45,045 bases of DNA, from positions 1-45,045 of the forward strand of contig MAEO01000053.1 of the NCBI GenBank assembly GCA_001683985.1. The letters are read 5' to 3'. Of the stretch, positions 1 through 45,045 are shown piece by piece. The DNA is from Smithella sp. M82. Its GTDB lineage: Bacteria; Desulfobacterota; Syntrophia; Syntrophales; Smithellaceae. The position numbers and the translations under genes are program-made. Under the pieces are notes generated by a model that made no database searches, was not told the DNA's origin, and was given only the letters and a program-made list of their open reading frames with translations. Every line of letters begins with the position of its first letter. Within the stretch, counting starts at the first letter, position 1.

Positions 1-72
1 TGTAATCATTGAACTTTCAGTGAAAATCCATCCATATTTTCTCACATCCAATGACTTTCTGCGGAAGATGGG

Positions 73-918
73 TTAACAATTCTTGATTATTCGATTTAAA
101 TCATCACCGTATGCTTTAATTTTTCTTTGCGACAAATATTTTTCAGGATGTCCGATATCCTGCACAAGTCCCAGCAAATCGCTGTCCGGTAGAAACATGA
201 ATACGGCACGGTTTTCATCTTTCGCCCTGTGAAAACGCCAGATGTAAAGCTTTTTAAGCAAGTCTTTTTGTTGCTGATTTAAAGAATTGTAGCCGCTGAT
301 TTTCGTATGACCTTGCCGATCTATTCTTTTTTCTTTCCATTTCGTACCGGCAATTTTTTTAAAATCATTCATGGCGGATTCTGTTAAATCCCCTGCACTC
401 AATTCCATGTATTGTTTTTTATAAAGTATCGGAAGATATATAACATCCTGCGCTGCATATTGAAGCTGTTCTTCCGTCAAAGGACGATTATCCCATGGTG
501 AACGCTGTATTTTTTTGTTTTTTTTCAACTCGACATCGGCGAACTCTTTAATCATTTTTTCCAGCGAAAGTTGCTTAAAGCCTAAAAGAAGCGCTGCCCG
601 ATGGGTATCGAAAATGTTTCTGAAATTAAACTTATAATCCCTTTTCAAAAGACGGATATCGTTATCGGCCGCATGCAAAACTTTAACAACCTGCTGGTTA
701 TCAAAATATTTGCCCAGAAAAGATAGATTCAAATTATCCAGAGGATCAAAGATATAGGTTGTGTGATTGCTATGAATCTGAATCAGGCAAAGTTTTTCCC
801 TAAAATACCGAAAAGAATCATATTCAGTATCGATGCTTAAAATTTCCGCCTGCTCAAAATCACTAACAGCACGCTGTAATTTTCTTGGCGTATCCACCAG
901 AAGCCATTTTGCAGTCAT
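73..918 (-). CDS. rnd: Ribonuclease D-like 3'-5' exonuclease
   Basis: A 281-residue protein of the DEDDy 3'-5' exonuclease family, which trims RNA 3' ends, notably tRNA precursors. All three exonuclease motifs are visible: Exo I with DTEYDS near residue 30, Exo II with HAADND near residue 82, and Exo III with YAAQD near residue 154. The C-terminal third, from about residue 210, resembles one HRDC-like helical domain. The protein is shorter than E. coli RNase D (about 375 residues), which has two such domains, so this is the short form common outside gammaproteobacteria. Cytoplasmic. It is separated by 45 bases from the next gene and has no functional link to the cobalamin genes. The family assignment is firm; the exact substrate is inferred. 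Confidence 0.85.
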   Translation of the reverse strand: MTAKWLLVDTPRKLQRAVSDFEQAEILSIDTEYDSFRYFREKLCLIQIHSNHTTYIFDPLDNLNLSFLGKYFDNQQVVKVLHAADNDIRLLKRDYKFNFRNIFDTHRAALLLGFKQLSLEKMIKEFADVELKKNKKIQRSPWDNRPLTEEQLQYAAQDVIYLPILYKKQYMELSAGDLTESAMNDFKKIAGTKWKEKRIDRQGHTKISGYNSLNQQQKDLLKKLYIWRFHRAKDENRAVFMFLPDSDLLGLVQDIGHPEKYLSQRKIKAYGDDLNRIIKNC

Positions 919-963
919 GGCCGCTAACTTAGCTGAAAAAGGATTTTAAATCTATAAAAATGA

Positions 964-1656
964 TTAAAAAGAAACTTCGTCAATTTTTAAGTATACAAAT
1001 TCACCGGAAGTTACCCGGGACGATTTCAACATTAACTTTCTTTGAAAATCAGGCGAATTAATAACAATTGAATGATACTCGCCGTTTTCGCCGCAAGGAT
1101 CGACATTATCGGGCAGATCGTTTAAAAACGCCTTGTCAATAACGCGGCCGGCAAACGACTTGTCAAGATATCTGTCATTTACACAGACAATAACAGTTTT
1201 AAAACCTGAATCAACAAACTCTTTTATTATTTCCGTGCTTGTTTTTTTTCACAACGGAAACAAACCTTTCATTTGAACTTCCGCTAATCTATCTTCCCTG
1301 TATTTTTTCAAGTCTTCCAGAAAAATATCTCCGAATATCGAATATTCAATTCCTTCGTTTTTAAATTCATTCAAAGCTTTTTTTATTATTTCGTCATATA
1401 TTTCCATCGATGCCGATTCCGGCAGATAAATTTCCCTCAGTTCTATTCCTATGTTTTGAGCCTGTAACTGAAGCAACTCTTTTCTTGTGCCGTGCATCGA
1501 AATTCTGTCATGTTGTTGACTTAAAGTGGTGAGAAGATACTTTATCTCGATTTCTTTGTCATTCAGGCAATGATACAAGCACAACGCACTATCTTTGCCG
1601 CCGCTCCAATTGAATATTGCTTTTTTCATCTTTAACTCATTATTTTCTGAATTCAT
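964..1656 (-). pseudogene. Diphthine-ammonia-ligase-like PP-loop ATPase, interrupted by an in-frame TGA
   Basis: Residues 1-135 form the N-terminal half of a PP-loop ATP pyrophosphatase of the Dph6/MJ0570 family, with the nucleotide motif FNWSGGKDSAL near residue 15 and the family signature around SIFGDI. Translation stops at a TGA at 1249-1251, directly after GLFPL. The next codons, in the same frame, run on to a TAA at 964-966 and encode the missing half, including a CGENGEYHS motif typical of the family. The TGA sits where homologues usually carry tryptophan (PLW), so a single TGG to TGA change explains it. Bacteria lack diphthamide, so the role of bacterial members is unknown. The gene starts 10 bases after cobU and may be cotranscribed with it. 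Disruption is likely; readthrough or a sequencing error cannot be excluded. Confidence 0.75.
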
Positions 1657-1666
1657 GATTGGACAA

Positions 1667-2218
1667 TTACTTGATCACCATCGGAATTCCGGCGATCATA
1701 AAAATGACGCGTTTAGCGACACGCGCCAGAGCCTGATTGGCCCACCCAAGCGCATCACGGTAAACACGACCTAACGGATAAGGTGGAACAAGACCCAGGC
1801 CGACTTCATTGGAAATAATCAACCATTTTCCGCCAATTCTTGCCTGTGCCGCAATAAGTTCATCAACTTCCGTGCGGATTTTATTCATGACGACTTCAGC
1901 AGAAGTGTTTTCCGGCAACGACATGAGTATATTGCTAACCAGCAAAGTTATACAATCTACGATTACGACAGGCGCCACAGGAGCGGAAAGATGATTGGCG
2001 ATGCCACGCGGAATTTCTAAAGTTTGCCATTCGGCAGGTCGCGAAGCCTGATGTTTACGAATACGCTCAGCCATTTCATTATCGTCATCTGTTGCCGTAG
2101 CAATAAAAAGAACCGCACTTCCGGTTTCACGCGCAATATTTTCGACAAACGAACTTTTTCCGCTGCGGGCACCGCCTAAAATAAGCGTTATACCTTCGGC
2201 GGGGATTTCAGGATTCAT
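1667..2218 (-). CDS. cobU: Adenosylcobinamide kinase / adenosylcobinamide-phosphate guanylyltransferase
   Basis: CobU phosphorylates adenosylcobinamide and then transfers GMP to it, activating the corrinoid for attachment of the lower ligand. The P-loop GGARSGKS lies close to the N-terminus, followed by the conserved VDCITLLVSN stretch and an ISNEVGLGLVP segment, all in family order. Length (183 residues) matches the family. The open frame extends 15 codons upstream into cbiR, but the ATG at 2216-2218 is preferred: it is preceded by AAGGGA at good spacing and lies 1 base past the cbiR stop codon. This tight packing suggests translational coupling in a cobS-cbiR-cobU unit. Cytoplasmic. Confident. 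Confidence 0.93.
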   Translation of the reverse strand: MNPEIPAEGITLILGGARSGKSSFVENIARETGSAVLFIATATDDDNEMAERIRKHQASRPAEWQTLEIPRGIANHLSAPVAPVVIVDCITLLVSNILMSLPENTSAEVVMNKIRTEVDELIAAQARIGGKWLIISNEVGLGLVPPYPLGRVYRDALGWANQALARVAKRVIFMIAGIPMVIK

Positions 2219-2219
2219 G

Positions 2220-3059
2220 TTAATTTCCCTTGCACAAATTGTTTTTACCTGGTACAGGCTCATCTGGAAAAGATGTTTTTGTGTTTATTATTTCTTCTAT
2301 CGCCACACATGACTTTATAAAATCATTTTCAGAAAACACCTCTATAGTCAGCACTCCGCAATATTGGGCGCGCAGAAGTTCATCCAATACAGCACGCAAT
2401 TTCTCAGTCGGCACATGATCCAGAGATTTGTGGTCGCGACCATCAATACCGTGAATGTGAATAACACTTGTACGCGGTAAAGCGTTGCGTAAGTATTCAA
2501 CAGGATCCTTATTATCAAGCCAGAGATGACCTATATCCACTGTGCGGCTGACGGCAATCATGTCCAGCACAGGTTCGTAGAAATTCAATGGGTATCCTTC
2601 CACATTCTCAACAGCCAGTTTTTGCACATTGCCTGCCCAATTCCCGACAATTTCCAGCGATCGCACGGCATTCTCCTGCCAGTGTTGCATGATTTCAGGT
2701 GCAGCGCCATTACGAACAGATTTTCCATTCAGGTGCAAAACATAAGCCCATGGATCCAATTCAAAGGTACAGTCAATCACGCGTTGAGCTTTTTCGAGTG
2801 ATGCATGTTTCAAGGAACCGTCATCAGCCAAATGCAGATCCAACGGCAGATGGATAGTATAAGTCAGGTCATTATCAGAGGCTATGCTGCGCATTTCTGC
2901 AATCTGTTCACGGTTGGGCAAATTGCCATAGCCTTCTTCAACTTCAAACAACACCAATTCCACATCTTGTACTTTTCCGGCCAGATACCGAACATTGGGT
3001 AAAATATCTGCCGGAATTATATATGAAGTTGTGCCCAAACGAAAAGGATATCGGTTCAT
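2220..3059 (-). CDS. cbiR: CbiR-like cobamide remodelling phosphodiesterase (AP endonuclease 2 / xylose isomerase-like TIM barrel)
   Basis: A 279-residue protein of the xylose-isomerase-like TIM barrel family. Candidate metal-binding residues sit at strand ends in the expected order: IHLPLDLHL near 69, HLNG near 109, VENVEG near 150, DIGHLW near 176, HIHGIDGRDH near 202 and TIEVF near 238. This family includes CbiR, known from Akkermansia, which hydrolyses the cobamide phosphodiester to release the lower-ligand nucleoside and leave cobinamide phosphate. Assignment to CbiR rests mainly on context: the gene abuts cobS upstream (adjacent bases) and cobU downstream (1 base). Together with cobT this would let the cell exchange the lower base of scavenged corrinoids. 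A generic sugar-phosphate isomerase is the alternative but fits the neighbourhood poorly. Confidence 0.68.
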   Translation of the reverse strand: MNRYPFRLGTTSYIIPADILPNVRYLAGKVQDVELVLFEVEEGYGNLPNREQIAEMRSIASDNDLTYTIHLPLDLHLADDGSLKHASLEKAQRVIDCTFELDPWAYVLHLNGKSVRNGAAPEIMQHWQENAVRSLEIVGNWAGNVQKLAVENVEGYPLNFYEPVLDMIAVSRTVDIGHLWLDNKDPVEYLRNALPRTSVIHIHGIDGRDHKSLDHVPTEKLRAVLDELLRAQYCGVLTIEVFSENDFIKSCVAIEEIINTKTSFPDEPVPGKNNLCKGN

Positions 3060-3785
3060 TTAACTCCCAAAAGTAAATGTCAATAAAACAACTGCTTCCG
3101 TTACTTCAACCAACATGCCGAATACGTCACCGCTTACACCGTTAATGCGACTTTTTGCCAATCCCAAAACAGCCATTGCAGCCAATACAGCAACCAACAC
3201 GGCATAAACACCCTGTACACCGAGGAGAAATACAAGTGCGAGAGGAAAAATTACCGTGACAAAAATAGCGCTGCGCCTGAGTCCGGCGGCAAAATCGGCT
3301 CCCATGCCGCCGGGGTGTGCGAGCGGCAGTAATGCGGCAGGCAGTATAAGCCAACGGCTTATGGTTGTTGCCAGAATAATGCTCACCCCCGAAGAAGCCG
3401 CAAGCAAACTTAACGCCGCAGCTTTGGAAAACAGAATAAGCAACAGTCCGATTCCGCCAAAGGCGCCAAGATGCGGGTCTTTCATTATTTCCAGCCGTTT
3501 TTCCGGCGTTGCAGAAACCAGTAATCCGTCACAACAGTCGGCCAACCCGTCCAGGTGAAGCCCGCCGGTTAAAACAACCCACACCATTAAAGTCAAAATG
3601 CCGGCAATCAACGACGGAAAATACAAGATTAATACTTTCCATACCAGCCAAACAATAACGCCGACAATAATTCCTACCAGAGGGCACCAGATACCGGCGC
3701 GACCGCTATCACCCGGTTGCCAATCTTCCGGCATGCCGAAAGGCAGTACTGTCAGTAAACCAAAGGCTGTCCTCAGATTACGCAT
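3060..3785 (-). CDS. cobS: Adenosylcobinamide-GDP ribazoletransferase (cobalamin synthase)
   Basis: CobS joins alpha-ribazole (phosphate) to adenosylcobinamide-GDP in the cytoplasmic membrane, the last assembly step of cobalamin. The 241-residue protein is strongly hydrophobic with multiple membrane segments. It carries the family hallmark GGLHLDGLADCCDGLL near residues 75-90 followed by EIMKDPHLGAFG, which hold the conserved acidic metal-binding residues. Length is normal for the family. The start is well supported by AAAGGAGA five bases before the ATG. Its stop codon touches the start codon of cbiR, so it heads the cobS-cbiR-cobU unit. Confident. Confidence 0.93.
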   Translation of the reverse strand: MRNLRTAFGLLTVLPFGMPEDWQPGDSGRAGIWCPLVGIIVGVIVWLVWKVLILYFPSLIAGILTLMVWVVLTGGLHLDGLADCCDGLLVSATPEKRLEIMKDPHLGAFGGIGLLLILFSKAAALSLLAASSGVSIILATTISRWLILPAALLPLAHPGGMGADFAAGLRRSAIFVTVIFPLALVFLLGVQGVYAVLVAVLAAMAVLGLAKSRINGVSGDVFGMLVEVTEAVVLLTFTFGS

Positions 3786-3896
3786 CTTTCTCCTTTGCAG
3801 GTCACTCCATCAGCCTGCATCGAAACACAGATGTTGATAACAAACAACTTTTTTACTTGAGGCTATGGAGGCATAGAAAAACCTCAATTTAAGAGT

Positions 3897-4012
3897 CTGT
3901 TCAAAAATGCTTAGTTGCAAGGCGCGCAAAAAATGAACCGCGAGGCGTATATAGACATACGTCGAGCGGTGCGGTTTACAGCGCAAAACAGTAAATAAGC
4001 GTTTTTCAACAG
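3897..4012. repeat. Palindromic intergenic repeat, copy 1
   Basis: A 116-base imperfect inverted repeat fills the cobT-cobS gap. Its arms run from CTGTTCAAAAATGCTTA to TAAGCGTTTTTCAACAG, with an inner part containing GCAAGGCGCGCAAA (3917-3930) and a short palindrome ATATAGACATACGT. A second element with the same core is at about 16130-16246. The layout resembles short palindromic elements known from deltaproteobacterial genomes. On either strand the transcript would fold into a long hairpin and could act as a terminator or processing site. Confidence 0.7.
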
Positions 4013-4019
4013 CCCCCTG

Positions 4020-5063
4020 TCATTCTTTATCGCTTACACCGGCTTCAGCAAACGTTGCCATTTCCCTCAAGATGCGGGATGCGGCTTCAATCAAATGAAA
4101 AGCCAAAACAGCGCCTGTTCCTTCTCCCAAACGCAGGTTCAGATCAATCAGCGGAATTATACCGAGATGCTTGTGTATGGCATGTTGCCCGATTTCCACC
4201 GATTTATGCGCGCCAAATAAATACTTGTGCACATCCGGCGCCAAACCGACCGCAATCAAGGCGGCAGCTGCCGAAATAAATCCATCCACCACAACCGGAA
4301 TACGGCGTGCCGCAGCAGCTATCATCACACCGGCTAAACCGGCAATTTCCAGACCGCCAACCTTGCAAAGCACATCCAGCGCATCCTTCGGATCGGGCTG
4401 ATTCAAAGCGATGGCCTGTTCGATTACTTTGATTTTGTGTGCCAGGGCATCATCATCAATTCCTGTGCCACGACCGGTTACCTTGGCAACAGGCAATCCG
4501 GTCATCACAGCCGCAATTGCCGATGACGGCGTAGTGTTGCCGATACCCATGTCCCCTGTAGCAACCAAATCAATACCTTTTTTAGCAATTTGAGTCATTA
4601 CATCCATGCCACAGGTCAGCGCTTTTTCGGCTTCCTCCCCGGTCATTGCCGGCCCTCCAGCCATATTGCGTGTGCCGCGGGCAACCTTTCGGTGTAAAAG
4701 TCCCGGCAGGGACGGATCAAAATCGGCGGCCACGCCTATATCAACAATGAACACACCGGCTCCCGCCTGACGCGCCAGGACATTAATGGCGGCGCCGCCG
4801 TTAAGAAAATTCAGCACCATTTGTTGCGTCACTTCAGCAGGAAAAGCACTGACGCCTTCTCTCGCTACACCATGATCAGCAGCCATAACGATCACCGCTT
4901 TACGGTCAACCCGGGGATATGGATCGGCTTTCATCCCGGCTAATTGGATGGAAATTTCTTCCAGCCGCCCGAGACTTCCTGCCGGCTTGGTTAAGTTGTT
5001 TTGCCGTTCTTTCGCCTGCTTCGCCGCATTAATATCAATAGCCGGAATAGTCGGATAATTCAT
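4020..5063 (-). CDS. cobT: Nicotinate-nucleotide--dimethylbenzimidazole phosphoribosyltransferase
   Basis: CobT activates the lower-ligand base by transferring phosphoribose from nicotinate mononucleotide, giving alpha-ribazole phosphate for CobS. The 347-residue length matches the family. Conserved stretches include KPAGSLGRLE near residue 26, ADHGVAREGVSAFP near 67, the GDMGIGNTT loop near 171, and LRLGEGTGA near 312, which contains the catalytic glutamate. The gene stops with TGA next to palindromic repeat copy 1 and lies upstream of cobS on the same strand, so it belongs to the corrinoid salvage set. A clear AAGGAA ribosome binding site precedes the ATG. Which base it activates cannot be told from sequence. 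Confident. Confidence 0.95.
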   Translation of the reverse strand: MNYPTIPAIDINAAKQAKERQNNLTKPAGSLGRLEEISIQLAGMKADPYPRVDRKAVIVMAADHGVAREGVSAFPAEVTQQMVLNFLNGGAAINVLARQAGAGVFIVDIGVAADFDPSLPGLLHRKVARGTRNMAGGPAMTGEEAEKALTCGMDVMTQIAKKGIDLVATGDMGIGNTTPSSAIAAVMTGLPVAKVTGRGTGIDDDALAHKIKVIEQAIALNQPDPKDALDVLCKVGGLEIAGLAGVMIAAAARRIPVVVDGFISAAAALIAVGLAPDVHKYLFGAHKSVEIGQHAIHKHLGIIPLIDLNLRLGEGTGAVLAFHLIEAASRILREMATFAEAGVSDKE

Positions 5064-5157
5064 TTTCTGTTCCTTTATTATACTTTTTGTTTCAACATTA
5101 AATATTTTAAGCCTTTGTTTGATTCAACCCAGTGACAAACGATATGCAGGAAATTTA

Positions 5158-6069
5158 TTATCTTGAATATTTAATTTCAGGATGAAAAATCTTTGCCATC
5201 ATTTCCAGCGCGTCAAAAATACGCGGTGAAGCTCTGTTAATCAGGTCAGCATCTATCGGGTAAATTCTACCATTCTTCACCGCCGGCATTTCACCGAATT
5301 TTTGCCAGAAATTTTTTACCGCTACAAAGCCTTCATCATTGACCATCGGCGCGAAAACAATTATTTCAGGCGACGCTTTTATGATTCCCTCGGCGCTGTA
5401 ATGCGGATATTTGGCTAAATCAAGTCCGGCAACATTAATACCTCCGGCCGTCTCAATTACTTCATCGATTAATGTGCCTCTGCCTGCCGAAAGCACCGGC
5501 TCCATCCCCAATTGAAAAAAAACGCGCGGTCTCTTTTTTTTACTGAGTTGCTTAGCAACATTGTCTAACCTGTTTTGCAGTTTTTCAATCAGTTCCCTTG
5601 CATCCTTTTTTCTGTTTGTTATTTCACCGATATGTATAATGCTTTTTAAAACTCCTTTGGTATTCGAAGGATTTATTACATAAACGGTTAAACCCAGTCT
5701 TTCCAATTGCTGCACTGTATCTTTTCTATTGCCGTCAGCGGTGGCAATTATTAAATCCGGTTTCATGGAAACAATTTTTTCTATAGACGGATTGGCAAAT
5801 CCGCCTATTTTCGGTTTTGCCAGCGCTCCTGTGGGCCAATTGCAAAAAGTGGTCACGCCTGCAATTTCATTGTCAAGATTAAGTGCGAAAAGCGTTTCCG
5901 TGATTCCGGGAGCAAGAGAAACAATTCTCTGCGGCACAGAAGTTACATTTACACTGCGGCCGATTTCATCCGTTACTGTACGGGCAAAGGATAAGCCGGC
6001 ACATACAATCAAAAGAAAAATAGTTAAAAAAAGTGTCAATATATTTTTGTTTGTTAATCGTTTACACAT
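5158..6069 (-). CDS. btuF: Periplasmic cobalamin-binding protein of ABC transporter (BtuF-like)
   Basis: A 303-residue substrate-binding protein of the vitamin B12/iron-siderophore class (helical backbone type). It begins with a typical signal peptide, positively charged start, hydrophobic core LTLFLTIFLLIVCAGL, and cleavage near SFA. The mature part has the family pattern VTDEIGRSVNV then PQRIVSLAPGITETLFAL, GVTTFCNWP, and IEKIVSMKPDLIIA. It would deliver corrinoid from the TonB receptor BtuB (just upstream) to BtuC-BtuD. The cobalamin assignment comes from the riboswitch and the cob neighbours; the fold alone would also fit a ferric siderophore. A hairpin separates it from btuB. Confidence 0.82.
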   Translation of the reverse strand: MCKRLTNKNILTLFLTIFLLIVCAGLSFARTVTDEIGRSVNVTSVPQRIVSLAPGITETLFALNLDNEIAGVTTFCNWPTGALAKPKIGGFANPSIEKIVSMKPDLIIATADGNRKDTVQQLERLGLTVYVINPSNTKGVLKSIIHIGEITNRKKDARELIEKLQNRLDNVAKQLSKKKRPRVFFQLGMEPVLSAGRGTLIDEVIETAGGINVAGLDLAKYPHYSAEGIIKASPEIIVFAPMVNDEGFVAVKNFWQKFGEMPAVKNGRIYPIDADLINRASPRIFDALEMMAKIFHPEIKYSR

Positions 6070-6135
6070 AATATATTTTGATTCCGCTGATCTTTAACAC
6101 AAGACGCCAAAAAGTTAAGGTAAAAAATATTTACA

Positions 6136-6173
6136 GGATTGCGGCAGGATAAAATTTTCCCCTGACGCAATCC
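6136..6173 (-). terminator. Hairpin after btuB, possible terminator or processing site
   Basis: In the 154-base btuB-btuF gap there is an inverted repeat with 8-bp arms GGATTGCG (6136-6143) and CGCAATCC (6166-6173), plus a further inner CAGG/CCTG match. On the minus strand it is followed by a T-rich stretch. It could end or attenuate the btuB transcript. Confidence 0.5.
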
Positions 6174-6223
6174 ATATAATACAATCATCATTTCAGACAG
6201 GCAAGCTTAAAACCATGAAATTA

Positions 6224-8302
6224 TTAAAATTCATAGGTAACACTGGCAAAAATCGACCGGCCGGCCCCCGGGTATGAGCACAGCGAGGTTTTCCCTGTAG
6301 TTTGATCGGTAAAATTTGACAAATGAGTATCATACTCTTTATCAAACAGGTTTTTGCCGGACAATGACAGAATCCAGTGTTTGTAAAGGCGCTGCTCTAT
6401 TTTCAAATCCGCCGTCCAGTAGGAACCGATGGTATATGTTACTGTTTTAGTATCGGGATAGGTTGTGGATTCTGTATTGTAAACAAGCTGATCACTTACG
6501 TATCGCACCGTCGCCGTTGCAGTCAACCCGAATTTGCTTTTGTATGTAAGGTCACTCTTGAACAGATGCTCCGGTGTCATAGTCGCACGCCGTTTGACCA
6601 TGGTGTATTGAAAATCCGGCGGCCATCCGTAATCCTGCTTCGTGTAGGCACGATTTTCTTCTTCCGCATTAATGTAGGTATAACTCAAAGCCAATGATAA
6701 GTCGTAAAAAGATCCTATCTTGATTTCTGTTTCAATGCCATCTGCCTTATAACCAGACAGATTAATCGGACTCCAGACACCCTGGGAATCCGGTTCCCAC
6801 TGAATTTTATCATCAACATTCCAGTGAAAATACGATATCGTCATGAATAACTTATCTTTAAGCAGCGACTGTTCGAGAGTAACATCAGTTTGCCACCCGC
6901 TCTCCGGTTTCAGGTCGGCATTTCCTTTGGTGTAAGGATCGGCCGGCCAGTAAAGATCGTTGAGTGCAGGAGCAAGAAAGTGTTTTCCGTGACTGATCTT
7001 TAACGCCGTTGTTTCAAACGGATTTATGACCAAGCCGAAAAGGGGCAGATTTTCCGAACCAAATGCGGAGTGGTTTTCATGCCTGAATCCTGCCAACACC
7101 TTTCCATACTGTAATGGCCTGTATTCGACCTCTGTAAATATACCCTTCGTAAACACATGCGCTTCTGTTTGAGACTCAGAACCGCTATTGTTACCGGATG
7201 AATCCAAACCATAACTCTGATTTTCCCAGTTAAAGTCCTTGTATTCACCGCCAAAAAGTATTTTGGCGCCTTCAAAGGGATAAATGTCCATGTGGCCATC
7301 TGCCCCCAGTACTTCGTTTGTTATCCGGTTCTCTGCGCCCGTGCCATTGAATGCGTAACGCGCGTAGTTGTAATTTTCCATATTCGCATAATAACCTTTA
7401 AGGTCATAACCGAACCATCTCGCCGGCACACCTTTGACATTAAGTGCGATATGACCGTCTTTATCGGTACTGTGATCCAAGAGAGCTGCCGAATCGCTGT
7501 TGTAAAACTTTTCACCGCCTAAATAATAATCCTGTGTTCCTTCAGGCGGTTGAACACCCGGCATGCCATAATCCCTATCTATATAATCACCGTAGAGGCT
7601 GATATTCATCGTGTCTCTCTTGTCTAATACCAGTTTCAGAGACACATCATTTTGTCGAAGATAGCTGTTATCTCTGAACCCATCGGTTTCGGTTCTTCCG
7701 GCAGTCAGGTAATATCCAAAATCTCCGGCAACAAACATCCCGTTTTCTGCCGCTGCACGATACGTGTTTTGCGAACCGTAACCGGCGCCAATTTTCAGGT
7801 CAATTATATCTCTTTTTGGACTTTTCGTAATGATATTAACAGTTCCAGCCATTGCTCCCGATCCATAGAGAAGCGAACCGGAGCCTTTGACTACCTCTAT
7901 CCGTTCAATGTTATCGATAGAAATCTTTCCTACATCCGCAACACCTAATGATGGTGATCCGACATTGACGCCATTAACAAATACTTGGGTTGCATTGCCG
8001 CGCATTCCACGGATATGGATCTCCTGTGAGGCGCCGGCGTAATTGCCGTAGCTCTGCCAGTCTAAACCAGGTTCATTCGCCAGTAATTCTCCGATACTCT
8101 TAGCGCCGGACGTTTGAATGTCCTTTTTATCTATTATGATAACAGCATTGGGAATGTCTTTTCGTTTTTCCGGAATTTTCGTCGCGGTGACGACAATTTC
8201 TTCCATAGTAACGATGGCATCGTCGGCTTTTTTATCTTCGGCTTGTACGGGTGAAAAAACAACTACGGAAAATAACAGAACTAAAAAAAAGACTTTCTTC
8301 AT
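6224..8302 (-). CDS. btuB: TonB-dependent outer membrane cobalamin receptor
   Basis: A TonB-dependent receptor of 692 residues that moves corrinoids across the outer membrane using TonB energy. The start at 8300-8302 is preferred over the upstream in-frame start because AGGAG lies just before it and the resulting MKKVFFLVLLFSVVVFSPVQA is a clean signal peptide. A TonB-box-like MEEIVVTATKIPEK follows, then the plug domain (PNAVIIIDKKDI, IHIRGMRGNATQVFVNGV, RIEVVKGSGSLLYGSGAMAGTVNIITK) and a barrel ending in the terminal phenylalanine (ASVTYEF). The cobalamin riboswitch directly upstream identifies the substrate class. Expression should fall when intracellular cobalamin is high. Confidence 0.92.
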   Translation of the reverse strand: MKKVFFLVLLFSVVVFSPVQAEDKKADDAIVTMEEIVVTATKIPEKRKDIPNAVIIIDKKDIQTSGAKSIGELLANEPGLDWQSYGNYAGASQEIHIRGMRGNATQVFVNGVNVGSPSLGVADVGKISIDNIERIEVVKGSGSLLYGSGAMAGTVNIITKSPKRDIIDLKIGAGYGSQNTYRAAAENGMFVAGDFGYYLTAGRTETDGFRDNSYLRQNDVSLKLVLDKRDTMNISLYGDYIDRDYGMPGVQPPEGTQDYYLGGEKFYNSDSAALLDHSTDKDGHIALNVKGVPARWFGYDLKGYYANMENYNYARYAFNGTGAENRITNEVLGADGHMDIYPFEGAKILFGGEYKDFNWENQSYGLDSSGNNSGSESQTEAHVFTKGIFTEVEYRPLQYGKVLAGFRHENHSAFGSENLPLFGLVINPFETTALKISHGKHFLAPALNDLYWPADPYTKGNADLKPESGWQTDVTLEQSLLKDKLFMTISYFHWNVDDKIQWEPDSQGVWSPINLSGYKADGIETEIKIGSFYDLSLALSYTYINAEEENRAYTKQDYGWPPDFQYTMVKRRATMTPEHLFKSDLTYKSKFGLTATATVRYVSDQLVYNTESTTYPDTKTVTYTIGSYWTADLKIEQRLYKHWILSLSGKNLFDKEYDTHLSNFTDQTTGKTSLCSYPGAGRSIFASVTYEF

Positions 8303-8315
8303 GGAGTTTCTCCTT
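8300..8315 (-). promoter_or_regulatory. btuB ribosome binding site in a small hairpin
   Basis: The Shine-Dalgarno AGGAG is followed by AAA and CTCC directly before the ATG, so GGAG and CTCC can pair and hide the ribosome binding site. This would be a plausible expression platform for the upstream riboswitch acting on translation. The helix is only 4 bp, so the idea is tentative. Confidence 0.35.
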
Positions 8316-8344
8316 TCCCCCTCGGGATCAAAGTAAGTTAGACT

Positions 8345-8500
8345 CACCATAAAGTTTCCTGGCTTGCGGCATCCTACTTTCCACCCTTCCCAACGCTTAA
8401 AGCGCCAGTGGATAATGTGGGTTTCGTTCCGCTTACAGTTGCGGGGCAGCGCCGGACTTTAACCGGCTTCCTTTATTTGGCAGTCCCTGCTGATCTCTTT
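8345..8500 (-). promoter_or_regulatory. Cobalamin (B12) riboswitch
   Basis: Read on the minus strand, this leader has the hallmark B12 box, GCTGCCCCGCAACTGTAAGC at 8431-8450. It is preceded by the AAGCCGGTTAAAGTCCGGC hairpin and followed by CCACTGG, GGGAAGG and GCCAGGA elements in the order of the adenosylcobalamin riboswitch class. It ends about 40 bases before the btuB start codon. It should repress btuB, and perhaps genes downstream, when adenosylcobalamin binds. The outer borders are approximate because helix P1 was not folded computationally. Confidence 0.93.
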
Positions 8501-8562
8501 TTTGGAATAATTTCTTTGGTATCGTTATCCTTCGAAAGAAATTCAGCAATATTTCAAATTAT

Positions 8563-9339
8563 TCAGGTCAATAACGTCATTCTGGGCAACCTGTTTTTCG
8601 GATTCTGATCGATCAGAATATCGACATCATAAACCTCTTTTATGTTCGCCGCGGTAATAACATCCGCGGGATTTCCTATAGCATAAATTTCCCCGGAATC
8701 AAGCAAAATTATTTTCTCAGCATTTTGCGCAGCCAGATTGATATCGTGAGTAACAAAAATTACCGTCAATTTCTGCTCTGTGTTTAATTGTCGCAGTAAA
8801 GCTAAAAACTGTGCCTGATGTTTAAGATCCAAAAACACCGTACTTTCATCCAAAAGCAGAATTTTCGGCTCCTGGGCCAGAGCTCTCGCAATCAGGACCC
8901 GCTGGCGCTCTCCGGCGCTAAGTTCATCAAAACGCCGATCGGCAAAAGTAAGCGTGTCCGTTTTTTCCATGGCTTTATGCACTATTTTATAATCATTCTT
9001 ATCCTCAAAACTATAGCGACCCAGATGAGGAAATCGTCCCATGAGAACAATTTCTTCCGCGTAAAAAGGAAAAATCATTGATGTCTCCTGCGGCACTATG
9101 GCTACTTTCCGCGCAATTTCTCTTCGCGACCATCTTACCGTTTCTTTGCCGTCAACAAACATTTTCCCGCTATTGGGGAAAAGCGTACCGTTGATGATTT
9201 TCAAAAGAGTGGTTTTGCCGGAGCCGTTCGGCCCGATAACCGCCGCTATTTGCGCTTCGTCAATTGCAAAGGAAACATTTCCCATTACCGATTTCGTATC
9301 ATAACTGAAGTTAATATTTCTGGCTTCGATTACAGGCAT
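8563..9339 (-). CDS. btuD: ABC transporter ATP-binding protein, cobalamin/siderophore type
   Basis: The ATPase of a type II ABC importer, 258 residues. It has Walker A GPNGSGKTT near residue 37, Q-loop VPQET, signature LSAGERQRV, Walker B ILLLDEST and the switch histidine in VTHD, in the correct order. The start chosen is the ATG at 9337-9339, 2 bases past the btuC stop; a longer in-frame start would overlap btuC and add residues absent from the family. It pairs with BtuC in the membrane and receives corrinoid from BtuF. The riboswitch lies downstream of it, before btuB, so this gene is probably transcribed from a promoter upstream of btuC. The cobalamin substrate is inferred from context. 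Confidence 0.87.
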   Translation of the reverse strand: MPVIEARNINFSYDTKSVMGNVSFAIDEAQIAAVIGPNGSGKTTLLKIINGTLFPNSGKMFVDGKETVRWSRREIARKVAIVPQETSMIFPFYAEEIVLMGRFPHLGRYSFEDKNDYKIVHKAMEKTDTLTFADRRFDELSAGERQRVLIARALAQEPKILLLDESTVFLDLKHQAQFLALLRQLNTEQKLTVIFVTHDINLAAQNAEKIILLDSGEIYAIGNPADVITAANIKEVYDVDILIDQNPKNRLPRMTLLT

Positions 9340-9341
9340 GT

Positions 9342-10370
9342 TTAACGTTGATTCCTTTTCAAAAGAAAAATAAAATAAGGCGCGCCGCAAAGCGCCGTTA
9401 TAACTCCTACCGGCAGTTCAGCGGGAGCGAGAATAATTCTGGCAATAGTATCGGCAACGATTAAAAATGAGGCTCCGAATAAAGCGGAAACGGGCAAAAG
9501 CAGACGATGATCGGAGCCAAAAACCAGGCGCATAAAATGCGGCACCATAATCCCCACGAAACCTATTATGCCGGCCAGAGAAACCGCCACGGAAATAATA
9601 AGCGAGGTTATAATCAAAAGTATTTGTTTGGTTTTTTCTACACGGATGCCTAACTGTTGAGCTGTGTCTTCACCCTGTACAATCAAGTCCAATTTCCGCG
9701 CCTGCGCGTAAAGCAAAACAAAACCGGCAAGCAGGCAAACAGCTGCCGCGCAAATTTCATTTACCGACGTTCCTGAAAGATCACCCATCAGCCAGAAAGT
9801 AATGCTGTGCAGCTCCATGCTGTTGACTACCGATAGGAAAAAAAGAATAGCCGCGGAGAAAAAAGCATTCACAACAACGCCGGAAAGCAAAAGCGAATTA
9901 TCCGACAGAGGACCTCTGACACTTCCGGCAACAACAAACACTAAAAAAACAGTAGCCAGCGCTCCCACAAAAGCCAGAAGTGGAATTCCCAAATAAAAAG
10001 AACCGGCGCCGATAACAATTCCGATAATAGCTCCGAGAGCCGATCCTCCCGATATACCCAGAATATAAGGATCAGCAAGCGGATTGCGCAGGATTGCCTG
10101 AAAAATAACTCCGCCAAGTGAAAGTGAAGCGCCGACAACTGCGGCAAAAATAATCCGCGGCAGACGCACTGAAAATATAATTAATTCTTCTTGTGAAGAA
10201 AGATGACTTTCTCCGGTAAATGAATTAAGCAGCGATCCGAGTACTTCGACAAAGCCAATACGGACACTGCCCAACGAAAGAGAAACAATACAAATAATAA
10301 CAAAAATCAGCATCATCAGAGCGCTGATTTGCAGTACTCTTGATAAGGTTACACGGCGGTAAATGGTCAT
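9342..10370 (-). CDS. btuC: ABC transporter permease, FecCD/BtuC family
   Basis: A 342-residue, strongly hydrophobic FecCD-family permease with about ten predicted membrane helices, forming the channel of a B12 or siderophore importer. Family landmarks include IIFSVRLPRIIFAAVVGASLSLGG near residue 60, RNPLADPYILGISGGSALGA near 100, and GIIGFVGIMVPHFMRLVFGSDHR near 265, the last containing the coupling region for the ATPase. The ATG at 10368-10370 is chosen over the upstream in-frame start because TAGGAGAAAG directly precedes it. It is followed 2 bases later by btuD. Cobalamin specificity is inferred from the neighbours. Confidence 0.87.
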   Translation of the reverse strand: MTIYRRVTLSRVLQISALMMLIFVIICIVSLSLGSVRIGFVEVLGSLLNSFTGESHLSSQEELIIFSVRLPRIIFAAVVGASLSLGGVIFQAILRNPLADPYILGISGGSALGAIIGIVIGAGSFYLGIPLLAFVGALATVFLVFVVAGSVRGPLSDNSLLLSGVVVNAFFSAAILFFLSVVNSMELHSITFWLMGDLSGTSVNEICAAAVCLLAGFVLLYAQARKLDLIVQGEDTAQQLGIRVEKTKQILLIITSLIISVAVSLAGIIGFVGIMVPHFMRLVFGSDHRLLLPVSALFGASFLIVADTIARIILAPAELPVGVITALCGAPYFIFLLKRNQR

Positions 10371-10389
10371 CTTTCTCCTAATGAGACTC

Positions 10390-10488
10390 AAATATCACAA
10401 GCAAAGCGCAGTGATATTTGCAAGTCGAATTATCCCCAAGGAATATACCGCAACGTGGAGGATATGAACATTAAAGATTACCTTGGGG
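10390..10488 (-). promoter_or_regulatory. Two inverted repeats in the btuC leader
   Basis: Upstream of btuC are two perfect inverted repeats. AAATATCAC (10390-10398) pairs with GTGATATTT (10411-10419) around a 12-base loop, ending about 20 bases before the btuC ATG. CCCCAAGG (10434-10441) pairs with CCTTGGGG (10481-10488) around a 39-base loop. Neither matches a riboswitch I recognise and no B12 box is visible here. They may be operators or leader hairpins. Confidence 0.4.
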
Positions 10489-10566
10489 GTTAATACATTT
10501 TGTTGGCTTATATCTTTTCTTTGATTTGTTTTCCACCAATAAATATTCTCACAGATTATACAGCGC

Positions 10567-10749
10567 TTGTTAATAAGATCATTAGTTTCCCGATTCACAT
10601 TTTCCCGCCAAGATTTTCTTGATATACTCCAGAGCGTTCCCTATATTCCCTTAATCATCGTGGGCGCTTTTGAATACACGTTCATGAAGGAACGCATGCA
10701 AGGTGAGAAAATAAAGGAATTTGAAAAAATTGCTTTAGAAATGGTATAA
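10567..10749 (+). other. Short unrecognised ORF, possible gene remnant
   Basis: The 438-base gap between btuC and the acyl-CoA synthetase gene holds this 60-codon frame on the plus strand. Its second half (PYIPLIIVGAFEYTFMKERM then a lysine- and glutamate-rich tail) has a protein-like composition, but no family is recognised and no convincing ribosome binding site is seen. It may be the 3' end of a lost gene. Besides this and the btuC leader repeats nothing else is visible in the gap. Confidence 0.2.
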
Positions 10750-10829
10750 AGACAGAAATTATTGGTTTTTAAAGGTGCAACCCTAATTGAGGAAAATTAT
10801 TATCTTATTTTAAAGGCGGTTTATATTTT

Positions 10830-12674
10830 ATGAAAGAAAAAAGTTTTTTTTCAATTCTGTCAAACTTGCCCCGCTTAATTTTTATGAAAGAAACCCGGGG
10901 AATTGCCCTTGTAGTAATTAAACAACTTGGTTTAATGAATATCACAAAAACTTTGTTTAGAACGGTTAAAAAAACCGGTTTTATAAAAAGTATAAAATGC
11001 ATCCTTACATTTAAACTTGATGATCTTGTGGCCAATTATTTTGCTTCGATGTGGGATGTTTTCGGTGACAGAGAGGCAATAATTACCGGAGAAAAGAGAA
11101 TCACCTACAAGGAGCTTAAGGATAGAGTGCTCCGGCTGGCGAATGGATTGCAGGCGCTTGACTTAAAACCCAAAGACAGATTCGCCGAACTTCTTTACAA
11201 CGGCAACGAATTTTTTGAAGCGCTTTTCGCCGGTTCGCTTATAGGATGCCCCATGCCCTTTTTAAACTGGCATTTGAAGGGAGACGATCTCGCCGGGGCA
11301 ATAAACAGAGCATCACCGAAAATCTTAATTTTCGACGAGGAATTTTATGATGACGTTGTCACTATAAAAAATAAACTTAACTCAGTGAAGCATTATGTTA
11401 TGGTCGGAACCAAAATCGGAAAGGGCATCATATTGTACGAGGATTTACTATTCAAATCTCCGAAGACCATGCCGAAGATTAGTATCGCTCTTGCAATCAA
11501 CCCCTATAGCGGCGGGACTACCGGCGCTCCCAAAAATGTTAATTATTTTGACGGATTCGGGTATTTGGTAAGCAGTACAGCAGAAAAACCGAAGATATCA
11601 CTTAAAGAATATTTAACGCTTTTAGTAAAACAGGTAAGTTTTACTTATTGGTTTGGCGCTCATAAGATCAAGGATAAAAAATCGGCTAATATCAGACTTT
11701 TAATGCCGAGTCCGGTATATCATGCCGCGTCAATTATCGGATGGATACCACTTTTACTGCACGGCGCAACCGGAGTCGCCATGAGAAACTTTAACAGCGA
11801 AGAATTCCTGAGATTGATAGAGAAGGAAAGGATAGGTTGGGTATTTATAGTTCCGACAATTATAGACAGATTGTTGCATCTTCCTGATGACGTGAAGAAT
11901 AAATACGATTTGAGTTCTATGAAATCTTTAATATGCGGTTCCGCGCCGGCATCCCCGGAACTTAAAGAAGCCGCGAATAGATTTTTTAAAGAACGGGGAT
12001 GTAAAAATAATGTTTTCTATGAATTCTACGGTTCATCGGAAACGGCAGTTGTAACAACTCTCTTACCTGAAGACTATGAACAAAATCCCCAAAGACTGGC
12101 AAGCGTTGGCAAAGCCCGCTGCGGCGAACTGATGATTTATAATAAAGAGGAAGCCAGACGGTGCGCACCGAACGAGCAAGGCTACATATTTAACAGAACA
12201 ATGATGACAGAAAGTTTAAAGTATTCCGGATCACCGGAAAAAACAAAGAATGTTTTTGAATTCGTTGACGGAGTCAGATGGTTCGACGACGGCTTGATCG
12301 GTTATAGGGATGAAGACGGATATGTTTATTTGACCGGCAGAGTAAAAGAAATGATTATCTGTGGCGGAGTAAACATCTATCCCAATGAGATTGAAAGAAT
12401 AATCAATAATCACCCCGAAGTTACAGACGTCGCGGTTGTCAGGGCACCGGATGCAGATTTGGGCGAGTGTGCAGCCGCCGTCGTGCAGCCGAAGAAGGGC
12501 TCAACAATAACCAAAGAGGATATACTGGAACACTGCAGGAAGAGCGGTTTGCGCGGATTCAAAATTCCTAAAATTGTTGAATTTGCAGCAGAACTTCCCC
12601 GGCATATCGACGGCAAACTCGTGAAGAGAGAGCTTGAGGATAAGTTCTGGAAGGGCATAGAAAGGCGTGGATAG
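10830..12674 (+). CDS. Acyl-CoA synthetase / AMP-binding enzyme (ANL superfamily)
   Basis: A 614-residue adenylate-forming enzyme that should activate a carboxylic acid to an acyl-AMP and then a CoA thioester. The phosphate loop reads YSGGTTGAPK near residue 227, the A5 motif is YEFYGSSET near 397, the hinge region is GYRDEDGYVYLTGR near 490 followed by KEMIICGGVNIYPNEIE, and the C-terminal catalytic lysine is likely in HIDGKLVKRE. An N-terminal extension of about 65 residues precedes the usual domain. It stands alone on the plus strand between divergent btuC and the convergent toxin gene, 5 bases away. Substrate is unknown; a fatty or aromatic acid would suit a syntrophic fermenter, but that is a guess. 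Confidence 0.87.
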   Translation: MKEKSFFSILSNLPRLIFMKETRGIALVVIKQLGLMNITKTLFRTVKKTGFIKSIKCILTFKLDDLVANYFASMWDVFGDREAIITGEKRITYKELKDRVLRLANGLQALDLKPKDRFAELLYNGNEFFEALFAGSLIGCPMPFLNWHLKGDDLAGAINRASPKILIFDEEFYDDVVTIKNKLNSVKHYVMVGTKIGKGIILYEDLLFKSPKTMPKISIALAINPYSGGTTGAPKNVNYFDGFGYLVSSTAEKPKISLKEYLTLLVKQVSFTYWFGAHKIKDKKSANIRLLMPSPVYHAASIIGWIPLLLHGATGVAMRNFNSEEFLRLIEKERIGWVFIVPTIIDRLLHLPDDVKNKYDLSSMKSLICGSAPASPELKEAANRFFKERGCKNNVFYEFYGSSETAVVTTLLPEDYEQNPQRLASVGKARCGELMIYNKEEARRCAPNEQGYIFNRTMMTESLKYSGSPEKTKNVFEFVDGVRWFDDGLIGYRDEDGYVYLTGRVKEMIICGGVNIYPNEIERIINNHPEVTDVAVVRAPDADLGECAAAVVQPKKGSTITKEDILEHCRKSGLRGFKIPKIVEFAAELPRHIDGKLVKRELEDKFWKGIERRG

Positions 12675-12679
12675 TTTTG

Positions 12680-12940
12680 CTAATAGACATGCTTTCGATG
12701 CTTAATCGTAAGAATAAAAATGATATGGCCGGATGTGTTGAGTTCGTAAACAATTCGGTAGGCGCCAACCCGCAAAGAAAACTCACCTTTGTGATTGCCT
12801 GTCAAAGCTTTTCCTTCACGGGGATTGAAGGCAAGAGATTCAATTTTTTTCAAAATGCGGGCAAGGAGTTTCTTGTCCGCATAAAAGAGTTCATTAACAT
12901 CAGATACAGCTTCTTGTGCTAATTCAATATTGTATTTCAC
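12680..12940 (-). CDS. RelE/ParE-family toxin
   Basis: An 86-residue protein of the RelE/ParE fold, which typically cleaves ribosome-bound mRNA or blocks gyrase. Family features are the N-terminal strand and helix (YNIELAQEAVSDVNEL), then LARILKKIESLAFNPREGKALTG, and the core SLRVGAYRIVYELN followed by an IILTIKHRKHVY-like C-terminal strand with basic residues. It begins with GTG, overlapping the antitoxin stop in the shared bases GTGA, so translation is coupled. RelE is favoured over ParE because of the RVGAYRIVYE and KHRKHVY pattern. Confidence 0.87.
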   Translation of the reverse strand: MKYNIELAQEAVSDVNELFYADKKLLARILKKIESLAFNPREGKALTGNHKGEFSLRVGAYRIVYELNTSGHIIFILTIKHRKHVY

Positions 12941-13209
12941 AGTAGCTTGTATTTCTTTTTAATGGCGGAAAGAGAAATAGTTCTGCCGTTTCTAATTTGT
13001 TTTTTTGCTCTGGCAATGGCATCTTTTTCTTCCTTATTGGAAAGAATATCCAAAGTTTCAAGTAACCCGTCAAACTCATCACAACTCATTAAAACCGCTT
13101 CATTGACGCCATTTTTAGTGATGATAAACCGGTCATATTTTGTTTCAACATCTCTAATAAGAGCCGATAAATTTTTCTTGGCTTCCGCCAGGGGAATTGT
13201 CTTATTCAT
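12937..13209 (-). CDS. Phd/YefM-family antitoxin
   Basis: A 90-residue antitoxin that should bind and neutralise the downstream RelE-like toxin and repress its own promoter. The N-terminus IPLAEAKKNLSALIRDVE and the ITKNGVNEAVLMSCDEFDGLLETLDIL stretch are typical of the Phd/YefM DNA-binding domain. The C-terminal part is charged and would be the toxin-binding tail. The start at 13207-13209 is preferred: it has GAGG about 10 bases upstream and removes a nine-residue lysine-rich extension. Stop codon TGA overlaps the toxin GTG start. Plasmid-style or chromosomal stabilising role cannot be told apart. Confidence 0.87.
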   Translation of the reverse strand: MNKTIPLAEAKKNLSALIRDVETKYDRFIITKNGVNEAVLMSCDEFDGLLETLDILSNKEEKDAIARAKKQIRNGRTISLSAIKKKYKLL

Positions 13210-13425
13210 ATTTTTATCCTCTTTTTTATTGGTCATAATTATAGTCTATCTGCGTTAACAATGCAACAAGAAAAATAATGGCTGCAATACTAAATATGGT
13301 CATTAGGAATCCGCCGTTGGCGGACTATGGAAGGCATATCTTGACGCCTATATTTGCCGCGTTTTAAAATATTTTTATGAATATTACATTTAATCTCTTC
13401 TATCCGATCGTTTGTATAAACTGGA

Positions 13426-13650
13426 TTATTCAATTGCATTTGCCAAAAATACTTTACCGGGTGTTAAAAGATAATCACTATATTCATTCTTTATTATTTT
13501 TAGGTCTTCGATTATTTGATAAATTTTTTGATTCATCAAAACAAAAGGAGCGTGAGAATCAATTTTTTTCTCTTTTGAATAACCGAGACAAGGGCTTCGT
13601 TTTAATTTGCTGACATCAATAAGAATTGAAGAGAATGCAAGATTTAGCAA
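13426..13650 (-). other. Unrecognised ORF, possible gene remnant
   Basis: The stretch 13210-13764 has no gene I can name. This frame has a plausible amino acid mix (KRSPCLGYSKEKKIDSHAP, then MNQKIYQIIEDLKIIKNEYSDYLL, ending GKVFLANAIE) and stays open upstream of the ATG to about 13690. It could be the C-terminal end of a lost gene or a small hypothetical protein. No ribosome binding site stands out. The opposite strand has an overlapping 78-codon frame, which is less protein-like. Confidence 0.25.
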
Positions 13651-13764
13651 ATCAATAATTGGGGGATTTGTTTTTTTTAGAAATACTATCTATACCCCCT
13701 TATTTAAAATAGATCTTATCACATCTCCTTCTTTTGTAAAGAAGGAAAATAACTTATGAAAGGG

Positions 13765-14223
13765 TTATATATTTAAGCCGTTCTGTAATTTCTCACAGTC
13801 AACCAAATCCTGCGGTCTGCCGCTGGCACGTTTGTTTTGCATAAGATCATCTTTGGATAATGAAGTTTACAGTGAAACCGTCAAAGTTGGCAATGACACG
13901 ATTTTTGTAGCAGTCTTCAAAACGAACACCGTCAATAAACGTCAGTATCTCCAGACGCATTGGCGGAATGCCCATTCGAATGACTTTTTTTCTGTCAAAA
14001 AGATTTCTTTGTTCAAATAGGGGAGGTCAAAACCGAACTGTTTAAGAGCGCCAACCATTTTCATGGCGCTTTTTTCATTGGCGGCAATCCATACATCCAT
14101 ATCGCCTGTCGCTCTCGGATAGCCATGAAAGCCTACGGCGTAACCGCCAATAATCAGATATTCAATTTTTTTTGAGTTCAGTAATTTCAAGAACTCTTTG
14201 AAGTCTTTCGGAAACTCGATCAT
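13765..14223 (-). pseudogene. Nucleotidyltransferase (AbiEii/DUF6036-like), frameshifted twice
   Basis: The first 80 or so codons encode the start of a small nucleotidyltransferase, with IEYLIIGGYAVGFHGYPRATGDMDVWI containing the G-[GS] and DxD-type active-site motif. The frame is lost at a run of seven T (13985-13991 on the plus strand). In the next frame the protein resumes as VIRMGIPPMRLEILTFIDGVRFEDCY, is lost again near 13855-13862, and resumes as LSKDDLMQNKRASGRPQDLVDCEKL before TAA at 13765-13767. That order matches the usual length of about 150 residues. Such proteins resemble the toxin part of type IV toxin-antitoxin systems or MNT-type enzymes. Likely a dead gene, unless sequencing errors produced both shifts. 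Confidence 0.75.
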
Positions 14224-14362
14224 GCCCGAACATAACCTTTCTCATAAACTCGATGGCTTCTAATCTTTCGACAGCACTGCGGTTAATCCAATCCGCTTTA
14301 TCGTCTGCTTCGCGTAAATCAACTACTTCAAAAACGTTTCTGTTAATTTTTTCCTCGATCAT
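14162..14362 (-). CDS. Small conserved partner protein of the nucleotidyltransferase
   Basis: A 66-residue protein with FEVVDLREADDKADWINRSAVERLEAIEFMRKVMFG and a C-terminal RLQRVLEI. I recognise this as the type of small protein commonly encoded just before this class of nucleotidyltransferase gene, with which it overlaps here by 62 bases. No enzymatic motif is visible. Its function is not established; a partner, regulatory or antitoxin-like role is a guess. Since the downstream enzyme gene is frameshifted, the module is probably inactive. The ribosome binding site is weak (GGAT). Confidence 0.65.
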   Translation of the reverse strand: MIEEKINRNVFEVVDLREADDKADWINRSAVERLEAIEFMRKVMFGHDRVSERLQRVLEITELKKN

Positions 14363-14605
14363 TTGTCATCCAAAGGATAGCGATATAAATAAATTACTCT
14401 CATCTATTCGATTAATTGTTTAAAATGATAACATATTTTGATTTTTTGTGGAAGTTAAAAACACCTGAATACAGACAAATACGCCCTTAAAAATTACAAG
14501 ATATTTTTTGTCCTAAATTGTGTCACAACCGACACATACCATTTCGATTTCAGATGCCGACGACGCAGTCAACAAAATTAGCCGAAGAAAGCGGAATGGT
14601 ATGCC

Positions 14606-16033
14606 CTACTTCATTTCCATGCAGAACTTGTCAATCGTCTCCGGCGGCGCAATAGGATATTTGCCGGTGTAGCAGGCAAGGCAGAAACAATCTTTGCTTA
14701 AGCCTGTTGCTCTAATCATGCCGTCTACGGAAAGATAGTGAATGGAATCAAGGCCGATGAAATCGGCAATGGCTTTTTCGTTTTCTTTTTTCGCCGCGAT
14801 GAGTTCCCCTTTGGAGGGAAAATCAATACCATAAGGACAGGGATAGACTGTCGGGGGACAGCTAACAGCCATGTGCAATTCTTTTATTCCGATACTGCGC
14901 AGGTTTTTTACGCGGCTGCGGCTGGTCGTGCCGCGGATTATGGAATCCTCCACAATCAAAACTTTCTTTCCTTCCAAAATAGCTCTGACAGGATTGAGTT
15001 TTACACGCACGCCGAAATCGCGCAGGGGTTGAGACGGCTGTATAAAGGTACGACCGATATAGTGGTTGCGAATCATGCCCATCTCAAAACCGATGCCGCT
15101 TTTCTCCGCGTAACCCAAAGCCGCATAAACTCCTGAATCCGGAAAGGGCATAACGAGATCGATGTCCGGTTTGTATTCACGGGCCAATTCATGTCCCAAT
15201 CGCTTGCGACACAAATAAACATTCTGACCGAAAATCTGACTGTCGGGACGGGCAAAATAAATCAATTCAAATATGCAGTGGCAATGTTTGATTTCCGGAA
15301 ATGGCTTAACGCTCTTGACGCCTTTGGAATCGATTATCAGAATCTCGCCCGGTTCGACATCTCTTATATATTCGGCTCCTACCAGATCAAAAGCGCAGGT
15401 CTCCGAAGCGACAACCCAACTGCCGCTTAGTTTTCCCAGCGCCAGAGGCCTAAAACCGCGCGGGTCGCGCATGGCGACTATTTTATCGCGCGTCAGCATG
15501 ATAAAGCTGTAGGCCCCCTCAAGGCGCGAAAGTGCTGCGACCAAAGCTCTTTGCAGGCCCTTTTTCAAATGATGCGCCATCCGATGAACAACAATTTCGC
15601 TATCCATCGTGGATTGAAAAATAGAGCCGCTGTCTTCCAGTTCTTTGCGCAGTTTGTTGGCATTAAGAATATTGCCGTTGTGCGCGAGCGCATAATATTC
15701 ATCGCCAAAACGAACCAGAAACGGCTGGGCGTTGGAAATAGTGGAAGAGCCTGTCGTGGAATAACGGACATGTCCGATGGCCAGTTTGCCGGGAAGTTTT
15801 TGCAGATGCTCTTCTTTGAACACTTCGGCAGCCAGTCCCATGCCTTTGTGTTCCCAGACCTGACAGCCGTCCGAACTCACGATACCTGCCGATTCCTGAC
15901 CACGATGTTGCAGGGCAAAAAGGCCGAAGAAAGCTACGCGGGAAGCTTCCTCATGATCGTAAATCGCGAAAATGCCGCATTCTTCGCGTGGACGTTTAAA
16001 CTCTTCCTGCTGTTCTTCAAATAAGGATGACAT
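14606..16033 (-). CDS. purF: Amidophosphoribosyltransferase
   Basis: PurF makes phosphoribosylamine from PRPP and glutamine, the first committed step of purine synthesis. The 475-residue protein has a short propeptide and then the N-terminal nucleophile in ECGIFAIYDHEEAS (Cys19, exposed by processing). The amidotransferase domain includes LQHRGQESAGI and HNGNI; the transferase domain has the PRPP loop VLIVEDSIIRGTTS near residue 357. Cysteines in CPPTVYPCPYG and KDCFCLACYTGKYP indicate the Bacillus-type enzyme with a 4Fe-4S cluster, oxygen-sensitive and suited to an anaerobe. It is the last gene of the glutamine block and is separated from carB by a palindromic repeat. Confidence 0.95.
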   Translation of the reverse strand: MSSLFEEQQEEFKRPREECGIFAIYDHEEASRVAFFGLFALQHRGQESAGIVSSDGCQVWEHKGMGLAAEVFKEEHLQKLPGKLAIGHVRYSTTGSSTISNAQPFLVRFGDEYYALAHNGNILNANKLRKELEDSGSIFQSTMDSEIVVHRMAHHLKKGLQRALVAALSRLEGAYSFIMLTRDKIVAMRDPRGFRPLALGKLSGSWVVASETCAFDLVGAEYIRDVEPGEILIIDSKGVKSVKPFPEIKHCHCIFELIYFARPDSQIFGQNVYLCRKRLGHELAREYKPDIDLVMPFPDSGVYAALGYAEKSGIGFEMGMIRNHYIGRTFIQPSQPLRDFGVRVKLNPVRAILEGKKVLIVEDSIIRGTTSRSRVKNLRSIGIKELHMAVSCPPTVYPCPYGIDFPSKGELIAAKKENEKAIADFIGLDSIHYLSVDGMIRATGLSKDCFCLACYTGKYPIAPPETIDKFCMEMK

Positions 16034-16129
16034 GTAGCCTCTCTTTAACCCGCCTATGCGGATGTATTAAAATTAATTATCTCTAAAAATATCACTTCAA
16101 GTGACGAAATATTTCAATTATATATACGG

Positions 16130-16246
16130 CCTTGTAAAAAGCTCCAGAGGCAAGGCGCGCAAAGCATTTGGAGTGAGACGTGCTTTGTGTGCGTCGCAAC
16201 GACAACTGATGCAGCGCAACGCAGCATATGGACTTTTTACGAGGTT
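16130..16246. repeat. Palindromic intergenic repeat, copy 2
   Basis: The carB-purF gap holds an inverted repeat with arms CCTTGTAAAAAGCTCCA and TGGACTTTTTACGAGG. It shares the core GCAAGGCGCGCAAA (16150-16163) and general plan with the element at 3897-4012, though most of the inner sequence differs. It abuts the carB stop codon and may fold in RNA, so it could terminate or stabilise the carB message. Confidence 0.7.
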
Positions 16247-16247
16247 G

Positions 16248-19200
16248 TCACTTTTGATATTCCTGCAATGAGCATACCTGCCAATTATCTTTTTTAACAG
16301 CCGCTATCGCTTCGCAAAGCGCTCGCGCACCCGCAATTGTCGTAGTGTAAAGAATATTATAAACAAGCGCACCGCGCCTGATATGATAAGCGTCATGCGA
16401 AGATTTGCGTCCCAAGCCGGTATTAATCACCAATTGTATATCGCCGTTTTTAATAAAGTCCACAATGTGCGGTCGTCCCTCGCTTAATTTTAAAACAATC
16501 CCGGCGCCAATGCCATGTTCCAGCAGATACAGAGCGGTGCCTTTAGTCGCCAATATTTTGAAACCCAACTCTTGAAAAGTTTTGGCCACCTCTACAATCT
16601 TATCTTTGTGATAATCATTGACGCTGATAAAAATAGTGCCCTCCGTCGGCATTTTGAATCCTGCTGCCATTTGCGATTTGGCAAAAGCCAGACCGAACGA
16701 CTTGTCTATGCCCATGACTTCGCCGGTTGATTTCATTTCCGGTCCCAATAAAATATCCACATCCGGAAAACGGTTGAACGGGAAAACAGCTTCTTTGACG
16801 GAAATGTGTTGGGGTTCCGGCGCTTTGGAAAAGCCCAGCTCTTTTAAAGATTTTCCCAGCATGACTTTGGTAGCAAGTTTCGCCAACGGAACGCCAATGG
16901 CTTTGCTGACAAAAGGAATTGTTCGGGACGCGCGGGGATTAACTTCCAGTACATATAATATGCCATCCTTGACGGCGTATTGAATATTCATCAGACCGAC
17001 AACATTTAATTCCTTTGCCAGCATTTTTGTCTGCTTTTTAATCAGATCCAGAAGTGAAGTGGAAATTGTCAAAGGAGGAAGAACGCAGGCGCTGTCTCCA
17101 GAATGGATTCCTGCTTCTTCAATATGTTCCATGATGCCCGCCACAACAGTAGTTTCACCGTCGCTGATGGCATCAACGTCTATTTCTATGGCGTCCTCCA
17201 AAAATTTATCTATTAAAATTGGATGCTCCGGTGAGACAAGGATTGCCCTTTCCATGAATGCCTTGAGAGTTTCGTCATCATATACTATTTCCATGGAACG
17301 GCCACCCAGCACATAAGATGGCCGCACCAGCACCGGATAGCCGATGCGCGCGGCAGCTCCCAGTGCTTTGTTTGTGTCTCTGGCCGTATCATTATCGGGC
17401 TGATTCAAATTGAGTCTCCGAACGATTTCCTGAAAGCGGTCGCGATCCTCCGCGCGGTCGATGGAATCGGGAGATGTTCCCATAATTTTTATTCCGGCCG
17501 CTTCCAGTCCTTTGGCCAGATTAAGAGGCGTCTGACCACCAAACTGAGCTATCACTCCTTCGGGTTTTTCTGTCTGCAGAATGTGCAAAACATCTTCCAA
17601 AGTCACCGGCTCGAAAAACAGTTTGTCGGATGTATCATAATCGGTGCTGACGGTTTCGGGATTGGAATTAATCATGATGCTTTCCACGCCTTCTTCGCGC
17701 AGAGCAAAAGACGCGTGAACGCAGCAATAGTCGAATTCAATTCCCTGCCCTATGCGGTTTGGGCCTCCACCGATGATAGCTACTTTCCTTTTCTCTGACG
17801 GTCGGGTTTCATTTTCCGTTTCATATGTGGAATAATAATAAGGGGTATAGGCTTCAAACTCTGCCGCGCATGTATCGACAAGTTTGTATACCGGCATAAT
17901 TTTTTCCTTTTCGCGCCACTGGCGAACTTCCAGTTCCGTCATTTTCCAGAAAGAGGCCAGCGCCCGATCGGCAAAACCAATTTTCTTGGCAGCTTTCAGC
18001 AACTCTATTGATGGAGTGGAATTCCTCAGTTCATTTTCAGCATCAACTATTTCCTTTACCTGATGCAAAAACCACGGATCTATTTTTGTTAATTGATAGA
18101 GCTCATCAATCGACATATCGTTTTGCATGGCAGCGGCGATATAGAAAAGCCGCAGTGAATTGGGTTTGATTAGTTTGCTTTTGAGAAATTCTTTTTTATC
18201 TTTCAAATCTTCCGGCAGAGATTGATTAAGGATAAAGCGCCCAATTTCCAGAGAACGAATAGCTTTTTGCAGGGACTCTTTAAAAGTGCGGCCGATGGAC
18301 ATGGTCTCGCCTACCGACTTCATGGAAGTTGTCAGGAAATCCTCGGCCTGTGGGAATTTTTCAAATGTCCAACGCGGAATTTTCACGACGCAGTAATCTA
18401 TAGTCGGCTCAAAAGAGGCCATCGTTTCGCGTGTAATATCGTTGGGGATTTCGTCCAGTGTGTAACCGACGGCAAGTTTCGCAGCAATTTTGGCAATGGG
18501 AAATCCTGTTGCTTTGGAAGCCAGCGCCGATGACCGCGAAACGCGGGGATTCATTTCGACGACAATCATTTCGCCCGTTTGCGGATGAACCGCGAACTGA
18601 ACATTAGACCCCCCCGTCTCGACGCCGATTTCGCGCATGATGGCAATGGCGGCGTCGCGCATGATTTGATATTCTTTATCGGTCAGGGTCTGCGCGGGAG
18701 CAACGGTAATGGATTCGCCGGTATGCACACCCATCGCGTCAAAGTTTTCAATAGAACAAATGATGACAACATTATCGGCTTTATCCCGCATTACTTCCAG
18801 TTCGTATTCTTTCCAGCCCAGCACCGATTCCTCAATCATCACTTCCGAAATCATGCTGGCAGCCAGTCCGCCCTTGGCCACTTCCATCAATTCTTCACGG
18901 TTGTAGGCCACGCCACTGCCCGTTCCGCCAAGGGTAAAAGAAGGACGGATGATCAGTGGAAAACCGATTTCATCGGCGATCTTCAGAACATCACTCATGG
19001 AGCGGGCAAAACCGCTTTTAGGCACGCGCAAACCGATATTTTCCATCGCGTGCCGGAACTTTTCCCGGTCTTCCGCTTTGTGGATAACGTCAAGCGAAGC
19101 CCCGATCATTTCCACTTTATACTTTTTAAGTGCACCGCTTTCCGCCACGGCCACGGCAGTGTTCAATCCCGTTTGTCCGCCCAACGTGGGAAGCAAAGCA

Positions 19201-19451
19201 TCCGGCCGCTCGCGGGCGATAATTTTTGTTACTGCTTCCGGAGTTATCGGCTCTATATATGTCCGATCGGCCATTTCCGGGTCGGTCATAATGGTTGCAG
19301 GATTGCTGTTGATTAAAACAACTTCATAACCTTCCTCCCGCAGGGCTTTACAGGCCTGAGTTCCGGAATAGTCAAACTCACAGGCCTGGCTTATGATAAT
19401 AGGACCGGAACCGATGAGCAGTATTTTTTTTATGTCTTTGCGTTTTGGCAT
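16248..19451 (-). CDS. carB: Carbamoyl-phosphate synthase large subunit
   Basis: CarB makes carbamoyl phosphate from bicarbonate, ATP and ammonia delivered from the glutaminase subunit CarA, feeding pyrimidine and arginine synthesis. The 1067-residue length is standard. Two homologous ATP-grasp halves are visible: the first opens with [22 protein letters not shown] and the second with [22 protein letters not shown] near residue 560. Each contains the ATP-grasp segments [12 protein letters not shown] and [13 protein letters not shown]. The last 130 residues form the MGS-like regulatory domain. The gene follows guaA by 29 bases and precedes purF on the same strand. Confidence 0.97.
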
Positions 19452-19480
19452 ATGCTGTGCGCCGGTATATCACACCCCCC

Positions 19481-21010
19481 TTACTCCCATTCGATAGTGC
19501 TGGGCGGTTTGGAACTAATATCGTAAACAACGCGATTGACCCCGCGTACTTCATTAATGATGCGATTGGATATTCGTGCCAAAATGTCATGCGGTAGCTG
19601 AGCCCAGTCGGCAGTCATGGCATCGTCGCTGGTAACAGCACGGATGGCCAGAATATTTTCATAGGTTCGCCGGTCTCCCATTATGCCGACACTCTTTATA
19701 GGTAAAAGTACCGCAAAAGATTGCCAGAGTTTATAGTAAAGATTTTCGGCGCGTATTTCTTCCAAAAGTATTGTGTCAGCCTGACGCAATACGGCCAGAC
19801 GCCGAGGTGTAACTTCGCCGATAATCCGGACTGCCAGACCCGGTCCGGGAAAAGGTTGTCGCCAAACGACATCGTCGGCAAGTCCCAATTCCTTTCCCAA
19901 AAGTCGCACTTCATCCTTGAACAGATGTTTGAGCGGTTCGACCAGCTTCAAATTCATTTTCTTCGGCAGGCCACCAACGTTGTGATGCGATTTAATTACC
20001 GCACTGGGACCGCCGAAAGCAGATCGGGATTCGATTAAATCAGGATATAAAGTACCCTGTGCCAGAAATTTTACATCCTTTATTTTTCGAGCTTCTTTGT
20101 CGAACACCTCAATAAATGTGCGACCGATAATTTTTCTTTTCTTTTCCGGATCGGTCACACCTTTTAACCTTTTCAAAAATTTTTTACCAGACCGCACAAA
20201 CCGCAAATTGATTTGCAGATGTTTTTTAAACATTTCGATGACGCGCCCGGCTTCATTCGCTCTCAGCACGCCATTATCCACGAAAACACAGGTAAGCTGT
20301 TTGCCTATAGCCTTATTTAATAAGGCAGCAGCTACTGAAGAATCAACGCCACCGGAAAGTCCCAGTATGACTTTCTCACTGCCTACCTGCCGGCGGATTT
20401 CGTCGGCTGCATGATTGATAAAAGATTTCATCGACCAGGTTTTTTTGCATCGGCAGATATTAAACAGGAAATTGGCAAGCATCTTTTTGCCTTCTTTCGT
20501 GTGAACAACTTCCGGGTGAAACTGCAATGCGTAAAATTTGCGCTTAATATCTTCAGCGGCAGCTATCGCTGTATTGGCGGTAGATGCTGTAGCGGCAAAT
20601 CCCGATGGAAGTTTACCAATGGAATCGCCGTGGCTCATCCAGCACTGTGTTTTTTTACTCACACCGGCAAACAGGCTTTTCTGTTTCCTGATCAGCAACT
20701 CGGCAAAACCGTATTCGCGTTTTTGGGAACCGATTACATCGCCACCCAGCGAATCAATCATATAGTGAAGGCCATAACAAATACCCAAAACAGGAATTCC
20801 CAGATCAAAGATGCCACGATCGACGCGCGGAGCACCTTTACTGTAGATACTTGCCGGACCACCGGATAAAATAATTCCTTCGGGATTGAGCGTCTTAATC
20901 GTGTCAATGGAAATATCCGGAGGTTCAATCCGGCAGTAAACATGATTTTCTCTTACCCGACGGGCAATAAGTTGATTGTATTGTGAGCCGAAATCAATGA
21001 TCAATATCAC
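19481..21010 (-). CDS. guaA: GMP synthase, glutamine-hydrolysing
   Basis: GuaA converts XMP to GMP using glutamine amide nitrogen and ATP. The 509-residue protein has a class I amidotransferase domain with nucleophile Cys78 in GICYGLHYM and the His-Glu pair in [10 protein letters not shown]. The ATP pyrophosphatase domain opens with [12 protein letters not shown] near residue 218, and the dimerisation domain ends in the family-typical PPSTIEWE. The start codon overlaps the carA stop in ATGA, so the two are translationally coupled. Pairing guaA with carA is unusual metabolically but both use glutamine amide. Confidence 0.96.
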
Positions 21011-22149
21011 GTTGTCTTCCTCTTCTCTTTCTTCATCATTTGTACAAATTTCTCAAACAAATACTCGGTATCGTGCGGTCCCGGAGCAGCTTCCGGATGG
21101 TACTGTACGCTGAACGCCTGCGGCATCTGCAATCCTTCTGATGTATGATCATTGAGATTATGATAGTTCTTTTTTGCTTTTTTATCCACTGATTCGGGAA
21201 CGACAACAAAACCGTGATTTTGTGATGTAATTTCAACTCTGCCAGTGTCAACGTTCTTTACGGGTTGATTAATTCCGTGATGACCGAATTTCAACTTTTC
21301 CGTATAACCGCCGATAGCCTGGCCAATCATTTGATGGCCAAGGCATATTCCAAAAACTGGAATCTTCCCGATAACATTTCGCACCGTATCCACTATATAA
21401 GGAAGAGCAGCCGGATCACCGGGTCCATTGGAAAGCAAAACCCCATCCGGCCTCAATTTCAGAATTTCATCAGCTTTTGTAGTTGCCGGCAAAACAAGCA
21501 CTTCACATCCGTTTTTTTTCAGAAGACGCAGAATGTTATATTTGACCCCGCAATCAAGAACAGCCACTCGCAATTTTTTAGCAGTTTTTCTTGAGGGAAG
21601 TTTTTCCGTGTAATGCGCCCCTTCTTTCCAGACATATGGCGAAGAACAAGTTACTTCGCGAACAAGGTCGCGACCAATAAGACCTGGATACGCCCGCACT
21701 TTCGCCAGCATTGATTCTATATCTTTGCTTTCCGTGGAAATTATCCCCTTCATTGCTCCGGAAAGTCGCAAGCGTCGCGTCAACGCGCGCGTGTCAATTC
21801 CTTCGATACCGATTTTTCCGTAATTTTCCAGAAAGGACTTCAGATTTTGCTTCATCCGCCAGTTACTGGGATTAGATTGATATTCTCTAACGATAAAACC
21901 CTCGAGATGGATACCGGCCGATTCCATATCTTCATCGTTTATTCCGTAATTGCCGACGAGAGGATAGGTCATGGTTACAATTTGGCCTTTATATGAGGGA
22001 TCGGTAATCACTTCCTGATATCCGGTCATACCCGTATTGAAAACAACTTCGCCCATTGTCTCGCCGCTGCCGGCAAAAGCGTTTCCTTCAAAAACACTGC
22101 CGTCTTCCAGGACAAGCAACGCTCTACGTTCTTTTTTTAACAGAGGCAT
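21007..22149 (-). CDS. carA: Carbamoyl-phosphate synthase small (glutaminase) subunit
   Basis: CarA hydrolyses glutamine and channels ammonia to CarB. The 380-residue protein opens with the CarA-specific domain ([40 protein letters not shown]) and continues into a class I amidotransferase domain with [11 protein letters not shown], nucleophile in [11 protein letters not shown] near residue 268, and SQNHGF. The His-Glu of the triad is in [11 protein letters not shown]. Stop overlaps guaA start by 4 bases. The gap upstream, to glnN, is 215 bases and contains a terminator, so carA-guaA-carB-purF may also have its own promoter. Confidence 0.96.
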
Positions 22150-22264
22150 TAAACTTAATCACCTAAAAAAAATCCGGAATCGTATCCTCGTGAACCATGA
22201 CACAAATATGAAAGATACAGAATGCTTACCTGAATGGAACAGTATAAGGTAAACTTCCTTATGC

Positions 22265-22320
22265 ACACTTAATAAGCGTGGAGTCTCTATCCTTTTTTCG
22301 TAACCCCGTCAATAACAAAA
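22265..22320 (-). promoter_or_regulatory. Possible sigma-70 promoter for carA
   Basis: Just past the glnN terminator, the minus strand reads TTGACG, 17 bases, then TAGAGA. The -35 element is good but the -10 is weak. An alternative -10 TATACT lies further down without a good -35. Offered only because the terminator implies a separate start for the carA unit. Confidence 0.25.
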
Positions 22321-22323
22321 ACA

Positions 22324-22352
22324 GAAGGGAACGGTAAAAAACCGTACCCTTC
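22324..22352 (-). terminator. Rho-independent terminator after glnN
   Basis: On the minus strand GAAGGGTACGGT and ACCGTTCCCTTC form a 12-bp stem with one mismatch around a 5-base T loop, followed by TGTTTTTGTTATT. It lies 13 bases after the glnN stop codon. It should end most transcripts from the gltB-glnN unit, with readthrough into carA possible. Confidence 0.85.
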
Positions 22353-22364
22353 AAAAAGCTATTC

Positions 22365-24536
22365 TTAACTGATAAAGAGCATCTCCCAGAACTTCGGCAG
22401 AGGCCATATTTCATCATCCACCAGAATTTCCAAAGCATCGACATATTTCCTTAATTCGTCCATCATCGGCTTGACTTTAGCGCTCAAAGCTTCGGCCTTC
22501 TTCTGTTCATCATGCAGACTCGTGACGGATTCCACTTTCCGCTGAATTTCCTTGTTGAGAGAGTAAATGCTGTTGATCAGGTCGAGAATTTTTTTGAGAA
22601 GTTCAATTTCGGAAGACATCACCGCCGCAGATCCCAAAGCATCCTTTGTACAATTGATGGCTGTAGCCAGTTTATTTTGATAATCAACGGCTGCCGGCAA
22701 TATCTGATTCATGCAAATGTTGTTGAGACATTTTACCTCAATTTCCAGATCCTTGATGTAGCGCTCAATATGAATCAGATGCCGTGATTTGAGTTCCAGA
22801 TTGGAGAGAACCTCATATTTTTCGAAAAGATTCAGCGCTTTTTTCGTAATCAGGGCATTCAACGCGGTGGGTGTTGTCTTTTCGTTGGGGAGACCTCTTC
22901 TTTCCGCTTCTTTTTCCCATTCCTTGCTGTAATTGTCGCCGTTGAAGAGAACCGGTTTAATGTAGGTGATTTCGTCTCTGAGAACCTCCAAGACGGCCTG
23001 ATTGATGTTCTTTGTTTCCTTGGCTTTAATTTTTTCCGCCAGGTCATCCAGGCTTTCCGCAACAATTGTGTTGATGACCAATGCCGGTGATGCTATGTTT
23101 TGCGATGACCCTACGGCGCGGAATTCAAATTTGTTGCCGGTAAAGGCAAAGGGCGATGTTCTGTTGCGGTCGGTATTGTCCTTGCTGAGTGTTGGAAGGG
23201 AGGAAATGCCCAAGTCTATGATTTCCGCGTTGGTTGCCTTGGCAATAGTTCCCTTCTGAATATTTTCCAGAATTTGCATCAACTGATCACCCAAAAATAC
23301 GGAGATAATTGCCGGTGGCGCTTCGTTGGCGCCCAGCCGATGATCATTTGCATACGAGGCAACAGCGGCACGAAGAATATCCGCATGTTTGTAAACAGCG
23401 CGAACGGTCGCAATTAAAAACACAAGAAACTGAATGTTATCATGTGGTGTCTTGCCGGGATTGAGCAGATTGTTGCCGTTATTGTCGGCCACCGACCAGT
23501 TCAGGTGCTTGCCGGAGCCGTTGATTCCAGCAAAGGGTTTTTCGTGCAGAAGCGCCGCCAGGCGGTGTTTCTTAGCAACAGACTTCATGGTATCCATGAC
23601 CATTTGATTATGGTCAACCGCAATATTTGCCTCTTCATAAACCGGCGCTATTTCAAACTGACTCGGAGCGACCTCATTATGACGCGTTTTTGCCGGAATA
23701 CCCAGTTTAAAAAGTTCTTCTTCCACGTCGTGCATGTAAGAAGATATTCTTTCCTTGATACTGCCGAAATACTGATCTTCGAGTTCCTGTCCCTTGGGAG
23801 GAGGCGCTCCGACAACGGTTCTACCGCCCAATACCAAATCGGGACGTTTGAAGAAATAATCCATATCGATCAGAAAGTATTCTTGTTCGGGGCCCAGATT
23901 GGATTGAACTTTCCTGACTTTCTTTGCGCCCAGAAGCTTCAGCATATTAACGGCGCTTTTGCTTAAAGCGCGAATCGAACGCAAAAGAGGAGTTTTCTTA
24001 TCCAGCGCCTGTCCGGTGTAGGAAATAAAAACTGTCGGGATGCAAAGGGTTGTGGAAATTCCGTTTCTTTTGATAAATGCAGGTGAGGACATATCCCACG
24101 CCGTGTAACCGCGCGCTTCAAAAGTTGCGCGTATTCCGCCTGAGGGAAAACTGGAAGCATCGGGCTCTCCCTGAACAAGCTGTTTACCGGAAAATTTTTC
24201 CATAACCTGGCCGTCGCCGCAGGGTTCAATAAACGCGTCATGCTTTTCTGCGGTGATGCCGGTCATCGGCTGGAACCAATGCGCAAAGTGCGTGGCGCCT
24301 TTTTCCAGAGCCCATTTTTTCATGGCCTCGGCTACGATATCGGCTGTTTTGGCGTCGATTGTCTTACCTTCGTCTATCGCCTCCATTAATTTCTTAAAGG
24401 TTTCCCTGGACAGCTTCTCCTTCATCGCCTTGCGGTTGAAGGTATCCTCCCCGAAGTACTGCGATACGGGAACAAATTTTTCCTTTTCAATCAGATATTG
24501 TCTTTCTGCCGCAGTTGTTTGCTTCGTTTTCTTCAT
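22365..24536 (-). CDS. glnN: Glutamine synthetase type III, copy 1
   Basis: A type III glutamine synthetase of 723 residues, joining ammonia to glutamate with ATP. Type III features are the length (type I is about 470) and the motifs [19 protein letters not shown] near residue 80, [21 protein letters not shown] near 113, [10 protein letters not shown] near 218, and [20 protein letters not shown] near 287, with a C-terminal helical region. It starts 27 bases after the fused GltD gene, so it is expressed with glutamate synthase, giving a complete GS-GOGAT pair in one transcript. A second copy at 32562-34730 is closely similar. No adenylylation site typical of GSI-beta is seen. Confidence 0.96.
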   Translation of the reverse strand: MKKTKQTTAAERQYLIEKEKFVPVSQYFGEDTFNRKAMKEKLSRETFKKLMEAIDEGKTIDAKTADIVAEAMKKWALEKGATHFAHWFQPMTGITAEKHDAFIEPCGDGQVMEKFSGKQLVQGEPDASSFPSGGIRATFEARGYTAWDMSSPAFIKRNGISTTLCIPTVFISYTGQALDKKTPLLRSIRALSKSAVNMLKLLGAKKVRKVQSNLGPEQEYFLIDMDYFFKRPDLVLGGRTVVGAPPPKGQELEDQYFGSIKERISSYMHDVEEELFKLGIPAKTRHNEVAPSQFEIAPVYEEANIAVDHNQMVMDTMKSVAKKHRLAALLHEKPFAGINGSGKHLNWSVADNNGNNLLNPGKTPHDNIQFLVFLIATVRAVYKHADILRAAVASYANDHRLGANEAPPAIISVFLGDQLMQILENIQKGTIAKATNAEIIDLGISSLPTLSKDNTDRNRTSPFAFTGNKFEFRAVGSSQNIASPALVINTIVAESLDDLAEKIKAKETKNINQAVLEVLRDEITYIKPVLFNGDNYSKEWEKEAERRGLPNEKTTPTALNALITKKALNLFEKYEVLSNLELKSRHLIHIERYIKDLEIEVKCLNNICMNQILPAAVDYQNKLATAINCTKDALGSAAVMSSEIELLKKILDLINSIYSLNKEIQRKVESVTSLHDEQKKAEALSAKVKPMMDELRKYVDALEILVDDEIWPLPKFWEMLFIS

Positions 24537-24563
24537 AATTTATTATCCTCACTCTTTTAATGT

Positions 24564-26900
24564 TTATTCCAATGGTGCATTTTCCACGATTTCCCAAACA
24601 CCAGTCGGACAAGCGCCGGCACAGAAACCGCATCCTATGCAAAGTTCTTCGTCAACCACATATTCAAAATTTTCCCCTTCCAGTGTTTTGCGGGAAATGG
24701 CATTTTGCGGACAAATACTCTCGCATATGCCGCAATCACGGCAGACACCGCAGGAAGCGCAATTGGTCGCACAGGAAACCAGATCGGAAAAACTCTTGAT
24801 ACGCGCATCAAAATATTCTGTTTTTATCCTGTTGAAATCAATTGGCGACAGTTGATCATACGTTTCATGGGAACCCTTGAGTAAATCATTTATAGCCCTC
24901 GCCGCAATGCGTCCGGCTCCGATCGCGTCCGTAAGCAGGCCGGGCTTGACGGCGTCTCCGATAGCAAATATCTGGTCGTCGTTCGTTTTAAAATTTTCAT
25001 TGACAACAATGAATCCCTTTTTTGTCGCCATGTCGTCCGGCAGGAAAGACAGATCCGGGACGTCGCCGACTGCGACAATAACGGTATCCGCAGGTAAAAC
25101 TTCACCATCGGTCAGTTCCACTCCTTTGGCGGTAATGGCTTTGGTGAAGCAGGGCCAGAGGAATTTCGCACCGGCTGTTTCGGCATGACGTCTTTCGACT
25201 CCGAATGATGCCGGTTGCTGAACATCGATTAAGGTCACGCTTTTAGCTCCCAGACGAAAGGCTTCCGTCGCGGCGTCGCAGCCGACGTTGCCGGCGCCGA
25301 TGACAACCACTTTTTTTCCTACCTTGATGCAATTGAGCTTGCTCTGTCTGAGAAAATCAAGGGCGGCTAACGCTTTGTCAATCCCGCGCACATTGATTTT
25401 TCTTGGTTTTGCGGCACCGGAAGCAATAACGATGAAATCAAATTCGTTTTTAAGCTTCCTGAATCCTTCTTTTGTTAAGGAAGCATTCAGATGAATGTGA
25501 TGAATATTTTTTGCGAGTCTCTTGATTTCATGCGCGACGATTTCATAGGGTATGCGACTTTGCGGGATCGATTCCGTAATTTTGCCGCCCAGTTGTTTCC
25601 TGCCTTCGTAAATGACCGCATCGTGGCCGTTCATCCATAATTGCCAGGCCACGGAAAGTCCCGCTGCTCCTCCGCCGATGACGGCAACTTTTTTGCCCGT
25701 GGCCGGATGCGGTTTCGGTTCTTTCGCTTCCAGAGAAGCTTTGCCCAAAATGGTTATATCCACGGCAGGTAGATTGACCATTTGCCGTGAGCAATTCTGC
25801 ATGCACAGATTGGGGCAAAGATAACCGCAAACCGTAGCGGGAAAAGGCGTATATTCCAGCGCCAGATTGACCGCCTCCTGTATTTTCCCTTTCCGTATCA
25901 ACTCCCATCTTTTCTGAACGGGGATGCCAGTCGGACAATGTGCCTGACAGGGCGGTAAATATTTTTTATTGGCCCAAACGGGGACAAAACGTCGTAATTC
26001 ACCGCTGGCAATCAAACCGATAGGCGATCGATCCACGCTGACAAGATCTCCGATCAAACCGCCACTGCCCAACTCCCGTTCCCAGACATCTAGTCTGAAG
26101 ACATTCATTTTCCGGATGGAACGTTCTTTTTTTTCATGGGGCTTCAAGGCACTCAACAGTTTCCATTCTTGACGCTTTGCAACCAAGTCTTCAAATAAAT
26201 ATTCCTTGCCGATGGCCTGCAGGAATTTTTTCAGATTGATTTTCAGCCATGACCATTCTTCCCTGAGAAGATCGGTAATCAGCCTGGCATCATGGACGCT
26301 GTAAGAGCTTTGGCTGCCACGAAAGAAAATTTTACCTCCCACCATGCCCACACATGGACGGTAACCTAAAACATCTTTTTCGTTTTCAGATCCTACACCG
26401 CAGACAACAGCGACACCGCCGGCCATGAATTCGGCGAATGAATCCCCGGCCTTGCCGAATACCCAGAGTTCAGGCGGCTCAAAACGAGGATTATGCTTGG
26501 TCATGGTCATGCCGCGGGCGCCGATATCTCCATCAATGTAAACCTTGCCCTGTGCCATGGCGTTGGCGACGCCGTTGGTAGCGTTGCCGTGAACAATAAT
26601 AAGAGCTCCGGCGTTGAGCCAGCCGACGTCATCCGAGGCGGGACCGAATACTTCGATCATTGTATTGGCGAATCCCATTGAACCAAGCCGCTGTCCGGAA
26701 GATCCCGTTACGTCGACTTTAATTTGCGCATCGCCACCCCGCCAGAGACGACCGCCAATACCATGCTGACCATATGCGGCTACTTCGATATGACGATAAC
26801 CTTTGGTCACTGCCTGCTGAATTTCTTCTTCAAGAACACGGGATTCGAGTCGAATCCCGTGTTCCTGACCTGCAATTTTTATTGTTCCTTTTTTAACCAT
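24564..26900 (-). CDS. Fused glutamate synthase GXGXG domain and GltD-like FAD/NAD(P) subunit
   Basis: A 778-residue fusion. Residues 1-240 form the GXGXG beta-helix, normally the C-terminal domain of GltB (GYRHIEVAAYGQHGIGGRLWRGG, GGVAVVCGVGSENEKDVLGYR). From about residue 300 it is GltD-like: cysteines CQAHC near 318 and CGYLCPNLCMQNC near 358 for Fe-S clusters, the FAD loop VIGGGAAGLS near 409, the NAD(P) loop VVIGAGNVGCDAA near 507, and the flavin GDAVKP segment. The C-terminus adds two 4Fe-4S motifs (CGVCRDCGICESICP and CIGCGFCAGACPTG), as in ferredoxin. It would pass electrons from NAD(P)H or ferredoxin to the FMN subunit encoded just upstream. The extra ferredoxin tail makes the electron donor uncertain. 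Confidence 0.88.
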   Translation of the reverse strand: MVKKGTIKIAGQEHGIRLESRVLEEEIQQAVTKGYRHIEVAAYGQHGIGGRLWRGGDAQIKVDVTGSSGQRLGSMGFANTMIEVFGPASDDVGWLNAGALIIVHGNATNGVANAMAQGKVYIDGDIGARGMTMTKHNPRFEPPELWVFGKAGDSFAEFMAGGVAVVCGVGSENEKDVLGYRPCVGMVGGKIFFRGSQSSYSVHDARLITDLLREEWSWLKINLKKFLQAIGKEYLFEDLVAKRQEWKLLSALKPHEKKERSIRKMNVFRLDVWERELGSGGLIGDLVSVDRSPIGLIASGELRRFVPVWANKKYLPPCQAHCPTGIPVQKRWELIRKGKIQEAVNLALEYTPFPATVCGYLCPNLCMQNCSRQMVNLPAVDITILGKASLEAKEPKPHPATGKKVAVIGGGAAGLSVAWQLWMNGHDAVIYEGRKQLGGKITESIPQSRIPYEIVAHEIKRLAKNIHHIHLNASLTKEGFRKLKNEFDFIVIASGAAKPRKINVRGIDKALAALDFLRQSKLNCIKVGKKVVVIGAGNVGCDAATEAFRLGAKSVTLIDVQQPASFGVERRHAETAGAKFLWPCFTKAITAKGVELTDGEVLPADTVIVAVGDVPDLSFLPDDMATKKGFIVVNENFKTNDDQIFAIGDAVKPGLLTDAIGAGRIAARAINDLLKGSHETYDQLSPIDFNRIKTEYFDARIKSFSDLVSCATNCASCGVCRDCGICESICPQNAISRKTLEGENFEYVVDEELCIGCGFCAGACPTGVWEIVENAPLE

Positions 26901-26922
26901 AAAATTTATATGAATCCCGATT

Positions 26923-28557
26923 TTATAATACGTATTTAATATTTAATCTTTCGGCCGCGGCCGCGTCGTCAATTCCCAACGCATCGGACATACCGATAGG
27001 CAGGGATGTGGAACGTCCCAGCGGCGCGAAAATTTTCTTCAATTCCGTGTCAAAATTTAAATATACATCCACAATCCGCTGGGCAACTTTTTCCGGATCA
27101 AGCCTGCGGTCCAGGCGTGAATCCTGCGAGGTAATGCCTTTGGGACATACGCCGATATTACAGACGTTGCAACGGTCGGCTTCCGAACCCAGACATCCCG
27201 CGGCCGCCTGCATGATATATTTTCCGGTCTGCACGCCGCTTGCGCCCAGCATGATTAGCGCTGCGGCATTGGCGGCCAAATTACCGTTTTTCCCGATACC
27301 GCCTCCGGCAAAAAGAGGGATTTCGTTTTGCTTGCCCAGTTTGACCAGATTCAGATAAGCGTCGCGCAGGTTGCTGGCAAGGGGATGTCCCATATGATTC
27401 ATGGAGACATTATAGGCAGCGCCTGTGCCACCATCTTCGCCGTCAATCGCCAGTCCGGCCGCATAGGGATTCCGGGTCAGATTGTTCAGAACGGCCAGGG
27501 TCGTGCTGGTTGCGGATATTTTCGGATACACCGGCACGCGAAAACCCCACGCCATGTACATGGACTGAATCATCTTGGCCACGGCTTCTTCAATGGAGTA
27601 TTTGGTTTGATGCGTGGGCGGGCTGGGCAGGCTCACGCCCTGTGGTACGCCGCGAATGGCGGCAATCAGTTTATTGACTTTGTACCACATCAGCAGTCCG
27701 CCGTCACCGGGCTTGGCGCCCTGGCCGTATTTGATTTCTATCGCGCAGGGATCTTCCTTCATGTAAGGCAGATTGTGAATAATTTCATCCCAGCCAAAGT
27801 AACCGCTGGCGATCTGCAAAATAACATATTTCAGAAAACGGGATTTCAACAAGCGCGGAGGACATCCGCCTTCACCGGTGCAAATGCGCACGGGCATGCC
27901 CAGTTCTTCATTGAGATACGCCACGCCCATCTGCAAGCCTTCCCACATGTTCGGCGAAAGCGCGCCGAACGACATGCTGCCGATGACCAGAGGATAGATT
28001 TCGCGCACCGGCGGCATCCAACCGTTTTCCCGGCTGACTTTGAGCATTTCTTCCGGCGGCAAAATTCTGCCCAACAGCGTCCTTAGCTCAAATTCATGAC
28101 GTCCCGCATCCAGAGCGGGGTCGGTCAGCATGGAAATGCGCACAAATTTGATTTTATCCAGAACGCTGTCGGCGGAATTACGCCTGCCGCCCCGGCGGCG
28201 GGGCTCGCCTCCCTGATTGACATGAAACCTGAACTTGTCTATTTCGTTACTGCGCAAGGGCATAATTGCGCCGTTGGGACAGACCAGATTACACATGCCG
28301 CAGCCGACACAGGCGTGCGCGACGTCGGTACGCTGATCGATTCCGAAATAAACGGAAAGCAAATTGCCCGGTTTTTCTTCCAGACCGATCGGTACCTGCA
28401 GGGTGCGTTTGCGATGCACACCCAGTTCAATGGCGCGGACCGGGCAAACAGTGGTGCACTGCCCGCAGAGTGTGCATTTATCTTTATTCCACATAATCTG
28501 CCAGGGCAGATCCTTGACGCTTAATGTGGATGGGTTAATGGTTCCAACTGATTCCAT
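26923..28557 (-). CDS. Glutamate synthase FMN-binding central subunit (archaeal-type GltB2)
   Basis: A 544-residue protein with an N-terminal ferredoxin-like domain (CTLCGQCTTVCP near residue 31 and CVGCGMCNLVCP near 83) and the FMN-binding glutamate synthase barrel. Barrel landmarks are PLVIGSMSFGALSPNM, CTGEGG, the KYGQGAKPGDGG loop, and IDGEDGGTGAAY. The 3Fe-4S cysteines appear in DRCNVCNIGVCPKGITSQD. It makes glutamate from 2-oxoglutarate and ammonia released by the amidotransferase subunit, which is encoded separately and overlaps by 37 bases. This is the split form of glutamate synthase seen in archaea and some anaerobes, not the large single GltB. Confidence 0.92.
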   Translation of the reverse strand: MESVGTINPSTLSVKDLPWQIMWNKDKCTLCGQCTTVCPVRAIELGVHRKRTLQVPIGLEEKPGNLLSVYFGIDQRTDVAHACVGCGMCNLVCPNGAIMPLRSNEIDKFRFHVNQGGEPRRRGGRRNSADSVLDKIKFVRISMLTDPALDAGRHEFELRTLLGRILPPEEMLKVSRENGWMPPVREIYPLVIGSMSFGALSPNMWEGLQMGVAYLNEELGMPVRICTGEGGCPPRLLKSRFLKYVILQIASGYFGWDEIIHNLPYMKEDPCAIEIKYGQGAKPGDGGLLMWYKVNKLIAAIRGVPQGVSLPSPPTHQTKYSIEEAVAKMIQSMYMAWGFRVPVYPKISATSTTLAVLNNLTRNPYAAGLAIDGEDGGTGAAYNVSMNHMGHPLASNLRDAYLNLVKLGKQNEIPLFAGGGIGKNGNLAANAAALIMLGASGVQTGKYIMQAAAGCLGSEADRCNVCNIGVCPKGITSQDSRLDRRLDPEKVAQRIVDVYLNFDTELKKIFAPLGRSTSLPIGMSDALGIDDAAAAERLNIKYVL

Positions 28558-29651
28558 TTTTTGATCTCCTGACGTTCGCGACTCACTAAAACCGTTTCAT
28601 ACTTCATCGGTTGATAATCGAGATTGATATATCTATCCGGAATGGCCGCATCCAGACCGCACATTTCCGAAGAGAAGGCGAATAATCCGGGACGTCCGCC
28701 GACGACCCCGGGACGAAGTTTTTTCGAATCCTGCACCATAAACATGGATTTATCCGGCAGACATCCGATCACGCAATTCGGTCCGTCAATAATCAAAGGC
28801 CGGCAGGATTGTTTCAAATTTCTCAACCACTGTCCGTTCGGATGGCGGTCCAGTTCGGTATCTTTAAGCGGTGTGATGATATGTTTGTACATTTCCATGC
28901 CCATGCCCAGCTTGTTTTGCATGTAATGCAGAATATGCGTAAAAACTTCCGAGTCGGAGTTGTAGCCGGTATAGCCAGGGAAATTGCGGGAAGTCAGGAA
29001 TTCGCGAATCGGAACGAAGGCGGTATTTTCCCCGTTGGTTGCCGATGCCATTCCCTGAATAAAAAACGGATGACAGGCATAAATATTAATGGCGTAATTG
29101 GTGTTCTGACGCCCCTGGCTCAGTATCACACGCGCCATAAGTTCTTTACGGTCCAGACCCAGATATTCGGCGATAGCCAGTGGATCTCCAACTTCTTTAA
29201 TCATAATTACATCCGGCCAGAAACTGAAAATCAGCATGGATTCATCCTGTTCTCCCATGCGGCGCAGTTGCAGTTGCACCATCATCAGACGAAACTGGAC
29301 TTCTTCCTTGCTCAAATTTTCCCATTCAGCGGGATATTCATAAACCCGGATAACATAGTTATCTCTTTTGGGCGTTCCGGGAGGAGGCGTTTTGGCTGGT
29401 TTGATGGAAAGCTTGTATTTCACCATAAAGTCCTGATCAATCATAAAGCGATCCAGATTTTTCAGCCCTTCGTTGGAAAAAATTCCAGATAAAATCGGTT
29501 CATCTTTGAAATTCTGAAACTCTCCACCCAAATCGGTCAAAAACAGCCCAACACCTGAACCATCATGACCTTCTTTCATGACATCTATGGCCCGAATAGC
29601 GACCATCGGAGAAAGCGGATCATTGCTCGTTATGGAAAACAGGCGACACAT
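28521..29651 (-). CDS. Glutamate synthase amidotransferase subunit (archaeal-type GltB1)
   Basis: A 376-residue class II glutamine amidotransferase. The nucleophile is Cys2 in MCRLFSITS, which needs only removal of the initiator Met. GHDGSGVGLFLTD and YTGYNSDSEVFTH match the family, and the domain lacks any synthase part. It supplies ammonia to the FMN subunit that follows with a 37-base overlap. It is the first gene of the gltB1-gltB2-gltB3/D-glnN unit and has a sigma-54 promoter about 45 bases before the transcript's presumed start codon. Confident on family; the assignment to glutamate synthase comes from the operon. Confidence 0.9.
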   Translation of the reverse strand: MCRLFSITSNDPLSPMVAIRAIDVMKEGHDGSGVGLFLTDLGGEFQNFKDEPILSGIFSNEGLKNLDRFMIDQDFMVKYKLSIKPAKTPPPGTPKRDNYVIRVYEYPAEWENLSKEEVQFRLMMVQLQLRRMGEQDESMLIFSFWPDVIMIKEVGDPLAIAEYLGLDRKELMARVILSQGRQNTNYAINIYACHPFFIQGMASATNGENTAFVPIREFLTSRNFPGYTGYNSDSEVFTHILHYMQNKLGMGMEMYKHIITPLKDTELDRHPNGQWLRNLKQSCRPLIIDGPNCVIGCLPDKSMFMVQDSKKLRPGVVGGRPGLFAFSSEMCGLDAAIPDRYINLDYQPMKYETVLVSRERQEIKKWNQLEPLTHPH

Positions 29652-29707
29652 ACTAATTTAACCTCCCCCAATCTTTCCTTCTTAAAATGGAAAGCACCAT
29701 CATTAAG

Positions 29708-29724
29708 TGCCAAAGCCGTGCCAA
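29708..29724 (-). promoter_or_regulatory. Sigma-54 promoter of the gltB unit
   Basis: On the minus strand, TTGGCACGGCTTTGGCA matches the -24/-12 consensus (TTGGCACG, 4 bases, TTGC) at every position of the -24 box and with the GC at -12 in correct phase. Transcription should start near 29696, about 45 bases before the gltB1 ATG. The gene upstream encodes a sigma-54 activator, which supports the assignment. Confidence 0.85.
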
Positions 29725-29739
29725 CTTAAAAAGTAAAAC

Positions 29740-29857
29740 TACAATTTTGTATTCCCTTCTTTTTTGTATCTTTCCGCTATGTAAAGACTTTGTTTCTAAT
29801 CCAAATAAAGCACAATTTTGTTCTTTTTGGAAAATTTGAACCAATTTTGTTCTTTTT
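29740..29857 (-). promoter_or_regulatory. Three ACAA-N2-TTGT palindromes upstream of gltB1, candidate activator sites
   Basis: TACAATTTTGTA at 29740-29751 and two direct repeats of CAATTTTGTTCTTTTT at 29813-29828 and 29842-29857 lie upstream of the sigma-54 promoter. All share arms ACAA/CCAA and TTGT with a 2-base centre. Their distances, roughly 20 to 140 bases above the promoter, suit an upstream activating sequence. Similar sites lie near 31538, 31609, 35243, 35329 and 40095. Confidence 0.6.
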
Positions 29858-29913
29858 CTTAAATTTAACCTCTTCGGGTTTAACATCTACTTTTAAAAAA
29901 ATACTTGAATATT

Positions 29914-31509
29914 CTAGGGATTTGTTCCGTTTGCAGCGCTTGTTGCGCCTGCCTTCTTTTTAAACAACTTCGTGTTGATTCCCATTTTCGATATTTTGTA
30001 CTGAATAACTCGCTTGGTTGTTCCCAGTTTCCTGGCCGCTTTCGTCTGATTGCCGCCGGTTTCTTCCAATGCTTCTATTATTAAAGCTCTTTCCTGGGCT
30101 TCGACAACAGAAGAAAGCTTGCTTTTATCTTTTTTTTCAATTTCCTGCCCCTTGATCTGCAACGATGGCGGAAGATGCTGACAATCTATCGTATCGGTTT
30201 TGGACAATAAGACGGCCCGCTCGATGCAGTTTTCCAATTCGCGAACATTGCCCGGCCACTTGTGATTCAGGAATGCTTCTATGGCCGCACTTGAGATTCT
30301 CTTTACATTCTTGCCCATTTCACTGCTGTATTTCAAAATAAAATGATCTGCCAATAGAATGACATCACTTCCGCGCTCGCGTAGCGGTGGCAAATATATT
30401 GGAAACACATTCAGCCGGTAGAACAAATCCGCACGGAAACGCTCACTAAGAATATCCTGCTCCAGGTTACGGTTGGTAGCGGCGATAATCCGCACATTGA
30501 CATTAATGACCCGTGAAGATCCCAGGGGCTGGAAACGTTTCTCCTGCAAAATCCGTAGAAGCTTTACCTGGGCGGCGGCGGAAAGTTCCCCGACTTCATC
30601 CAGAAAAATCGTGCCGCCGTTGGCTTCTTCAAAGCGTCCGCGGCGCTGGGTCAACGCTCCGGTAAACGCTCCTTTTTCATGACCGAACAATTCGCTTTCA
30701 ATTAATGTATCGGGAATGGCCGCGCAGTTAACCTGCACCATGGGGCCACCCTTGCGCGGGGAATTATTATGAATCGCCCGCGCGATTAATTCCTTGCCGG
30801 TGCCGGTTTCGCCCGTAATCAAAACGGTGGTGTTGGAATCGGCCACTTGTGCCACCAATCCGAAGACTTCCTGCATGGCCTTGGAATGACCGATAATATC
30901 CATGGACGGCGTGCGGTTCTGACCGACGATTTTGCGCAGGCGTCTGTTTTCTTCCTCGAGACCGCGGATATGAACAGCTTTGGCCATCAATTCGGCCACA
31001 GATGACAGCAAGGCAATTTCTTTATCAAGATTTTCAACTTGATGCGCAACCTTATCGGCGGACAAGACCCCCACAACATTGGAATCGTATATAATGGGAA
31101 CACAAAGGAAAGAAAGTTCCGCGCGGTTCAAATGACGGCGGGCACCGGTTCTATCCAGGAAATGTGTTTCCTGTCCGAGATTGGCTGCCGCCATCGGACG
31201 GCCCGTTTCCGCTACTTTTCCGGTGATGCCTTCACCGGGCTTATAGGTTACATCAAGACCGTCAATATTCACATCATGGGCGACATCCAGCCAGACTTCT
31301 TTTTTCTCCCGATCCACCAGCGAGATCATTCCTCGTTGCATGTCCAGACGCGCGCTCATTTCCTGCAGAACCTGCTCCATTTGTTCGCGCAAATCCAGGG
31401 GCTGCGCTAAAATTTTGGCTATGGCATGTAAGGCAGCCAATTCTTCATAGGTGTGAATGCTCAATTTGCTCTCTTTCTCACAAAATGATATTTTTGTAGT
31501 TTTGCTCAT
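29914..31509 (-). CDS. Sigma-54-dependent activator with GAF domain, NifA-like
   Basis: A 531-residue enhancer-binding protein. Residues 20-180 are a GAF sensor domain, residues about 205-435 the AAA+ domain with Walker A GETGTGKE (233-240) and the sigma-54 loop GAFTGA (280-285), then a Fis-type helix-turn-helix near 480-515 ([22 protein letters not shown]). The family activates transcription from sigma-54 promoters; NifA is the closest well-known relative in architecture. The gene sits directly above the gltB unit and its sigma-54 promoter, so it likely controls nitrogen assimilation. Two candidate binding palindromes are upstream of its own start (31538-31551 and 31609-31622), which suggests autoregulation. 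The signal sensed by GAF is unknown. Confidence 0.92.
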
Positions 31510-31537
31510 AATAGCTCAACTTAATGCTAGTATTTTG

Positions 31538-31622
31538 TTACAAAATTGTTCTAATTGCAAACTTTTTTTTAATACTGCGTTCTGAAATGCAAATAACAAA
31601 CCAAAAAGTTACAACTTTGTAA
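31538..31622 (-). promoter_or_regulatory. Two ACAA-N2-TTGT palindromes upstream of the activator gene
   Basis: TTACAAAATTGTTC (31538-31551) and TTACAACTTTGTAA (31609-31622) share the arms TTACAA and TTGTTC/TTGTAA around a 2-base centre with the sites upstream of gltB1. They lie about 30 and 100 bases before the activator start codon and are candidate autoregulatory sites. Confidence 0.5.
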
Positions 31623-31733
31623 AAAAAGTACCACAAGAATGTAAAAATTCTGAGTATTTTGCTGGAAAATAAATTACATTATTTAGTTAAATTGCTCTTC
31701 ATATATTAATAATGATGATTTCCAACGATATCA

Positions 31734-32291
31734 TCATCTATTATTTCCTAACAAATACGATAGAACTGTTCCCATAATTCGATTTATGGATTGATATTTA
31801 TCTGGATCGGCTGACATGATTTCTTTTTCTGTCTGTATCCAGGGCGAAGAAATCAATTCATCCCGGCAATTTGAGACGATATCCAGTGCCGCTTGAGGCG
31901 TTGTTTCCAGATGAAATTGCAAACTTATCACAGAATTGCCCATTTGAAACGCCTGGTTAGCGCATGCATCGCTTCGAGCCAGACATGTTGATTCGGATGG
32001 CAAGTCAAATATTTCACCATGCCAATGAAAAACTTCCGCCTTCGGCGGAAAACTAAAAACTTCATGGTCGTTTGACGGAAGCCCGTAAATAGGAAACCAA
32101 CCGATTTCTTTCACGGGACGGGGATAGACTCTGGCACCCACCGCACTGGCAATAAGTTGCGCACCCAGACAAATACCGAGGACAGGTTTTGCTGAAGTGA
32201 CAGCTTGATAAATAAACTTCTTTTCAGAAATCAACCGGGGAAACTTATCTTCATCATTGACACTCATAGATCCGCCCATCACAATGAGCAC
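31734..32291 (-). pseudogene. Class I glutamine amidotransferase (GMP-synthase-like), N-terminus missing
   Basis: A 185-codon frame from a GTG at 32289-32291 encodes the core of a stand-alone class I amidotransferase: VMGGSMSV at the oxyanion strand, nucleophile in VLGICLGAQLIAS near residue 42, and the His-Glu in LQFHLETTP. Related proteins have about 40 further residues at the N-terminus. The same frame stays open upstream (reading TRFFDSEKLPDIKTID before the GTG) but ends at a TGA directly next to the 3' CCA of the tRNA-like gene. The 5' end appears to have been lost or replaced there. Whether a shortened protein is made is unknown. Active-site residues remain, so the domain might still work. 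Confidence 0.6.
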
Positions 32292-32366
32292 ATCTATCGT
32301 TTTAATATCAGGGAGCTTTTCTGAATCAAAAAATCTGGTACTTGTTGCTGTGCATCCGGCAATTCA

Positions 32367-32440
32367 TGGCTGATAGGCAAGGACTCGAATCTCGTTTCAC
32401 AGGACAAGAACCTGACGTTCTACCTTTAGACGACCCATCA
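32367..32440 (-). tRNA. Degenerate tRNA or tRNA-like RNA, body like tRNA-Gln, anticodon reads CTT
   Basis: A 74-base minus-strand segment folds as a tRNA: 7-bp acceptor stem (TGATGGG with CCTATCA, one G-T pair), encoded GCCA end, D-arm GTCTAAAGGTAGAAC, anticodon loop TTCTTGT between CAGG and CCTG, and T-loop TTCGAGT. The body with its initial T-A pair and D-arm resembles tRNA-Gln. The loop would present CTT, a lysine anticodon, where Gln has CTG or TTG. Mismatches occur in the D-stem (C-A), the outer anticodon stem (T-T) and the T-stem (A-C), where position 53 should be G. It has a recognisable promoter. It could be a decaying tRNA, a mischarging variant, or a regulatory tRNA mimic; it lies directly after glnN2. 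Confidence 0.6.
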
Positions 32441-32467
32441 GCAGAATAATAAAATAGACGTCTAATG

Positions 32468-32496
32468 ATTTAAAATCATTCTCTTTATTTTTTCAA
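32468..32496 (-). promoter_or_regulatory. Sigma-70-type promoter for the tRNA-like gene
   Basis: On the minus strand TTGAAA (32491-32496), a 17-base spacer, then TTAAAT (32468-32473). This is a reasonable -35/-10 pair about 28 bases before the first base of the tRNA-like gene, so the RNA is probably transcribed independently of glnN2. Confidence 0.5.
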
Positions 32497-32561
32497 GCGA
32501 AAAAAGAAAAACGGCTTTGTTCTTCTCCTCCCGGTTGTTTTTTTTTGATTATCAACACACA

Positions 32562-34730
32562 CTAGCTGATAAACAGCATTTCCCAGAACTTAGGCAAAGG
32601 CCACAATTCGTCATCAACGATTTCTTCCAGAGCATCGACATACTCACGCAGTTCGTCCATTTTTGTTTTCACCTTTGAGCATAACATTTCAGCTTTTTTG
32701 GCTTCATCGTGAATGGCCGACGCAGTTTCAACCTGCGTCAGAATTTCTTTCATTGTCTTGTAAACCTTATTGAGCAGATCCATTGAAGTTTTCAAAATTT
32801 CCTGCTGTACCGTCACGTCAGACTTGCCGCCAATAGTATCCCTGATACCCTTGATCGTATCGGTCAAAGTCTTTTGATACGCTGAAGTCACCGGGACAAT
32901 CTGGCTGAGACAAACATTTTTGAGGCACTTCACTTCGATTTCCAGAGCCTTGATGTATTTTTCGACATAAATCAGGTACCTGGACTTGAGTTCAACATTG
33001 GAAAGGACCTCATATTTTTTAAAAAGATTCAATGCCTTATCTGTAATTAAGGCCTTCAACGCCACAGGTGTTGTTTTAGCATTAGGCAGCTTTCTTTTTG
33101 CCGCTTCCACTTCCCATTCTTTGGTGTAATTATCACCGTTGAAGAGAACAGGTTTGATTTGTTTGATTTCTGCTTTCAGCACATCAAATACCGCTTGATT
33201 GATATTGTCTCCCTTGACTTTGATTTTTTCGGCAAGATCATCAAGGCTTTCCGCCACGATGGTGTTAATAACGACAGCTGGAAAGGAGATGGATTGCGAC
33301 GAACCGACGGCGCGGAATTCAAATTTGTTGCCGGTAAAGGCAAACGGCGACGTCCTGTTGCGGTCGGTATTATCCTTGCTCACAACGGGAACGGCGGAAA
33401 CGCCCAAATCGATGATTTCCTGGTCCGTTGCTTTGGTGACTACACCCGCTTCGATATCGGCTAGTATCTTGGTGAGCTGATCGCCGAGGAAAACAGAAAT
33501 GATAGCCGGTGGAGCTTCATTGGCACCCAATCTGTGGTCATTGGCATATGAGGAAACCGAAGCGCGAAGAATGTCGGCATGTTTATAAACCGCACTGATG
33601 ATGGCTATGAGGAAAACCAGGAATTGCAGATTGTCATGCGGTTTGTCACCGGGAGAGAGCAGATTGTTGCCGCTGTCGTCGGACAGCGACCAGTTCAGGT
33701 GCTTACCGGAACCATTGATGCGGGCAAAAGGCTTTTCGTGAAGCAGTGCCGCCAGACCGTGTTTCTTGGCCACAGACTTAATTGTATCCATCACGAGTTG
33801 ATTATGATCAACCGCCAGGTTAGCTTCTTCGAAAACGGGTGCGATTTCAAACTGACTGGGCGCAACTTCGTTGTGTCTGGTCTTGGCAGGAATACCAAAT
33901 TTAAAAAGTTCTTCTTCAACATCATGCATATAGGAAGATATTCTTTCCTTGATACTGCCGAAATACTGATCTTCCAGTTCCTGACCTTTGGCAGGAGGAG
34001 CGCCGACAACGGTTCTGCCGCAAAGCAGCAGGTCCTGTCTTTTATAAAAATAATCCATGTCGATCAAAAAATATTCCTGTTCGGGACCCAGTGTGGAAAA
34101 AACTTTTTTCACTTTTTTATTGCCCAGGAGCTTCAGCATATTGACGGCGCTTTTGCTGACCGCCTTGTTTGATCTGAGTAGAGGGGTTTTTTTGTCAAGC
34201 GCTTCGCCGGTGTAAGATATAAACACAGTGGGAATGCAAAGGGTTGTCGAAATGCCGCATCTGCGAATAAATGCCGGTGAAGAAATATCCCAGGCTGTGT
34301 ATCCACGAGCTTCAAATGTAGCTCTGATACCGCCGCTGGGGAAACTGGACGCATCCGGCTCGCCCTGGACAAGCTGCTTGCCAGAAAATTTCTCCACAAC
34401 TTCACCGATGCCAACCGGATCGGCAAATGAATCATGTTTTTCCGCCGTCATGCCCGTCATCGGCTGAAACCAGTGGGCAAAATGTGTTGCTCCCTTGGAT
34501 ATTGCCCACTCTTTCATGGCGTGGGCGACAATATTGGCTGTTTCAATATCCAGAGTCTTGCCCTCATGAATAATATCCATTAATTTCTTGTAAGTTTCTT
34601 TCGGAAGTTTTTCTTGCATAACCTTGTAACTGAAGGTATCTTCACCGTAATATTCCGAAACCGGAATCGATTTTTCTTTTTCTACAATGTAACTTCTTTC
34701 TGATGCTATCACCGGACTTACTTTCTTCAT
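32562..34730 (-). CDS. glnN: Glutamine synthetase type III, copy 2
   Basis: A 722-residue type III glutamine synthetase, close to the copy at 22365-24536 along its whole length with the same motifs ([70 protein letters not shown]). The C-terminal region is the most diverged part. A strong ribosome binding site (GGAGG) precedes the ATG. Upstream on the same strand are the remains of an ammonium transporter gene and a sigma-54-like promoter, so this copy may respond to nitrogen shortage. Having two type III enzymes but no visible type I enzyme in the window is notable. Confidence 0.95.
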
Positions 34731-34924
34731 GTTTCCTCCATCTAATTTTTTATTTTAATTGCAGTATTGCATATTTTTTAATCAGGATGTATTTTCTATA
34801 TATGTTCATAAAGCCGCTGCAATTCATTTCAAAATAAATTTCAACGGTATCAAATTAAAACTAAACTTTATTAGCATCTTCCATGCCAAACTGTTCTTTC
34901 AGAAGCTGAGAGCGAGTTTATTTA

Positions 34925-35124
34925 AGAAAAGGATAAGAATTAACCGAGCAAAACACACTGTAGGCTTATTGCAGCCACGATGATAAAACATTGCTAAAAA
35001 TGGAGAGCACGTTCTTGCGTCGAACAAGTCTTTAATAGAAAAATACCGGGACCGGTATGGTCATTAATAATACCAAAGCGCTAGCGAACATAACCCACAC
35101 TGTGTCTCCTGAATTCATATTCAT
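34925..35124 (-). pseudogene. Ammonium transporter (Amt) N-terminal remnant
   Basis: Between glnN2 and the divergent ATP-grasp gene lies a decayed amt start. From the ATG at 35122-35124 the frame reads MNMNSGDTVWVMFASALVLLMTIP, typical of the Amt N-terminus, then FFY and a TAA (35032-35034) in place of the conserved glycines. The same frame continues RLVRRKNVLS, as in FYGGLVRKKNVLS of intact Amt. After a frameshift the next helix is recognisable as QCFIIVAAISLQCVLLG, near 34942-34993. Nothing further of the roughly 400-residue protein is present before glnN2. The remnant suggests that amt and glnN2 were once one nitrogen-regulated unit and that most of amt was deleted. Confidence 0.75.
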
Positions 35125-35155
35125 GTCTTCTTTAATTTTATTGCATTCATAATGG

Positions 35156-35172
35156 AACAATGACAGCGCCAA
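35156..35172 (-). promoter_or_regulatory. Sigma-54-like promoter upstream of the amt remnant and glnN2
   Basis: The minus strand reads TTGGCGCTGTCATTGTT: the -24 GG and -12 TTG are in correct phase, with T instead of C at the last key position. It lies 32 bases before the amt remnant ATG. Together with nearby palindromes it may drive glnN2 through the dead amt. Weaker than the gltB1 promoter. Confidence 0.5.
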
Positions 35173-35242
35173 CATGAATTATACATTATAAGATATTGAT
35201 ATAACATGACAATATACAATAATTGCACAGACAAAAAAGTGG

Positions 35243-35340
35243 TACAATGTTGTATCACTTAAAAGAAAACACCCGAATAATGTGTTCTGATTTCGACGAT
35301 TGATGCATTTCGATTTACTAAAAAATTGTTCAACATTGTT
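35243..35340. promoter_or_regulatory. Two ACAA-N2-TTGT palindromes between divergent nitrogen genes
   Basis: TACAATGTTGTA at 35243-35254 and TTCAACATTGTT at 35329-35340 share the inverted ACAA/TTGT arms with a 2-base centre. They lie between a minus-strand and a plus-strand sigma-54-like promoter, at distances of roughly 60 to 170 bases from each, so one activator could serve both directions. The remaining sequence of this gap is A+T-rich without coding potential. Confidence 0.5.
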
Positions 35341-35400
35341 TATGTAAAAACATACAAAAACGAATAAAAAAAATACAAAAATATTCTTTATGCGTAATTA

Positions 35401-35415
35401 TGGCATAGATATTGA
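35401..35415 (+). promoter_or_regulatory. Sigma-54-like promoter upstream of the ATP-grasp gene
   Basis: TGGCATAGATATTGA has the -24 TGGCA and, 12 bases on, TTG at -12 followed by A instead of C. Phase is right, the -12 element is imperfect. It would give a leader of about 180 bases. Alternatively, a sigma-70-like TTGCCG with TATA-rich -10 follows near 35464-35495. Confidence 0.35.
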
Positions 35416-35610
35416 TGTTATAATTGCGTGTTTTTAATCTTGCCGACAAAGGGAAAATGACAATTGCCGGACAAAATTTTTTCTATATAGTATAAAATAA
35501 GCTTGTTATGCTTAGGAACAAAAGGCATTAGCAAACTCAACTTAAAAACAGGTGAGATAAACAAGAAATGTAAATTTGTTTATAAATAATTTTTTTGAAG
35601 GATCGATTTT

Positions 35611-38202
35611 ATGACACCATACACCAGAGTAAGCACAGGAATTAAGGGGCTGGATGAAATTCTCAGTTATCTCCAAATGGGAGACAATGTCGTTTTGCAG
35701 GTTGACGATATCGAAGACTATAAAAAATTTGTCGATCCTTACGTTAAAACAGCTCTGGCCAAAAATCGCCGGCTGGTTTACATGCGCTTTGCCAATCACG
35801 CGCCTGTTCTGGAAGACAACAAAAAAATAAAAATGTATAAGCTCAACGCCAACAAAGGCTTTGAATCCTTTTCCACCCAGGTGCATAATATTGTCCGGGA
35901 TGAAGGCAGGGATGTTTTCTACGTATTTGACTGTTTGTCGGATCTGCTGATTGCCTGGGCAACCGATTTGATGATCGGGAATTTTTTTGTCATCACCTGT
36001 CCGTATTTGTTCGAACTTAACACAGTAGCATATTTCGCTATTTTGCGCAGCCGTCACTCCTTCAAAACCGTGGCGCGAATCCGGGAAACAACGCAGGTTC
36101 TTTTGGATATTTACAATAATAAAGGTAAAATATACATTCATCCGCTCAAAGCGTGGAAACGCTACACTCCCACGATGTATCTTCCCCATGTTATGAAAGC
36201 TGAAAAATTTGTTCCCATCCTCAACAGCGCCGACGCGGCCAACATCTTGTCTTTCCTGACTGATAAAAACGTCACCAGCGGTGTGCGGAATCTTGACTAC
36301 TGGGATCGTATTTTTCTCAAGGCAAATACTATTATGGAAGATCCGAAAGCCGTACAGGAAAAGCAGGATATGGTGGAAACTCTTTCCCGGGTCATGATCG
36401 GACGGGAAAAAAGAATGTTGGCTCTGGTCAAAGAATATTTTACACTTGAGGATTTGCTCGAAATCAAAAAACGTCTCATCGGAACCGGTTTCATCGGCGG
36501 GAAATCGGTGGGCATGCTTCTGGCACGCAATATCCTGCGCAAAGACCCCTCAATGGACTGGCCCCAGGTATTGGAAATGCACGATTCTTTTTATATCGGC
36601 TCGGACATTTTTTATTCCTATATAGTGCAAAACGGATGGTGGAAACTTCTGATGGCACACAAAACGGAAGAGGGGTATTTCGAAGTCGCCCGCGAACTCA
36701 AAAGCAAAATGCTGCACGGCGTCTTCCCGGACGAGATCAAAGAACAATTTCAACTCATGCTGGAATATTATGGCCAGGCACCGATCATCGTCCGTTCCAG
36801 TTCGCTTCTGGAAGATGCTTTCGGCAACGCTTTTGCCGGAAAATACGAAAGTTATTTTTGCGTCAACCAGGGAACACCTGAGGAACGCTATAAAAATTTC
36901 GAAATTGCGGTGCGCAAGATTTTCGCGTCGACGATGAACGAAGACGCTCTGACCTACCGTTTGCAGCGTGGCATGGCCCAGCAGGATGAACAAATGGCCT
37001 TGCTCGTGCAGCGTGTATCCGGATCCCATCACGAAAATTATTTTTTTCCGGATATTGCGGGGGTCGGCCTGTCCTATAACACGTTCGTCTGGCAAAAGGG
37101 AATGGACCCCAAAGCCGGCCTGCTGCGGATTGTTTTTGGTCTCGGCACCCGGGCCGTCAATCGTGTGGAAAATGATTACCCGCGCATTGTCGCCCTCGAT
37201 GCCCCGCTCGTCAAACCCTTCAATAAACCGGAAGATATGAAGCGTTTCTCCCAGAATGAAGTTGACTTGCTGAATCTGCAGAAAAATGAATTCCAGACAG
37301 TGCCGGCCGACGAACTGATTTCCAATATGGAATCGCACCTCTTGAACCTTATCGCCATTCGCGACGCCGCCGCATCCGAATATTACCGGTCGCTGGGACG
37401 GAAAACAAAGGACGCCTGGATTCTGACGTTTGACGAACTATTTCAAAACACACCTTTCGCCAAGACCATGTCTAAAATGCTCAAGAAACTGGAACAGGTA
37501 TACCGTTATCCGGTGGATATCGAATTCACAGCAAACTCTGACCATGAGAGACAGCTAAGAATTAATCTTCTGCAGTGCCGACCGTTCCAAACCAAAGGGC
37601 ATTACAGCCGCCTCCAATTACCCGAAAAAATAAACAAAAACAAAATTCTCTTTCAGCAGGAGGCAAACTTCATGGGTGGCAGCATCTACCAGGCCATATC
37701 CCGGATCATTTATATTGATCCCAAGGGTTACGCAAAGTTAAGTGTCTCGGAAAAACACGAGGTTGCGCGACTCACAGGAAAATTGAACAAGCAGATCGGC
37801 AACCGTGAAAAAATGCCGACGATTCTCCTGGGGCCGGGACGCTGGGGAACAACCACCCCGGCAATGGGTGTTCCTATCACGTTTTCGGAAATCAATAACA
37901 TTACCGCTATCGGTGAAATAGCCTATCAGGAAGGGTCTTTGATTCCCGATTTATCCTTCGGCACGCATTTTTTCCAGGACATGGTCGAAATGGATATATT
38001 TTACATGGCCATATATCCAGAGAGAAAAGATGTCATTTTCAATTTGGCGTGGCTGGAAAAACAGTCCAATATCTTCACCGACCTGATGCCTGATGATCAA
38101 AAATACAAGTCTGTAATGAAGGTATATGATTTAAGAACAAAAGATCTGCGCCTGCTCTCGGATATTGTAACGCAGAAAATGATTTGCTTTTCCAATAAAT
38201 AG
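35611..38202 (+). CDS. Degenerate KaiC-like domain fused to a PEP-synthase-type ATP-grasp domain
   Basis: An 863-residue protein without an established function. Residues 1-230 resemble a RecA/KaiC fold (RVSTGIKGLDEILSYLQMGDNVVLQ), but the Walker A loop is missing: DDIEDYKKF stands where GxxGxGKT would be. Residues about 290-660 form an ATP-grasp domain of the PEP synthase/pyruvate phosphate dikinase type, with IIVRSSSLLEDAFGNAFAGKYES near 392 and LLQCRPFQTKG near 650. The phosphohistidine swivelling domain and the PEP-binding barrel of true PEP synthases are absent. The last 200 residues contain LLGPGRWGTTTPAMG near 738 and have no clear match. It is divergent from glnN2 and convergent with gdhA, with nitrogen-type promoter elements upstream, so a role linked to nitrogen or energy status is inferred. 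Confidence 0.8.
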   Translation: MTPYTRVSTGIKGLDEILSYLQMGDNVVLQVDDIEDYKKFVDPYVKTALAKNRRLVYMRFANHAPVLEDNKKIKMYKLNANKGFESFSTQVHNIVRDEGRDVFYVFDCLSDLLIAWATDLMIGNFFVITCPYLFELNTVAYFAILRSRHSFKTVARIRETTQVLLDIYNNKGKIYIHPLKAWKRYTPTMYLPHVMKAEKFVPILNSADAANILSFLTDKNVTSGVRNLDYWDRIFLKANTIMEDPKAVQEKQDMVETLSRVMIGREKRMLALVKEYFTLEDLLEIKKRLIGTGFIGGKSVGMLLARNILRKDPSMDWPQVLEMHDSFYIGSDIFYSYIVQNGWWKLLMAHKTEEGYFEVARELKSKMLHGVFPDEIKEQFQLMLEYYGQAPIIVRSSSLLEDAFGNAFAGKYESYFCVNQGTPEERYKNFEIAVRKIFASTMNEDALTYRLQRGMAQQDEQMALLVQRVSGSHHENYFFPDIAGVGLSYNTFVWQKGMDPKAGLLRIVFGLGTRAVNRVENDYPRIVALDAPLVKPFNKPEDMKRFSQNEVDLLNLQKNEFQTVPADELISNMESHLLNLIAIRDAAASEYYRSLGRKTKDAWILTFDELFQNTPFAKTMSKMLKKLEQVYRYPVDIEFTANSDHERQLRINLLQCRPFQTKGHYSRLQLPEKINKNKILFQQEANFMGGSIYQAISRIIYIDPKGYAKLSVSEKHEVARLTGKLNKQIGNREKMPTILLGPGRWGTTTPAMGVPITFSEINNITAIGEIAYQEGSLIPDLSFGTHFFQDMVEMDIFYMAIYPERKDVIFNLAWLEKQSNIFTDLMPDDQKYKSVMKVYDLRTKDLRLLSDIVTQKMICFSNK

Positions 38203-38257
38203 TTGCCTAGTGAAATTCCCCTTGGCAAGCCGCGGGGGATTCTGCAGAGGATTTCGC

Positions 38258-38290
38258 TAAAAAAGCCGCAGCCACAACATGGCTGCGGCT
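38258..38290 (-). terminator. Rho-independent terminator between gdhA and the ATP-grasp gene
   Basis: AGCCGCAGCCA (38264-38274) and TGGCTGCGGCT (38280-38290) form a perfect 11-bp stem with a 5-base loop. On the minus strand six T follow, giving a strong terminator for gdhA. On the plus strand it can fold too, ending the convergent ATP-grasp transcript less efficiently. Confidence 0.9.
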
Positions 38291-38311
38291 CAAATTAAAT
38301 TGTAATATTTT

Positions 38312-39679
<1,368 letters not shown>

Positions 39680-39700
39680 CTAGAATAATAATTATTTCCT

Positions 39701-40039
39701 TCATGCATTCGCTATACATGGTATAGCTGTTTTAAAGGAAAGAACATCGATTCGGGCAATGGAAAGGCTGATTTTATCCCGGACGCGCGCGTTATTGATC
39801 TCATCCATACCCATGTTAGTAATAATTCTGCCGCCGCGTCGACCGACAAATTCAGTCAGTCCTCTTTCATCCATAAGCTTAAGATGATAGCGAACAGTTC
39901 TTTCACTTAGGTGAACCCCTCTTTCTTGCATTTTTCTCGCAATTAACCTTGCCCCCAAGGGGGTAGGATTTTTATTCAGTATCTTTAAAATCAATACGAC
40001 TTTCCTTTCTATGTCTTCCAGATTAAATAGTTGTTTCAT
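39701..40039 (-). CDS. NrpR-like winged helix-turn-helix protein lacking the effector domain
   Basis: A 112-residue protein whose residues 8-75 match the winged helix of the NrpR nitrogen repressors (ILKILNKNPTPLGARLIARKMQERGVHLSERTVRYHLKLMDERGLTEFVG). NrpR normally continues into one or two NRD domains of about 230 residues that bind 2-oxoglutarate. Here only the beginning of that linker (ISLSIARIDVLSF) is present before the stop codon, and the gdhA ribosome binding site follows at once. No frameshifted remainder is seen. It could be a stand-alone DNA-binding regulator of gdhA, or a truncated gene kept by chance. A perfect inverted repeat lies 9 bases before its start. Confidence 0.75.
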   Translation of the reverse strand: MKQLFNLEDIERKVVLILKILNKNPTPLGARLIARKMQERGVHLSERTVRYHLKLMDERGLTEFVGRRGGRIITNMGMDEINNARVRDKISLSIARIDVLSFKTAIPCIANA

Positions 40040-40047
40040 AAGGCAAT

Positions 40048-40063
40048 CGGCAATTGTTTGCCG
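40048..40063. promoter_or_regulatory. Inverted repeat before the NrpR-like gene, candidate operator
   Basis: CGGCAATTGTTTGCCG has perfect 6-bp arms around TTGT and lies just before the start codon of the NrpR-like gene, where bound protein would block the ribosome binding site or transcription start. It may be the site for that protein acting on itself and gdhA. Related TTGCCG half-sites occur at 35440-35450 and 35464-35475. Confidence 0.4.
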
Positions 40064-40094
40064 TATCTATACATAGAAATAACATATTTGTCAA

Positions 40095-40106
40095 AACAAA
40101 TTTGTT
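40095..40106. promoter_or_regulatory. ACAA-N2-TTGT palindrome upstream of the NrpR-like gene
   Basis: AACAAATTTGTT fits the ACAA-N2-TTGT pattern seen near the gltB and glnN2 promoters. It lies 56 bases before the NrpR-like start codon. The rest of this 467-base gap (40040-40506) holds an inverted repeat at 40135-40152 (TACAATT/AATTGTA arms) and one at 40263-40297 (CCGCACTCAT/ATGAGTACGG); otherwise it is A+T-rich and non-coding. Confidence 0.35.
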
Positions 40107-40506
40107 ATAAATTAATTAATAAGATTCAATAATGTACAATTTTTTAATTGTAAAAATAAACCATCATACAAAACAAACAATAATAGCGTTAATTAGAACT
40201 AAAAGATTAAAAAATATAAGCAGTTGATTGTCGGCAGAATAAGGTCTTTAAAAAAGATGTCACCGCACTCATTAAAAGAATAAGAGGATGAGTACGGTAT
40301 CATTTAATCTTTTGTGTTCGAATATAACTTGTATTGAATATCCTTCTCGCCTGAAAAGTCAGCTTTATCCGTCCGTATATGAAAATTTAATAATTTTGGC
40401 AGATTCCTTTTCTTTAACTGGAATAAGGCTCCATTCCGACAAGAAAAGTTGTTGAAAAATTACCGTAACCACTCTAAAGATAATTTATCAAATCTCAGGG
40501 GTGATT

Positions 40507-41646
40507 ATGATTTCCAAAAGAGCTTCCCAATTTACATCTTTCATTGTTATGGATATCATGGCAAAAACTGAGGAATTGGAGCGCAAAGGAGAACATGTTG
40601 TCCATCTGGAAGTAGGCGAACCCGATTTTCCCACACCAAAAGTCATCACTAAAACGGCAACCCAAGCTTTGCATGACAACAAAATCCGCTATACTCATGC
40701 TCTTGGACTTCTGGAACTAAGACAAGCCATTTGCGACTTTTACCTTAAAGAATATGGCGTTAATATTACACCTGATCAGATACTGGTTTCTACGGGAACT
40801 TCGCCGGCACTTTTGTTTGCAATGTTGGCTATCCTGGATCAAGGAGATGAAGTTATTATTTCTAATCCTCGCTATCCCTGTTATCAAAATTTTATTCTGG
40901 CGGCAGGTGGCAAAATTAAAGAAGTCCAAACATTCCCTGAAGATGGATTTCAATACCGCCCCAAAGATATAAAAAAGAATTTATCAGCCAGAACAAAGAC
41001 GATTTTAATTAATTCGCCATCGAATCCCACCGGTATTGTAATGAGTAAAGAGCAATTGCAGAATGTAGCGCAATTCGACAAACAGTATATTATTTCCGAT
41101 GAAATTTATCACGGTCTTGTTTACAAAGACCGTGCTCACTCCATTTTGGAATTTACAGATAAAGCATTTGTCATTAACGGTTTTTCCAAATTATACGCAA
41201 TGACCGGATGGCGTCTGGGATATTGCATTTTCCCCAAACAGTTTTCCCAAGTAATGCAGCGTATTCATCAGAATTTTATGATTTCTGCTAACGGTTTTAT
41301 TCAATGGGCGGGAATCGCCGCTCTGACCAAGGCCCAAAAAGACGTGGATAAAATGGTTAAGATTTATGATGAGCGCCGCCTTTATATGCTTACACGATTA
41401 AAAGACATGGGTTTTGTTATTCATGTCGAGCCGACCGGCGCTTTCTATGTGTTTGCCGACGCGCGACGTTTCTGCAAAGATTCATATAAGGAAGCATTTC
41501 GTATTACCGAAAAGGCTAAGGTCGGTGTTTCACCCGGTATTGATTTCGGCAGCGGCGGTGAAGGGTTTTTGCGTTTTTCCTACGCCAATTCTCTGGAAAA
41601 CATCAAAGAAGGATTAAACCGTCTGGAAAAATATCTGAATAAATAA
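40507..41646 (+). CDS. PLP-dependent class I/II aminotransferase
   Basis: A 379-residue aminotransferase of fold type I. Landmarks are LEVGEPDFPTP near residue 33, INSPSNPTGIV near 168, SDEIYHGLVY near 196, and the PLP lysine Lys228 in NGFSKLYAMTGWRLGY. The C-terminal RFSYANS segment carries the substrate-carboxylate arginine. An earlier in-frame GTG at 40501 exists, but ATG at 40507 is preferred because AGGGG lies 5-9 bases before it. It probably exchanges amino groups between glutamate and a 2-oxo acid (aspartate, aromatic or similar); substrate cannot be assigned. It lies next to gdhA but on the opposite strand, so co-regulation is uncertain. Confidence 0.92.
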   Translation: MISKRASQFTSFIVMDIMAKTEELERKGEHVVHLEVGEPDFPTPKVITKTATQALHDNKIRYTHALGLLELRQAICDFYLKEYGVNITPDQILVSTGTSPALLFAMLAILDQGDEVIISNPRYPCYQNFILAAGGKIKEVQTFPEDGFQYRPKDIKKNLSARTKTILINSPSNPTGIVMSKEQLQNVAQFDKQYIISDEIYHGLVYKDRAHSILEFTDKAFVINGFSKLYAMTGWRLGYCIFPKQFSQVMQRIHQNFMISANGFIQWAGIAALTKAQKDVDKMVKIYDERRLYMLTRLKDMGFVIHVEPTGAFYVFADARRFCKDSYKEAFRITEKAKVGVSPGIDFGSGGEGFLRFSYANSLENIKEGLNRLEKYLNK

Positions 41647-41789
41647 TCCTTGCTATTTAATAATAATACCTGTACAAGCTTCTCCAGTGATCGCGATAGT
41701 TATTTGCCTCCCCTCCTTTCTACCTCAGAAATTTCGGCAGGAAAATCCGACTAATCGTAACCGAATCCAATTTTAGAGCCATGTTTGCG

Positions 41790-41803
41790 GCCTGATTTCA
41801 GGC
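41790..41803 (+). promoter_or_regulatory. Short hairpin in the leader of the helicase gene
   Basis: GCCTGATTTCAGGC can form a 6-bp stem with a 2-base (effectively 4-base) loop about 100 bases before the helicase start codon; flanking GAGCC and GGCTC may extend it. It could be a leader structure, as cold-inducible helicase genes often have structured leaders. No match to a known riboswitch. Confidence 0.3.
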
Positions 41804-41904
41804 TCCCAATCATGACACACAGCGGTGTCTTCTCAACAACCGCAACGACTAGACCTGGGTTCAAATGTCACAAATACTGAAAGAAAGAGGAAAAAAGAAA
41901 GAAA

Positions 41905-43179
41905 ATGAGTTTTGAGAAGTTTGAGTTACATGCGAAAATAATGGCCTGCGTGCAAACGGCCGGCTATAAAGTACCAACACCAATTCAATTAGAATCAATC
42001 CCGCCGATTATGGAGGGCCGCGACGTTATGGGCATTGCCCAAACCGGAACGGGAAAAACAGCAGCTTTTGTGCTGCCGATTTTGCAACGCTTGATGCAGG
42101 GTTCACGCGGTTACGTCCGCGCGTTGATTATTGCGCCGACACGCGAGCTAAGCGAGCAAACCCATAATGCCATTAGGCAACTGGGACGTAGAACGAATCT
42201 GCGCAGCGCCTCCATTTACGGCGGCGTAAATATCAATGGTCAGATCAACAAACTGCGGAGAAATGTTGAAATCATCTCCGCTTGTCCCGGCCGTTTGCTG
42301 GATCACATCGTCCGCGGTACCGTGGATTTATCGAAGGTAGAAGTCTTGGTTCTCGATGAGGCTGATCATATGTTTGATATGGGCTTTCTGCCGGACATCA
42401 GAAAAATCGTGAAGCGCCTTCCCGCAAAGCGTCAGACCTTGCTGTTTTCCGCGACTATGCCTGAAGATATCCGCTTGCTCGCCAACGATCTGTTGATAAA
42501 TCCGGTGAATATTAAAATCGGCCACACAGTTCCGGTCGAAACCGTCACCCATCGTTTTTATCCGGTGCAAATGGACACCAAGATAAATTTATTGAAAGAT
42601 ATTCTTGATAAAACAGACATGGATTCCGTTCTGGTTTTTACGAGGACGAAATCGCGCGCCAAAAGCGTGGCTTTGCAACTGGATAAATCGGGATACAAAG
42701 TTACGTCACTTCATGGAAATTTAACACAGCAGAAACGACAGCAATCACTTGACGGATTTCGTGACGGCCGTTACGCAATAATGGTGGCAACCGATATTGC
42801 CGCCCGCGGCATTGATGTGACCAGAATTTCCCATGTCATCAATTACGACATGCCGGAAACCACGGATGCCTACACGCACCGCATCGGCCGGACGGGACGC
42901 GCCGACAAAACGGGCGATGCCTTTACTTTTGTAACAGGAGAAGACCTTGGACTTGCCCACTCTCTGAAAAAAGTGCTGGGAGAAAAGCTTGAGTACCAAA
43001 GCGTTGACGGATTAACTATCAGCATGCTTATTGACAGAGCTCCCTCGCGCCGTAACAGCAGAGGTAACGGTGGAAAGCCGAATAATGGCAGAAAGCTTTT
43101 TTCTCCCCAAGCGCGAGCCAACAGCAGGCCCAAGCAACGTTCTTTTGATTCTTCAAACCGCAGCCAGTGGGCACACTAA
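41905..43179 (+). CDS. DEAD-box ATP-dependent RNA helicase, RhlE-like
   Basis: A 424-residue RNA helicase that unwinds RNA duplexes with ATP. The Q motif GYKVPTPIQ, motif I AQTGTGKT near residue 46, PTRELSEQ, motif II DEAD near 151, motif III SAT near 184, and in the second domain LVFTRTKSRA, ARGIDV and HRIGRTGR near 330 are all present in order. The C-terminus beyond residue 375 is a basic tail rich in Arg, Asn and Gly. RhlE is preferred over CsdA or SrmB by length and the absence of a large extra domain. It may serve ribosome assembly or cold adaptation. Confidence 0.92.
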   Translation: MSFEKFELHAKIMACVQTAGYKVPTPIQLESIPPIMEGRDVMGIAQTGTGKTAAFVLPILQRLMQGSRGYVRALIIAPTRELSEQTHNAIRQLGRRTNLRSASIYGGVNINGQINKLRRNVEIISACPGRLLDHIVRGTVDLSKVEVLVLDEADHMFDMGFLPDIRKIVKRLPAKRQTLLFSATMPEDIRLLANDLLINPVNIKIGHTVPVETVTHRFYPVQMDTKINLLKDILDKTDMDSVLVFTRTKSRAKSVALQLDKSGYKVTSLHGNLTQQKRQQSLDGFRDGRYAIMVATDIAARGIDVTRISHVINYDMPETTDAYTHRIGRTGRADKTGDAFTFVTGEDLGLAHSLKKVLGEKLEYQSVDGLTISMLIDRAPSRRNSRGNGGKPNNGRKLFSPQARANSRPKQRSFDSSNRSQWAH

Positions 43180-43222
43180 AAAAAGTAAGCGACTACTGAT
43201 TGCTCTTGTTCCATATAAAACT

Positions 43223-43254
43223 AAGACTCTCCAAAGCTTGCCTGGGAGAGTCTT
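43223..43254 (+). terminator. Hairpin after the helicase gene
   Basis: AAGACTCTCC (43223-43232) and GGGAGAGTCTT (43244-43254) form a 10-bp stem around a 11-base loop, followed by AAATTA on the plus strand. It is a strong hairpin but without a clear T run, so termination is possible but not certain. Confidence 0.5.
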
Positions 43255-43343
43255 AAATTATGGGCGGCGGATCTTAATTATTTTGATTTATTGCTGATTT
43301 CCGGAATTCGCAGACGATGAATCAAGATCAGGGAGAATTATTC

Positions 43344-43520
43344 TCATAGACTCTTAGCGTTATCTTGAAAAAACGGAGCGCCGGTTCGACCTATCCACAT
43401 AACTGCCTCAATAAATTTTCTGTTGTCCGTTGCAGTTTTACCAGGATCGCTCTCTTTCCCAGGCAATGCATCCTTGATTCTCTCCCACTGATCATCCCTC
43501 AATACGTGCCTCTCCTGCAT
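43344..43520 (-). pseudogene. IS5-family transposase fragment (N-terminus only)
   Basis: A 58-codon frame on the minus strand reads MQERHVLRDDQWERIKDALP, then DPGKTATDNRKFIEAVMWIGRTGAP. This matches the N-terminal domain of IS5/IS427-type transposases, which usually continue for about 200 more residues with the DDE catalytic core. The conserved tryptophan-arginine stretch after TGAPW is lost and the frame ends after FFQDNAKSL. A ribosome binding site (AAGGGGG) is still present. No terminal inverted repeats were found, so it is a decayed insertion sequence. Confidence 0.75.
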
Positions 43521-43550
43521 CGCATACCCCCTTATTACGTTTTTTAGGCA

Positions 43551-43706
43551 ATGCTGTCACATTTCCTAATTGAATGGCGACAGAACCTAGCCAAAAAACA
43601 TATAGAAGAAATAAAAAAGACTGATACGGAATACACAGAATCCCAAAATATTCTTCGCAATATTAATGCGGAAATTTATATTCAGGCCGTAGTCGGATTC
43701 CGGTAG
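43551..43706 (+). other. Short unrecognised ORF next to the transposase fragment
   Basis: A 51-residue frame (MLSHFLIEWRQNLAKKHIEEIKKTD, ending AEIYIQAVVGFR) has a protein-like composition with a lysine- and glutamate-rich helix, but no family is recognised. It may be the remnant of a gene disrupted by the insertion sequence. The rest of 43521-44001 contains no gene I can support. Confidence 0.2.
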
Positions 43707-44001
43707 ATTTCACACTGATCTGGCAAAACAATCAATCTGGTGGTAGAGTAATGGTAGATATTGTTCTAGGCAAGCGCAAAGCGCATTTACAATGCCATGA
43801 TCAAAGGACTTCTGACACTTGAAGGGGAAGGGAAATATGTTTCATTTTTTATGGAAACCATGAATCATCTCAACCAAATCTTTACAAAGAAAAAAGCAAA
43901 ATGTGCAGGTTGCGATAAAAAGCCTGATTGCAGGCGCAGGATTACATGCAGATTTCACCAAATATCCGGATTTAACAGTTAAAACATGCAAGGAGGTGTT
44001 T

Positions 44002-45039
44002 ATGCTGTCGATCATCAGGTTTTTCTGGGTTGTATGCGGGATGCTGCTTCTGGGTTCCATAGCCTATGCTGAAGGCCACTGGAAACTTATAGAGTCAAAA
44101 GATGGCATTAATACATACAGGATGACCCACTCAGGAACCAATGTATGTACGTTTAAGGGTGTTGGTTTTATTGATGCCAAGATAGAAATCATCGGCGAGG
44201 TAATGCGTGATATTCCAGCTTATCCCGAATGGATGGCCAAGTTCAAGAAAACGACCATACTTAAAACTATTGATCGGAACACTTATGTTTTTCATGCAAT
44301 CCTGAAAACTCCAATCCCTTTTCAAGATAGAGATATCGTTATCCAAAACCAGACTAAGTACAATTACAACAACGGCTCAGCCCTCCTCACTTTCTGGTCG
44401 GCAAATAACTTCAACTATCCTAAACAGAAAGGCTACTTCAGGATAACCGAAATGGAAGGACAATATTACCTTGAATATTTCGGCAGAAATAAGACACGGA
44501 TTACCTGCCAGTACCGGTCCGATGCCGGTGGTAATATTCCTGTACTTTTGGCTAACGAGATAGAAATCAAACATTATCCGGCTCAAACTATTTCCGGTTT
44601 GCGCAAGATGGCGCAAAAGAAAAAGTATATAGATGCCGGTCTGGCCTCGTCCGAGCATGACCTGATTGAACGGATGCTGGACAACAAAAAAGATGTGGCA
44701 AATATATTGAAGAACAGGATCGGTGAATACATCATTGACCCAGTGTTACTGAATATGCTGTTTGAAATGACGACATCCAAAAAGATCATAGATAACGTAT
44801 ATGCTGCCCGTTCTGACTTTGCCGGCATTCGTCAGGGGATGGTCGATCTGTTAAATGTCGTTGCCGAAAAAGTGCATACCGAACAACAGAAACAAGAAGT
44901 TGATGCACTAACCGCCTATCTGGCAGAAAAGGAATTTGACACCTTTTTTTCCATGAATAAATTCATGCGTCTGGAGTTTGGACATTTGCGTATGTATTTA
45001 AAATTAAATCTTGACAGACATACGTATAATTTGTTATAA
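44002..45039 (+). CDS. Exported START-domain (lipid-binding-like) protein
   Basis: A 345-residue protein. The ATG at 44002-44004 is preferred over the earlier in-frame start at 43903: AGGAGG lies just upstream and it begins a clean signal peptide (MLSIIRFFWVVCGMLLLGSIAYA). Residues about 25-205 have the START-like pattern: W-K-L-I-E-SKDGINTY, GVGFIDAKIEIIGEVMRDIPAYPEWM, FHAILKTPIPFQDRDIV, and IPVLLANEIEIKHYPAQTISGLRKMA. The fold binds hydrophobic ligands such as lipids. The last 140 residues are helical and unassigned. No neighbouring gene explains its role. The downstream sequence ends within 6 bases of the stop codon. Confidence 0.8.
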   Translation: MLSIIRFFWVVCGMLLLGSIAYAEGHWKLIESKDGINTYRMTHSGTNVCTFKGVGFIDAKIEIIGEVMRDIPAYPEWMAKFKKTTILKTIDRNTYVFHAILKTPIPFQDRDIVIQNQTKYNYNNGSALLTFWSANNFNYPKQKGYFRITEMEGQYYLEYFGRNKTRITCQYRSDAGGNIPVLLANEIEIKHYPAQTISGLRKMAQKKKYIDAGLASSEHDLIERMLDNKKDVANILKNRIGEYIIDPVLLNMLFEMTTSKKIIDNVYAARSDFAGIRQGMVDLLNVVAEKVHTEQQKQEVDALTAYLAEKEFDTFFSMNKFMRLEFGHLRMYLKLNLDRHTYNLL

Positions 45040-45045
45040 AGACAC

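Follow-up and report, generated by a model that had tools for sequence, protein, structure and literature searches.

The locus and the protein it encodes

The window, which is the whole stretch of 45,045 nucleotides analysed here, contains a gene for an 863-residue protein at positions 35611-38202. The gene lies between those for a type III glutamine synthetase (glnN2) and an NADP-specific glutamate dehydrogenase (GDH, gdhA), the position given in the preliminary description of this DNA. The neighbouring genes and the domains and motifs of the protein are as follows.

26923..28557, - strand: glutamate synthase large-domain protein of archaeal type (Glu_synthase match; recurrent neighbour)
29914..31509, - strand: NifA-like regulator with GAF, sigma-54 activator and Fis-HTH parts (profile matches; recurrent neighbour)
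32562..34730, - strand: type III glutamine synthetase, glnN2, divergent neighbour (GSIII_N and Gln-synt_C-ter matches)
35611..38202, + strand: 863-residue protein of pseudo-KaiC, ATP-grasp and C-terminal domains (open reading frame; full-length homologues of 56-99% identity in several phyla)
35611..36225, + strand: N-terminal pseudo-KaiC domain, about residues 1-205 (AF2 model; KaiC structure matches)
36226..36471, + strand: helical linker, about residues 206-287 (secondary structure of the AF2 model)
36472..37590, + strand: ATP-grasp domain of the PEP synthase/rifampin phosphotransferase type, about residues 288-660 (PF01326; fold matches to 5hv1 and 2ols; residue invariance)
37600..38199, + strand: C-terminal domain, residues 664-863, with a predicted swivel-like alpha/beta fold (AF2; low-Z matches; without a Pfam family)
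37831..37848, + strand: invariant GPGRWG motif, residues 741-746 (alignments)
37966..37968, + strand: invariant His786 in SxG[TS]HFF at a helix start, candidate phosphoryl acceptor (alignments; AF2 model)
38312..39667, - strand: NADP-specific GDH, convergent neighbour 109 bp away (NF006929, 756 bits vs 536)

Further to the left are genes for glutamine amidotransferase-like proteins, the NifA-like activator, glutamate synthase parts, a second type III glutamine synthetase, CarA and GuaA. We note that positions 16248-39667 make up a long glutamine/glutamate gene island, which holds CarB-like, GuaA and CarA genes, two type III glutamine synthetases, glutamate synthase parts, amidotransferases and GDH. 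A gene for an NrpR-like nitrogen regulator at 39701-40039 (- strand) is shortened to 112 residues; about 690 bp are missing at 39725-39729 of the window, through either a real deletion or an assembly error, and the gene is intact, with 333 residues, in a near-identical relative (L031:14129-15130).

The sole Pfam match of the 863-residue protein is PPDK_N, which covers residues 295-673 and scores 181 bits against a cut-off of 27. A full-length AlphaFold model was built from 28 natural homologues and has a mean pLDDT of 79; its confidence is low in the ATP-grasp loops and over residues 775-784. Residues 258-660 match the ATP-grasp domains of rifampin phosphotransferase (5hv1, Z 25.0) and PEP synthase (2ols, Z 24.2). 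K298, R395, E401, D402, Q467, E638, Q655 and R657 are invariant among 34 diverse sequences of all architectures, and this set covers the Lys of the G-rich loop, the Arg of VRSS, a Gln, a Glu, and the Gln and Arg of LQxRP. In rifampin phosphotransferase, Lys22 and Arg117 of the same type of ATP-grasp domain are documented as important (PMC4844700). With this Pfam score, a fold match of Z 24-25 and its catalytic residues intact, the protein keeps the PEP-synthase-type ATP-grasp domain attributed to it before.

Residues 1-218 have a RecA/KaiC fold, as a structure search with the model gave KaiC matches of Z ~20 and an rmsd of ~3 Å over ~200 residues. In place of the P-loop, all 28 aligned homologues have GDNVVxQVDDIEDYK or a similar string, with G24, D25, N26 and V27 invariant, and the FD of the Walker-B-like strand is retained. 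The Walker A motif (GxxxxGK[ST]) is absent from all 28 sequences, as already proposed for the KaiC-like part of this protein, and from the stand-alone pseudo-KaiC versions examined. With the P-loop lost across the whole family, a P-loop nucleotide sensor is an unlikely role for the KaiC-like part; the intact ATP site is that of the ATP-grasp domain.

The N-terminus differs between branches of the family and may be pseudo-KaiC, receiver-like, helical or of another kind, while the remaining core and its link to GDH stay constant. In a tree of the core thinned to 80% identity, the proteins with a pseudo-KaiC N-terminus form one clade. The pseudo-KaiC domain is also found without the core, fused to HTH_3 and Cupin_2, in proteins whose genes lie close to those for glutamate-synthase-like proteins, GDH or the core. 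A constant output with swappable inputs is the pattern typical of signalling proteins. We also observed stand-alone P-loop-less KaiC-like proteins of ~435 residues (L141:4571-5878, L142:11492-12796, L144:337-1644 and L223:9606-10868). The protein at L141 scores for HTH_3 and Cupin_2, the other three match it, and most of these genes adjoin glutamate-synthase-like, GDH or core genes.

The C-terminal domain and the relation to PEP synthase

According to the preliminary description, the protein lacks the phosphohistidine and PEP domains and is not a PEP synthase in the normal sense. Against the best-scoring PEP synthase equivalog models of NCBIfam, it reaches at most 66 bits, with cut-offs of 598-883. 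There is no Pfam match to a PEP/pyruvate barrel, and the chain ends after the 200-residue C-terminal domain. Without this barrel, the protein is therefore not a PEP synthase. No match to the phosphohistidine domain PF00391 was found by Pfam in the protein or in any of 58 C-terminal domains of the family. A PF00391 search of its own genome found no free-standing phosphohistidine partner that could restore a PEP synthase; the other PF00391 domains of this genome sit in large open reading frames of 594, 930 and 1425 residues. The domain in the 1425-residue frame (G000:C201:4198-4440, L163) belongs to an unusually large PEP-utiliser-type protein.

The C-terminal domain was also modelled alone by AF2 with 58 sequences, giving a pLDDT of 91. 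GPGRWG, E769, S782, G784 and H786-F-F are invariant over the 34 diverse sequences, and His786 is also invariant in the 58 close sequences. A helix begins at residue 122 of this model, and His786 is located at its start; the phospho-His of phosphohistidine domains sits at a helix start in the same way. Structure matches are weak (Z 4-6.5) and include the central domain of pyruvate phosphate dikinase (PPDK; 5jvj_B 373-509, Z 5.2) and the C-terminal domain of pyruvate kinase (2e28 476-582, Z 5.5). Many of the other fold matches, namely chaperonin apical domains, C-termini of LD-carboxypeptidases, protease-associated/apical domains and RraA-like proteins, probably have the swivelling beta/beta/alpha fold of SCOP as well. 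The central, phospho-His domain of PPDK is reported to span residues 380-515 with His456 (PMC5371819), and the C-terminal domain here resembles it in place and extent, the matched range being 373-509.

Further searches gave no such relation. The C-terminal domain encoded in the window has no Pfam family match, and a PDB sequence search, Foldseek against viral models and Pfam at lax thresholds found no relatives. Foldseek with the C-terminal model returned no PDB match at E <= 0.001, and profile-profile alignment with phosphohistidine domains (PF00391, hhalign) gave a probability of 0.05%, that is, no signal. The motif around His786 is SxG[TS]H, and T/SxxGGxxxH, the usual motif of phosphohistidine domains (PMC12167813), is absent before the histidine. 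Weighing the fold hints and the placement of His786 against the missing profile relation and motif, we consider it plausible that the modelled domain is a swivel-like phosphoacceptor, and we do not class it as a phosphohistidine domain. The reported lack of phosphohistidine and PEP domains thus stands as far as PF00391 and the barrel are concerned, but it needs qualification for the C-terminal 200 residues, which have swivel-like fold matches and an invariant histidine.

Recurrent pairing with genes for glutamate formation

GDH or glutamate synthase genes lie within ~10 kb of the homologue at 47 of 58, 16 of 19 and 26 of 38 loci in three samples. None of 20 control loci with true PEP-synthase-type genes, taken from related genomes, has such a neighbour. 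We note that the pseudo-KaiC item of the neighbour panel matches the protein itself, and 'any panel' neighbour counts were therefore excluded. At 80 homologue loci (56-99% identity), the neighbours are GDH in 37, a NifA-like activator in 36 and a glutamate synthase large-domain protein in 14; NrpR, ammonium transporters, PII, glutamine amidotransferases and type III glutamine synthetase (GSIII) also recur. In a sample of the phylum, the core is within 10 kb of GDH in at least 56 of 89 core-bearing genomes, at many of them within 0.1-2 kb.

The two genes are arranged in several ways: 33 pairs are convergent, 22 are in the order core-gdh, 21 are in the order gdh-core and 3 are divergent, and the reading frames of gdh and core overlap at three loci (L145, L146 and L149). 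GDH-linked members make up 56 of 79 scorable rows of the tree thinned to 80% identity and are found in every main branch. Some loci have an ammonium transporter, PII, CarA/CarB, GuaA, CTP synthase or GSIII in place of GDH. Among the named loci, those with GDH in the fetched stretch belong to MAGs of Nitrospirae, Spirochaetes, Omnitrophota and Margulisiibacteriota. The Parabacteroides distasonis homologue is divergent from one gdhA, with its start 196 bp away, and lies ~3.5 kb downstream of a second GDH gene. In several phyla, the core family is thus linked in the genome to GDH or glutamate synthase.

Neighbourhoods in other genomes are not random, and no partner domain that would restore a PEP synthase was found in the protein's own genome. 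Therefore, the two earlier proposals, that the protein is not a PEP synthase and that it is linked to glutamate or glutamine enzymes, are well supported. Adjacency to genes for glutamate formation from ammonia in several phyla suggests that the family serves this process as a partner or switch that has so far gone unrecognised.

Several other features of these loci are worth recording. The PHBJ genome has two core paralogues (L048 and L073), one beside GDH and the other beside a glutamate synthase operon. A family of ~200-residue proteins without a Pfam match (cluster 5; L096:7807-8415 and 13 other loci) adjoins GDH in Desulfobacteraceae-type loci. A ~1240-residue protein with GATase and SIS parts, GlmS-like but much longer, is encoded at L036:3804-7520 and 6 other loci; several loci of the Smithella type have its gene after that of the core.

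Nitrogen-type promoter motifs had been proposed upstream of the gene. Two sigma-54-like sites are present between glnN2 and the 863-residue protein gene.

34873..34888, - strand: sigma-54-like site facing glnN2, not the gene for the 863-residue protein (motif scan)
35401..35416, + strand: sigma-54-like element TGGCAT-N5-TTGAT, ~210 bp upstream of the start codon (upstream alignment)

The pattern TGGCA[CT]-N5-TTGA occurs in 20 of 25 upstream regions of close orthologues (protein identity of 76.8% or more) and in 19 of all 75 upstream regions, where shuffles predict 0.4; it is present in 1.2% of control windows. The -12 half of the element has GA where GC is usual. A scan that required GC in the -12 half found sites at 41 of 76 loci with 38 expected; we regard this null result as an artefact because the pattern was too strict, and the alignment then revealed TGGCAC-N5-TTGA. 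A NifA-box-like string, TGT-N10-ACA at 35337, was ruled out as a conserved site, as it occurs at 1 of 20 loci, and GGAA-N6-TTCC is at chance level in the upstream regions. The proposal of nitrogen-type motifs therefore holds for the sigma-54-like element, in its GA form, but not for the NifA-box-like string.

Possible role and comparison with known systems

We tentatively favour, as a real possibility at not quite even confidence, that the protein is a sensor-linked, ATP-dependent phosphotransferase, which acts on, or together with, enzymes that form glutamate, mainly GDH. Phosphotransfer to a protein partner, or else a nucleotide sensor, was also the mechanism suggested in the preliminary description, and is likewise a hypothesis. 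By analogy with the swivel domains of PPDK, PEP synthase and rifampin phosphotransferase, the ATP-grasp domain would bind Mg-ATP and phosphorylate an acceptor, most likely His786 on a mobile C-terminal domain. GDH (or glutamate synthase), or else a small effector, might then receive the phosphoryl group, and ammonia assimilation would be tuned in this way. In the present protein, the N-terminal module has a P-loop-less KaiC fold and would report the nitrogen or energy state. A bolder version, which we hold to be doubtful, is a new class of signalling phosphotransferase with interchangeable sensors (P-loop-less KaiC, receiver-like and others), in which the ATP-grasp domain would phosphorylate a histidine of a novel swivel domain, and this domain would modify GDH or glutamate synthase reversibly.

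Other explanations account for parts of the same evidence. The protein could be a PII-like allosteric regulator that binds GDH directly, without phosphotransfer, and senses ATP and a nitrogen metabolite by binding them with its ATP-grasp and C-terminal domains. The tight pairing with GDH and the overlapping genes suggest a complex, the KaiC-like N-terminus is already a pseudo-ATPase, and PII and Amt are frequent neighbours. However, no branch has lost any of the catalytic ATP-grasp residues, among them the Lys and Arg that rifampin phosphotransferase requires for its chemistry (PMC4844700), and we regard such a regulator as rather unlikely. Catalysis on a small molecule is an unlikely alternative in our view: a dikinase with its substrate site in the C-terminal domain might make a phosphorylated glutamate or glutamine metabolite, as HpeHI does with phenols and rifampin phosphotransferase with its drug substrate. 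The ATP-grasp domain is nearest in fold to rifampin phosphotransferase and HpeI, two-component small-molecule dikinases in which the ATP-grasp and swivel parts are separate have been described (PMC12167813), and the invariant Gly/Arg/His set of the C-terminal domain looks catalytic. Yet the swapped sensor-like N-termini (pseudo-KaiC, receiver-like, helical) are more like a signalling module, and the partners (GDH of two subfamilies, glutamate synthase, Amt-PII) share no common pathway step.

Co-localisation might also reflect shared nitrogen control of unrelated genes, with a general role of the protein under nitrogen limitation. The conserved sigma-54-like promoter fits this, as do the loci that have Amt, PII, CarA, GuaA or CTP synthase rather than GDH, but GDH is by far the commonest neighbour across phyla and branches, often as the next gene, and its reading frame overlaps that of the core in some genomes; we find this explanation very improbable. 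A PEP synthase or gluconeogenic enzyme that obtains its missing domains from another protein, in an incidental neighbourhood, would explain the PPDK_N domain and the weak similarity to PEP synthase models. It is largely refuted and effectively excluded by the scores far under every cut-off, the missing barrel, the location of the genome's own PF00391 domains in large reading frames elsewhere, and the 20 true PEP-synthase-type loci without a GDH or glutamate synthase neighbour.

The core family occurs in several phyla, from sediment anaerobes to gut Parabacteroides, and is unstudied as far as we searched. A literature search for PPDK_N proteins tied to GDH gave no relevant report. A 1996 paper by Baggio and Morrison, cited in PMC4539542, reportedly deals with GDH activity in B. 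thetaiotaomicron and a trans-acting gene. A vesicle paper naming a PEP synthase and a GDH mutant was rejected as a link, the genes being ~60 locus numbers apart. Nitrogen enters cells through GDH and glutamate synthase, and how these enzymes are controlled post-translationally in anaerobes and gut Bacteroidota is poorly understood; the core family offers concrete candidate factors for this control. Proteins that usually carry the label 'PEP/pyruvate-binding domain-containing protein' would then have a specific role. If the bolder version with reversible modification is true, ammonia assimilation would be under a covalent control system that is spread over several bacterial phyla and extends to gut Bacteroidota.

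One 'PEP/pyruvate-binding domain-containing protein' of Bacteroidota, WP_041525632.1 of Parabacteroides distasonis, has the core with GPGRWG and SQGTHFFQ and adjoins gdhA. It has a receiver-like N-terminus where the protein here has a pseudo-KaiC domain, and is also uncharacterised as far as we searched. PII proteins (GlnB/GlnK) and GDH-modifying regulators exert post-translational control of ammonia assimilation, the role that genomic context suggests here. Compared with PII, whose genes are neighbours at some loci, the protein is unrelated in fold and much larger. KaiC and other RecA-superfamily ATPases share the fold of residues 1-218 (Z ~20), but the N-terminus here is a single domain without Walker A, and the pseudo-KaiC family, unlike KaiC, is also joined to HTH-cupin regulators.

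Here, PPDK_N is directly followed by a domain that takes the position held by the phospho-His domain in PEP synthase (2ols) and PPDK (5jvj); the present protein differs from them in having neither barrel nor T/SxxGGxxxH and in scoring far under the NCBIfam cut-offs. Rifampin phosphotransferase of Listeria monocytogenes (5hv1/5fbs) has the same ATP-grasp fold (Z 25 over ~296 residues, 18% identity) with corresponding catalytic Lys and Arg, and a His-bearing, swivel-like C-terminal domain is plausible here as well. In contrast to that enzyme, the protein has no rifampin-binding domain, carries a sensor-like N-terminus, is linked to GDH, and has a C-terminal domain without sequence similarity to the phosphohistidine domain. 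The two-component dikinases HpeHI, CreHI and PpsAB also place a PPDK_N ATP-grasp domain in a new context (PMC12167813), and HpeI (9goj) is among the fold matches of the ATP-grasp domain here. These dikinases act on phenols, whereas the present family has a single-chain core with sensor domains, encoded beside glutamate genes.
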